From the IMG/VR virus record IMGVR_UViG_3300013126_000007, positions 1 to 35,448 of that record: a stretch of 35,448 bases of DNA, one strand, 5' to 3'. The stretch's first letter is position 1. The number at the start of each line of letters is the position of its first letter. The position numbers were made by a program, and so were the translations under genes. Positions 1 to 35,448 of the stretch are shown here, one piece after another. The notes beneath the pieces are model-generated. The model had not been told where the DNA came from. It was given only the letters and a program-made list of their open reading frames with translations, and did not search any database. This DNA is from a virus.

Positions 1-123
1 GCCAGCAGGTCGCGCGCCAGCCCCTCTCCGGTCTGCGCCACCAGCTCCCGGATGCGCCCCTCGTCGAGCTCGACGGTGGGCTCCGCCGGAGGAGGCTCCG
101 GAGCAGCGGGAGCCTGCTGGCCC
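1..123. repeat. Left copy of 123-bp terminal direct repeat
   Basis: Bases 1-123 are identical to bases 35326-35448. The repeat lies inside the coding sequence of the lysozyme gene, in the same frame in both copies. Joining the ends across the repeat restores that gene with its stop codon. This is what the overlap of a circular or circularly permuted assembly looks like. A true packaged terminal repeat is possible but would leave the lysozyme without a stop at the left end. Confidence 0.95.
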
Positions 124-776
124 AGCGCCGCCGCCAGCCGCGCGTTGACCTCGGCCCGGGGGCGCTCCACCAGGTCGAGGGTGTCGGGGTCTCCGGCCCC
201 GAGCTGGTAGGCGTCGAGGAGGAGCTTCCGGTTCATGTCGTTGCGGGCCTTCACCCCCTGGGTCCGCACCTCGTTGATCAGCACCTCGACGGCCGCTTCC
301 AGGAAGTCCTCCCGGGCGAGCGCCGCCGCGCACCGGGGGAAGTCGAAGCCGGTACCGGCAGCCCACGCCAGGCTCATCACCGCGAACTGCGCCGGGGCAG
401 GCCACCCTGGCAGGCCCGGGAAGCGCCGCGCCAGCTCCCGGGCGTTGCCGTCGCGCCGGGCCTCGAAGAGCCGCGTGAGATCCTCCGGGGAGACACGGAG
501 CGTGGTGGGCCCCTCGGGGATGTGGCGCCCCAGCCTCGCCGCCCCGGGGAAGTCGCGGACGCGGTGCCAGTCTGCGAGCTTCTCTTCGGAGGTAGCGAGC
601 GTTCCGTCGCGCCGTCGCCAGGGGATCGGGAGCGTGTCGGCGGGGGCCCGGACGAGCTGCCCCAGCCCGAAGGTCGGCAGGCCCTTGTGGTCGCAGTAGA
701 GGCGATCCACCTCCGCTTCGTGGCGCCGGGTGAAGGCCCGGAAGGAGCGGACCACGATGGGGCGCAGGGGGCTCAT
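1..776 (-). CDS. T4-type lysozyme (endolysin), 3' end continues across the window junction
   Basis: This is a muramidase expected to cleave peptidoglycan glycan strands at host lysis. The ATG at 776 overlaps the stop of the upstream gene (ATGA). Residues Glu20, Asp29 and Thr35 have exactly the E-x8-D-x5-T spacing of T4-type (GH24) lysozymes, with the local signature LPTFGLGQL at 33-41. The middle (about 90-190) is helical, with a PAQFAVMSLAWAAG stretch. A Pro/Ala linker follows, then a charged C-terminal tail. Frame 1-776 has no stop. Continuing through the duplicated end into 35325-35304 gives six more codons (EGYRRR after LLA) and a TAG, for about 265 residues in all. It is the last gene of the lysis cassette and converges on the integrase gene. 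Confidence 0.8.
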   Translation of the reverse strand, partial: MSPLRPIVVRSFRAFTRRHEAEVDRLYCDHKGLPTFGLGQLVRAPADTLPIPWRRRDGTLATSEEKLADWHRVRDFPGAARLGRHIPEGPTTLRVSPEDLTRLFEARRDGNARELARRFPGLPGWPAPAQFAVMSLAWAAGTGFDFPRCAAALAREDFLEAAVEVLINEVRTQGVKARNDMNRKLLLDAYQLGAGDPDTLDLVERPRAEVNARLAAALGQQAPAAPEPPPAEPTVELDEGRIRELVAQTGEGLARDLL

Positions 777-1444
777 GTGCCCTCCACGCAGGGCAGATCC
801 CCCGTCTGGTACCACCAGCGGATCTCCCGTCCCTGCTCCTGCGTGCCTGCGGTGCGGAGCCACCAGGAGCCCCGGCGCAGCTCGACCACCTCGCGGTGCT
901 TCGCCCGGACGGCGGTGAGGTACTGGCCGTTGTCGGGATCGATCTGCCCACCCTCGCTGGTCTCGATCACCCCGGTGGCCTCGCCCCCGGTGACCACGAG
1001 CGCATGCGCCAGGCCGCCGTGGCGCCACTCGGCGCGAGGGCGCCCGTCGTCGCCTCCGATCAGCAGCACCGTCCCCGGGTCGAGGTGGGGGCGCCGCATG
1101 TCGGGGCGCCGCAGCAGGCCCCGCTGCTGCCCCAGCTCCTGGAGCAGCTCCAGGTTGCCGCCGACGATCTGGGCCCGGGGGATCCGGAGCCAGTCCCGCT
1201 CCGCCCCTCGCCAGCGCAGCCGCCCGTCGACCTCCTCGTGCTGCATGCACGAGAGGAGGTGGAGGCCGCAATTCGACTGCGGGTCGCGCCATTCGCGCCG
1301 CTCGTCGTGGTAGCCGAAGGCCCACTGGCGCGCATGAAACACAGCGTCGAGGGGGAAGAAGTGCAGCCTCCACTTCTCGAAATCCCGGCCCGGGGAGAGG
1401 CCGTTGGCGAGCAAGGCGCGGCGCACGATGGCGTCAGCGCTCAC
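773..1444 (-). CDS. Putative papain-fold (CHAP/NlpC-P60-like) cell-wall hydrolase
   Basis: The protein has 223 residues. The GTG start at 1444 is chosen because it overlaps the upstream stop (GTGA); the stop overlaps the lysozyme ATG. Cys59 sits in SNCGLHLL, at the start of a predicted helix. It is followed about 90 residues later by His147 in GGLAHALVV and then an IETSEGGQ stretch. That Cys-helix / His-strand / polar-strand order is what CHAP and NlpC/P60 enzymes show. A role as a second peptidoglycan amidase or peptidase beside the lysozyme is inferred from this pattern and from its place in the lysis cassette. No signal peptide is visible, so release would need a holin. The assignment rests on few residues; a structural protein with this fold is the main alternative. 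Confidence 0.5.
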   Translation of the reverse strand: MSADAIVRRALLANGLSPGRDFEKWRLHFFPLDAVFHARQWAFGYHDERREWRDPQSNCGLHLLSCMQHEEVDGRLRWRGAERDWLRIPRAQIVGGNLELLQELGQQRGLLRRPDMRRPHLDPGTVLLIGGDDGRPRAEWRHGGLAHALVVTGGEATGVIETSEGGQIDPDNGQYLTAVRAKHREVVELRRGSWWLRTAGTQEQGREIRWWYQTGDLPCVEGT

Positions 1445-1785
1445 CGGAGCACCCGCACGATCTCCGCGGCGCGCTCGAGGGCCAGGGCCAGGCACTCGCT
1501 ATCCTGTTCCTCGCGGCACCGCTCCACCGTGGCGAGCACGCCCCGGCCCTCGCGCCCCACGCTCTCCAGGGCACCGGCGCCGTCGAGGCACCCCGTCCGG
1601 TGCGCTTCGTCCGGCACCAGCCCGCAGGCTGCGCGCGCCAGGGGCGCCGCCCGCTCTGCGTGCTCCACCGCCGCGGCGAGCTGGTCGAGGACGTCGCGCT
1701 TCGGAGCCTCCGACTCGCGGCACGCGGCGAGCGCGCAGCCCACCAGCAGCCACGCCCAGAAGGGCACCCGCGCCAGCGTGGTCAC
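1441..1785 (-). CDS. Small lipoprotein of the lysis cassette (outer-membrane spanin candidate)
   Basis: The protein has 114 residues from a GTG at 1785 that overlaps the preceding stop (GTGA). The N-terminus carries a short basic region, a hydrophobic stretch (FWAWLLVG, 9-16) and a lipobox Leu19-Ala-Ala-Cys22, so cleavage and lipidation at Cys22 are expected. The mature part is alpha-helical, charged and contains four more cysteines, at roughly residues 50, 63, 87 and 95. Phage lysis cassettes often encode a small lipoprotein (Rz1-type o-spanin or u-spanin) that bridges the membranes. This one is longer than Rz1 and is not nested in another gene, so the spanin role is inference from context. 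Confidence 0.55.
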   Translation of the reverse strand: MTTLARVPFWAWLLVGCALAACRESEAPKRDVLDQLAAAVEHAERAAPLARAACGLVPDEAHRTGCLDGAGALESVGREGRGVLATVERCREEQDSECLALALERAAEIVRVLR

Positions 1786-2105
1786 GATCCACCGTCCTGC
1801 GTCGTCGGTGGCGCCGTCGGGCGAGTCGAGGTCGCGGTGAGGGCACCGGGCCAGATCTCCTCGACGACCTGCCGCGCGGCGCTCGGCAGAGCGATCCCGA
1901 TCAGGGGCCGGAGCACTCCGCGGAGCACCAGCCCCGTTTTCTGAGCGACCACCCACAGGGACGCGAATCGAGGCCATTTTGCCGCCGTTTCTTGCGAGAG
2001 CTTGACGTTACCGAGCGCCACCAGCCCCAGATACAGCAGCGTTGCCGCCGTGAGGTAGGGGTGGGCCTTCGCTGCTGCGATGTACGGTTCCAGTTCGGGG
2101 GACAT
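1782..2105 (-). CDS. Small membrane protein, holin candidate
   Basis: The protein has 107 residues; ATG at 2105, stop overlapping the lipoprotein start. One clear transmembrane segment lies at about residues 16-34 (PYLTAATLLYLGLVALGN). A second, amphipathic hydrophobic stretch lies at about 49-75, followed by a Thr/Pro-rich tail. Position and size fit a class II or III holin forming the inner-membrane lesion that releases the two cytoplasmic lytic enzymes. Its start lies inside the preceding coiled-coil/TM gene, an out-of-frame overlap of 98 bases. That is much larger than the four-base overlaps elsewhere and suggests coupled or competing translation of the two membrane proteins. Confidence 0.5.
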   Translation of the reverse strand: MSPELEPYIAAAKAHPYLTAATLLYLGLVALGNVKLSQETAAKWPRFASLWVVAQKTGLVLRGVLRPLIGIALPSAARQVVEEIWPGALTATSTRPTAPPTTQDGGS

Positions 2106-2532
2106 ACCAGATCCTCCATACGTTCTGCGCGGCGACGTTCGCCACGCTGGTTGCGATCACGATCAGCGTCGTCTGCCACCCCCACAGACGCCACGCACGA
2201 GCGAGGCCCGACTCGGCCTCGTCGAGTCGCGCGCCCTTCGCCGTCGAGTCGCGCGCGGCGACCTGGAGCGCCGCCATCACCTCGACGTGTCGGAGCCGAT
2301 CCATCTCGTCCGTGGCGTCGAAGCGCCGCTCCAGCGACGAGACGGACCGCTCCAGCCTGCCCACGCGCTCCCCCAACGCGAGCACCGTGTCCGCCGTGAA
2401 GGCGAGGTGGTGGCGCGCGGCATCCCGCTCGACTCGGGACGCCTCCTGTGCCGCGGCCACGCGCGCGCTTTCGGCCTCCAGGGCCGTGACCCGTAGCTCC
2501 AGGTCGTCGAGGCGCGCGTGCGTGTCGCCCAT
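2008..2532 (-). CDS. Coiled-coil protein with C-terminal membrane anchor (XhlA-like architecture)
   Basis: The protein has 174 residues from an ATG at 2532. Residues 1-110 show long heptad-like charged helices (LDDLELRVTALEAESARV and similar). A single hydrophobic segment follows at about 118-138 (TTLIVIATSVANVAAQNVW), then a short polar tail. N-terminal coiled coil plus C-terminal anchor is the architecture of XhlA-family lysis accessory proteins, and the gene starts the run that contains the holin candidate, lipoprotein and lytic enzymes. No sequence motif confirms the family. The last 98 bases overlap the next gene in another frame. It could instead be a tail chaperone or a spanin-type protein. 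Confidence 0.5.
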   Translation of the reverse strand: MGDTHARLDDLELRVTALEAESARVAAAQEASRVERDAARHHLAFTADTVLALGERVGRLERSVSSLERRFDATDEMDRLRHVEVMAALQVAARDSTAKGARLDEAESGLARAWRLWGWQTTLIVIATSVANVAAQNVWRIWYVPRTGTVHRSSEGPPLPHGGNAAVSGAGGAR

Positions 2533-2535
2533 GGG

Positions 2536-2826
2536 TCAGGCCGGGACGTGGAATCGCCCGAGGTCCGGCGGCGCCGAGGTGTCCTCGCGAGCGCGCCGGT
2601 GGACCGTACGCACCGGGGCCTGGTGGGCGTACTCGCCCACCGTCTGGATCGGTTGGTACGCGACCTGCTCTGTCTCCTCGAGGAACTCATCGTCGTCGGG
2701 GCTGACGCTCGCGATGATGTCGTAGAAGGAGAGCCCCTCCACGTCGATGGGCCCCTTGACGACAACGCAGGGGCGATAGACGCCCTCTGCAAGACAAAAC
2801 GAGCCGAGATCACCGATGCTGGCCAT
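2536..2826 (-). CDS. Small protein of unknown function downstream of tail-fibre gene
   Basis: The protein has 96 residues from an ATG at 2826, preceded by AAAGGA, a good ribosome-binding site. It has no transmembrane segment. The N-terminal half alternates beta-like hydrophobic and polar residues (YRPCVVVKGPIDVEGLSFYDII), the middle is acidic (DDDEFLEETEQ), and the end is Pro- and Arg-rich. It lies between the glycine-rich fibre gene and the lysis cassette, separated by only a few bases on each side. A fibre chaperone or a small virion protein would fit, but nothing in the sequence decides this. Confidence 0.6.
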   Translation of the reverse strand: MASIGDLGSFCLAEGVYRPCVVVKGPIDVEGLSFYDIIASVSPDDDEFLEETEQVAYQPIQTVGEYAHQAPVRTVHRRAREDTSAPPDLGRFHVPA

Positions 2827-2838
2827 GCTGGTATCCTT

Positions 2839-3927
2839 TCAAAACACGCTGACGATGATGATGCCGTTGGCGCCATTGCCACCGGCACCCGAAGGGAATC
2901 CATTGAGCGAGGCAGCTCCACCGCCGCCACCTCCGCCGTAAAGGCCGCCGTTGCCTCCAGTGCCCGAGGAGCCCGAGGAGGAGCCACCGCCGCCTCCGCC
3001 GCCCGCTCCGCCCTGGCTGCTGGGCTGCGGCGCCGCCGCACCTGCGCCACCGCTCACCCCGGCGGCGCCCGCGGTGCCTCCGGTGGCCCCGTTCCAGGCG
3101 CTCCACCGCGCACCTCCCGCCCCGCCTCCCGCGGTCGTGTTGGCGATAGAGATGCCGCCGCCACCGCCACCGCCCGCGCCGCCTCCCTGGGAGCCCGTGC
3201 CCGAGGTGCCCGTGCCTCCGGTGGTGCTGGCGGCACCGCCGTTGCTGCCCGCCTGCTCCCCGGTGCCGCCGCTGCCCGCGGTGCCGTTGGCAGCGGTGCC
3301 GCCGTTGCCCGCGCCGCCGCCGAGGGCGCGCAGGTAGGAGCCAAATGTGCTCTGTCCGCCCGCGGTGCCAGCCGCGCCGCTCGTGTTGTCGGTGCCGACG
3401 GCAGCGCCGCCGGTCCCGCCCGCGCCGACGGTGGCTGTCTCCGTCGCGCCGAGGGCTGCCGCGCCGATAAAAAATGGCCCTGCGCGCCCACCACCGGCGC
3501 CCGCACCGCCGCCACACCGAACGGCGCCCGCAGCTCCTCGCCGCCCCGAGCCACCGCCACCGCCACCGGCGACCAGCTCCGCAAAAACGCCGCTAAAAGA
3601 GCCCGCGGGCTTGTTCCAGGTATTCGCCCCCGTCGTCGTATAGACGAAAGTGAGGGGCCGCACCTTCCAGACGGCGGCGCCTGCGGTCGCGTCAATCAGG
3701 TCGTAGGTGTAGCCGTAGCCCGCGCGGGTATCGACCCAGACGGAGCCCACAGAGTACCCCGAGGCGCTATCGTCGGTGACGGTCGGAGCGGCGCCGGTGC
3801 GCGTCACGCGAGGCCGCGCTTGCTCCACCGTAAGCTTGACCGTCGCGCCACCTTGCACCGCGGGGATCTCCTCCGTCCCCGATGGCTGCGTGCCTGCCGT
3901 GAGTGCTGAAATCGCCTTGTCCGCCAT
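2839..3927 (-). CDS. Tail fibre protein with glycine-rich receptor-binding domain
   Basis: The protein has 362 residues; the ATG at 3927 has AGGAG eight bases upstream. The N-terminus (KAISALTAGTQPSGTEEIPAVQG) is the short attachment motif typical of phage fibre and appendage proteins. Residues about 40-110 form a beta-rich linker. From about 120 to the end the chain is dominated by Gly runs broken by Ala, Ser, Thr and Asn. It is introduced by a FVYTTTGANTWNKPAG segment and closes with NGIIIVSVF, the usual frame of glycine-rich fibre tips that form polyglycine-II-like bundles. It should contact the host surface. Downstream of the LamG-type fibre gene, with two bases between them. Confidence 0.8.
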   Translation of the reverse strand: MADKAISALTAGTQPSGTEEIPAVQGGATVKLTVEQARPRVTRTGAAPTVTDDSASGYSVGSVWVDTRAGYGYTYDLIDATAGAAVWKVRPLTFVYTTTGANTWNKPAGSFSGVFAELVAGGGGGGSGRRGAAGAVRCGGGAGAGGGRAGPFFIGAAALGATETATVGAGGTGGAAVGTDNTSGAAGTAGGQSTFGSYLRALGGGAGNGGTAANGTAGSGGTGEQAGSNGGAASTTGGTGTSGTGSQGGGAGGGGGGGISIANTTAGGGAGGARWSAWNGATGGTAGAAGVSGGAGAAAPQPSSQGGAGGGGGGGSSSGSSGTGGNGGLYGGGGGGGAASLNGFPSGAGGNGANGIIIVSVF

Positions 3928-3929
3928 GG

Positions 3930-4811
3930 TCAGTTCTCCTGGTGGAGACGGTCGCCGTCTTCCGTAAGCAGGTAGGAAAAATCCTCCTGTAGAACGTGAA
4001 ATCCAGGCACGCCCGCCGCCGCGTGCCACGCCGCGATTTCCCCCGCGTCAAGGGCACGCTCGTACACGCTCACGAGCGAGATATCTCCGTCGAATGGGTA
4101 GAACGGCGAGCCGAACACGTCGCCGCAACCCATCGACCCGACGGAGGAGTTGAGCCCCGCGTTGCTGCCGCTGGCCACGACCGAAACCGCCTCACCGTCG
4201 AGGTACGCCGTGTAGCTCCCCGGGAGCGTGTCGCCGCCCCCGTCGTACACCACGAGGAGCGTGTGCCAGTCGGTGTCCAGCGCATTGGCGATGCCGACGC
4301 CGTTCCCGGCCCCGTTGGCGAAGTCCAGCCGCCAGTGGAACGGCTGGTAACCGCCGCTGTTGCATAGGTAGATCTCGCTCACGCGCGAGGCCCCGGCGGC
4401 GAGTCGCACCGGCAGCATGAACACGCCCGACCCAGGCAGGCTCGCCAGCCGGAACTTGATCCCCCAGGAGGAGGCACCGGAAGCGGGCGCCGTGGTGCTC
4501 CGCGTGAGGCGCTGGTTGCCCGCGCCGTCGAAGGTCACCGCCGACGGATCGGCTGGGGGCTGAGCCTCCAGGTACGCGCCACGAAGGCCCGCCGTGGCCT
4601 GTGCGAAGTCGTGGCTGTTGCCGCTCTGGTCGACCCACAGCCCCACGGGGTCGCCCGTGGTGGTGGGCGTGGCTCCGGCGCCGGTGCTCAGTTCGTTGAG
4701 GTTGGCCGCCTCGCCCTGGAGGAAAAGGAAGGCGCTCGAGGGGAAGCTTCCGCCTCCGCCTGTGCCAGACACAAGCACCCGCCTCCGATTGTCAGGCGTC
4801 GGGCGCCGCAT
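3930..4811 (-). CDS. Tail fibre/appendage protein with LamG (concanavalin A-like) domain
   Basis: The protein has 293 residues; the ATG at 4811 overlaps the previous stop by one base (TGATG). After a short basic N-terminus, residues about 55-265 have the look of a LamG/ConA-like beta sandwich: VGLWVDQSGNSHDF near the start, AVTFDGAGNQRL, then WHTLLVVYDGG and a YLDGEAVSVV strand, ending with ISLVSVYERALDAGEIAAW. That last helix-strand signature closes many LamG_3 domains in phage fibres. The tail ends in a short SYLLTEDGDRLHQEN segment. The domain usually binds surface glycans, so host recognition is the likely role. Confidence 0.75.
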   Translation of the reverse strand: MRRPTPDNRRRVLVSGTGGGGSFPSSAFLFLQGEAANLNELSTGAGATPTTTGDPVGLWVDQSGNSHDFAQATAGLRGAYLEAQPPADPSAVTFDGAGNQRLTRSTTAPASGASSWGIKFRLASLPGSGVFMLPVRLAAGASRVSEIYLCNSGGYQPFHWRLDFANGAGNGVGIANALDTDWHTLLVVYDGGGDTLPGSYTAYLDGEAVSVVASGSNAGLNSSVGSMGCGDVFGSPFYPFDGDISLVSVYERALDAGEIAAWHAAAGVPGFHVLQEDFSYLLTEDGDRLHQEN

Positions 4812-5215
4812 CACAGCCCCACAGGCGAAGAGGGCCAGGCCCGGATGGACCCGCTGCCGCTCGCGGTGCGCCAGACGAGGTAGCGCGTCGCTGACGTCTT
4901 CGGCACCAGCAGCGTCAGCGACTGGCCCGAAGGGACCACGACGCAGTTCGCCGCCGCGAAGTTTCCAGCCACCGCCGCCGGGTCGATGGTGTCGCTGTTG
5001 TTGTCCTGGAGCGCGACATACACGTCTGCCGAGAGGGCCTGGATCGTGAGGTATCGGCCGCGGAGAAACTTGGGCGTGCTCTGCCCCGTCTCCGGGTCGG
5101 TGATCGCCTGGTCGAGGTCCAGGTACTGGTCGCTTGTCGTGGAGTCGTCCGAGTAGACGGCGCCGCGGATCGGGGGGTGGACGCACGCTGCCGCGCGTTC
5201 GATGGAGCTGGTCAT
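4811..5215 (-). CDS. Small beta-rich virion protein at the head of the fibre cluster
   Basis: The protein has 134 residues; ATG at 5215, overlapping the upstream stop (ATGA). It is predominantly beta-structured (RYLTIQALSADVYVALQ; CVVVPSGQSLTLLVPK; TRYLVWRTASGSGSI), with no membrane segment or signal peptide. Similar small proteins lie between ejection and fibre genes in podovirus-like genomes and often act as fibre adaptors or minor tail proteins. That role is inferred from position only. Confidence 0.6.
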   Translation of the reverse strand: MTSSIERAAACVHPPIRGAVYSDDSTTSDQYLDLDQAITDPETGQSTPKFLRGRYLTIQALSADVYVALQDNNSDTIDPAAVAGNFAAANCVVVPSGQSLTLLVPKTSATRYLVWRTASGSGSIRAWPSSPVGL

Positions 5216-7794
5216 GGGCTATCTCCTAGGCTGTCGGTGCGGCTGGCGAGCCGCGGGGGAGCGAGGGGGCGCGAGGGGGCGCTGCCGCCGGAAGGCGCGG
5301 AGCCACCGGGGCCGGGAGGCGGGGCCGCGGTCTGCAGGCCCTGGTAGAGCCGCACCGCGTCGGGCCGAAGCGAGGGGCTGGTCGGGATGCCCAGCGTGCC
5401 GAGCTGGAGCTCCTCGCGCCAGGTGAGGGGCTTGGTGCGCGCGAGCATTTGCTCCTGCACGCTCTCGACGATCGCCTGGTACACCGACGGGTAGACGGCT
5501 TTGACCGCCTCGACGCTCTCGCGCGAGAGCTTCCCGGCGCGGGCGTCCTCGAGCACCTGGAGCGGGTCGTCGACGGCGCGAGCGTACCGAAGAAACCGGC
5601 TCACCTCGTCGGGGCTCGGGTCGCTCTTCTTGGCGATCTGCGGGGGCACGCCCTCGGGCAGAGGGCGCCGGGGCATCTTCCCCTGAAGGAAGTCGGCGCC
5701 GCGCTGGACGACGCTGGCCACCGAGCGCGCCGTCGACGCGGGGAGGCCTGCGGTGGCTGCGGCGGTGCGCTGCTCTGGGCTGGCGCGGTAGGCCGCGAGC
5801 TGCCGGGTGATCCGGTCGTAGCTGCCTCTCGGGTCGCGGGCGTCGGCGAGGTCCTTGGCCTTGCCAGCGGCCAGCGCCAGCGGCGCCCCGGGGCGAGTCA
5901 CCTCGGCCATCCCCTTGAGCGCCCCCAGCGCCCCCCGGCCGACTCCAACCACCGCCGCCGCGCGCTCCCCCAGCAACCGGTCGAAGGCTCCGGTGACAGT
6001 GCTCACCACCTCGCCTTGCCGCACGCTGCGAGCAAGCTGCATGGCCACGTCCGCGCCGTACACCTTCGCCAGGTGGTTGGCGTAGGCGCCGCCTGCCGCA
6101 AGGGCGAGGCCGACGGGGCCACCACCGCCGGCGACGACGCCGGCCACCGCGCCAAGCTGCTCCGACAAGCCGAAGTTTCGGTTGCTCGTGCTGCGAGCCA
6201 GGCCCTTCTCGGTAGCTTCCGCCAACCAGTTGGCCGCGCGATATTCCGCGTTGGCGTTGGTCCACCGCGCAGCAAACTCAGCCCCCTGCTTCTGCGCCAC
6301 CTCGTCGCCCACGGTTTTGATGCGGTCTCGCAGCGACGAGTAGAGGTCTTTGAGCAGGTCCTTTTCGATCGTGTCGGCGCCGCCGCGAAAGGCTTCCTTG
6401 CGCAGCTTGGAAGAAGTCTCCCAAACGCGCACCAGATCGCCGTCGGCGATCTTGGTCTCGATCTGCTGAAGCCACTCGTCGACGTTCTTGGCTGCGCGTG
6501 CCAGGTCCGGGTTTGCCTCGCGTGCAACGCGCTCGGCGATGGCCGCGCGCTGCTCCGCGGCGAAGGCTGCCGTGTCGACCTTGCCGCCGGCGGCCTTGAT
6601 CTCTTCGACGCCGGCGCGGACGGCCTTGCCTCGCTCTTCCCTCAGCAGCGCCGCCGCCGTCTGCTTTTCCTCCGCGGTCAACAGCGCCTTCGCGTCTTTG
6701 CCGAGAGCCTGGGCCAGCTCGCCGTCGGCCACGGTGCGCGCTACCCGCGCCTCGACGTCGGCGCCCATCTGCTGGAGCTTCTGGATCTGTGGCTGGTTGG
6801 CACCGGTGCTTTTGATCGCAAACTCGCGCTCGGCCCTCGACGCCAGGGCCTGCACCCCAGCCTCCGTCTTTGGCACCGCCTGGGCCAACTCGCTCACGAG
6901 CCCCGCCTCGCGCTGCTCCAGCCGTCGAAGCATGGCCGCGCCCGCGTCGCTGGCCTTGCTCGCGGCGCCGCGCAGCACCGTGCCCGCCGCCGAGAGGCCG
7001 CCGCCGGCCACGCCCCCCAGGAGCGCCCCGTGCCCCGCTGCCGCAACCAGCTTCTCGGCCGTCAGCTGCTCGTCGCGCAGGGTGGCCCGGCTCACCTCCT
7101 GGCCCACGCCGTAGAGCGCCCCCTCGGCCGCCGCAGAGGCCGCCGCGCCCGCGCCGCGCACCAGCGCCGAGGTCGACTCCCCGACGACGGCTCGCTCGAG
7201 CGCCGCCGCCCCCCGGGACGCCAGCGCCGAGGGCGCCGCGCCTGCGACGAGCTCCACCGCCCGCAGCCCGGTCGCCGCCCCCCGTGCCGCCCCTCCAGCC
7301 CCGGCCGCTGTCGCTTCTGCCGCCCCACCGGCGCCGCCGCTGAGCAGCACCGGGGCAAGCATCCCCAGCCCCTCGCCGACGAGCGAGGAGGCCTGGTTGG
7401 CGTCCTGCAGGTCGGCCAGCGTCTGCCGGCCCACCAGCCCCGACTCCACCAGGGCGAGGTCGCTGAGGCCCAGCGACGCGCCCCGGGCAGCACCGGCGAG
7501 GCCCGCCGCGGCAGCGCCGGCCAGGCCGCCGTACTCTTGCTGGATCCGCTGCTCCCGCACCTGCCCGGAGCTGGCGAGGCCGCCCCCGCCGAAGCGGGCC
7601 TCGGGGCTGTCGAGGTAGGCCGCCGCGTCGCCGCCGGAGAGCTCCCGCACCTGCCCGGTCTGGTCGACGATCTGCACCTTCTGATCGGCCAGGAACCCCG
7701 CTCGGCCCTCGCGCACGAGCTGCCCCGCGGTCGCCAGGTCGGCGGCGATGGGCGCCCCTGTCTGCGCGTCGTAGAGGGTGACCTGGTCGGCCAT
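5212..7794 (-). CDS. Large internal virion (DNA ejection) protein
   Basis: The protein has 860 residues; ATG at 7794, overlapping the upstream stop by one base. The first 60 residues look like a small beta domain (VTLYDAQTGAPIAADLATAGQL). About 80-300 is Ala/Gly-rich with amphipathic helical stretches (GLAGAARGASLGLSDLAL). About 300-560 is charged helical or coiled coil. About 560-640 is again Gly/Ala hydrophobic. The C-terminus is Pro/Ser-rich. Very long Ala/Gly-rich helical proteins at this position, after the tail nozzle and before the fibres, are the inner-core or ejection proteins of podoviruses that form a conduit through the host envelope. No lytic transglycosylase or protease motif was seen. 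Confidence 0.65.
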   Translation of the reverse strand: MADQVTLYDAQTGAPIAADLATAGQLVREGRAGFLADQKVQIVDQTGQVRELSGGDAAAYLDSPEARFGGGGLASSGQVREQRIQQEYGGLAGAAAAGLAGAARGASLGLSDLALVESGLVGRQTLADLQDANQASSLVGEGLGMLAPVLLSGGAGGAAEATAAGAGGAARGAATGLRAVELVAGAAPSALASRGAAALERAVVGESTSALVRGAGAAASAAAEGALYGVGQEVSRATLRDEQLTAEKLVAAAGHGALLGGVAGGGLSAAGTVLRGAASKASDAGAAMLRRLEQREAGLVSELAQAVPKTEAGVQALASRAEREFAIKSTGANQPQIQKLQQMGADVEARVARTVADGELAQALGKDAKALLTAEEKQTAAALLREERGKAVRAGVEEIKAAGGKVDTAAFAAEQRAAIAERVAREANPDLARAAKNVDEWLQQIETKIADGDLVRVWETSSKLRKEAFRGGADTIEKDLLKDLYSSLRDRIKTVGDEVAQKQGAEFAARWTNANAEYRAANWLAEATEKGLARSTSNRNFGLSEQLGAVAGVVAGGGGPVGLALAAGGAYANHLAKVYGADVAMQLARSVRQGEVVSTVTGAFDRLLGERAAAVVGVGRGALGALKGMAEVTRPGAPLALAAGKAKDLADARDPRGSYDRITRQLAAYRASPEQRTAAATAGLPASTARSVASVVQRGADFLQGKMPRRPLPEGVPPQIAKKSDPSPDEVSRFLRYARAVDDPLQVLEDARAGKLSRESVEAVKAVYPSVYQAIVESVQEQMLARTKPLTWREELQLGTLGIPTSPSLRPDAVRLYQGLQTAAPPPGPGGSAPSGGSAPSRPLAPPRLASRTDSLGDSP

Positions 7795-9548
7795 CAGCGC
7801 ACCCCGACGCCCTGGATTGTGATCTGCTTGCCCTGGTTGAGGATGCGCCGCGCTTCCCCGAGAGCGGTCAGCGCGCCCTGTCCGCCGGCCAGGATCTGCT
7901 GGTAGAGCCGCGCCTGCGTCTCGCTGGGCACACCGGCGCCGCTGAGCTGGCTCATGAGGCCGGTCACCTGGTCGGTGCCCAGCAGCCGCGCCTCATCGGC
8001 CACCGCGCTGGCCACGCGGTCCGCGCCGATGAGCCGCGCGCCCTTCTCCACCAGCCCGGCCGCGGGGGCGGCCTTCAGGCGCCCTTCCATCGAGTCGATG
8101 GTAGCGAGGCCCATGTCGGCCATGTTGATCTTCTTCTGCGCCTCGTAGGCCGCCTCTTTGGGCGCGTTCGGGTCGACCATCAACCTCTGCCCGTTGACGA
8201 AGATGGCGTTTGGTTCGTTGGCGCCGCGCTCGCGGGCGAGCTTCTGCGCCTCGTTGGAGGCCGCGGCCTGCTCCTTGCTGACGTTGGCGATGTCGCGGAG
8301 CAGCTTGGCGCGGTTGTTTCCGCCCCCGACGCCGATGGGCTTTGTGGCCGCAGCGATCTGCGCCTGCAGCTGCAGCTCCTCCTGGGCGCGCCGCTGGCGG
8401 ATCTGGTTGAGCGCGGCTTCGGTGCGGAGGTCGAGCATCGTGGTCTCGACGGGCTGCCCGGTGAACGGGTCGCGCTTCGAGCCTCCGACCACCATCTTTG
8501 CGCGAAGGTCCTCGCGCTCGGCTGCGAACTGCCGCTCGAGCGCGTCGAGCTTCGCCAGATTCGCCGCGTGGACGCCGGCGCGCTCGCTGCCGGTGAGGTC
8601 CACGGTCTGCTTGTAGAGCTGCGCCAGGTCGTTGGCCTTCTGCCCCCGCGCCTGCTGCGCCAGCACCTGCGCGCTGTTGTCCCGGTCCATCAGCGAAAAC
8701 AGGGTCTGCATCGCTGCATTGGGCTGCCCGCCCCGTCCGGCCATCGACTGCCCGAGGCCCGAGAGAATCGCGCCGATCATGAAGCCCGCCTTGCGCCCGT
8801 CGCTGGCCTTGTTCCAGAGCCGGTCCGGGTCCACCTGCCCGGCGGCAACGTCCTGCTGGATCTGGGCGAGCTGGTCGCGGATCGGCTTCAGCTTCGCCTC
8901 CCGGTCGGCCACCAGCGTCGCCTCGTCGTCGGCCATGCGGGCGCGCTCGCGGGCAAGGTCGACGTCGTTGTCGAGGCGCCGGTATTCGATCGTCTGCTCG
9001 CCGCGCTGCTGGGCTTCCTGGATGTTCCCGGCCTCGTCCTGGAGCTTCCCCAGTCGCACCAGCGGCTCGGGCGCCGGGGGGCGCACCATCCGCCCCTGCG
9101 GCCGCGGACGCATCAGGGCCTGCTTGTAGGCCTCGAGGTCGTTGAGGTACTGCGTCGTGTAGGGCGAGCCCTCCGGGGCCGAGCCGGGCCCCGCTGGGCC
9201 TGGAGCGCCACGGCCGCCGGTGATCACCTGGCCAGGCTGCGCCGTGGGCGGGGTCGCGGGGGGCGCGAACAGGGGGCGGAGGTCGCCGGTGCCGCCGGAG
9301 AGCGAGAGCTTCTGCGCGTCGCGTGCGCCGGTCCAGGCGCCGCCTCCCGAGGAGAGGTTCACCGGCCCCGTCAGGGGAGGCAGGGCCGAGGGCGCCGCTC
9401 CCTGGGGTTGCAGCTGCGCCAGAGGCACCAGCTCGAGCGGGCCACCGATGCGCACCGGCGCGGGGGTCGCAGGGGCAGGCATCGGCGCCGGCCCCACGGG
9501 CACCGCGAGGGAGGGAGGAAGCTGGAACTCGAAGGGATTGCCTGGCAT
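7794..9548 (-). CDS. Putative ejection / internal virion protein
   Basis: The protein has 584 residues from an ATG at 9548. It begins with about 150 Pro/Ala/Gly-rich, low-complexity residues. A long helical, coiled-coil-prone region follows (about 165-260 and 330-420, rich in Gln, Glu, Arg and Ala). Near about 430-450 there is a FVNGQRLMVDPNAP turn, and the C-terminal part is helical. No enzymatic motif is visible. It belongs to a set of three consecutive, translationally coupled genes for Ala/Gln-rich proteins, and their order (nozzle, then three ejection-like proteins, then fibres) supports an internal virion protein. Confidence 0.6.
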   Translation of the reverse strand: MPGNPFEFQLPPSLAVPVGPAPMPAPATPAPVRIGGPLELVPLAQLQPQGAAPSALPPLTGPVNLSSGGGAWTGARDAQKLSLSGGTGDLRPLFAPPATPPTAQPGQVITGGRGAPGPAGPGSAPEGSPYTTQYLNDLEAYKQALMRPRPQGRMVRPPAPEPLVRLGKLQDEAGNIQEAQQRGEQTIEYRRLDNDVDLARERARMADDEATLVADREAKLKPIRDQLAQIQQDVAAGQVDPDRLWNKASDGRKAGFMIGAILSGLGQSMAGRGGQPNAAMQTLFSLMDRDNSAQVLAQQARGQKANDLAQLYKQTVDLTGSERAGVHAANLAKLDALERQFAAEREDLRAKMVVGGSKRDPFTGQPVETTMLDLRTEAALNQIRQRRAQEELQLQAQIAAATKPIGVGGGNNRAKLLRDIANVSKEQAAASNEAQKLARERGANEPNAIFVNGQRLMVDPNAPKEAAYEAQKKINMADMGLATIDSMEGRLKAAPAAGLVEKGARLIGADRVASAVADEARLLGTDQVTGLMSQLSGAGVPSETQARLYQQILAGGQGALTALGEARRILNQGKQITIQGVGVR

Positions 9549-9549
9549 C

Positions 9550-10560
9550 TCACCACCACTTCCTTCCGCCCGACTGCTGCCAGGCGCTGTCCCACTCCGC
9601 CGAGCTCGGCGTGCCCTGGTTGCCCTGGTCCTGCGTCATGCCCATCGCCGACAGGCTGCCGCCTTGCTGCAGCACCCCGCCGATCAGCTGCCGCTGGTAG
9701 TCCTGCTCGCGGTTTGCCTGCGCCTGGCCGGCCTGCTGCGCAGCCATCGCCGCCTGACGGTTGCCCTGCGCCGCCGCCAGGCTGTCGCTGGCGTACTGCG
9801 AGCGCGCGCCCTGCTGCCCGGCCATCGCTGCAAGCCGGCCCTGCTCCAGGCTCCGGCTCATCGCGTCGTTGAGCTGCCGCTGCTGCGCCTCGTTCTGGGC
9901 AGTCATCTGGGTCTGCCCCTGGCTCTGGCCGCGCATATCAAGGTCCTGGCCACGCATCTGCGTGCCGCCCTGGAGCAGCCCCTGCCGCGCGAGGTTCATC
10001 TCCTGGGCGCGCAGCTGCGCCGCCTGCGAGCCGGTGGCCAGGGCCATCCCGGCGCCGGTGCGCTGGGCCTGCGCCTGGGCCAGCAGCGCGTTCCCGCCGC
10101 CCCCTCGCGTGCTCGCGGCCTGCTGCGCCGCCTGGGCCTGCGCCTGGGCCAGCCCCTGCTGCAGCTGCGCCTGGGCGAGGCTCGGGGCCTTGCCGGAGAG
10201 GACGTCGCGGTAGCTCTGGATCGCCTCCCCCTGCACGTCGCGGCTCTGGAGCGCGAGCTGCCGGTCGGTGTTGGCCATCGACCAGTCCATGCGCGGAGCG
10301 GCGCGCCCCTCGTAGTAGTCCTGCCGGCCGCCGACGCCCTGGAGGTACTGGTCGTACCCCGGGGTGGTGTAGTACGCCGGGTCGACGTAGACGGGCGGAG
10401 GGGCCTCGGGCTCCTCGTCGAAGAGGCCTCCGACCAGGCCGCCGATGGTGCCGCCGGCGCCCATTCCGATGCCGGCGCCCACGGGGCCGCCGAAGATCGC
10501 GCCCACGCCACCGCCGGCCAGCGTGCCGGCTCCTGTGCCCCAATCCGTCCCAGATGCCAT
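9550..10560 (-). CDS. Gln/Ala-rich putative ejection protein with glycine-zipper N-terminus
   Basis: The protein has 336 residues; the ATG at 10560 overlaps the nozzle stop by one base. Residues about 8-47 form a Gly/Ala-rich, glycine-zipper-like hydrophobic segment (GAGTLAGGGVGAIFGGPVG...). A short acidic-proline linker and a long helical Gln/Ala-rich body follow (AQAQLQQGLAQAQAQAAQQ), and the C-terminus is Trp-rich. A membrane-inserting N-terminus plus long Gln-rich helices suits a protein ejected into the host envelope with the DNA. The composition makes homology inference hard; the call rests on architecture and position. Confidence 0.6.
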   Translation of the reverse strand: MASGTDWGTGAGTLAGGGVGAIFGGPVGAGIGMGAGGTIGGLVGGLFDEEPEAPPPVYVDPAYYTTPGYDQYLQGVGGRQDYYEGRAAPRMDWSMANTDRQLALQSRDVQGEAIQSYRDVLSGKAPSLAQAQLQQGLAQAQAQAAQQAASTRGGGGNALLAQAQAQRTGAGMALATGSQAAQLRAQEMNLARQGLLQGGTQMRGQDLDMRGQSQGQTQMTAQNEAQQRQLNDAMSRSLEQGRLAAMAGQQGARSQYASDSLAAAQGNRQAAMAAQQAGQAQANREQDYQRQLIGGVLQQGGSLSAMGMTQDQGNQGTPSSAEWDSAWQQSGGRKWW

Positions 10561-13500
10561 CAGGTACCTCCGCCGCGGTTGGTCGCCGGGAGGCGCGGCG
10601 TGCCTCGCTCCGGCAGGTATTCGAGCGCCATGCGCTGCAAGGCGATGCCCGCCCGGGGCTCGGCCCCCGCAGGGGTCTCCTCCTCCGGTGGGGGCAGGTC
10701 GGTGAGGCGAATCTTGATCGCCTGCGAGGCCTGCACGTTCAGCGGCACCTCGTAGCGGAGCAGCGGGAGCCCAGCGACGACCGTGGCCGCGGTCAGGTCG
10801 ATCTCGTGCGTCTGCGCCACCGTGGTTGCATCGAAGTTCAGGTAGATCTGCACCCGCAGAGAGCAGCCGGAGAGCTTCTCGCCGAGGAGGATGAGCCGGC
10901 GCATGCGCTGGTAGGCGCCGGGCCCCCCGGGGCAGATCCATGGCGTCTCAAAGACGCCGGTCACCCAGACGAAATCGCCCTCTCGGTCGAGCCCCCGGCT
11001 GGACGACGGCGAGGGAACCGCCTCGGAGCGCATCGCCTCGTCGATGCCGACCACCAGGAGGTCCCCCCAGAGGGTCATGCCCCGCAACTCGGAGCTGATG
11101 GTCGTGTCCTGCCGCGACCAGATCTGGTGCAGGTAGTCGTAGACCGCGCCGATGGTCTCGCCGTCAGCGTTGGCAAGCAGCCACAGCGCGCGGCTTCGGG
11201 TGGGGTCGTGCGCAGCCGCCAGGCAGACGGGGCGGTTTTCGATGAGGTCGCGGATCGACTCGCCCGCCAGCGTCACCTGCAGCCCCCGGTTGAGCAGCGC
11301 GATGCCGGCGGAGGTCTGAAAGAAGACCCCTTCCGGGGTGGTCACCAGCGAGCGCGCGTCGACGCAGCCGTGCTGCGCGGTGACCAACCACGGCTGCGGC
11401 CAGGACTCGCCCGAGCCGTTGTCCGCGGGGCCGTCGCCGGTCAGGTAGTAGATCCGGGTGGCCGTGAAGATCACCAGCTTGTCGTCGAGGCTGGCCAGCG
11501 CGGTGATCGCGTCCGGGGGGTCGGGGAGCTCGATGCGAAACTCCGGTGGGAACACCGGCTGCTCCGTCGCCAGCACCGGCAGGGACGCCCACACGTCGCG
11601 CCCGGTCTCGCCGCTGGCCAGCCACCACCGCCCGCGGTGGGCGCAGAGGTGCGCCGAGGCCGGGGGGCAGATGGGCGCCAGCGTGCCGCCGGGGGACACG
11701 GTCTGGCCGAGCTCCAACGCAAGAAGCCCCGCGTCGTCGACGCCATCGGTGACCGAGACGCTGTAGGTGGTGCCGTTGCGGGGGAACGCCGACCAGGCGA
11801 AGAGGCGGTAAAACACGACGTCGCCGCTGGCGCTCGCCCCGTTGCCGACGCTGCGGTAGATGGCCAGCACGGCGTCGCGCCCGCTGCCGAACTGCGCGCG
11901 CCCCCGCCGGCTGAGCTGGGTGCAGGCCAGATGCAGCTGCACCGTGTAGGTGCCCGAGGCCGCATCGATCAGCGTCACCACCAGGTCCGGCGACCAGGGG
12001 GAGACGTGCTGCCGTCCGGCCTCGTCGAACCACTCGTAGCGTGCCCGGTAGGCGTAAGCGGTGCCGCTGGGGCTGCTGGCCAGATCGCCGAGCCCACCGG
12101 CCGCGATCACGGGCTCTTCCCAGACGGGCGCCTGCAGGAACGAAAGCTCTACGGCGCTGGTGCCGTCGGTGGTCAGCGGAAGCCCCCCGCCGACCGCGTA
12201 CCCGCCTGCCCCGCGAACCTCGTGGTACAGCGCTGGCTGTTGGGCGCGCACGTCGAGCCGAACCTGGTCCATGCGGATGGGGCCGACGTCGACGCCATCG
12301 GTGGCCGTCAAGGTGCCGATCCAGACCTCTTCCGAGGTGCTGGTGGGCCAGAGCTTTGCGCCGGCCTGGTCGAAGGTCTTGAAGGCGTTGATGGTCCCGA
12401 CCTTGGCCACCGGCAGGAGGCGCGAGGCGGAAGGGTCGTCGACGCAGGCGAGGACCACGTGGAAGATGGGCGCCGAGCCCTTGGTGCTGTCGGTGATCCC
12501 GCTGCCTGCTGTGTACGTCACCGACAGGTACCGGCCAACGATGCCCGCCTCCGTGTTGTTCGTCTCGACGCTGGCGTCCTGGGCCACCGCAAGCAGGGCG
12601 TAGGCGCGCCCTCCGATGCTCACCAGCCCGGAGGCCAGGGCGCACCGATGCGCCTCACGCGCCGCCGTCAGGCCACCGCCGCTCAGCACCGGCTGCACCT
12701 TGACGCGCCCACGGTGGGCCGCCGTGGCAGCCAGCTCGTAGGCGCAGAGCGCCGTGGTGCCGTCCATCACGATGCCCACCCCGGTGCCGTAGAAGGCGGG
12801 GGCGGCTTCGATGACGTGCGGGCTTGGCGCGACGATCGCGTAGGCGGTGGTGAACCGGGCCAGGGTGACGTCGTGGGCGGCGCCGGCGTGGTAGAGCACC
12901 TGCACGCCGACCGTCGAGGAGCCGCAGACGGCGATGCAGGTGACCGTGCCTGCGGCGACGTAGGTCCCGCTGGAGGCGACGGCGTTGGTGGTGTTGTTGA
13001 TCCGGCCCATCCGCAGCGTGCTGCTTGCGTTGTGGGCGTAGGCGAAGACCAGCTCGGCGGCCGAGTAGAGGTTCGCGTCGAACCACTCGGCGTTTGTGGC
13101 GTCGATCTGGATGTTCGTCGTGGCCAGCGTGCTGCCGTCGATCTTCAGCGCACGGAAGCCGGTGAATCGGTCGTTGTAGAGGATCCAGACGTCGTCATCG
13201 ACGGGGACGACGCGCACCTTGCTGGAGGTGCCGCTGACCAGCGTGGTGCGCTGGACCACCGTGGCGTTCGCAGAAGCGTCGACGACCTTGTAGTAGGTCG
13301 CGGACCCCAGCTCGCTCCAGACCAGCAGCCGGAATCGGTCGTTGCCGAAGGGGGCCAAGGCGGGGTTGGCCAGGATCTCCGTCACCGAGACAGCGCCGGT
13401 GCGGCGGACGCTGGTGATGCTGAGGCTGTCCTGGTCTGACCATCGGTCGGCGCCGGGGACGTAGGTGTAGAGGTGCGGAAGCAGGTCGGTGCCCCGAGAG

Positions 13501-13733
13501 ACCAGCCGCAGCACGCCGTCCGCGCCGTCGATCCGATAGATGTTGAGCAGGTCGTCGCCCGCAAAGGTCGTGAGCGTCAGGCGCCCGCCCCAGCCCTTGC
13601 GCTTGGTGATGCCGCCGGTGCGCAGTGACTCGAAATTCTCGAGCTTCGCCGCGTTGCCGAAGGGCAAAATCTTCGCGTCGAAGCCCTCGGCGAGGCCCTT
13701 GCCGATCGGGATGTCGAGCACCTGCTCGTTCAT
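10560..13733 (-). CDS. Tail nozzle / tail stabilisation-like protein
   Basis: At 1057 residues this is the largest protein in the window. The ATG at 13733 is chosen for its ATGA overlap with the upstream stop; an ATG 12 bases earlier is less likely. The opening (IGKGLAEGFDAKILPFGNAAKLENFESLRTGG..KRKGW) is the usual start of podovirus tail tubular B / nozzle-type proteins: a strand that inserts into the tail, an LEN motif, then a KR.G turn. The rest is almost entirely beta, with repeated blade-like blocks (WILYNDRFTGFRALKIDG; VWASLPVLATEQPVFP; LVIFTATRIYYLTGDGP), consistent with a beta-propeller platform. It should form the distal tail tube below the adaptor. Confidence 0.75.
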   Translation of the reverse strand: MNEQVLDIPIGKGLAEGFDAKILPFGNAAKLENFESLRTGGITKRKGWGGRLTLTTFAGDDLLNIYRIDGADGVLRLVSRGTDLLPHLYTYVPGADRWSDQDSLSITSVRRTGAVSVTEILANPALAPFGNDRFRLLVWSELGSATYYKVVDASANATVVQRTTLVSGTSSKVRVVPVDDDVWILYNDRFTGFRALKIDGSTLATTNIQIDATNAEWFDANLYSAAELVFAYAHNASSTLRMGRINNTTNAVASSGTYVAAGTVTCIAVCGSSTVGVQVLYHAGAAHDVTLARFTTAYAIVAPSPHVIEAAPAFYGTGVGIVMDGTTALCAYELAATAAHRGRVKVQPVLSGGGLTAAREAHRCALASGLVSIGGRAYALLAVAQDASVETNNTEAGIVGRYLSVTYTAGSGITDSTKGSAPIFHVVLACVDDPSASRLLPVAKVGTINAFKTFDQAGAKLWPTSTSEEVWIGTLTATDGVDVGPIRMDQVRLDVRAQQPALYHEVRGAGGYAVGGGLPLTTDGTSAVELSFLQAPVWEEPVIAAGGLGDLASSPSGTAYAYRARYEWFDEAGRQHVSPWSPDLVVTLIDAASGTYTVQLHLACTQLSRRGRAQFGSGRDAVLAIYRSVGNGASASGDVVFYRLFAWSAFPRNGTTYSVSVTDGVDDAGLLALELGQTVSPGGTLAPICPPASAHLCAHRGRWWLASGETGRDVWASLPVLATEQPVFPPEFRIELPDPPDAITALASLDDKLVIFTATRIYYLTGDGPADNGSGESWPQPWLVTAQHGCVDARSLVTTPEGVFFQTSAGIALLNRGLQVTLAGESIRDLIENRPVCLAAAHDPTRSRALWLLANADGETIGAVYDYLHQIWSRQDTTISSELRGMTLWGDLLVVGIDEAMRSEAVPSPSSSRGLDREGDFVWVTGVFETPWICPGGPGAYQRMRRLILLGEKLSGCSLRVQIYLNFDATTVAQTHEIDLTAATVVAGLPLLRYEVPLNVQASQAIKIRLTDLPPPEEETPAGAEPRAGIALQRMALEYLPERGTPRLPATNRGGGT

Positions 13734-14035
13734 CGGTACACCCACAGGTCGAAGGTGGCCTCGTTGCTGGTCGCGTTCTCCAGGGTGACCCCGGAGCTGT
13801 CAGCGCCGAGCTGGTAGAGGAACGTGGCCGTGCCGCGCGCCACGCTGGGGATCACCCCGCGGGGGCGGACGCCCAGGCCATGGCGCAGCGTGCGGCGCTC
13901 CAGCGCCTTGAAGGACACGCCTTCGAGGAGCACGCCAGGGGGCAGGCGCTGCTTCAGCGCGCCCTCCAGGTCGTCGGCCTGCTCGCGGCGCCGCTGGTCT
14001 TCTTGCGGCTGGAGAGAGAGGTTGCGCCGGGTCAT
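13730..14035 (-). CDS. Small putative head-tail or tail protein
   Basis: The protein has 101 residues; ATG at 14035, coupled to the upstream stop (ATGA) and the downstream start (ATGA). The first 30 residues are basic and helical (LQPQEDQRRREQADDLEGAL). The remainder is beta-rich and ends in FDLWVYR. It sits between the adaptor and nozzle genes, where podoviruses often encode a small tail accessory protein. No motif identifies it. Confidence 0.6.
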   Translation of the reverse strand: MTRRNLSLQPQEDQRRREQADDLEGALKQRLPPGVLLEGVSFKALERRTLRHGLGVRPRGVIPSVARGTATFLYQLGADSSGVTLENATSNEATFDLWVYR

Positions 14036-14820
14036 TCCCAGTCCTCCGCGTAGTCACCGCGGTGCAGCACCCAGGGGGAGCCACCGTCCCACCGGGAGCG
14101 CCCGCGCATCCGCTGGGGCTCGTGGGTGGTGCGCCGGGCGTGGGCCGCGCGCACGCGCCCCTCGACCTCCTGCATCAGCGCGTAGAATGGGCTCGGGTCG
14201 TCCTTCTCCTTCACCCGGACGTACGCGCAGACGCGGGCGATCAGCCACTCGTCGGCGTTGTTCGGGGCCAGGAGGCGGGTCTGGGTGTCGTCCAGGGCGG
14301 CCTGGATGGGGTGCGGGACGATCGACAGCTCGACCAGCCCCTGGCATCCGGCTGCAGGCACCGGCAGCAGCTCCAGCTGGTCGACGTCGTCGGTGGTCTC
14401 GCTGTCGTTGGCCTCCCGGCCCCCCAGGCGCCAGCGCAGCGAGCGGTGGTCGTCGTACCTGGCGTTCAGGAGGGGAACGCGCTCCCACTCCTCGAAGGCG
14501 CGCAGCTCCGTGTAAGGCTGGCCGCGCACCACGATGACGCCCACGTCGGTGTCCTGCGCGGTGCCGCGGCATGCGTACACCGCCAGCACCTCTTTCACCC
14601 GCGTCGACAGGTCGTAGAGGGAGAGCCCCTCGACGAGCTGGACGCTGGTGGTGGTGCGGTACGGCTCGGGGCCGTGGATCTCCAGGAGGACGTCGAGGAG
14701 CGCGCGCGCCGCGCTCTTGAGCTCCGCGCCGAGCTCGAGGTCGGTCACGTGCTGGTTGTTCTCGTAGCCCACGCGAGCGCGGACACGGGCCACCAGGTCG
14801 CTCAAGAGCGCGTAGCGCAT
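14032..14820 (-). CDS. Tail adaptor (head-to-tail connector, T7 gp11-type)
   Basis: The protein has 262 residues from an ATG at 14820, with GAGGAGG just upstream; a GTG immediately before it (14823) gives one extra residue and a GTGA overlap. The N-terminal third is helical (RYALLSDLVARVRARVG; DLELGAELKSAARALLDVLLEI). A beta-rich middle and two C-terminal helices follow. This helix-bundle plus beta layout, the length and the position just before the nozzle gene match the adaptor (tail tubular A-like) proteins that dock under the portal. Confidence 0.65.
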   Translation of the reverse strand: MRYALLSDLVARVRARVGYENNQHVTDLELGAELKSAARALLDVLLEIHGPEPYRTTTSVQLVEGLSLYDLSTRVKEVLAVYACRGTAQDTDVGVIVVRGQPYTELRAFEEWERVPLLNARYDDHRSLRWRLGGREANDSETTDDVDQLELLPVPAAGCQGLVELSIVPHPIQAALDDTQTRLLAPNNADEWLIARVCAYVRVKEKDDPSPFYALMQEVEGRVRAAHARRTTHEPQRMRGRSRWDGGSPWVLHRGDYAEDWE

Positions 14821-15059
14821 CACCCCTCCTCGCCGTAAGCCGCCTCGCAGGCGGCCTTGTGCTCCTCGAGGGCGTCGCTCAGGGCCTGGGCGTCGCCCTT
14901 CTTCATGGCGGCCAGGACGGCCCGCGCGGCGTCGAGCTTGGCGGCTTCCATGTCGCCGGCCTCGCCATCGGCCTCGTCCTCCATCTCCACCTCGCCGGAC
15001 TCCTTGCCCTTGGGGGGCGGAGACAGCTCGATGGACAGGAGCCCGCCGCCCTTCTTCAC
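14820..15059 (-). CDS. Small acidic helical protein, head-assembly region
   Basis: The protein has 79 residues from a GTG at 15059 overlapping the upstream stop (GTGA). A Lys/Gly N-terminus is followed by a very acidic linker (EVEMEDEADGEAGDMEAA) and a helix pair with an ALSDALEEHKAACEA pattern. Helical segments of this kind (about 30-79) are common in short phage proteins encoded beside capsid genes, for example minor head or decoration proteins. The function is not determinable from sequence. Confidence 0.6.
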   Translation of the reverse strand: MKKGGGLLSIELSPPPKGKESGEVEMEDEADGEAGDMEAAKLDAARAVLAAMKKGDAQALSDALEEHKAACEAAYGEEG

Positions 15060-15469
15060 GGGACCCCCTGGCTGCTGTTGCGCAGCACCAGAAAGACGTG
15101 GAGCCACTGCGTCGCCGTCAGGTCGCTGAGCGCGTTGGAGGCGCCGTCGCTGGCGTCCTCGACGGCAAGGGTGATGGTCTTGGCCGAGGCGACGTCGTGC
15201 TCGATAAGTACGGCGGTCTTACGCGAGCGCGACGTGAGGTAGTCGGTGTCCTGGTACTCGAACTTCAGCCCTTCGAGCTGCGCCCAGGTCTCGGCCAAGG
15301 TGATCGTGTAGCGCCCCGTGGACGGAGTGCGCGTGACGCTGGCGACGTGCTGTGAGGCGCCGCGGATCACGGTGGGGCTGCTGGTGCCGTTGCCCTGGAA
15401 GCGGAACTCCACTTCCACCTGCGACGGCGACCCTCCGGCGATTTCGTTGCGGATTCCGCTGGTAGCCAT
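15056..15469 (-). CDS. Putative head decoration / minor capsid protein
   Basis: The protein has 137 residues from an ATG at 15469, 13 bases after the major capsid gene. It looks all-beta: VEVEFRFQGNG, ASVTRTPSTGRYTITLAETW, LKFEYQDTDYL, KTITLAVEDA, ending WLHVFLVLRNSS. There is no signal peptide or membrane segment. Genes for decoration or cement proteins commonly lie directly beside the major capsid gene, and a single beta-sandwich domain fits. A tail-spike base or a capsid-fibre protein is an alternative. Confidence 0.55.
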   Translation of the reverse strand: MATSGIRNEIAGGSPSQVEVEFRFQGNGTSSPTVIRGASQHVASVTRTPSTGRYTITLAETWAQLEGLKFEYQDTDYLTSRSRKTAVLIEHDVASAKTITLAVEDASDGASNALSDLTATQWLHVFLVLRNSSQGVP

Positions 15470-15482
15470 GGCGTCGGCTCCT

Positions 15483-16706
15483 TCAGGTGAAGGCGATCTT
15501 GATGCGGAGAAGGTTCTTCGGGCGCTTGCACCCCATCTGCGCGTAGAAGCCCAGACGCCACTGGTAGGCGTCGGCCGAGCTCTCGGCGCGCATCGTGTTG
15601 CCGTCGCGGTTGAGGATCCGCGGGAAGCCCTTCTTGCGGGCGTAGATCGCGATGTCCTCGGGCTTGAAGCCGCGGATCACCCCGCGGGGGCAGTTGACGT
15701 CTTCGACCAGCTTCACCTTGCGGTTGCCCTGTACGAAGACGATCCCCTCGAACTGCACCGTTGGGTCGTTGACCGACTTGACGGCCAGGTCGATCACCGC
15801 CTTGTTGCCGAGGTCCTGCTTGATGGAGAACATCTCCATCGGGTTGACCACCATGACGGTCGGCATGCAGCCCAGCGCGCTGGCGTGAGCCAGGCCCTTG
15901 TTGATGGCGTCGATGGGATTCATCGAGCTTCCGTCGAAGCGATGGCCCGAGAGCTCGGCCACGTTGGTCGAGCGGTCGATCGAGAAGAAGTTGTCGCCAA
16001 CGGTGGGGGCGGTCTCGGGGTTCCAGGCCTCGAACCCCTTCATCTTCGCGTCGTAGTCGCCTTCGGTGTAGAGGTGATCGCTGGCCGCAGGGTTGAAGCC
16101 GCCGGCCGCGGAGTAGGTGACCGCGCCGCTGTCGTGGTCGATTGCGGTGACGGTGCCGGTACCGGCGCGCATCGTGCCGGAGTTTCCGGTCTTGTTGGGG
16201 TTGGCCTGGATGACCTGGCCCACGAAGAAGTTCACGCTGTCGTACTTGTTGGACAGGGTGAACTTCGTCGCCGAGTCGTCGGTGCCGATGCGGCCGATCG
16301 AGCCGGACCCGTCGCCGTGGACGTGGACCGCGATGCTTCGCTGGAGGATCTCGAAAGAGCCCTCCATCTCGTCCTTGATGCCCTCGATGAGCGAGTCCTC
16401 GCTCTCGATGGCCTCCAGGGTCTCGCCGTCGATGCCGCCGACCGCGTAGTCCTTGACGGTGGTGAGGACAAATGCCTTCTGCTGGCTGCCCACGCGGTTG
16501 GTCTGCGCGGTGGCAAAAACCGCAGACCTGCCGGCCTGGATGCCCACCTGCACCGGCAGGTAGAGGGACCGCCCCGGGAAGTCCTTGATGGGGACCATGG
16601 CGGCCGTCGGGTTGCGCTCCAGCATCATCTTCTGGAGGCGCTTCTCCGGCCACGAAATCTTGAGTGCTTCTTGAAACGTTGCGTCGGTGTAATTCGCGTT
16701 GCCCAC
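15483..16706 (-). CDS. Major capsid protein
   Basis: The protein has 407 residues from a GTG at 16706. The order portal, scaffold, this gene is the standard head module. The length and composition fit an HK97-fold capsid: an N-terminal helical arm (TDATFQEALKISWPEKRLQKMML), a long-helix spine region at about 85-130 (GGIDGETLEAIESEDSLIEGIKDEMEGSFEILQRS), and a beta-rich A domain and tail (PTVMVVNPMEMF, VQFEGIVFVQGN, GVIRGFKPEDIAIYARKKG). No protease or delta domain is obvious at the N-terminus. The GTG start lacks a strong ribosome-binding site, which is surprising for the most abundant virion protein. The closest alternative in-frame start would delete part of the N-arm. Confidence 0.8.
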   Translation of the reverse strand: MGNANYTDATFQEALKISWPEKRLQKMMLERNPTAAMVPIKDFPGRSLYLPVQVGIQAGRSAVFATAQTNRVGSQQKAFVLTTVKDYAVGGIDGETLEAIESEDSLIEGIKDEMEGSFEILQRSIAVHVHGDGSGSIGRIGTDDSATKFTLSNKYDSVNFFVGQVIQANPNKTGNSGTMRAGTGTVTAIDHDSGAVTYSAAGGFNPAASDHLYTEGDYDAKMKGFEAWNPETAPTVGDNFFSIDRSTNVAELSGHRFDGSSMNPIDAINKGLAHASALGCMPTVMVVNPMEMFSIKQDLGNKAVIDLAVKSVNDPTVQFEGIVFVQGNRKVKLVEDVNCPRGVIRGFKPEDIAIYARKKGFPRILNRDGNTMRAESSADAYQWRLGFYAQMGCKRPKNLLRIKIAFT

Positions 16707-16733
16707 GGTGGCCTCGCGCGGCGCCTGCGGGGG

Positions 16734-17714
16734 TTACTTGGCCCGTCGCAGGCGGCGCAGATGCTCAGCCGCGCGACGGTCCAGCTCCTCCGGGGAGAGG
16801 CTCTCGCTCTCGTCCGTGGCTGACTCGGCTGCGGCTCGTTGCGGTACGCCCACCGGCTTCTTGCCGGCGGACTTGTTGGCGTTCGCCGCAGGAGTCGCCG
16901 GCTGACCCGGCCCCTGTACCTGCGAGGGGGCTGCGGTTTTCGGCACCGCAGGGCCGTAGTAGACGCGCGCCCGCCGCTCGATCTCCTGGAGGAGGCGACC
17001 GGTGGACACGTTGCCGCCGAGCTGCGCGCGGATCTGCTGCGCCTCGGCAACAAAGGCGTTGGCGCCGACCTCCAGCGCGTAGCGCGTGGTGGTGGCGTAG
17101 GCGTCGGGGGCGGCGTCCACGACGTCGCGCACCCGGTCCCAGAGCTGCTGCTGCTCGGCGAAGGCCCGCTGCTGCTCCTCAGCGCGGCGCTGCTCCTCAG
17201 CCTGGCGCTGGCGGGTCTCGGCGCGCTCGCGGCGCAGCTGGGCCAGCTCCTCGCGCAGGGCGTCGGGCATCTGGAGGTCAGCCGCGTAGCCGTCCAGGGC
17301 CCGCTTGGGGTCGATCTGGAGGGCCTCGAAGATCGTGCTGTAGTCGCCGGCCTGGGCCGCGCGCTCGAGGGCCTGCAGCCGCTGGAGCTTGGGCTGCACC
17401 TGCGCTTCCCAGGCCTTCACCTGGCCTTGCCACGCGGCGACGTCGGCCTGGAGCTTGGCCTCGCGCCGGCTGACGTCGGCCACCTTGGCCTCGGCGTCGG
17501 CGCGCAGGGCCTTCGCCTTCTTCTCCATGCGGATCGCCGCCTTCAGCGAGGGCGGCTTGTCGTCGGCCTTGGGCTCCGGGGCGGGGGTCTCCTCGGCAGG
17601 AGCCTCGCCCTCCGTGGCCGGTGCCTCGACCTCGGCGCCTGGCTCGGGGGCTTCGCCCTCCGTCGGCTCGGCGTCGGGCTCGGGGGCGTCAGCGGAAGGC
17701 GTCGCGTCACTCAT
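16734..17714 (-). CDS. Capsid scaffold (assembly) protein
   Basis: The protein has 326 residues; ATG at 17714, overlapping the portal stop (ATGA). Residues 1-50 are an acidic, Pro/Glu-rich disordered segment. About 55-235 is a long charged coiled coil (EELAQLRRERAETRQRQAEE and similar). The C-terminus ends in a short basic helix (ELDRRAAEHLRRLRRAK). A disordered acidic start, central coiled coil and basic C-terminal helix that docks on the coat protein is the classic scaffold arrangement, and the gene lies between portal and major capsid. It should direct procapsid assembly and then leave. Confidence 0.8.
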   Translation of the reverse strand: MSDATPSADAPEPDAEPTEGEAPEPGAEVEAPATEGEAPAEETPAPEPKADDKPPSLKAAIRMEKKAKALRADAEAKVADVSRREAKLQADVAAWQGQVKAWEAQVQPKLQRLQALERAAQAGDYSTIFEALQIDPKRALDGYAADLQMPDALREELAQLRRERAETRQRQAEEQRRAEEQQRAFAEQQQLWDRVRDVVDAAPDAYATTTRYALEVGANAFVAEAQQIRAQLGGNVSTGRLLQEIERRARVYYGPAVPKTAAPSQVQGPGQPATPAANANKSAGKKPVGVPQRAAAESATDESESLSPEELDRRAAEHLRRLRRAK

Positions 17715-19516
17715 GCGAGAGGCATCTCCTGGAGAGGGGGCGCGCCCGGAGGCGCAGGAGGCGGCGCGTCAGGCGACGGCGCCGGGGGCGGGGGGTTGGC
17801 CAGGTCGAGGAGCGCCTTGCAGTCGCTGATCCAGAGCCGGAGCAGCTCCATGCGATCCTCGGGCACGTCCCACAGCCGCCACTGCTGGTAGTGGCGGATC
17901 GCCACCAGCGTGCAGAGGGAGAGGTTGTAGAAGGGCTCCGGGGGCTGGTATTCGCCCTCATCAAGCATCTTCTCGAGCGTCTGCTCGACCAGATCCCACG
18001 ACGCGGTGACCGTCCCAAAGGCGGCCTCGGTGTCGGGGAAGTCGAGGAGCTTGACGATCTGCTCCGGGGGGATCCCGAGCTTGTCGGCGAAGCCGGTGTT
18101 CACCAGGTCGACGACCGCCTCCAGCTTGCCCTGGGGGGTGCTGGGCAGGAGGTTCACCGGCCAGGTCTGGAGGATGTAGCTCGACTCGTCGAGCTTGATT
18201 TCGCCCCACTTGATGCGCTCGGCGCGGCTCTTCCCGCGGAAGACGACCTCGTAGGAAGCATCCTCCGCCGACAGCCGCTCCATCAGCCGCACGATCTCGC
18301 GCGAGGCATCGAGGTAGAAGGCCTCGAACGCGCGGGCGAAATCGAGGAAGCGCTTGCTCTGCAGGTCGGCCGCGAGCCGAATGGCGCGCCCGCTCTGGAC
18401 GCCCGCTGGCTTCTCGCTCCGGGCAGCCGACGCGGCAACACCGCTCATCTGGTAGGCCAGCTCGATGAGCCGATCAAACCAGCGGTAAATCTCGGGGCTG
18501 ACCGCCGGGAAGACGATGGGCTGCGGGGGCGTGACGCCCTCGATGAAGGTGCCAGCCTCCGCGGTGAAGTGCCCCTTGTTGAGCTTGCTGTTGAGGGGCA
18601 GGAACACCTTGGGGTGGGTGTGCAGCTCCTGGCCGTGCTCGATGTCGGCGGCGACCAGGTTCAGCGCCCGCTGGATCTTGCGCAGCTCGTCCGCCAGGCC
18701 GCGCGAGTAGAAGCCGCTGACGGGCTCCTTCCAGCGCAGGAAGGCGAAGGGGAAGGTGCGCGCGGTCCACTCCTCCTCCTCGAGGGTGGCGCCGCTCACG
18801 CAGACGACGTGCCGGCCGTCCTTGGCCTGGGGGCCAGAGCGCAGGTGCCAGGCCTCCACCACGCAGACGAGGTCGCTCTCGCTGTCGGTCCAGCGCCACT
18901 GCTGGTCCAGCTCGTCGCGGGCGAGCTCGATGGCCGCAGCGTGGTCAGGATATAGCTCCTTGAGCACGGTGCGGTCGATCCACTGCGTCCGGTAGAGGGA
19001 GCGGGGGGCGCCGTAGTAGGCATCGCGCCGGTCCACCCACAGCTCCATGGGCAACACCCGCTGCAGCCGCACGCGCCCCTCGTCTTCGGTCACCTGGATG
19101 GCGCCGAAATCGCCCACGAGCGCGTCAAGGACCACGGCTGAGGCGAGCCGGTCGAAGCTGCACTCGTTGAACACGCCCTCGACGAACTGGCCCATCTTCT
19201 GGGCCTTGCGACGCAACGACCAGTCCCCGCCGGTGGTGAGGAACATCGGCCGGGGGCGGCTCTGAATGATCTCCGACCTCACCGTGTCAGCGCAGGACCG
19301 CACCATGTTGACGGCGAGGCGGCCGTCGATCGACGCGCGCCGCACCGTGTAGTCCCCCAGCGTGAAGCCAAGGGCCTGCCAGTCGTCGTAGAGGCAGAGG
19401 CAGGAGATCAGCGCCTCGACGCGGTCGCTCTGGTCCTGCTGGATCTTCCGCACGACGCAGAAGAGGGCGCCGGCAGGATCTTCCTCGCGCCACCAGCGGA
19501 GGTCAGTCGAGCCCAT
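17711..19516 (-). CDS. Portal protein
   Basis: The protein has 601 residues. The ATG at 19516 is chosen over an upstream in-frame start because it follows the preceding gene with a short overlap and begins a sensible protein (MGSTDLRWWREED). It has a helical N-terminus, a beta/alpha wing region with RTQWIDRTVLKELYP, a long helix near about 295-320 (LADELRKIQRALNLVAADIEHG) typical of portal stems, and a Pro/Ala-rich C-terminal tail. Size and position, downstream of terminase and directly before the scaffold gene, support the dodecameric DNA-packaging vertex. No catalytic motif is expected. Confidence 0.8.
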   Translation of the reverse strand: MGSTDLRWWREEDPAGALFCVVRKIQQDQSDRVEALISCLCLYDDWQALGFTLGDYTVRRASIDGRLAVNMVRSCADTVRSEIIQSRPRPMFLTTGGDWSLRRKAQKMGQFVEGVFNECSFDRLASAVVLDALVGDFGAIQVTEDEGRVRLQRVLPMELWVDRRDAYYGAPRSLYRTQWIDRTVLKELYPDHAAAIELARDELDQQWRWTDSESDLVCVVEAWHLRSGPQAKDGRHVVCVSGATLEEEEWTARTFPFAFLRWKEPVSGFYSRGLADELRKIQRALNLVAADIEHGQELHTHPKVFLPLNSKLNKGHFTAEAGTFIEGVTPPQPIVFPAVSPEIYRWFDRLIELAYQMSGVAASAARSEKPAGVQSGRAIRLAADLQSKRFLDFARAFEAFYLDASREIVRLMERLSAEDASYEVVFRGKSRAERIKWGEIKLDESSYILQTWPVNLLPSTPQGKLEAVVDLVNTGFADKLGIPPEQIVKLLDFPDTEAAFGTVTASWDLVEQTLEKMLDEGEYQPPEPFYNLSLCTLVAIRHYQQWRLWDVPEDRMELLRLWISDCKALLDLANPPPPAPSPDAPPPAPPGAPPLQEMPLA

Positions 19517-19784
19517 CGTCGTCCTCCTCGGCGGCACGGTCGACGCGCACGGGGCGCGAGCTGGTGGACCGATACAGCGGGTCATCGGCGAGGGCTTCCG
19601 CGACGGCGGAGCGGGTAGCGGGGGCGGTCGAGGGCTCCGGTGGAGCGTCCGGGTCCGAGGAGGGAAGCGAAGGCGATCCAGCGAGGTCGAAGACGACGGT
19701 CACCCGACGGGCACCCGCCATCTTCAGCGCCACCAGAGCCTCTTCGACCGTCCGCACGAGGAGCAGTCTGAGGTGACCGGTCAA
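19503..19784 (-). CDS. Small protein upstream of portal, unknown function
   Basis: The protein has 93 residues if the TTG at 19784 is used; in-frame GTG codons further in are alternatives. The N-terminal 35 residues could form a small alpha/beta unit (EEALVALKMAGARRVTVVFDLAG). The rest is Pro/Ser/Asp-rich and ends in an acidic run (EEDDDGLD). It overlaps the portal start by 14 bases, which supports translation in the late operon. It is the first leftward gene after the plus-strand cassette and lies just downstream of the palindromic control region, so a leftward promoter there would start with it. Confidence 0.45.
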   Translation of the reverse strand: MTGHLRLLLVRTVEEALVALKMAGARRVTVVFDLAGSPSLPSSDPDAPPEPSTAPATRSAVAEALADDPLYRSTSSRPVRVDRAAEEDDDGLD

Positions 19785-19802
19785 GCGGTGCTAGATCCAC
19801 GT

Positions 19803-19826
19803 TGTCAACCTGTATACACGTTGACA
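19803..19826. promoter_or_regulatory. 24-bp near-perfect palindrome, putative RHH operator
   Basis: Seven-base arms TGTCAAC (19803-19809) and GTTGACA (19820-19826) flank the self-complementary centre TGTATACA (19811-19818). Over 24 bases only the two spacer positions (19810 and 19819) break the symmetry. The right arm contains the -35 hexamer TTGACA of the plus promoter. The centre could also act as a -10 (TATACA) for a weak minus-strand promoter with TTGAAT upstream. Arc/CopG-type ribbon-helix-helix proteins bind such symmetric sites, and the first gene controlled encodes one, so autoregulation is the simplest reading. Confidence 0.75.
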
Positions 19827-19851
19827 GCCTCATTCAATGTTGTGCTAGAAT
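19821..19851 (+). promoter_or_regulatory. Promoter of the RHH cassette
   Basis: A consensus -35 (TTGACA, 19821-19826) is followed after 19 bases by TAGAAT (19846-19851), which is preceded by TG one base upstream, as in an extended -10. Transcription would be expected to start about seven bases later, at or next to the ATG at 19858, giving a leaderless or nearly leaderless message. The -35 lies inside the palindromic operator. Confidence 0.7.
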
Positions 19852-19857
19852 GGCGGC

Positions 19858-20037
19858 ATGGCGATACGTCAACAGGTGAGCCTGTCGCACGAGGTTTACA
19901 GCCTCGCTCGGGCCATCCACATCCTCACCGGAGAGAGCTACAGCGAGCTGATCGGCCAGGCCCTGGCGGCCAGGCTGGCCAAGGATCCGGCCCTGGCTCG
20001 GCGGGTCGAGGAGCTCCAGAAGGCGCTGGCCGCATGA
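19858..20037 (+). CDS. Ribbon-helix-helix (CopG/Arc-like) DNA-binding protein
   Basis: The protein has 59 residues from an ATG at 19858. The opening has the RHH pattern: a short polar/hydrophobic strand (RQQVSLS, 4-10), helix 1 (HEVYSLARAIHILTG), a turn, then helix 2 (SYSELIGQALAARLAK), followed by a charged C-terminal helix (PALARRVEELQKALAA) that may aid dimerisation. Such proteins bind DNA as dimers through the strand pair. The palindrome directly upstream is the obvious target, and the TGA overlaps the next ATG, so the protein probably represses its own four-gene operon. An antitoxin role is also possible because many RHH proteins are antitoxins. No toxin motif is visible downstream. Confidence 0.75.
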   Translation: MAIRQQVSLSHEVYSLARAIHILTGESYSELIGQALAARLAKDPALARRVEELQKALAA

Positions 20038-20357
20038 CCACCTTTGCCCCGCCCCCCGAGGCCCAGATCCACAGCCACAAGGAATGGCGCCTTGCCTTGT
20101 GGCCGGACAGCTTGGATGAGCACACGCACTTCAGCTTCGCCTTCTACCTCTCCGACGAGGCGGCGAGCGTGTACACCCGCCGCGATGGCACCAGCCTCGG
20201 CCCCCAGCACCTGCTCGGCTACCTCACGCCAGACGGCGAGGTGGTGCTGATCTTGGTCTCGTTCAGCAGCGGCGTCCGCACCCACCTCAGCCTGCTCGAG
20301 GAGCTGGTCAAGGCGTTGCGCGAAGTGCTGCCCGAGTTGAAGTGGAGGGAGCCATGA
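20034..20357 (+). CDS. Unknown protein, second gene of the RHH cassette
   Basis: The protein has 107 residues, starting in the ATGA overlap with the RHH gene. It is Pro-rich at the N-terminus and then mixed alpha/beta (EWRLALWPDSLDEHTHFSFAFYLSDEAASVY; GEVVLILVSFSSGV), ending in a charged helix (LSLLEELVKALREVLPEL). There is no membrane segment, signal peptide or catalytic motif. Coupling to the regulator makes it the first effector candidate of the cassette. I do not recognise the family. Confidence 0.65.
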   Translation: MTTFAPPPEAQIHSHKEWRLALWPDSLDEHTHFSFAFYLSDEAASVYTRRDGTSLGPQHLLGYLTPDGEVVLILVSFSSGVRTHLSLLEELVKALREVLPELKWREP

Positions 20358-20614
20358 TCCGCATCACTGAGGTGCTCCCCGTCGATGGAGTCGTCTGGTG
20401 CAAAAACGATCCGCTCGACCCGCCGGGATGGTGCGCCGGTGTCCAGATCGAGTCGGACGTGAGCGGATGGGACGTCGGCGGCGAGGTCGGCGGGACGCTT
20501 CGGGGACGCCGAGCCGGCGTCGTGCGCCGTCGCCGTTTCTTCGAGCTATTCGTCTACGGCGAGGAACCGCCGCCACCCATCGGCGTCGGTGATCTGATCG
20601 TGGAGGAGCCGTGA
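20354..20614 (+). CDS. Unknown protein, third gene of the RHH cassette
   Basis: The protein has 86 residues. The ATG at 20354 lies in an ATGA overlap and has GGAGGGA upstream, so it is preferred to an in-frame ATG 12 bases earlier. The sequence is beta-rich with short charged loops (IRITEVLPVDGVVWCK; GWCAGVQIESDVSGW), an Arg cluster (RGRRAGVVRRRRFFELFVYG) and an acidic end. Two cysteines lie at about 20 and 31. The function is unknown. Its last 60 bases are antisense to the end of the terminase reading frame. Confidence 0.6.
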   Translation: MIRITEVLPVDGVVWCKNDPLDPPGWCAGVQIESDVSGWDVGGEVGGTLRGRRAGVVRRRRFFELFVYGEEPPPPIGVGDLIVEEP

Positions 20615-22356
20615 AAATCATCTTCGCCTTGCTGCTCCTGTGGGCGCTGACCGCCGGCATCGTCTCTCCGCTGGTCTACAGCGTCTGGAACCTCGTCCTG
20701 GCCCCGTGGCTGGAGTGGCGCGAGATGCCCGTGTCCGCGGCGGTCACGATCGGCTCCGCGCTCGCCTTGCTCAGCGTGCGGGTGCGGCGGTCGTAATATC
20801 CAGGCAAGGCGCGTCCTTGCCTCAGCCTCCTGCTCGTCGAGGATCGCCTGCTCGTCCTCGTCCAGGTCGAGCGCCGTCGACGCCGGCCGCACCTCGGCCC
20901 CCCGGTGCCAGGCCTCAAAGACCGCTGTAGCCAGAGCCACGGCGCGGTCGCAGTGACGCCCGTCGGGGGTGGTGGGGACCACCAGCGACTCGCCGCCACC
21001 CGGGCGCGGGCGGATGCGGATGGAGCGGAGCTGCTCCCTTAGCAGCGGGTCGTCGACCATCTTGATGCGCCGCTCCCGGAGCGCGGTGCGCAGCTCGGCC
21101 ATGCACTCCATGACGCTGGCCGCGTTGACCACCGTGAGGCCCGCCTCGCCCAGGTCCTCGCGGGCGCTCTCACGCTCGGCTTGGTCGAGGGCGATGGCCC
21201 ACGCCCCCCATCGCTTCAGGGTCGAAGCGAACATCTCCCAGACTTCCGACGGCTTCAGCGCCTGCCCCTGGTCGGGGTGCAGCTCCTGGAGCACGGGCAC
21301 CTGGAGGCGATGGCCGACGCGCAAGGCGACGGCGATGGCGCTGCTGTTCTTGACCAGGCCCACGTCGCCACCGGCCCCCACGCGGGCGCCGGCGGGGGGC
21401 TCGTCGGGCAGCTCGCCCGGGGCGGCGATGGCGGCGGCCAGGTCATCGGGGGCAAAGAAGCTAGCGGCGCTGGTGCTGAGGAACTTGCAGAAGAACTCCC
21501 GCTGGGCGTTGGAAGTGCCGCGCTGCCGGTCGACCTCCACCGCGGTAGCCACCTGCTCCAAGATGTCCGGGTCGCTTCGGAAGAGGGGCGTCGGGGCAAG
21601 GGCGGCCAGCGCGCTCGAGGGGGCTCCGCCCATGGCGGGGTGGTTGGCCTTGCACAGGTCGTAGGCCAGGCCCGACTCAGCCCAGGGGGTCGTGGGGATC
21701 AGCAACTGGCCCCCCACCATCACGCGCGGCTGCAGGGCGTTGAAGATCTCGACGTCGTTGACGACGTGCGACTCGTCGAAGAAGAAGGCCGCCTCGTCGA
21801 GCATCGCCGCCAGGATGACGCGCCCGCGCTCGGTGACGCCCATCCGCTTCGCCGCCTTGATCTCGAAGGCGACCAGCTTGCGGTCGTTGTCGCGCCGGAT
21901 GACCAGCCGCTCGACGCGCACCCCGGGCTTGGGGGGGTTGAGCAGGAGCGGACGCAGGCGGGGGTTCTCCTCGAGCTGGCCCCGGATGGCGTTGAGGCCT
22001 TCGGTGGCGAGGTCGAGCTCGGGGGCCACGATCCAGCACTTGCCCTCCTGCCCCGGCTGGAGCTTGTCGAGGCGCAGGAAGAGCGCCAGGTAGAGGAGGC
22101 GGATGGCTCCCAGGAACGTCTTCCCGGCTCGGGCGCCGCAGATCAGCACGACGATCTTGCGCACCCCCGGAGGCAGCACGTCGACCTGGCCGAACATCTG
22201 CCGGGCGAGGTCGCGCTCGGGGGGCGGAAGGTCGCGGGGCTCGAGGCCATCGAAGGCGACCATGGCCATCGCCCGCTGCCCCGGCTCCAGGGTGATGCCC
22301 AGGATCTCGCAGAAGCGCAGGAAGGTGGGGGCCCCTTCGATCAGCCGGTCGATCAC
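20554..22356 (-). CDS. terL: Terminase large subunit
   Basis: This is the DNA-packaging ATPase/nuclease, 600 residues, starting at a GTG (22356) that overlaps the small-subunit stop (GTGA). Walker A is CGARAGKT (about 73-80) and Walker B is VILAAMLDE with the Asp187-Glu188 pair. The C-terminal nuclease domain begins near GGDVGLVKNSSAIAVA (about 345), whose Asp is a likely metal ligand; further acidic residues follow. The last roughly 80 residues (about 520-600) are low-complexity and rich in His, Arg, Gln, Asp and Gly. They are translated from the strand opposite two plus-strand genes, so they look like run-on sequence beyond the conserved enzyme. Confidence 0.9.
   Translation of the reverse strand: MIDRLIEGAPTFLRFCEILGITLEPGQRAMAMVAFDGLEPRDLPPPERDLARQMFGQVDVLPPGVRKIVVLICGARAGKTFLGAIRLLYLALFLRLDKLQPGQEGKCWIVAPELDLATEGLNAIRGQLEENPRLRPLLLNPPKPGVRVERLVIRRDNDRKLVAFEIKAAKRMGVTERGRVILAAMLDEAAFFFDESHVVNDVEIFNALQPRVMVGGQLLIPTTPWAESGLAYDLCKANHPAMGGAPSSALAALAPTPLFRSDPDILEQVATAVEVDRQRGTSNAQREFFCKFLSTSAASFFAPDDLAAAIAAPGELPDEPPAGARVGAGGDVGLVKNSSAIAVALRVGHRLQVPVLQELHPDQGQALKPSEVWEMFASTLKRWGAWAIALDQAERESAREDLGEAGLTVVNAASVMECMAELRTALRERRIKMVDDPLLREQLRSIRIRPRPGGGESLVVPTTPDGRHCDRAVALATAVFEAWHRGAEVRPASTALDLDEDEQAILDEQEAEARTRLAWILRPPHPHAEQGERGADRDRRGHGHLAPLQPRGQDEVPDAVDQRRDDAGGQRPQEQQGEDDFHGSSTIRSPTPMGGGGSSP
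20611..20796 (+). CDS. Small membrane protein, last gene of the RHH cassette
   Basis: The protein has 61 residues from a GTG at 20611 (GTGA overlap). A strong transmembrane helix covers about residues 3-24 (IIFALLLLWALTAGIVSPLVY). A second one lies at about 40-56 (AAVTIGSALALLSV), separated by a short WLEWRE loop, with a basic C-terminus. It is wholly antisense to the terminase 3' end. Small two-helix membrane proteins co-expressed with a phage regulator are often superinfection-exclusion or lysis-modulating factors; that is a suggestion only. Confidence 0.6.
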   Translation: MKIIFALLLLWALTAGIVSPLVYSVWNLVLAPWLEWREMPVSAAVTIGSALALLSVRVRRS

Positions 22357-22793
22357 GACGGCTTCGACCGGGGCCGAGGGTCAAGGAAGGAGGCGACGCC
22401 GGTGGGTGTCTGCTGCTCCGCCGCCGGCTTCGGGTCGTTCTTCGGGTCGCGGTGGGCGCCGATGCCGTGGAGCTTGAGCTTCTCCGCCAGCAGGCCCCGG
22501 ATGGCGTAGGGGTCGCCCTGCTCGAAGGCGAGCTGGAGAGCGGCTTCGAGGTCGGCAGCGATGGTCGCCTCTCCTCTCTTGCTGTCGAGCACGGCCTCGA
22601 GCTGGCGCTGGGCCTCAGCGGCATGGCCTCGCACCATCGCCTCGGTGATGCCCCAGGCCTCGGCCAGCTCGGCGGCCTGGGCGCTGTCCCAGGTCCGCTC
22701 CTCCAGGCGCCGCCGGATCGTGCGGACGCGCTGCCAGACGGGGGGCGACTCGGGCGCGCGCGCTGTGTCGGACGGCGGACGGCGGCGCGTCAT
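22353..22793 (-). CDS. terS: Terminase small subunit
   Basis: The protein has 146 residues; ATG at 22793, overlapping the resolvase stop (ATGA), and the stop overlaps the terL GTG. About residues 20-75 are helical with a helix-turn-helix-like stretch (AQAAELAEAWGITEAMVRGHAAEAQR) suited to binding the packaging site. The middle forms an oligomerisation-type helix pair, and the C-terminus is a disordered Pro/Lys tail that could contact the large subunit. The call rests on HTH, size and adjacency. Confidence 0.75.
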   Translation of the reverse strand: MTRRRPPSDTARAPESPPVWQRVRTIRRRLEERTWDSAQAAELAEAWGITEAMVRGHAAEAQRQLEAVLDSKRGEATIAADLEAALQLAFEQGDPYAIRGLLAEKLKLHGIGAHRDPKNDPKPAAEQQTPTGVASFLDPRPRSKPS

Positions 22794-23224
22794 GCGGTCT
22801 CCAGGGTGATCAGCACCCCGGGAGCGTGGGCCCACCGCCTGTGCGCCTCCTGGCCGTAAACCCACGTCACCGGGCCCGAGGGTCCGTCGTCGCAGCCGAG
22901 CCACGCGGCCACGGCGTCGCGGCACGCCTTGAGGGCGCCGGCCAAGTTGTCGTCGTCGAGGGCGCGAGGCCCTAGCCGGGTGAGGGTGCAGCGCACGCGC
23001 CGGGCAGCGAGGTGGTAGCGGTCCTCGGGGTGGAGGGCCTCCAGTCGAGCCGTAACGGCCTCCCGCTGGCGCCGGACACGGGCGGCGCGGGTGTGGTGGT
23101 GGTCGCGGGCGTTGGCTTCGCTCACGGTGGCGACCTCCACCAGCAGCTCGGCGACGGGGCGCCATGCTGGGGGGCGGAAGCGGGCCAGTTCTGCCTCAAG
23201 GGCGGCACAGCGGGGGCAGTTCAC
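22790..23224 (-). CDS. rusA: RusA-type Holliday junction resolvase
   Basis: The protein has 144 residues from a GTG at 23224 (GTGA overlap). The C-terminal half carries the RusA signature: RALDDDNLAGALKACRDAV with Asp90-91-92 and Lys99, then WLGCDDG with Asp112-113, followed by VYGQEA and a final strand VLITLE. In RusA the clustered Asp residues bind the metal that cuts four-way junctions; here they would resolve replication or recombination intermediates before packaging. Unlike RusA itself it has an extra N-terminal helical part starting MNCPRC, a single CxxC that is too small to be a full zinc ribbon alone. The gene lies directly upstream of terminase. Confidence 0.8.
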   Translation of the reverse strand: MNCPRCAALEAELARFRPPAWRPVAELLVEVATVSEANARDHHHTRAARVRRQREAVTARLEALHPEDRYHLAARRVRCTLTRLGPRALDDDNLAGALKACRDAVAAWLGCDDGPSGPVTWVYGQEAHRRWAHAPGVLITLETA

Positions 23225-23472
23225 AGGCTCCCCAGGGCACGCAGCCGGGCTAGCTCCCGCTGGTCGGCCTCGATCTGCGCCAGGAGGTCCACCAGCTCCG
23301 CGCGCGCCTGGTCGAGGGCGGTCTTGAGGTGGCGCCCTTGGCGCAGCGAGGCGCCGCTGTGGTAGGGGCTGGCTTCGGCCTGGCGGGCGTCGGCCGTGTC
23401 GACCTCGGCGAGCTCTGACCAGTACCCGGGGCGGACGTTGTAGACGTCGACGGGGGGGCGGGGGGTAGTCAT
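23221..23472 (-). CDS. Small protein upstream of RusA, unknown
   Basis: The protein has 83 residues; ATG at 23472, in an ATGA overlap with the preceding gene. The N-terminal 35 residues are irregular (VDVYNVRPGYWSELAEVD). The rest is a long amphipathic helix with coiled-coil character (ALDQARAELVDLLAQIEADQ). No enzymatic motif. The coupled position suggests an accessory replication or packaging factor. Confidence 0.6.
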   Translation of the reverse strand: MTTPRPPVDVYNVRPGYWSELAEVDTADARQAEASPYHSGASLRQGRHLKTALDQARAELVDLLAQIEADQRELARLRALGSL

Positions 23473-23600
23473 GCGGCCTCCTGGGGGTAGTGGGCGCGGC
23501 ACGCGCGCCGGGCGAGGTCGGCGGCCTCCGCGGGCGGGCGGCCTTCGTTCAGGTAGTGGCGAAACCACAGGGCGAAGAGGACGCGGGGGCGCCGGTCCAC
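23469..23600 (-). CDS. Very small protein following the origin region
   Basis: The protein has 43 residues if started at the GTG at 23600. The frame stays open upstream to 23873, but that extension translates the iteron repeats into VGT/GTK strings and is probably not coding. The kept part is a helical, aromatic and basic segment (VLFALWFRHYLNEGRPPAEAADLARRACRAHY). The stop overlaps the next start (ATGA), which supports translation. No clear ribosome-binding site precedes the GTG, so the exact start is uncertain. Confidence 0.45.
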   Translation of the reverse strand: MDRRPRVLFALWFRHYLNEGRPPAEAADLARRACRAHYPQEAA

Positions 23601-23643
23601 GGGGCAGGTGACGAAACACCAGCGAGAAGGCGCCGGGCAGGGT

Positions 23644-23871
23644 GTTCCGACCTCGAGCGAACGGGCGTCAGGTAGGAACGCGGTAGGAACGCACTTGGTT
23701 CCGGCCTTTGTTCCTACTGTTCCTACTGTTCCTACCTCTATAGATAGAGGATAAGGATATATATATATGTTGTGCGGTGGGTGCACAGACGGAACGTTGG
23801 CACAACAGCCAAAAAATAGGCTGTTCCTACCATGTTCCAACCTCGATCCGTTCCTACCTTCAGGTTGGAAC
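23644..23871. other. Candidate replication origin: iterons around an AT-rich core
   Basis: Eleven copies of a nine-base unit (consensus GTTCCTACC) occur in 228 bases. Forward copies start at 23644, 23698, 23710, 23719, 23728, 23823, 23834 and 23850. Reverse copies start at 23671, 23682 and 23863. Three are exact head-to-tail tandems (23710-23736). Between the two clusters lie an inverted repeat, CCTCTAT-AG-ATAGAGG (23735-23750), and an AT-rich tract with five TA steps (about 23751-23770), which is exceptional in this GC-rich genome and would melt easily. A perfect seven-base hairpin (AACAGCC/GGCTGTT, 23804-23825) follows. Location immediately after the primase-helicase gene fits a theta-type origin bound by a phage initiator. 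Confidence 0.75.
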
Positions 23872-26043
23872 ATCGTCGGCCTCCTTCTGGTAGCGCCACT
23901 CCAGGGCGGCGCCGACCCGCACCCGTCTCTTCCGCCACCCGAGCCGCGCCAGCACGGCCCCCACTCTCATCTGCTCCCCGCGCCCCCAGCGTCCGCACTC
24001 CAATCCCAGGGCGATCCCCAGGACGTCGCCGGAGGTGACCGACGCCTTCCCGGTGAGGTAGTCGGCGACCTTCGCCTCCCAGGGATCCCCCTGCCGGCGC
24101 TCCTCGACCACCTCGGCATGACCTTCCCTGACCTCCGCCGGAAGCACGAGGCCCCCGCCCCCCCGCCAGCTCGCCACGGCCTCGGCCAGGAGCTGGTCGC
24201 GGTCGCGGCGCAGGGCCTCCAGGTCTACGGCCCCGACGCCCACGGGCCAGAAGCGCCGGTTGCCGGTGTCGTCGCGGAGGTAGTCGCCACGGTTGGTGGT
24301 GCCGCCGAAAACGCACCGGCGAGGGAGCTCGACCAGGGCCCGGCCGTAGGGGGGGCGGAACCTGTCGACGGTGCGCGAGAGGAACGCCTTGACCAGCTCC
24401 ACCTCCGCGCGCCCCAGGGCCGACAGCTCGGGCAGCTCGACGATCCAGGCTCGCGAGATGGCCAGCGCCGCGTCCTTCGAGCTGAGGTCGTGAACGTCGT
24501 CGGTGAAGTACTCGCCGCCGATCACGCCCAGCAGGCTACTCTTGCCGGCGCCCTGCGCCCCCTCCAACACCAGCGCCGCGTCGGCCTTGATGCCGGGCTG
24601 GAGCGCGCGGGCCACAGCGGAGCGGAGCCAGCAGGCTCCCACCGCGCGAGCGTAGAGGGAATCGGTCGCACCGGCGTAGGTGACCAACCATCGATGAAGG
24701 CGGGGCACCCCGTCCCAGCGGAGACCGTCGAGGAAAACCGCGAGCGGATTGGCCCGCTGCTCCCGTGCCAGCAAAGCCACGGCCTGGCAGACGGACTCGG
24801 GGCGGACGCGCAGCCCCCACTTGCGCTGAAGCCACACGGCCGCCTCGGTGTCGTCGGTGTCTGCCCAGGGGCGCCAGGATTCTCCCTGGAGCTCGATCTG
24901 CTGGCGCGCCTCGTTGTAGCGGATGCGCCCCGCCCATCGCGGGTCGTGGGTCAGGATCGCAACCACGTTGGCAAGGTCGCTGGTGATCTCGCCTTTGCGC
25001 CGGATCAGCACCCCCTGCCAGTCCTCCGCGGGGGGCTCTTCGCCGCCGCCGTCGTCAGAAGAAGCACCTCCGGAGGGAGGCGCAGGGGGTGCCCCGCCGC
25101 CCGCGCCGCCCGCAGAGGGGTACCGCAGTTCCGGCACCTCTTTTGGGGCCCGGCGCCCGGCTTCGATCTGGTAGCGCACGGTCTGCCTGGTTTTGTCGAG
25201 GTTGTCCCACCCGCAGCGCTGGGCCTCGCCAACGAGCTCCCGCTCGATCTCGTCGGCGGAGATCGCCCCGGTGTGGATCAGCCCCCCAAGGTGATAGGCC
25301 TTCGCCCTGATCGTGTTGTGCCGGGTGCCCTGAGGGACCCGGCGCAGGTCGTCCAGCGCGCCCTCGAGGGCCTTGCGGACGTAGCGCGCCGCTCCGTCCT
25401 CGGAGGGGGCTGCCGCGCGCTTGCGACGCGGAGGCGCCGGGGGGGGCGCTTCCAGGGCGCGCTGCTCCTCGATCACTGCGTCCGCGTCAAGCCACCGGCC
25501 CCCCTGGAGAGGGACGAGCCGGTAGTCCCCGGCGCACCCCGGGCGTACCGCCGGAAGGAACCACAGCCGGGAGGCGTCCCGGCAGGCCTCGTCGATGGCG
25601 TGGCCGACCTCCAGGCACCGGGTCGCCGCCCAGCGCCAGATCAGCCCGTACTCTGCGGCCGAGACGGCGCGCGAGAGAGGCACCACGACCCGGAAGCGGG
25701 GCTGGTCGGGGCGGTGGCTCCAGGTCGTGTAGATCCACCCTGCGTGGTGCCCCCACAGCGCCGCAGCCTCCTCGACGGAAGTGGCAGGCTGGTCGGGCTG
25801 GGCCTCGTAGTCGAGGGCGAGGGCGCAGACGCTCTCCACGCCAGCCTTCTCACGCCGGTCCTGGCGGAAGGTGGCGGGGCTCCAGCCTCGGCTCGCGCTC
25901 TTGCTCTCCAGCTCGGGGGGGCGGGTCCACTCGGGCAGGTCGAGCACGTCGTCCCACGACCCCACGAAGCGCTGCCCGCGGGGGTTGGTGAGCGACTCCC
26001 AGAGGGTGATCGCCGCCGGAGGGATCTGCGTCGCCGCGCTCAC
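23860..26043 (-). CDS. VapE-family primase-helicase
   Basis: The protein has 727 residues from a GTG at 26043 (GTGA overlap). The N-terminal third resembles a primase-polymerase module (ALDYEAQPDQP; RFRVVVPLSRAVSAAEYG; DEACRDASRLWFLPAVRPG). A Pro/Gly/Ser-rich linker lies at about 315-360. The C-terminal part is a virulence-associated-E-type P-loop ATPase: Walker A GAQGAGKS at 495-502, a Walker B-like AWIVELPE at about 532-539, and the family motif FGGTTNRGDYLRDDTGNRRFWPV at about 579-601. It should prime and unwind phage DNA. The final codons overlap the last iteron, so origin and initiator genes are physically joined, as in lambda O. Confidence 0.85.
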   Translation of the reverse strand: MSAATQIPPAAITLWESLTNPRGQRFVGSWDDVLDLPEWTRPPELESKSASRGWSPATFRQDRREKAGVESVCALALDYEAQPDQPATSVEEAAALWGHHAGWIYTTWSHRPDQPRFRVVVPLSRAVSAAEYGLIWRWAATRCLEVGHAIDEACRDASRLWFLPAVRPGCAGDYRLVPLQGGRWLDADAVIEEQRALEAPPPAPPRRKRAAAPSEDGAARYVRKALEGALDDLRRVPQGTRHNTIRAKAYHLGGLIHTGAISADEIERELVGEAQRCGWDNLDKTRQTVRYQIEAGRRAPKEVPELRYPSAGGAGGGAPPAPPSGGASSDDGGGEEPPAEDWQGVLIRRKGEITSDLANVVAILTHDPRWAGRIRYNEARQQIELQGESWRPWADTDDTEAAVWLQRKWGLRVRPESVCQAVALLAREQRANPLAVFLDGLRWDGVPRLHRWLVTYAGATDSLYARAVGACWLRSAVARALQPGIKADAALVLEGAQGAGKSSLLGVIGGEYFTDDVHDLSSKDAALAISRAWIVELPELSALGRAEVELVKAFLSRTVDRFRPPYGRALVELPRRCVFGGTTNRGDYLRDDTGNRRFWPVGVGAVDLEALRRDRDQLLAEAVASWRGGGGLVLPAEVREGHAEVVEERRQGDPWEAKVADYLTGKASVTSGDVLGIALGLECGRWGRGEQMRVGAVLARLGWRKRRVRVGAALEWRYQKEADDVPT

Positions 26044-26447
26044 GGGGCCGCCTCCTCGCGCTCGTCGCGCGCCACGGCGCGAGCGGCGGCCATGCGGGGG
26101 TGCCCCGAAGAGCACCACGCCACCTCGCAGCCGCTCTCGACGGAGGCAAGGTGGATCCGGTCCACCAGCGCCCCAAATCCCTCGCCGCCTGGGTAGGGGC
26201 GATGGTCCGGGCGGGGCACGGCGGCCTTGAGGTTGGTGTAGACGACGGCGCCGATGTGGCCGTTCTTCTGAAGCCGCCCCAAGGCCGTCAGGAGGGCGCG
26301 CGCCACGGTCTGGTTAGGCGTCGGCTCCGCGGGCACGTAGCGCGCCACCTCCTTGCACCGGCCCTCCTCGTCGTAGGCGTGGAAGACCACCCGGGCTTGC
26401 CTGTCGCCCTGGTCCTGGCAGATCGCCACGTAGACCTCAGCGATCAT
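26040..26447 (-). CDS. Small protein with RNase H-like features
   Basis: The protein has 135 residues; the ATG at 26447 has GGAGGAG upstream. It opens with two long strands (EVYVAICQDQGDRQARVVFHAY). A helix containing PTPNQTVARALLTALGRL and a strand GAVVYTN follow, then near the end SSGHPRMAAARAVARDE. The order strand-strand, T-N-x-x-A-helix, strand, and the late GH-helix resemble the RNase HI fold, but the usual catalytic Asp/Glu set is not evident (Asn in YTN where Asp is common). It may be an inactive relative or a coincidental pattern. Its place directly before the primase-helicase suits a replication accessory factor. Confidence 0.5.
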   Translation of the reverse strand: MIAEVYVAICQDQGDRQARVVFHAYDEEGRCKEVARYVPAEPTPNQTVARALLTALGRLQKNGHIGAVVYTNLKAAVPRPDHRPYPGGEGFGALVDRIHLASVESGCEVAWCSSGHPRMAAARAVARDEREEAAP

Positions 26448-26637
26448 CGGTGCTCCTCCGAAGCAGCGACTCGATTCCCTCGCGGAACGCAACCAGCAGC
26501 CCCCTCCGCAGGGGCAGGATCAGCGACCGCTCGCGGCTGGCGGCGGTGACCCGGTGGGCGACCACCAGAGCGCCCCCCTTGAGACGGAAGCTCACGGTCT
26601 CCTCGCCTTCGCGCCAGACAAAGACGTCACCGGCCAT
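26437..26637 (-). CDS. Small early protein, unknown
   Basis: The protein has 66 residues; ATG at 26637, overlapping the previous gene by 11 bases and the next by 11. It starts with short strands (DVFVWREGEETVSFRLKGGALVVAHRV) and ends with a basic helix (LRRGLLVAFREGIESLLRRS). No membrane segment or motif. A small early accessory protein transcribed with the replication genes. Confidence 0.55.
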   Translation of the reverse strand: MAGDVFVWREGEETVSFRLKGGALVVAHRVTAASRERSLILPLRRGLLVAFREGIESLLRRSTDDR

Positions 26638-27127
26638 AGCGGGCCTCCCGAGCCGCAGCGCGGCGGGCCTGGAGCACGCGCTCGGCGGCGTCGGCGATGC
26701 GCTGCGCCTCCTCGGCCACCTGCCGCGAGGTGCGAGCCATCTCTTCCAGCTCGGCGTCGGTGTAGTCCTGGAGCTGGTCGCTGTGGGCCATCGCCAGCAG
26801 GCGCCCCAGCGCAGCGGCGCACGACCACGCGCGCTCGCGGAGCGGCACCTCAATGACCTCGCCCGCGTACACGGCGCCGAGGCCCACCAGCAGCCGCCGG
26901 GCGAAGCGCTCCGGGGCCTGGAGGATCTGCACGAGGCTGGGCGAGCCCTGCCCCCGCCCCCAGCGGCGGATCAGGTCGGCGGAGCGGTCGAGGCGCCGGG
27001 CCACGACCTCCGCCGGGCAGGCGTCGAGGGCGGCGGCGCAGAGCACCGCGGCGTGGCTCGCAGGAGCCTGGTGGGCCGCGAGTGCAACCGGTTGGACAAG
27101 GGCCAGAGTAGCGGTATGGTTATGCAC
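26627..27127 (-). CDS. Early helical protein with possible helix-turn-helix
   Basis: The protein has 166 residues. The GTG at 27127 is preferred to upstream in-frame starts because AAGGAG lies nine bases before it and the upstream gene ends just past it. The N-terminal half has a segment with HTH spacing (AALDACPAEVVARRLDRSADLIRRWGRGQGSPSL, about 32-66). Charged helices follow to the basic C-terminus (VLQARRAAAREARYGR). A lambda CII-like activator or a replication initiator for the nearby iterons would both fit the position between Cro-like regulator and primase-helicase. Neither is proven. Confidence 0.5.
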   Translation of the reverse strand: MHNHTATLALVQPVALAAHQAPASHAAVLCAAALDACPAEVVARRLDRSADLIRRWGRGQGSPSLVQILQAPERFARRLLVGLGAVYAGEVIEVPLRERAWSCAAALGRLLAMAHSDQLQDYTDAELEEMARTSRQVAEEAQRIADAAERVLQARRAAAREARYGR

Positions 27128-27383
27128 AGGTGGGGTCTCCTTCGGAACGGGTTGGAGAGCCCGGGGCGTCGGTGGAACGGCGCTCCGGGCAGGCGGAATC
27201 TTGGGGCCCGGCGAGGCGGGCCAGGGCCTCGCAGCGAGCGACCTCAGCGAGGGCCGCGTCGAGCTGCTGGCGGAGGAGCACGGCGGCCTTGCGGGCACCG
27301 GCGGCGCGCTCCTGCCAGTGCGCCACAGCCTCCTCGGCGGAGATGCGCGCCCGGTCGGGAAAAGCGTAGATCCGCGCGCTCAC
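27120..27383 (-). CDS. Small early helical protein, unknown
   Basis: The protein has 87 residues from a GTG at 27383 in a GTGA overlap. The core is one long Ala-rich amphipathic helix (AEEAVAHWQERAAGARKAAVLLRQQLDAALAEVARCEAL), followed by a polar, low-complexity tail with two cysteines (QDSACPERRSTD...TCA). No motif. Third gene of the leftward early operon. Confidence 0.55.
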   Translation of the reverse strand: MSARIYAFPDRARISAEEAVAHWQERAAGARKAAVLLRQQLDAALAEVARCEALARLAGPQDSACPERRSTDAPGSPTRSEGDPTCA

Positions 27384-27598
27384 CGCAGCCCCCCGGGCCC
27401 CGGGGTCACACCACGCCGTCGGAGGAGGCGATCGATGGTCGCGGCAGCGGTTGCGCAAGCGACGGCCTCTGCGCCCTCGCGTGCGCCCTCCAGGGCGAGG
27501 ATCTGGAGGGCGCCTCGGAGCGCGGTAGCGTCCGTGCCGGAGAAGGGCGCCGAGGCTGCCACCGCTGCCGCGGTGCGCTGGTCGAGGGGGTCGCTCAC
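27380..27598 (-). CDS. Small early helical protein, unknown
   Basis: The protein has 72 residues from a GTG at 27598 overlapping the stop of the Cro-like gene. It is Ala-rich and helical (ATALRGALQILALEGAREGAEAVACATAAATIDRLLRR) and ends GVTPGPGGLR. It is co-translated with the Cro-like regulator. No motif or membrane segment that would give a function. Confidence 0.55.
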   Translation of the reverse strand: MSDPLDQRTAAAVAASAPFSGTDATALRGALQILALEGAREGAEAVACATAAATIDRLLRRRGVTPGPGGLR

Positions 27599-27843
27599 GC
27601 TGCCCTCTGCTCGACGCGCTCCACTGCCCGGAGGGCGGTGCCGCTCAGGCGAGGCCAGGCGTCAGGAGCGATCCCGAGCTCTCGCTCAAAGGCCACCTTT
27701 GTGGCGGGGCCGGGAGCCTGCTTGCCGCTCAGGATCCGGCTGAGGTTCCCCTGGTTGATCCCCAGCCGCGCCGCCAGAGCTACCTGAGAAAGGCCGTGCT
27801 TCCTCATGGCCTTGGCGATCATCAGCAGCGGACTCTTTTTCAT
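27595..27843 (-). CDS. Cro-like XRE-family regulator
   Basis: The protein has 82 residues from an ATG at 27843. Residues about 18-45 form a clear helix-turn-helix (GLSQVALAARLGINQGNLSRILSGK), of the kind found in Cro/C1-type repressors. The rest is a short helical tail without a cleavage or dimerisation domain. Divergent to the larger repressor, first in the leftward early operon, with its promoter covered by an operator. This is the standard place for a Cro that turns down repressor synthesis and commits to lysis. Confidence 0.8.
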   Translation of the reverse strand: MKKSPLLMIAKAMRKHGLSQVALAARLGINQGNLSRILSGKQAPGPATKVAFERELGIAPDAWPRLSGTALRAVERVEQRAA

Positions 27844-27854
27844 CGTGGTGAGCC

Positions 27855-27883
27855 ACTATGCGCAGGCCATGCGCAAAAGTCAA
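27855..27883 (-). promoter_or_regulatory. Leftward early promoter (Cro-like operon)
   Basis: On the minus strand TTGACT (27883-27878) and CATAGT (27860-27855) are separated by exactly 17 bases. The ATG of the Cro-like gene begins 11 bases after the -10, so the leader would be about five bases or absent. Operator O1 (27859-27875) fills the spacer and touches the -10, so binding there would block RNA polymerase. Confidence 0.7.
27859..27875. promoter_or_regulatory. Operator O1 (paired TGCGCA)
   Basis: TGCGCA at 27859-27864 and again at 27870-27875, start to start 11 bases. Each half is itself palindromic, so the whole is symmetric. It lies between the -35 and -10 of the leftward promoter. Confidence 0.7.
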
Positions 27884-27884
27884 G

Positions 27885-27901
27885 TGCGCACATTATGCCC
27901 A
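27885..27901. promoter_or_regulatory. Operator O2 (paired TGCGCA, one mismatch)
   Basis: TGCGCA at 27885-27890 and TGCCCA at 27896-27901, the same 11-base spacing as O1. It lies just upstream of the repressor gene, over a possible -10 (CATTAT, 27891-27896), so it is the likely site controlling the repressor's own promoter. No good -35 was found for that promoter. Confidence 0.6.
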
Positions 27902-27932
27902 TGGTTTTCACCGCGCAGTTCAGCCTTGCACA

Positions 27933-28574
27933 ATGATAGAAGAAGGCCGTGAGCGGCTCACCAGCCGCCAGAACGAACATGTCCGCCGGGTAGGCCGAGA
28001 GGTCCTTCGGGAACGCTTCGACCAAAACGGCACTCGCATGGCCGCATCCATCGGGATCACCCAACCCAACCTCTCCAGGTTCCTCAACGGGAAGCAAGGA
28101 ACCACTCGGGACGCAGCGCTGAAGATCCTGGCCCTCGGCGGCGTCGAGCCGGCCCACGTTGGGCTCGACTCGCCGTCAAGCGAGGTGCTGTTCCGCATCC
28201 CGTCGGTATCCCACCACCCCGAGTGGCAGAACGCCGAGGCCGAGGCCAGGCGCCTTTACAAGCGCATCCCAGAAGACGCATGGGCCTCAGCCCGGCGGTT
28301 TTCGTACCATGGCACCGTCCACCACATCACCCCAGAGTTTGTCATGCACCTTGCGCTTGCCGCTTACGACATAAGCCCATCGGAGCCCATGGTTGCCGCG
28401 GGTTTACTTGGGTTCCCGGGGTGTCGTCAGGCACACGGCAAAGTCATAAAACGGGGTCCCAAGGCAAAGCGGTCCGCTGGAGGTGCCGGCCACTTTGCTT
28501 TCTGGATGGCGCTGAAACTCGGTTTTTTCAAACGAATAATCAGAGGTTGGCGAGCATCCAGGAACCAGTTTTAG
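27933..28574 (+). CDS. Phage repressor (CI-like, XRE-type HTH)
   Basis: The protein has 213 residues from an ATG at 27933. A longer in-frame start at 27858 would lie inside operator O1 and the opposite promoter, so it is rejected. Residues about 12-62 hold the HTH (GTRMAASIGITQPNLSRFLNGKQGTTRD). The C-terminal part has no Ala-Gly or Ser/Lys pair of the LexA-like autoprotease type, so induction by RecA-driven self-cleavage is not expected. About the last 55 residues (after AAGLLG) are basic and Gly-rich and overlap, in antisense, the next minus-strand gene. It is predicted to maintain lysogeny by binding the TGCGCA operators. Confidence 0.7.
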   Translation: MIEEGRERLTSRQNEHVRRVGREVLRERFDQNGTRMAASIGITQPNLSRFLNGKQGTTRDAALKILALGGVEPAHVGLDSPSSEVLFRIPSVSHHPEWQNAEAEARRLYKRIPEDAWASARRFSYHGTVHHITPEFVMHLALAAYDISPSEPMVAAGLLGFPGCRQAHGKVIKRGPKAKRSAGGAGHFAFWMALKLGFFKRIIRGWRASRNQF

Positions 28575-28961
28575 ACGAGACTGGCAGGATATTGTGGAAT
28601 ATCCCCAGAACTTGTCCGAGTTGGAGAGATAGGTAGCTCCCGACCTGAGACCGAGGCACGTTTCTCCGAAAGAAGCGCATACCTCCGCCCCGGTGCTATT
28701 GACCGGGACGCGCCGGTATGTGCCTTTGAGCGACCAGTATTCCACAGACTTCAGTCGCCCATCGACCTTCTCGCGCTCCAGCTCCAGCGCTGCCACCCTT
28801 GCATCAAGGAGAGAGGCGGCGCTGGCGGCAGCGGCCGACTGCCACTGCACGAACCCCAGGCCCCGCTGCTGTTCCGCTCGGTCCGCCTTGGAAGATAGGT
28901 GGACGGCCCACAGGAGGCCAAGCATGACCCCCCAGGTTACGATGTGATGCCATGCCTTCAT
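28404..28961 (-). CDS. Membrane-anchored coiled-coil/Cys-containing protein, possible lysogeny (moron) gene
   Basis: The protein has 185 residues from an ATG at 28961 without a good ribosome-binding site. An N-terminal hydrophobic anchor or signal lies at about residues 5-22 (HHIVTWGVMLGLLWAVHL). A coiled coil follows at about 28-72, then a non-helical domain with five cysteines (CASFGETCLG, ISCQSRLKLVPGC, GPLCLG, FAVC) that could form disulphides outside the cytoplasm. Base composition is clearly less GC-rich than its neighbours. Flanked by operators O3/O4 and antisense to the repressor 3' end. It may be an accessory gene expressed from the prophage, for example for exclusion of other phages; the function is unknown. 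Confidence 0.55.
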   Translation of the reverse strand: MKAWHHIVTWGVMLGLLWAVHLSSKADRAEQQRGLGFVQWQSAAAASAASLLDARVAALELEREKVDGRLKSVEYWSLKGTYRRVPVNSTGAEVCASFGETCLGLRSGATYLSNSDKFWGYSTISCQSRLKLVPGCSPTSDYSFEKTEFQRHPESKVAGTSSGPLCLGTPFYDFAVCLTTPREPK

Positions 28962-28981
28962 GAGGCGAGGTTACCGACGTT

Positions 28982-28998
28982 CGCGCATAGGTCGCGCA
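28982..28998. promoter_or_regulatory. Operator O3 (paired CGCGCA)
   Basis: CGCGCA at 28982-28987 and 28993-28998, again 11 bases apart and each one base away from TGCGCA. It lies just upstream of the minus-strand membrane protein and so mirrors O1 relative to the Cro-like gene. Confidence 0.55.
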
Positions 28999-29007
28999 AA
29001 AAAGAGG

Positions 29008-29035
29008 TTGACGTTCCCCGATCTATGCGTATCTT
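29008..29035 (+). promoter_or_regulatory. Rightward early promoter
   Basis: TTGACG (29008-29013) and TATCTT (29030-29035), spacing 16. The expected start point, about seven bases on, coincides with the ATG at 29042, so the message would be leaderless. Operator O4 overlaps the -10. Confidence 0.6.
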
Positions 29036-29042
29036 ATGCGCA
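29026..29042. promoter_or_regulatory. Operator O4 (TGCGTA / TGCGCA pair)
   Basis: TGCGTA at 29026-29031 and TGCGCA at 29037-29042, with the 11-base spacing of the other sites. It covers the -10 and start point of the rightward promoter. Its right end (TTATGCGCATGG) closely resembles the right end of O2. Confidence 0.65.
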
Positions 29043-29443
29043 TGGCCAACACGGACAGCCCCGCTCTCCCCGACCTCCTCCGCTTCTCCCGCCCCTCCGA
29101 CGACCTGGAGGCGCAGGCTTCCCTTGCCGCCGACCTGGAGGAGACGCGCCGCGCCGCCTCCCTGCTGGGCGAGGCCGACGCCTTCGTCCGCGCCGCCTGC
29201 CTCCTTGGCGCCGCCGACCGCGCTCTTACCCGCGGTGAGACCCCGTGGGCGCTTCTCGACGCGGCAGAGCGCGAGGTGACCGACCTCCGCCTGGAGCACG
29301 GCTGCGAAGACTGGCCGTCCGCCGACTGGTCGCAGGCGACGGTGCAGGACGTGGCGCTGCTGCACGACACCTGCGTCGAGCTCCGGCGCCAGGCCCGCGC
29401 CCTCCGTGACGCGCGCCTGCCCAGCCTGCGTCGCGCCGGCTGA
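29042..29443 (+). CDS. First protein of the rightward operon, unknown
   Basis: The protein has 133 residues from the ATG at 29042; an in-frame ATG at 29036 lies inside the promoter. The sequence is helical and Ala/Leu-rich (DDLEAQASLAADLEETRRAASLLGEADAFVRAACLLGAADRAL), with an aromatic acidic loop (GCEDWPSADWSQAT) and a basic C-terminus. No motif. Expression under O4 suggests that it is an immediate-early protein. Confidence 0.65.
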   Translation: MANTDSPALPDLLRFSRPSDDLEAQASLAADLEETRRAASLLGEADAFVRAACLLGAADRALTRGETPWALLDAAEREVTDLRLEHGCEDWPSADWSQATVQDVALLHDTCVELRRQARALRDARLPSLRRAG

Positions 29444-29449
29444 CCTCCC

Positions 29450-29463
29450 GCCCCTTCGGGGGC
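29450..29463 (+). terminator. Hairpin with UUCG tetraloop after the first rightward gene
   Basis: GCCCC-TTCG-GGGGC forms a five-pair GC stem closed by the very stable UUCG loop, seven bases after the stop at 29443. No T tract follows, so it is more likely an RNA-stabilising or attenuating hairpin than a full terminator. Confidence 0.4.
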
Positions 29464-29525
29464 CTTGCCCTGCCTCTTCTGCGCGGAGGGGCAGCGCCAG
29501 GCCGACGACGGCCAAGGAGAAGACA

Positions 29526-29732
29526 ATGCCCCGCATCCCCAGCCACCCCGAGTTCATCGACGCCGCCGTCCTCGACGCCGAGACCGACTGGCTCAGCGAC
29601 GACGACGCCCGCGTGTTCCCCGACGACTTTTCGCGCCCCTGCGAGCGGTGCGCCGCCCCCAGCCTCGGCGGGCGCTGGTGCCCCGACTGCGAGGCGTACC
29701 TGCAGTCCCTCGACCTGCCCGGAGCCCACTGA
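29526..29732 (+). CDS. Small zinc-ribbon protein
   Basis: The protein has 68 residues; the ATG at 29526 follows AAGGAGAA. An acidic helical N-terminus (FIDAAVLDAETDWLSDDDARV) leads into a CERC...CPDC pair separated by 11 residues, a minimal zinc ribbon. The gene starts the coupled series after the hairpin. Such small zinc proteins in phage early operons often bind host proteins or nucleic acid. Confidence 0.65.
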   Translation: MPRIPSHPEFIDAAVLDAETDWLSDDDARVFPDDFSRPCERCAAPSLGGRWCPDCEAYLQSLDLPGAH

Positions 29733-29971
29733 TGGAGCGCGCCCTCGCTGCCCACGGCATGGCCGCCAGCGTCGAAGACCTCGCCGCCTACTGGCGTGCC
29801 CTTGGCCGCCCCGTCCCCTGCGACCCGGGCGCCTGCCCGCCCGACCGCGCCGACGAGGAGGCCGACCTCGCCGACGCCCTGGAGGCCATCGGCGCCCCCG
29901 TCGTGCCGTCCCGCGCCGTCCGCCAGCGGCGCCTCACCGCCGCCCTCCGCAAGCTCCGGTGCCTGCCGTGA
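29732..29971 (+). CDS. Small protein, unknown
   Basis: The protein has 79 residues from an ATG that overlaps the previous stop by one base (TGATG). It contains a helical start, a DPGACPPDRADEEADLADALEAIG stretch and a basic helix (SRAVRQRRLTAALRKLRCLP). Reminiscent of small hook-like DNA-binding helices but without a clear motif. Confidence 0.55.
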   Translation: MERALAAHGMAASVEDLAAYWRALGRPVPCDPGACPPDRADEEADLADALEAIGAPVVPSRAVRQRRLTAALRKLRCLP

Positions 29972-30300
29972 TCCCATCCCTCACCCCTGCCTGCGCCCTC
30001 GTTCTCCCTCGCCTCGCCCTGGAGGCGATGCGCTCCCTCTCCGTCCCCCTGCCCCTGGAGGCCATTGTGAAAGTCCTACGCCCCGTTCTCTCCGCGGTCG
30101 ACACCCTCGACGCCGCCCGCGCCCTCGTCCAGCTCGTCGCCCGCGCCCAACTCGGGCAGGTGCGCGGCGGGCCCGCCGTCGCCCGTGCGGTGCGCACCAG
30201 GGCCGCATGGCTGCGCACCTACGGCGACCTGATCCGACGGACCGAGGACACGCTCCAGGCTGCGGAGCATGGCGCGGGTGCGCTGGAGGTGATGCCGTGA
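29968..30300 (+). CDS. Helical protein, unknown
   Basis: The protein has 110 residues from a GTG in a GTGA overlap. It consists of leucine/alanine-rich helices (LVLPRLALEAMRSLSVPLPLEAIVKVLRPVLSAVDTLDAARALVQLVARAQLG). The C-terminus ends in LEVMP encoded by GGAGGTGATGCCGTGA, which doubles as a near-perfect ribosome-binding site for the next gene. Confidence 0.6.
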   Translation: MIPSLTPACALVLPRLALEAMRSLSVPLPLEAIVKVLRPVLSAVDTLDAARALVQLVARAQLGQVRGGPAVARAVRTRAAWLRTYGDLIRRTEDTLQAAEHGAGALEVMP

Positions 30301-30563
30301 CCTCCGAGATCACCCTCCTGGCCGCCGCCCTGCCGGGGTGGACGATCTCCGCCGAGGTCGACAGCACCGGGTACGTCCGCGCTGTGGCTCGCGACGAGCG
30401 CGGGTCTCGCGCTACCGTGACCGTGCGCGGCATCTGGAGCACCGATCTGGGGGGCGCCTGGAACTCCCTGGTAAGCACGCTCCTTCTGCATTCGCGCCTG
30501 CTCTCCGAGAAGGAGATCGCCGCGCTCGATTCGCTCGTCTCCCGCGCCGCAGGTGCAGCATGA
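30297..30563 (+). CDS. Small alpha/beta protein, unknown
   Basis: The protein has 88 residues from a GTG in a GTGA overlap behind GGAGGTGAT. Strands in the first half (WTISAEVDSTGYVRAVARDERGSRATVTVRGIW) are followed by two helices (LVSTLLLHSRLL; KEIAALDSLVSRAAG). No known motif. Strong translation is expected from the embedded ribosome-binding site. Confidence 0.6.
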   Translation: MTSEITLLAAALPGWTISAEVDSTGYVRAVARDERGSRATVTVRGIWSTDLGGAWNSLVSTLLLHSRLLSEKEIAALDSLVSRAAGAA

Positions 30564-30625
30564 CGCGCGGAGGCCATGCCGCCGTGGACCGCGCCGTGAA
30601 GACCTACGAGGAGCAGTGCAAGTGA
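30560..30625 (+). CDS. 21-residue micropeptide in the rightward operon
   Basis: ATG at 30560 in an ATGA overlap, ending in GTGA that starts the next frame. One short charged helix (GGHAAVDRAVKTYEEQCK). It may simply be a translational relay that keeps ribosomes on the message. Confidence 0.35.
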   Translation: MTRGGHAAVDRAVKTYEEQCK

Positions 30626-30726
30626 CCCTCTTCTTCCTCCGCTTCGGCACCGCCTACGACCCCACCAACCTCTGCGACCTGATCCGTAGCGCCATCCCGC
30701 GCTGCCCTTTGGAGGTGATGCCGTGA
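30622..30726 (+). CDS. 34-residue peptide, possible duplicated gene end
   Basis: GTG start in a GTGA overlap. The sequence CDLIRS...PLEVMP matches the end of the 110-residue protein at 29968-30300 (GDLIRR...ALEVMP), and the final 16 bases, GGAGGTGATGCCGTGA, are identical in the two. It therefore looks like a partial duplication of that gene's 3' end, kept because it supplies a ribosome-binding site. Confidence 0.4.
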   Translation: MTLFFLRFGTAYDPTNLCDLIRSAIPRCPLEVMP

Positions 30727-31064
30727 TCCACGAGATGGAAGACGACGCGGTCGGCCTGCCCGTCCGACGCTGCGACCGCTGCGGCGCGGTGCTGGTGGTG
30801 CTCTCGCGCTGCCCCTCGCACCAGGTCGAGGACCTCCAGGCCCGCCTCGAGGAGGCGCGCGACGCGCATGCGCCGCTTACCGAGCGGATCCTGGAGGCGC
30901 TCCGGTGCCTCGGGCCCACCTCGATCAGCCGCCTCTGCGACCTGGTGATCTGCGCCTCGGGGGAGGCCGCTACCGCCCTCGTGCGCCTCGAGCGCAGGGG
31001 CCTCGCGCACCGGCACCAGCCTGGCGTCTGGGCGCCGGGGCTTTACGAAGGGAGGGCCGCGTGA
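30723..31064 (+). CDS. Zinc-ribbon / winged-helix protein
   Basis: The protein has 113 residues from a GTG in a GTGA overlap. The N-terminus has CDRCG (one CxxC; a further Cys lies at about 30). A coiled-coil bridge follows. Residues about 52-107 are a winged helix (LTERILEALRCLGPTSISRLCDLV... ATALVRLERRGLAHRHQPGVWAPG), with the wing ending in a turn and WAPG. Probable DNA-binding regulator of the later part of the life cycle. Confidence 0.65.
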   Translation: MIHEMEDDAVGLPVRRCDRCGAVLVVLSRCPSHQVEDLQARLEEARDAHAPLTERILEALRCLGPTSISRLCDLVICASGEAATALVRLERRGLAHRHQPGVWAPGLYEGRAA

Positions 31065-31312
31065 TGGCCCGCTTGTGCATCTGCGGCGAGCCCACCGCCA
31101 CCCCACGATCCCAGCGCTGCAAGGAGCACGCTACCTACCGCGCCCTCTCGAAGGCGGGCCGGGTGCCCACCGCCGCCGCTGCCGTTCAGCAGTGCCCGCG
31201 CTGCGGCGGTCCCCTCGCCCATGACGGCGTCGTGGTGGCCTGCCGGCGGCGCATCGCCTGCGGCTGGGTCGAGCTCGTCAGCCGCGCCGTGCGCGCAGGA
31301 GGTGCCTCGTGA
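31064..31312 (+). CDS. Small cysteine-rich protein
   Basis: The protein has 82 residues from the ATG at 31064; a GTG three bases earlier gives a GTGA overlap and one extra residue. It has an LCICG motif, a KEHATYR region that resembles a phage zinc-binding start, and a second pair (CPRCGGPL...CRRRIACGW). Two zinc sites are plausible. Likely nucleic-acid or protein binding; no enzyme motif. Confidence 0.6.
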   Translation: MARLCICGEPTATPRSQRCKEHATYRALSKAGRVPTAAAAVQQCPRCGGPLAHDGVVVACRRRIACGWVELVSRAVRAGGAS

Positions 31313-31731
31313 TCGCTCTCGCCCACGCCCTCTCCCAGCAGCCCCCCTGGTGGCGCCCTCACACCCCCAGGCACCTGACCCTCCTCCGGGAGATCGCCGG
31401 CCTCGCACCGGACCTATGCCGGGTGCTCAACTCCGACGATGACGCCGAGGTCACCTCCGTCACGACTGCGGCCTGGGGGGCCCTGGCCTACGCAGCCGGG
31501 GCCCGCCTGGAGCCGGCCGCGCCCACCGCATGCTCCGCCGAGGAGGCGCGGCGCCTGCTCCGGATCTACGACGCCGTCTGGCTGCTGATGCAGGCCCTGA
31601 GCGTGCTCAGCAAGGTGCCTCCGCCGAAGCGCCGCGAAGCGCGCGCCGTGACCGACAACCGCACGATCTGGGGCATCCGGTGCAAGGAGCGACACCTGGC
31701 CCTCGCGGCGCTCCTGGGAGGCCAGCCGTGA
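31309..31731 (+). CDS. Helical protein, unknown
   Basis: The protein has 140 residues from a GTG in a GTGA overlap. Almost entirely helical (LTLLREIAGLAPDLCRVLN; SVTTAAWGALAYAAGARLE; EEARRLLRIYDAVWLLMQALSVL) with a basic C-terminal part (PPPKRREARAVTDNRTIWGIRCKERHL). No membrane segment is clear. No recognised family. Confidence 0.6.
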   Translation: MIALAHALSQQPPWWRPHTPRHLTLLREIAGLAPDLCRVLNSDDDAEVTSVTTAAWGALAYAAGARLEPAAPTACSAEEARRLLRIYDAVWLLMQALSVLSKVPPPKRREARAVTDNRTIWGIRCKERHLALAALLGGQP

Positions 31732-33416
31732 CCGCGCGCCAGGAGCCAACCGCGCGCCAGGAGCCGACCGAGCGCGAGCTGCTGGCCCAGCGCCTGCTGC
31801 AGCACCTGCACCCGACCGACGGGCGCGGGGTCGTGGACCTGCTCACGATCGCGGGCCTGCCGTCAGGGCGGGGCCTGGCCCAGAGCGCAACGATCGCGCT
31901 GAACGATCTGGCGGCGAAAGGCCTCGCCCGGAAGGAAAAGGGGTACGGGCGCATCCCCCTGTTCTTCGCCGTCCCCGCCCCGGTCACGGCCCCCGAGGAG
32001 CGCGTCGAGCTGGCCGAGCTGGACGCCGTCCTCACTATCACCTCCATCGCATCGCGCCCCGTCGGCGCCCCCTCCGACCGCACCACGCTCACCGTCGCCG
32101 CCACCTTGGGCCCCTCCTGGCCCGAGGGCGTGCGGGTGCCGAGCTGGTCGACCAGCCTCTTTGCCGCCCAGGTCGCCGCCGGCGGCCTCGCCGGGGCCAG
32201 GTCCGCCGGCCTCGCGCGCCTGACCGAGATGCTCACCACGCTTCGCTACGCCTCCCCCACCCACGATTTCCTCCCTCCTCCCGAGGTACCTGTGACCGAC
32301 CGCGACACGATCTCCGACCTCCTCGCCTACTGCGCCGGCGTCTCCGGCGGAGCGAAGGACTCCAGCGTCCACTCCTGGCTGAAGGCCCGCCGGGTCAACC
32401 GCATCCGCGCCGAGGAGCTGCTTGAGCAGCTCGTGCACGAGGGGCGCCTGCGGCTCGTCGAGCGCCCGATCGCTGGCGGCGAGGTGGTGGTGCGCTACCT
32501 GCCCGCCGACCCATCGACGAAGGCCGCCCCCCTGCCCGTGAGCGACGCTCCGGCGGAGGAGCCCGTCGAAGAAGAGCCCACCCCCGAAGAGGAGCCCGTC
32601 GCGGTCGCTGGCGCCGAGGAGCCCTGCCGGAGCTGCGCCGAGTTGCGCCAGGCGCACGGCAAGCTGGAGCACCAGCTCTGGGAGGCGGAGTCCCGGGCCG
32701 CCGTTCTTCAGGAGAAGGTCGAGGACTGGGATCGGAGGCACCGGGAGCAAGACGCGGCGCATGTCCGCGAAGTGCGCGACCTGCGCAATCAGGTCGACCG
32801 GCTTGCATCCGAGGTGTTCCAGGCGCGAGCGACCTCGGTGGACATCATGGCCGAGGCCGCGGAGGCGCTGGGGCTGGACTCGGAGACGGAGTGGCCTCTG
32901 GTGATCGACAGGATCGGCTCTCTGAATAGGGCCCGCGCCTCCGCTGCCGCCCCCGCCCTCGACCAGGGCGCCATCGCCCACTACCTCCTCTCCCTCCCCG
33001 AAGAGCGCTGGACCTCGCTGGCCACCGCGCGCCAGCAGCTCGCCCAGGCCCGCGAGATGGCCCACGCCGCGCGGGCCCTGGAAGAAGCCGCCCTCGCGGC
33101 GGTCGACGGGCTCCTCTCCGCGCCTGCCGGCGCCCCCGCACCTGCCCCAGCCCCCGAGTTGGAGCCCGACCCGATCCCCCTCGGCCCCACGCCCCCGCCG
33201 GTGGCGCACACTTTGGGGGAGCCCCGCCCCGGCACCCAGCGAGCCGCGATCCTCGCGTGGATCCGCCGGCAGCCCGACGCCACCGCCACGGTCAAGGCCG
33301 CGGCAAAGCGGTTTGACCGGCTGGTAGGAGATATGTCTTCGGTCTTGACCACGATGCACAACGCGGGGCTCCTGAAGCGCGTGTCCACCGGCCTCTATCG
33401 GGCGGTGAAGCCGTGA
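31728..33416 (+). CDS. Large multi-winged-helix coiled-coil protein
   Basis: The protein has 562 residues from a GTG in a GTGA overlap. It opens with a short tandem TARQEP repeat. Three segments look like winged helices: about 12-78 (LLAQRLLQHLHPTDGRGVVDLLTIAGL...LNDLAAKGLARKEKG), about 190-260 (ISDLLAYCAGVSGGA..HSWLKARRVNRIRAEELLEQLVHEGRL) and about 505-562 (RAAILAWIRRQPDATATVKAAAKRFDRLVGDMSSVLTTMHNAGLLKRVSTGLYRAV). Between the second and third are an acidic Pro/Glu linker, a CRSC pair, a coiled coil (about 305-370) and a Pro/Ala linker. It has no catalytic motif. The architecture suggests a DNA-organising or transcription-control protein; I do not recognise a family. Confidence 0.6.
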   Translation: MTARQEPTARQEPTERELLAQRLLQHLHPTDGRGVVDLLTIAGLPSGRGLAQSATIALNDLAAKGLARKEKGYGRIPLFFAVPAPVTAPEERVELAELDAVLTITSIASRPVGAPSDRTTLTVAATLGPSWPEGVRVPSWSTSLFAAQVAAGGLAGARSAGLARLTEMLTTLRYASPTHDFLPPPEVPVTDRDTISDLLAYCAGVSGGAKDSSVHSWLKARRVNRIRAEELLEQLVHEGRLRLVERPIAGGEVVVRYLPADPSTKAAPLPVSDAPAEEPVEEEPTPEEEPVAVAGAEEPCRSCAELRQAHGKLEHQLWEAESRAAVLQEKVEDWDRRHREQDAAHVREVRDLRNQVDRLASEVFQARATSVDIMAEAAEALGLDSETEWPLVIDRIGSLNRARASAAAPALDQGAIAHYLLSLPEERWTSLATARQQLAQAREMAHAARALEEAALAAVDGLLSAPAGAPAPAPAPELEPDPIPLGPTPPPVAHTLGEPRPGTQRAAILAWIRRQPDATATVKAAAKRFDRLVGDMSSVLTTMHNAGLLKRVSTGLYRAVKP

Positions 33417-33490
33417 GCCGCTGGACCCCCGAGCAACGCGCCCGCTGCGACGGCGTGCTCGCGGTGCGCCCGCGCAAGAGGGCCGCGTGA
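33413..33490 (+). CDS. 25-residue basic micropeptide
   Basis: GTG at 33413 in a GTGA overlap, ending in GAGGGCCGCGTGA, which overlaps the next GTG. The same 13 bases occur at 31052-31064. The product (SRWTPEQRARCDGVLAVRPRKRAA) is basic. It may be a translational relay only. Confidence 0.35.
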   Translation: MSRWTPEQRARCDGVLAVRPRKRAA

Positions 33491-33669
33491 GGCACTCCGT
33501 CGAGCCCCTCGACCCCCGATGGGAGCGTGCCGTGTGGCGCGCGCACCGCGGCGACAAGGACCGCTGCTGGCTGCTGATCCTCGTCTGCGGCCACACCGCC
33601 ACGCGGCACCGGCTGGAGCTGCCGCCGAAGACCACCCGCTGCGCCAAGTGCGCGAAAGGAACCCCGTGA
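33487..33669 (+). CDS. Small zinc-finger-like protein
   Basis: The protein has 60 residues from a GTG in a GTGA overlap. The C-terminal half has VCGHTATRHRLELPPKTTRCAKC, a Cys/His then CxxC arrangement of the kind seen in short treble-clef or zinc-ribbon proteins. Basic and probably nucleic-acid binding; no enzyme motif. Confidence 0.6.
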   Translation: MRHSVEPLDPRWERAVWRAHRGDKDRCWLLILVCGHTATRHRLELPPKTTRCAKCAKGTP

Positions 33670-33869
33670 CCACCATCTCACTCCACGACCTGCACCGCCT
33701 CCTTGCCGACGCCGTGATCCAGTCGATCCACCGCGACGGCTGCGACGTGTACCTGGCCCTCTCGCGCGAGGACTCGCGCCGGTGGGCGCTGGTCCACGAG
33801 CGCGACGGCGAGATCGACACCGACGCGGACCCGGTGGCCCTCCTGCGCCGGTACCTGGAGGCGCCCTAA
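33666..33869 (+). CDS. Small alpha/beta protein, last gene of the rightward run
   Basis: The protein has 67 residues from a GTG in a GTGA overlap. A helix (LHDLHRLLADAVIQSI) is followed by strands (CDVYLALSREDSRRWALVHERDGEI) and a short acidic helix. No motif. It ends the coupled run; a hairpin and a 64-base gap separate it from the excisionase-like gene. Confidence 0.55.
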   Translation: MTTISLHDLHRLLADAVIQSIHRDGCDVYLALSREDSRRWALVHERDGEIDTDADPVALLRRYLEAP

Positions 33870-33898
33870 CCGCCTCGCCCTCCCCTCTCGCCCCCGAC

Positions 33899-33916
33899 GC
33901 CCCGGAAAACCGGGGC
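33899..33916 (+). terminator. GC hairpin between the rightward operon and the excisionase-like gene
   Basis: GCCCCGG-AAAA-CCGGGGC is a perfect seven-pair stem with a four-base loop, 29 bases after the stop at 33869. No T tract follows on either strand, so an intrinsic terminator is weak; transcript protection or partial attenuation is as likely. Confidence 0.45.
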
Positions 33917-33933
33917 CCGGGGGCTGAGGGCGT

Positions 33934-34260
33934 ATGGAAGCTCTGCTCACGGCGGAAGAAGTCGCGGCGCGGCTCCGGTGCCCGCTGCGCACCGCGTACC
34001 TGCGGATCAAGGAGATGCCGCACCTGCGCAACGGCAAGCGTGTGTTGGTGACGGAGAAGGCGCTGCAAGACTGGATCAGGAGAAACACATGCGACTCTAC
34101 AAGCGCGGCAGATACTGGTGGGTCGCCTGGCCCGGAGACGAGCGCGAGTCGTCGAAGCAGACGACGCGCCCGGCGGCTGAAAGCTGGGCACGACAGCGAG
34201 AGCTCGAGCGAGCCGATCCCGTGCACGCAGCCGCGCGCGCGGCGACGCTCGGCCGCCTGA
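33934..34260 (+). CDS. Excisionase-like HTH protein overlapping the integrase gene
   Basis: The protein has 108 residues from an ATG at 33934. Residues about 4-50 are an excisionase/MerR-type winged helix (LLTAEEVAARLRCPLRTAYLRIKEMPHLRNGKRVLVTEKALQDWIRR). After that the composition changes to Ser/Arg-rich, and the frame runs 172 bases into the integrase coding sequence in a different frame, so the last half is probably a by-product of missing an early stop. The protein should bind near attP and bias the integrase toward excision. Confidence 0.7.
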   Translation: MEALLTAEEVAARLRCPLRTAYLRIKEMPHLRNGKRVLVTEKALQDWIRRNTCDSTSAADTGGSPGPETSASRRSRRRARRLKAGHDSESSSEPIPCTQPRARRRSAA

Positions 34261-35141
34261 TCGTGCGCTACCTCGACGACCGTAAGGGCGCCGGGCGTAG
34301 CGAGGCCACGCTGGGCTTCTACCGTCAGAAGCTCGGCCACTGGACCCGGCTCCTCGGGGCCGAGTGCCCGCTGGCCGAGATCACCGCCAGCGCCATCGAT
34401 GGCGCTCTCGCCCAGCGCCGCGCCGAGGGCGCCTCCCCGGCCACCGTGGCGAAGGAGGCAAAGGCCCTGGGGGCGGCGCTGCGCAAGGCCAAGCGCTGGG
34501 GGCTCTGGCGCGGCGACCTCGACGAACTGCTCCCCGACCTGGGCGAGACCTATCACCCGCGCTCGCGGTGGCTGCCCCCGGACGAGCTCGAGCTCCTGGT
34601 CGAGGAGCTGGAGCAGACGCAGCCCCACTACGCCGGCGCCGTGGCCTTCGCCGTGGCCAGCGGGGCCCGCCGGAGCGAGATCGCTCGCGCCACCCGGAGC
34701 GACCTCGAGGAGGCCCTCGCCACCGGCCTCCTCCCGATCCGGGGGACGAAGACGGCGAAGGCGAGCCGCCCCGTCGCGGTGCTGTCGATTTTCCGCCCGT
34801 GGCTGGAGCTGGCCCTGCGGCTCGCCCGCGAGGAGGGCGCGGCCTTCGGGTCGTGGGTGCTCTCTGGGAACGCGCGCCGAGAGATTCTGAGCGCCTGCGC
34901 TCGCGCCGGCATCGCCCCCGCGACCTGGAACGACCTGAGACGCACCCACGGCAGATGGCTCCGGCGAGCGGGGGTGGAAGTGGAGCTGATCGGAGAGCAG
35001 CTGCGGCACACCTCCCCAGCGATGGCCCGGCGGGTGTACGCCCAGATCACCCCGGAGGAGGTAGGCCAGCAGATCGAAGCGCGGCTCTGTCCGCCGGCTG
35101 TCCGCGCAGAGCCGACGTCGACGGGATCCAACGGGGCCTAA
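34089..35141 (+). CDS. int: Tyrosine-family site-specific integrase
   Basis: The protein has 350 residues. The ATG at 34089 gives a normal N-terminus (MRLYKRGRYWWVAWPGDERES), an arm-binding type beta domain, followed by a SAM-like core-binding domain at about 53-150. The catalytic domain has Arg194 (SGARRSEI), a beta-hairpin Lys at 221 or 224, Arg284 in WNDLRRTHG, His307 in LRHTSP and Tyr317 in RRVYAQI, the nucleophile. The residue usually His three positions before Arg284 is Asn281. It should recombine attP with the host tRNA-Lys attB. The gene ends 35 bases from the attP core. Confidence 0.9.
   Translation: MRLYKRGRYWWVAWPGDERESSKQTTRPAAESWARQRELERADPVHAAARAATLGRLIVRYLDDRKGAGRSEATLGFYRQKLGHWTRLLGAECPLAEITASAIDGALAQRRAEGASPATVAKEAKALGAALRKAKRWGLWRGDLDELLPDLGETYHPRSRWLPPDELELLVEELEQTQPHYAGAVAFAVASGARRSEIARATRSDLEEALATGLLPIRGTKTAKASRPVAVLSIFRPWLELALRLAREEGAAFGSWVLSGNARREILSACARAGIAPATWNDLRRTHGRWLRRAGVEVELIGEQLRHTSPAMARRVYAQITPEEVGQQIEARLCPPAVRAEPTSTGSNGA
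35087..35104. repeat. Putative integrase arm site, left pair
   Basis: Two CTGTCCG units at 35087-35093 and 35098-35104 (11 bases apart), inside the end of int. The same pair with one change in the spacer is present on the other side of the core at 35275-35292. Direct repeats flanking the core fit arm-type integrase sites. Confidence 0.6.
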
Positions 35142-35175
35142 CGGCGCGCGTCAATCGCGGTTTCCTGCGGGTTTT

Positions 35176-35225
35176 TGGTGGGCCGAGCGGGACTCGAACC
35201 CGCGACCTACGGATTAAAAGTCCGC
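35176..35225 (-). other. attP core: 3' half of a tRNA-Lys(UUU) gene
   Basis: On the minus strand 35225-35176 reads as a 17-base anticodon arm with loop CTTTTAA (anticodon UUU, Lys), a five-base variable loop, a 17-base T arm containing TTCGAGT, the 3' acceptor strand TCGGCCC, discriminator A and an encoded CCA. The D arm and 5' acceptor strand are absent: upstream sequence does not pair. Phages that integrate at tRNA genes carry just such a 3' fragment, so that the host tRNA is rebuilt on integration. The site lies between int and the lysozyme gene in the circle. It is not a functional tRNA. Confidence 0.85.
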
Positions 35226-35274
35226 TTTTTGTGGCCTTGGATCCAGCGGACATTGACCCCGTTTCAAGGCCTAT

Positions 35275-35292
35275 CTGTCCGCCCGCTGTCCG
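35275..35292. repeat. Putative integrase arm site, right pair
   Basis: CTGTCCG at 35275-35281 and 35286-35292, again 11 bases apart, matching the left pair in 17 of 18 positions. A further inverted copy of the unit (GCGGACA) lies at 35246-35252. Confidence 0.6.
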
Positions 35293-35303
35293 TCGATGCA
35301 ACG

Positions 35304-35448
35304 CTACCGCCGCCGGTAGCCCTCGGCCAGCAGGTCGCGCGCCAGCCCCTCTCCGGTCTGCGCCACCAGCTCCCGGATGCGCCCCTCGTCGAGCTCGACG
35401 GTGGGCTCCGCCGGAGGAGGCTCCGGAGCAGCGGGAGCCTGCTGGCCC
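35304..35448 (-). CDS. 3' end of the T4-type lysozyme gene (continues from position 1)
   Basis: This holds the last 47 codons of the lysozyme that starts at 776, with a TAG at 35306-35304. Bases 35326-35448 repeat the first 123 bases of the window in the same frame. The extra residues beyond the repeat are EGYRRR. The stop faces the integrase stop at 35141, and attP lies in the convergent gap. See the entry at 1-776 for the catalytic residues. Confidence 0.8.
   Translation of the reverse strand, partial: GQQAPAAPEPPPAEPTVELDEGRIRELVAQTGEGLARDLLAEGYRRR
35326..35448. repeat. Right copy of 123-bp terminal direct repeat
   Basis: Exact copy of bases 1-123. The match begins at 35326 and runs to the end of the window. 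It shows that the sequence closes on itself, by circular form or circular permutation, with an arbitrary start point inside the lysozyme gene. Confidence 0.95.

Follow-up and report, generated by a model that had tools for sequence, protein, structure and literature searches.

In phage lambda, operators are located on both sides of the repressor gene, and one set lies at cro (PMC11077077). The same is described for phages phiKO2 and N15, again with one operator set at cro, and in phiKO2 Cro and the repressor need not use the same sites (PMC4997575). In the window, which is the whole virus record IMGVR_UViG_3300013126_000007 (35,448 bp, 71% GC), the segment from 27,599 to ~29,180 is, in our view, quite likely an immunity cassette working like a mirrored lambda immunity region, with the repressor gene between two pairs of candidate operators. 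This reading is based on the sites, their spacing, enrichment and overlap with promoters, on the HTH common to two proteins of the cassette, and on an exchange of the cassette in comparison with a related contig.

The phage is previously undescribed. Its predicted genes mark it as a temperate tailed phage, possibly a podovirus, because a P22-like portal, a large terminase, a VapE primase/helicase and a tyrosine integrase are encoded. The replication genes lie on the cro side of the putative immunity region and the integrase on the opposite side, as in lambda. The features concerned are the following:

23860 to 26118, minus strand: VapE-type primase/helicase of the leftward operon (Pfam E=1.4e-71)
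27595 to 27843, minus strand: 82-aa Cro-like HTH_3 protein, encoded at the head of the leftward replication operon (Pfam HTH_3 E=1.8e-9)
27855 to 27883, minus strand: predicted leftward promoter of the cro-type gene, TTGACT-N17-CATAGT (consensus match only)
27859 to 27875: candidate operator O1, TGCGCA-ggcca-TGCGCA, half-sites at 27859/27870, score 12/12, in the leftward promoter spacer
27885 to 27901: candidate operator O2, TGCGCA-catta-TGCCCA, half-sites at 27885/27896, score 11/12, just upstream of the leftward -35, on the repressor side
27933 to 28574, plus strand: candidate prophage repressor of 213 aa with an HTH around residues 30-55 (HTH_3 E=9e-4)
28404 to 28961, minus strand: membrane protein of unknown family with one N-terminal hydrophobic segment (residues ~6-22) and several cysteines
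28982 to 28998: candidate operator O3, CGCGCA-taggt-CGCGCA, half-sites at 28982/28993, score 10/12, flanked by the membrane-protein gene and the rightward promoter
29008 to 29035, plus strand: predicted rightward promoter, TTGACG-N16-TATCTT (consensus match only)
29026 to 29042: candidate operator O4, TGCGTA-tctta-TGCGCA, half-sites at 29026/29037, score 11/12, overlapping the rightward -10 and the operon start
29042 to 29443, plus strand: leading gene of the rightward early operon (78% identity over residues 48-133 in the related contig L005)
33978 to 35141, plus strand: tyrosine integrase, at the distal end on the rightward side

The repressor and Cro-type genes are divergent with the candidate operators O1 and O2 between them, as in lambda. 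Against PF01381 (curated cut-off 23), the Cro-like protein is above the cut-off with 37.9 bits and the candidate repressor below it with 19.7 bits; the predicted model of the Cro-like protein weakly resembles the HTH folds of HigA, lambda and P22 C2 (E at least 4e-3). The two HTH segments have 13 of 20 residues identical (LAARLGINQGNLSRILSGKQ / MAASIGITQPNLSRFLNGKQ; BLASTP E=2e-6) over helix 2, the turn and the recognition helix, which is expected of a Cro/repressor pair sharing operators. A self-cleaving (S24) C-terminal domain of the repressor gave no match in Pfam or PHROGs. The predicted repressor model is all-helical at low confidence, and classification by fold was rejected because the model, built without an alignment, is too poor (pLDDT 51). 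Searches of IMG/VR found relatives of neither protein, and searches of GTDB genomes no relative of the repressor; Pseudomonas phage CF183a, which matches the Cro-like protein weakly, was discarded, having a different recognition helix and no TGCGCA pair. The repressor and membrane-protein frames overlap convergently over 171 bp (28404-28574), without a codon-position GC signal in either frame of this segment; one of the two gene ends may be wrong, or the DNA may have been acquired recently.

All eight half-sites are present where the first-pass annotation had placed them, with O1 in the Cro-like promoter, O2 on the repressor side and O4 over the rightward -10. O1 fills the -35/-10 spacer of the leftward promoter and touches two bases of its -10, while O2, centred 26 bp from the centre of O1, overlies CATTAT, a weak -10-like sequence facing the repressor. 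O3 lies nine bases upstream of the rightward -35 and ~20 bp upstream of the membrane-gene start codon. The two good intergenic sigma-70-like promoters of the region are exactly those carrying O1 and O4. Half-sites start at 0, 11, 26 and 37 in the O1/O2 cluster and at 0, 11, 44 and 55 in the O3/O4 cluster, so that they form pairs, not arrays; the operator centres of one region lie 1097-1167 bp from those of the other. A search of the two control segments for further sites with at most one mismatch per half found none.

The likeness to lambda (OL/OR around cI-rexAB) includes one operator set between the repressor and cro, with cro leading the replication operon, and a second set at the promoter from which the opposite early operon is read (O4 over it and O3, a weak site, beside it), with the integrase on that side. 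In lambda, the integrase is found on the side of the OL-controlled early operon. The 17-bp site length and an extra membrane-protein gene in the interval (rexB in lambda) are common to both. In contrast to lambda, which has three sites per region, the window has two; its operators differ in sequence and have self-complementary half-sites, the regions are ~1.1 kb apart instead of ~2.3 kb, the membrane gene and the repressor gene are on different strands, the repressor has no recognised cleavable domain, and no sequence homology is visible. The earlier view that palindromic half-sites set these operators apart from those of lambda was overstated: with 17 bp and half-site centres about one helical turn apart they have the size of lambda operators, and only TGCGCA is a true palindrome, CGCGCA, TGCCCA and TGCGTA being imperfect. 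The immB region of N15/phiKO2 (CB, Cro, OR1-3, OL1-2) has a similarly split layout, its five operators forming one cluster at cro and another past the repressor gene, and its repressor is also without self-cleavage residues. Its sites are 16-bp TA-N10-TA, unlike the 17-bp TGCGCA-N5-TGCGCA of the window (PMC4997575); its OL controls repA, and no sequence relation to the window was found.

The pattern [TC]GCG[CT]A-N5-[TC]GC[GC]CA (YGCGYA-N5-YGCSCA) occurs at exactly four places in the 35,448-bp record, namely those claimed, all in the two control segments, against a shuffled mean of 0.19 (maximum 2), which is optimistic since the pattern was composed from the sites themselves. Many extra matches of this spacing within genes, named by the first-pass annotation as evidence against its reading, are absent, the pattern having no further places in the record. 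Being palindromic, O1 is hit on the minus strand as well; the control pattern written backwards gave no match anywhere in the record. Pairs with at most one mismatch per half occupy 6 places of the whole window versus 2.3 expected; just two of the six, both in coding DNA, lie outside the control regions, so the motif is there at chance level. Inside the two control segments (~170 bp in total) four sites were observed versus 0.036 expected, and 0 of 5000 shuffles reached 3. An unbiased search through 4096 hexamers at spacings 8-16, direct and inverted, also returned TGCGCA at 11 as the best motif of the control regions (4 sites), and on 300 shuffles it gave at most 3 sites. The enrichment of the sites in the control regions is real. 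It is barely credible that it arose by chance from the abundance of TGCGCA-like words in a 71% GC genome: such words are indeed frequent (20 exact copies in the window), but the control segments have merely 55-56% GC and the shuffles never attained the observed number.

Scanning IMG/VR for two adjacent TGCGCA pairs gave 35 loci, a number that is no estimate of frequency, the loci being chosen by pattern; the reversed control pattern gave none in the twelve records examined. Many of the 35 represent regular 11-bp-pitch TGCGCA arrays with variable 5-bp spacers. They come from unrelated contigs with a GC content of 26-72% and can run to ten consecutive copies. Examples among loci L010-L044 are L012 (3644-3748), L041 (2682-2720 and 2973-3011), L017 (911-960) and L044 (1423-1484), and L021, L030 and L033 are three arrays of a single contig. 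The arrays of at least three contigs sit inside genes for replication-initiation (O-like) proteins, where they encode repeated Cys-Ala-rich peptide stretches, and some contigs have two separate arrays ~300 bp apart; both facts suggest that the arrays in O-like genes are candidate iterons. An HTH like that of the window was not found near the 35 loci by phmmer (the single pattern match is unrelated), and the loci were rejected as relatives of the window sites, which are paired and promoter-placed. The nearest lookalike of these paired sites is a phage intergenic region (L034, 3577-3680; locus GC 45%) by a terminase-like operon, with three TGCGCA-N5-TGCGCA pairs and no HTH gene recognised nearby. 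The literature searched contains no description of TGCGCA-N5 phage operators or arrays that we could find.

The recurrence of TGCGCA at 11-bp pitch in unrelated contigs, several times inside replication-initiation genes, raises the question of whether the window sites are also iterons for a replication initiator, located near promoters by accident. We consider this improbable: the window has pairs on promoters, not arrays, the window genes tested include no recognisable O-like initiator, and the VapE primase/helicase is 72% conserved in the contig L005, yet the motif is absent there.

This contig, IMGVR_UViG_3300016469_000560, is the only relative found in the collections searched, and four scans (VapE, a VapE alignment and alignments of two early genes) all converged on it; GTDB genomes contained no VapE relatives, and a terminase scan for relatives was empty. 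The early genes flanking the interval are syntenic on both sides and mostly 65-88% identical (85% for the 27380-27598 gene, 78% from residue 48 for the 29042 gene, 80% for the 29526 gene), while past the 27380-27598 gene and up to residue 48 of the 29042 gene the two phages have nothing in common. The interval of L005 is without a repressor or membrane gene; it has one unrelated YdaS/HTH_3/P22-Cro-like gene with another recognition helix, directly divergent from the rightward operon. An 80-bp bidirectional promoter (L005, 3686-3764) separates the two and contains in its rightward-promoter spacer the palindrome AGACAAGC-ccc-GCTTGTCT, whose 8-bp arms were reached in 8 of 1000 shuffles. The window shares with L005 an operator-like palindrome in a promoter spacer and near-leaderless starts, and differs from it in the palindrome, the HTH genes and the extent of the control region. 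The first-pass annotation looked to related phages for the same operator positions; these do not recur in L005, the one relative available for comparison, which has no TGCGCA-N5-TGCGCA site and a different cassette.

The GC content of the cassette is 0.53-0.65 versus 0.70-0.80 in the flanks. Judging from the aligned sequences, HTH and putative operator have changed together by cassette exchange between the window and L005. Since the motif is absent where the HTH pair is swapped and the flanks are kept, it travels with the immunity cassette, independently of the replication genes. Seen against L005, the window resembles a bidirectional control region split by an insert of the repressor and membrane genes, with operators at both ends, although the comparison gives no direction of change. 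The sites probably belong to the repressor/cro pair, because both proteins share the HTH and the motif vanishes with the cassette swap. There is only a slim chance that they are bound instead by a host regulator, e.g., a LexA-type protein. Some LexA families are known to use direct repeats spaced 11 bp apart; yet the motif is lost together with the HTH pair in a phage of otherwise similar early genes, and the TGCGCA-N5 spacing is not known from LexA boxes.

Because TGCGCA is its own complement, each site pair is a direct and an inverted repeat at once, and a dyad and a tandem look the same in sequence. Extended half-sites fit as direct repeats in 26/32 positions versus 23/32 as inverted ones (28/40 versus 27/40 with wider flanks), and the variation of O3 is identical in both halves if read as a direct repeat. 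That the repressor/Cro pair would read the operator as a head-to-tail direct repeat, one helical turn apart, instead of a dyad seems rather unlikely; if true, this operator grammar would be unlike that of lambda and would resemble the 11-bp-pitch TGCGCA arrays of unrelated phages.

The rightward start codon is at 29042 and the leftward one at 27843. At the four predicted promoters of the two phages (window, 27843 and 29042; L005, 3685 and 3764) start codons are located 6-11 nt past the -10, and for this reason the early messages from them are probably leaderless or near-leaderless. A good promoter of the repressor gene was not found, the weak candidates being CATTAT under O2 and CACAAT at the start codon.

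O3 is the weakest of the four sites and is identified mainly by its position. It is possible, if doubtful, that the operators are O1, O2 and O4 alone, O3 being a chance match and the membrane gene lying outside the circuit or being expressed from elsewhere. The O3 score (10/12) is equalled by four coding-region matches in the window, and the scan upstream of the membrane gene passed no promoter (best 6/12); against this, the control segments should hold 0.036 such sites, and O3 adjoins O4 on the same putatively regulated promoter. Control of the membrane gene through O3 is speculative: the argument for it is position, given the quality of the best promoter candidate. Of the joint control first proposed, a single site design shared by the cro-type promoter, the repressor side and the rightward promoter is supported; for control of the membrane gene the support is positional, no promoter-like sequence having been found near O3.

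In the proposed mirrored lambda circuit, the candidate repressor and the Cro-like protein would recognise one 17-bp operator, TGCGCA-N5-TGCGCA; their binding to the sites, and repression by it, we infer. O1/O2 would correspond to an OR-like region, where occupancy of O1 may block the leftward promoter that serves cro and the replication genes, while O2 may tune this promoter and the repressor’s own transcription. O3/O4, located past the repressor and membrane-protein genes, would represent the OL-like region, and occupancy of O4 would block the rightward operon, with the integrase on that side. In the lysogen, the repressor on O1/O2 and O4 (and perhaps O3) would silence both early operons, and Cro would reset the system. 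Cooperativity or looping over ~1.1 kb is speculative.

The type of arrangement is already well known, and the operator sequence code is new. The analysis gives a concrete candidate operator code and an immunity-cassette boundary for an uncultured phage group, and the comparison of the window with L005 represents a clean natural swap, in which HTH and predicted operator change while the flanking early genes stay. These data suggest that phages without visible sequence relation to lambda use operators placed on either side of the repressor gene.

Follow-up and report, generated by a model that had tools for sequence, protein, structure and literature searches.

The gene block described here is best compared with the early leftward operon of phage λ, in which, according to an excerpt of PMC10695390, all pL genes except N are dispensable for plaque formation and ral is conditionally needed. 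A second precedent comes from the mosaic modules of lambdoid phages, which are exchanged as cassettes near gene ends and carry similar end sequences at unrelated junctions; the part of PMC3029335 consulted here cites Clark (2001) and Susskind and Botstein (1978) for such boundary-joined modules. Translational coupling is the third, since both RNA-unfolding coupling and NTGA overlaps are described as known mechanisms in the excerpts drawn on here (PMC12548453; PMC6728339).

The window analysed here is the whole of a 35,448-nt temperate-phage record (IMGVR_UViG_3300013126_000007), whose hosts are soil bacteria. We consider it probable, on the basis of its sequence and layout, that the gene chain at 29042..33869 is the early "left" operon of this phage, a λ PL-like block carrying coupled, exchangeable cassettes. 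As in λ PL, a putatively operator-controlled promoter points in the direction opposite to the replication operon, a large number of small genes follow, and xis and int lie inside. In contrast to λ, no N, Red, Gam, Kil or Ral is recognisable in the window, whose own operon holds no recognisable N-like antiterminator, recombination or anti-restriction gene; the genes are joined almost throughout by overlaps of 1–4 nt; and hairpins flank the chain. λ itself gave no match in the phage collection searches made. The chain is ordinary in kind; it resembles a slot for swappable helper genes more than an entirely new system, and what is notable about it is the cassette array.

The chain sits between the lysogeny switch and the integrase gene and runs away from the replication operon. 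A Cro-like HTH_3 protein opens that opposite operon (27595..27843, minus strand; Pfam HTH_3, E 1.8e-9) and diverges from a candidate cI-like repressor with an HTH (27858..28574, plus strand; Pfam HTH_3, E 0.0011, under the curated cut-off). Two operator-like sites, TGCGCA pairs 11 bp apart, occupy the divergence (27857..27903), and two more lie at 28980..29044, one at 28982 with two mismatches and one at 29026 with a single mismatch. The latter covers the −10 element of a sigma-70-like promoter, TTGACG-16-TATCTT (29008..29035, plus strand), and is of the same kind as the cI/cro sites. Across the whole window, all three TGCGCA pairs with at most one mismatch fall at the early promoter or at the cI/cro divergence (0.23 expected), and three promoter-like sites were found in 27500–35448 where 0.2 were expected. 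These sequence features support early control of the chain, opposite to the replication operon, as a sequence-only reading of this DNA had proposed. The −10 element is followed 6 nt later by the gene 1 start codon, so the transcript may be leaderless; the counterpart promoter in a related phage, L005, is TTGACA-17-TAAGGT with an ATG 7 nt behind. At the distal end of the chain, and on its strand, lie genes for an excisionase-like HTH_17 protein (xis, 33934..34260; Pfam 8.5e-8; PHROG 66, 2.7e-5) and a tyrosine integrase (int, 34089..35141; Pfam 1.2e-11; PHROG 1, 1.1e-39), followed by an attP core (35176..35225) that corresponds to the 3' part of tRNA-Lys(TTT) and matches, at 50/50 nt, an intact tRNA-Lys in a genome from the phylum of the Polyangiaceae MAG discussed below. 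The earlier reading had mentioned neither xis and int with their attP, nor the hairpins, nor the cassette pattern.

All genes of the chain are on the plus strand. Gene 1 (29042..29443; 133 aa, predicted helical) is separated by a gap of 82 nt, with no overlap, from gene 2 (29526..29732; 68 aa, two CxxC pairs). There follow gene 3 (29732..29971; 79 aa), gene 4 (29968..30300; 110 aa, helical), gene 5 (30297..30563; 88 aa), the possible remnants gene 6 (30560..30625; 21 aa) and gene 7 (30622..30726; 34 aa), gene 8 (30723..31064; 113 aa, with a CxxC and a winged-helix-like C-terminus), gene 9 (31061..31312; 83 aa, zinc-ribbon-like), gene 10 (31309..31731; 140 aa), gene 11 (31728..33416; 562 aa), gene 12 (33413..33490; 25 aa), gene 13 (33487..33669; 60 aa, one CxxC) and gene 14 (33666..33869; 67 aa). 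The fourteen consecutive frames that had been placed between 29526 and 33869 are real, but thirteen lie there and the fourteenth is gene 1. Likewise, most are as small as the 20–140 residues described, with the exception of gene 11, and stop-start coupling holds for genes 2–14 and not for the spaced genes 1 and 2. Each of the 12 junctions linking genes 2–14 does overlap, by 1 nt (TGATG, once) or by 4 nt (ATGA once, GTGA ten times). Because coupling arises by chance at about 40% of placed stops in this GC-rich DNA (394/985 positions), the chance of 12/12 coupled junctions is about 2e-5. By a codon-usage score trained on eight of the phage's other genes, all 14 frames, gene 1 included, are the best of the six; genes 5, 7 and 10 are listed on this score, gene 14 reaches 53 bits, and the lowest values belong to genes 12 (6 bits in all), 13 (14), 9 (16) and 6 (17).

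The products are hardly recognisable as known proteins, just as had been noted from the sequence. Gene 11 has a MarR_2 match (Pfam E 5.9e-6) just under the cut-off and comprises an N-terminal 190 aa of its own, a winged-helix-like part, a middle that looks coiled-coil-like by eye and a C-terminal MarR_2-like winged helix; gene 8 has a weak MarR match (E 0.011), and genes 2 and 9 have weak zinc-ribbon matches. Structure prediction, which the earlier reading had suggested as a check, was usable for gene 1, modelled as four helices (pLDDT 77) with no match in PDB or BFVD at E ≤ 0.001, but the gene 4 model (pLDDT 64) was too poor for fold comparison. Gene 8 had no match in 108 genomes, no relative of gene 5 was found, scans for close viral relatives with gene 11, capsid and integrase returned none, and neither the capsid and gene 11 against phages nor gene 11 against plasmids gave a match. 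Matches of genes 1, 4 and 10 in Myxococcota genomes were weak and none was used; the host match of gene 10 was judged false, being to a low-complexity, membrane-like protein.

Three relatives proved informative. L005 agrees with gene 1 at 78% over 86 aa (dN/dS 0.34 over 104 codons), with gene 2 at 80% (0.20), with gene 3 at 85% (0.22) and with gene 4 at 71% (0.45), and it retains the C-terminal half of gene 11 (0.36), a pattern of purifying selection. Comparison with L005 shows genes 1–4 and this half of gene 11 as a shared core under selection. Genes 5–10, by comparison, are absent from L005. A phage contig, L047, carries relatives of genes 3 (68%), 9 (three matching stretches, the best at 53%, E 2e-20) and 12 in another order, together with a C5 DNA methylase. 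Since genes 5–10 are missing from one relative and genes 3, 9 and 12 are rearranged in another, the operon has the look of a cassette array, its members interchangeable and linked through stop-start overlaps. The third relative, L044, is a contig of a Polyangiaceae MAG in which a relative of the gene 11 C-terminal half (E 1.3e-15), its frame interrupted near the start, lies behind UvrD_C and Sak4-like recombinase genes. Because of these neighbours, we infer for the gene 11 module a role in DNA recombination rather than anti-defence. L044 and L047 are both distant from the window's phage.

In the strict form of the earlier proposal of host-takeover or anti-defence functions, the chain would be a dedicated battery whose small proteins for the most part bind host targets, for instance restriction enzymes, CRISPR-Cas or RNA polymerase, and inhibit them; we regard this as possible, with the balance leaning against it. 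Its early position, the small size of its genes and their turnover between relatives would suit such a battery, as would the methylase among the L047 cassettes and the presence of ral, gam and kil in the comparable operon of λ (PMC10695390 and PMC3961180, both in excerpt). However, searches of Pfam, PHROGs, NCBIfam and PADLOC, part of them covering genes 1–5, 8–11 and 14, assigned none of the products to a family of anti-defence, defence or host-takeover proteins; no counter-defence family or fold emerged from these databases or, for folds, from gene 1; 50,697 phage records held no match for gene 11 or seven other products; and the relative of gene 11 keeps company with recombination genes. 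The proposal stands as plausible by position and by the related operons, while the lack of family matches and the gene 11 neighbourhood speak against it; the non-structural character of the chain is supported by its anatomy.

A predicted stem-loop, hairpin 1, lies between the gene 1 stop and the gene 2 start (29445..29519, plus strand), and at its base the gene 2 Shine-Dalgarno sequence, GGAG, can pair with a CCUC that follows the gene 1 stop. This suggests translational gating, in which the hairpin would hide the ribosome site of gene 2. The region 29418–29519 is identical to L005 at 98/102 nt, hardly above the best coding stretch (97/102) in this comparison of two phages. The folding z-score is −2.5 to −2.6 in the window and −3.5 in L005, and in both phages the stem base falls on the flank of the gene 1 stop and on the gene 2 Shine-Dalgarno sequence, an arrangement that spacer shuffles reproduced in 4/300 and 5/300 cases. 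Two folding results weigh against the gate: when gene 1 and hairpin 1 are folded as a whole, GGAG is still hidden, but by other partners, and when the first 12–20 nt are held open, its predicted openness rises only from 0.34 to 0.50–0.52 for the window and only from 0.29 to 0.43 for L005. The NTGA overlaps and the fold hiding a downstream ribosome site resemble described coupling (PMC12548453 and PMC6728339, in excerpt), whereas here 13 chained genes would be gated by one predicted hairpin. Hairpin 1 reached no cut-off in Rfam, with one match at chance level. It was rejected as an intrinsic terminator, as it has no T-run and none was called there, and a DNA search in the Polyangiaceae family gave only short GC-rich matches (45/108 genomes), which were not used.

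Hairpin 1 could instead be a site of transcript processing (RNase III-like) or of antitermination, with no translational gate, a doubtful reading in our estimation. A long nested stem is kept between two phages, as such a site might be. The position of N in λ is comparable to the place of gene 1 in the chain. Antiterminator N is also the one essential gene of the λ operon (PMC10695390, in excerpt). Gene 1 holds the first place, where an N-like antiterminator might stand, and gave no family or fold match. The exact fall of the stem base on the gene 1 stop flank and gene 2 Shine-Dalgarno sequence in both phages argues for the gate.

The closing hairpin, hairpin 2 (33890..33932, plus strand), lies between gene 14 and xis, with a z-score of −4.1 for 33867–33933. 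It has sequence relatives in L044 and L047, and its inner 14 pairs are kept in 3/3 loci, with one two-sided change.

A 16-nt boundary sequence is common to the ends of genes 4 and 7, and genes 6–7 have exact words of 16 and 13 nt in common with gene 4, in the same order; a reading of genes 6–7 as a degenerate gene 4 copy was not adopted, since other stretches of the operon align as well or better (score 47 vs ≤61). Among 187 junction pairs, four are alike at 12 or more of 15 nt, against 0.23–0.30 expected. Under a null matched for the place of the Shine-Dalgarno sequence, which draws from pools as small as 1–4 strings, the number at 12 is unremarkable (P 0.42, or 0.90 without the gene-4-tail pairs), while the count at 11 stays unusual (P 0.0004 and 0.0024). 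The statistics on boundary reuse are mixed here, and in this the window differs from the lambdoid modules.

It is unlikely, in our judgement, that the chain is largely mosaic debris, many tiny frames being recombination scars kept open by GC-rich composition, with working proteins made only from genes 1–4, 9 and 11 and possibly from some further genes. Gene 12 is the head, cut short, of a 147-aa family that L005 and L047 carry and is probably a deletion scar; genes 6, 7 and 12 (21–34 aa) have little total coding signal and may all be scars; and the chance coupling rate is high. Against debris on the larger scale, all 14 frames score best of six, a phage that otherwise differs carries relatives of genes 3 and 9, and genes 1–4 and the C-terminal half of gene 11 are under purifying selection. 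Still less probable is that these are prophage-expressed genes that serve the lysogen, for example in superinfection exclusion, and not early lytic growth: the chain does adjoin repressor and integrase and its accessory content varies, but an operator-like site on the promoter implies that the operon should be silent in a lysogen, and the neighbouring gene at 28404–28961 on the other strand fits this role better. Chance frames as the origin of the whole chain were rejected on the coding scores and junction statistics, though genes 6, 7 and 12 may still be such frames.

The reading as a PL-like operon leads to the following model. Once repression is lifted, gene 1 would be read from a leaderless message, and a ribosome ending at its stop would open hairpin 1 and free the gene 2 Shine-Dalgarno sequence. 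Genes 2–14 would then be translated as one chain by termination–reinitiation, with the closing hairpin marking the end of the operon ahead of xis–int. The cassettes would be conditionally useful early helpers, in DNA recombination (the gene 11 module) and in coping with the host, counter-defence included. A more tentative extension, which we think improbable as it stands, is a widespread cassette platform of Myxococcota temperate phages, with a leaderless sensor gene and a conserved hairpin at its head, a closing hairpin at its tail, and genes that are swapped at overlaps and whose translation depends on gene 1 being read through.

Temperate phages are known to encode proteins for counter-defence and for modifying the host in their early operons, and Polyangiaceae phages seem to have received little study. 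With the two hairpins, and with the relatives of genes 3, 9, 11 and 12, more such operons could be collected and core sorted from cassettes. Should hairpin 1 gate the chain, a single ribosome event would, in a simple way, turn on an entire battery. If the platform reading is true, these operons would amount to a catalogue of uncharacterised counter-defence and DNA-metabolism proteins from hosts with little phage genetics.

The sequence-only reading had described fourteen tiny, stop-start-coupled frames from 29526 onward. Thirteen lie there, on the plus strand and ending at 33869 (genes 2-14), and the count of fourteen holds when gene 1 (29042-29443) is included; gene 11 (31728-33416), with 562 aa, is not tiny. 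The coupling itself is borne out at all 12 junctions between gene 2 and gene 14, each with an overlap of 1 or 4 nt. In this DNA 394 of 985 placed stops would couple by chance, a share so high that single overlaps mean little, unlike 12 of 12, for which the chance probability is about 2e-5. Under a codon-usage score trained on eight other phage genes, every one of the 14 frames ranks first of six. Genes 6, 7 and 12 (the last at 33413-33490) may be scars, given how short they are. In the stretches 30224-30300 and 30674-30726, genes 4 and 7 have exact words of 13 nt and 16 nt in common, in the same order, possibly a decayed duplication, at a level not above that of other operon stretches.

Searched by protein, the viral collection yielded a single relative of the early region, IMGVR_UViG_3300016469_000560 (L005). 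Genes 1, 2, 3, 4 and the C-half of gene 11 occur there in unchanged order, with identities of 78% (over 86 aa), 80%, 85%, 71% and 51% (over 272 aa) and dN/dS values of 0.34, 0.20, 0.22, 0.45 and 0.36, respectively, compared with 0.25 for the replication protein. An extra frame of 57 aa stands between genes 2 and 3 of L005, and a GTGA overlap links its gene 4 directly with its gene 11, so that L005 lacks genes 5-10 and roughly the first 190 aa of gene 11. Because the packaging and head proteins of L005 are just 26-31% identical to those of the window, the early region is taken to move as a module. The window integrase has no match in the L005 record.

A promoter-like site ends 6 nt ahead of the gene 1 ATG, a spacing that suggests that the message may be leaderless, and the arrangement in L005 is equal (TTGACA-17-TAAGGT, with the ATG 7 nt behind). 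TGCGCA pairs with a spacing of 11 bp and no more than one mismatch number three in the window, against 0.23 expected, and all three sit at the cI/cro region or on the early promoter; a fourth site, at 28982, has two mismatches, and with that many allowed there are 8 sites against 3.2 expected. L005 carries a different palindrome between its promoter boxes, GACAAG-N5-CTTGTC (L005:3715 region). An HTH gene occupies the Cro place in L005, and no cI-like gene was seen beside it. By these signs immunity has apparently been exchanged while the operon head was retained. On the minus strand, 28404-28961 encodes a protein of 185 aa whose N-terminus has a hydrophobic stretch; its gene converges on that of the repressor and diverges from the early operon. 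This protein has no family match and is a candidate cargo or superinfection-exclusion protein.

From the end of gene 1 to the start of gene 2 (29418-29519), 98 of 102 nt agree with L005. Synonymous sites have changed more (31-43%), although the best coding stretch of 102 nt still reaches 97. The spacer (29445-29519) folds as a single long stem (z -2.5 to -2.6 in the window, -3.5 in L005), at whose base CCUC, just behind the gene 1 stop, pairs with GGAG, the Shine-Dalgarno site of gene 2. Read by eye, each of the four differences from L005 either lies at an unpaired position or leaves a standard pair intact. Spacer shuffles hide the Shine-Dalgarno site in that place in just 4/300 and 5/300 cases. 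When all of gene 1 is added to the fold the site is still hidden, by other partners, and it becomes only partly free when the first nucleotides are held open. This hairpin may act as a translational gate for gene 2. Within the viral collection, the L005 record is the only one to contain a 21-nt piece of this hairpin.

A second hairpin (33890-33932) separates gene 14 from xis, where 33867-33933 folds with a z of -4.1. Its 24-nt pattern occurs in one viral-collection record, from a scan that may leave out the window's own record, and in 1 of 98 Polyangiaceae-family genomes. All three sequences keep the 14 inner pairs, among which one change is two-sided (A-U to G-C) and one gives a wobble; the outer 7 are not kept (67% of cells). 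When the partners are slid, pairing falls from 91% to no more than 67%, and a shuffle control gave 261/500, three sequences being too few to discriminate.

The viral record reached through this hairpin is IMGVR_UViG_3300037502_003876 (L047), a phage contig of 86.7 kb. There a gene 3 relative (68%) stands immediately before a protein of 147 aa (58% to the L005 member) from the family of which gene 12 is the head. Proteins with gene 9-like stretches (three matches, best 53%, E 2e-20) and a C5 DNA methylase (E 5.7e-5; L047:3207-3971) come next inside the related small-gene operon, and the hairpin comes after them. Several junctions are likewise ATGA or GTGA. A sigma-70 region 4 protein lies further on in L047 (L047:578-1312). 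The Polyangiaceae genome with the hairpin is the MAG that holds L044, a contig with a gene 11 relative (E 1.3e-15) present in 1 of 282 genomes searched. Its order is a UvrD_C helicase end, a Sak4-like annealing protein (PHROG 124, 2.1e-48), a 160-aa protein with no match, a 477-aa HTH protein, the gene 11 relative and a DUF1643 protein. The frame of this relative (L044:797-1945) is interrupted near its start, by assembly error or decay. Judged from these line-ups, the loci share genes in different orders.

The record of 35448 nt (GC 71%) has an exact direct repeat of 123 nt at both ends. It encodes a P22-like portal (Pfam E 4e-10), a VapE-like replication protein (E 1.4e-71), Cro-like (E 1.8e-9) and cI-like (E 0.0011) HTH genes and, by Pfam and PHROG matches, an excisionase-like HTH_17 gene and a tyrosine integrase. 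Behind the integrase, the 3' part of tRNA-Lys(TTT) at 35176-35225 forms a 50-nt attP core. This gene set and core indicate a temperate phage. The excisionase-like frame (33934-34260) overlaps the start of the integrase frame (34089-35141) by 172 nt. One Polyangiaceae MAG contains a terminase relative (73%) and, on another contig, the gene 11 relative, which makes a host from Myxococcota likely, with the reservation that short MAG contigs are open to mis-binning. In that phylum the core matches 258 of 282 genomes at E <= 0.001 and an intact tRNA-Lys at 50/50 nt in one, and it defines an attB that could be sought in Myxococcota.

Library searches gave genes 1-14 no function, only weak winged-helix and zinc-ribbon signals. 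Among the papers listed by a full-text search on temperate phages, prophages, Myxococcota and Polyangiaceae, none is by its title about such a phage, which does not imply absence. The kind of operon is already known; this particular operon, its relatives and its hairpins seem to be new with respect to the annotated collections that were searched. The chain is best read as an early accessory operon resembling lambda's PL. In lambda, all pL genes except N are described as dispensable for plaques and ral as conditionally essential, the host strain deciding (PMC10695390), and kil is treated as a gene of the same operon (PMC3961180). By this analogy single cassettes of the chain should be conditionally useful; a counter-defence role for some of them is a fair guess, and the gene 11 module might, as a guess, serve DNA recombination.
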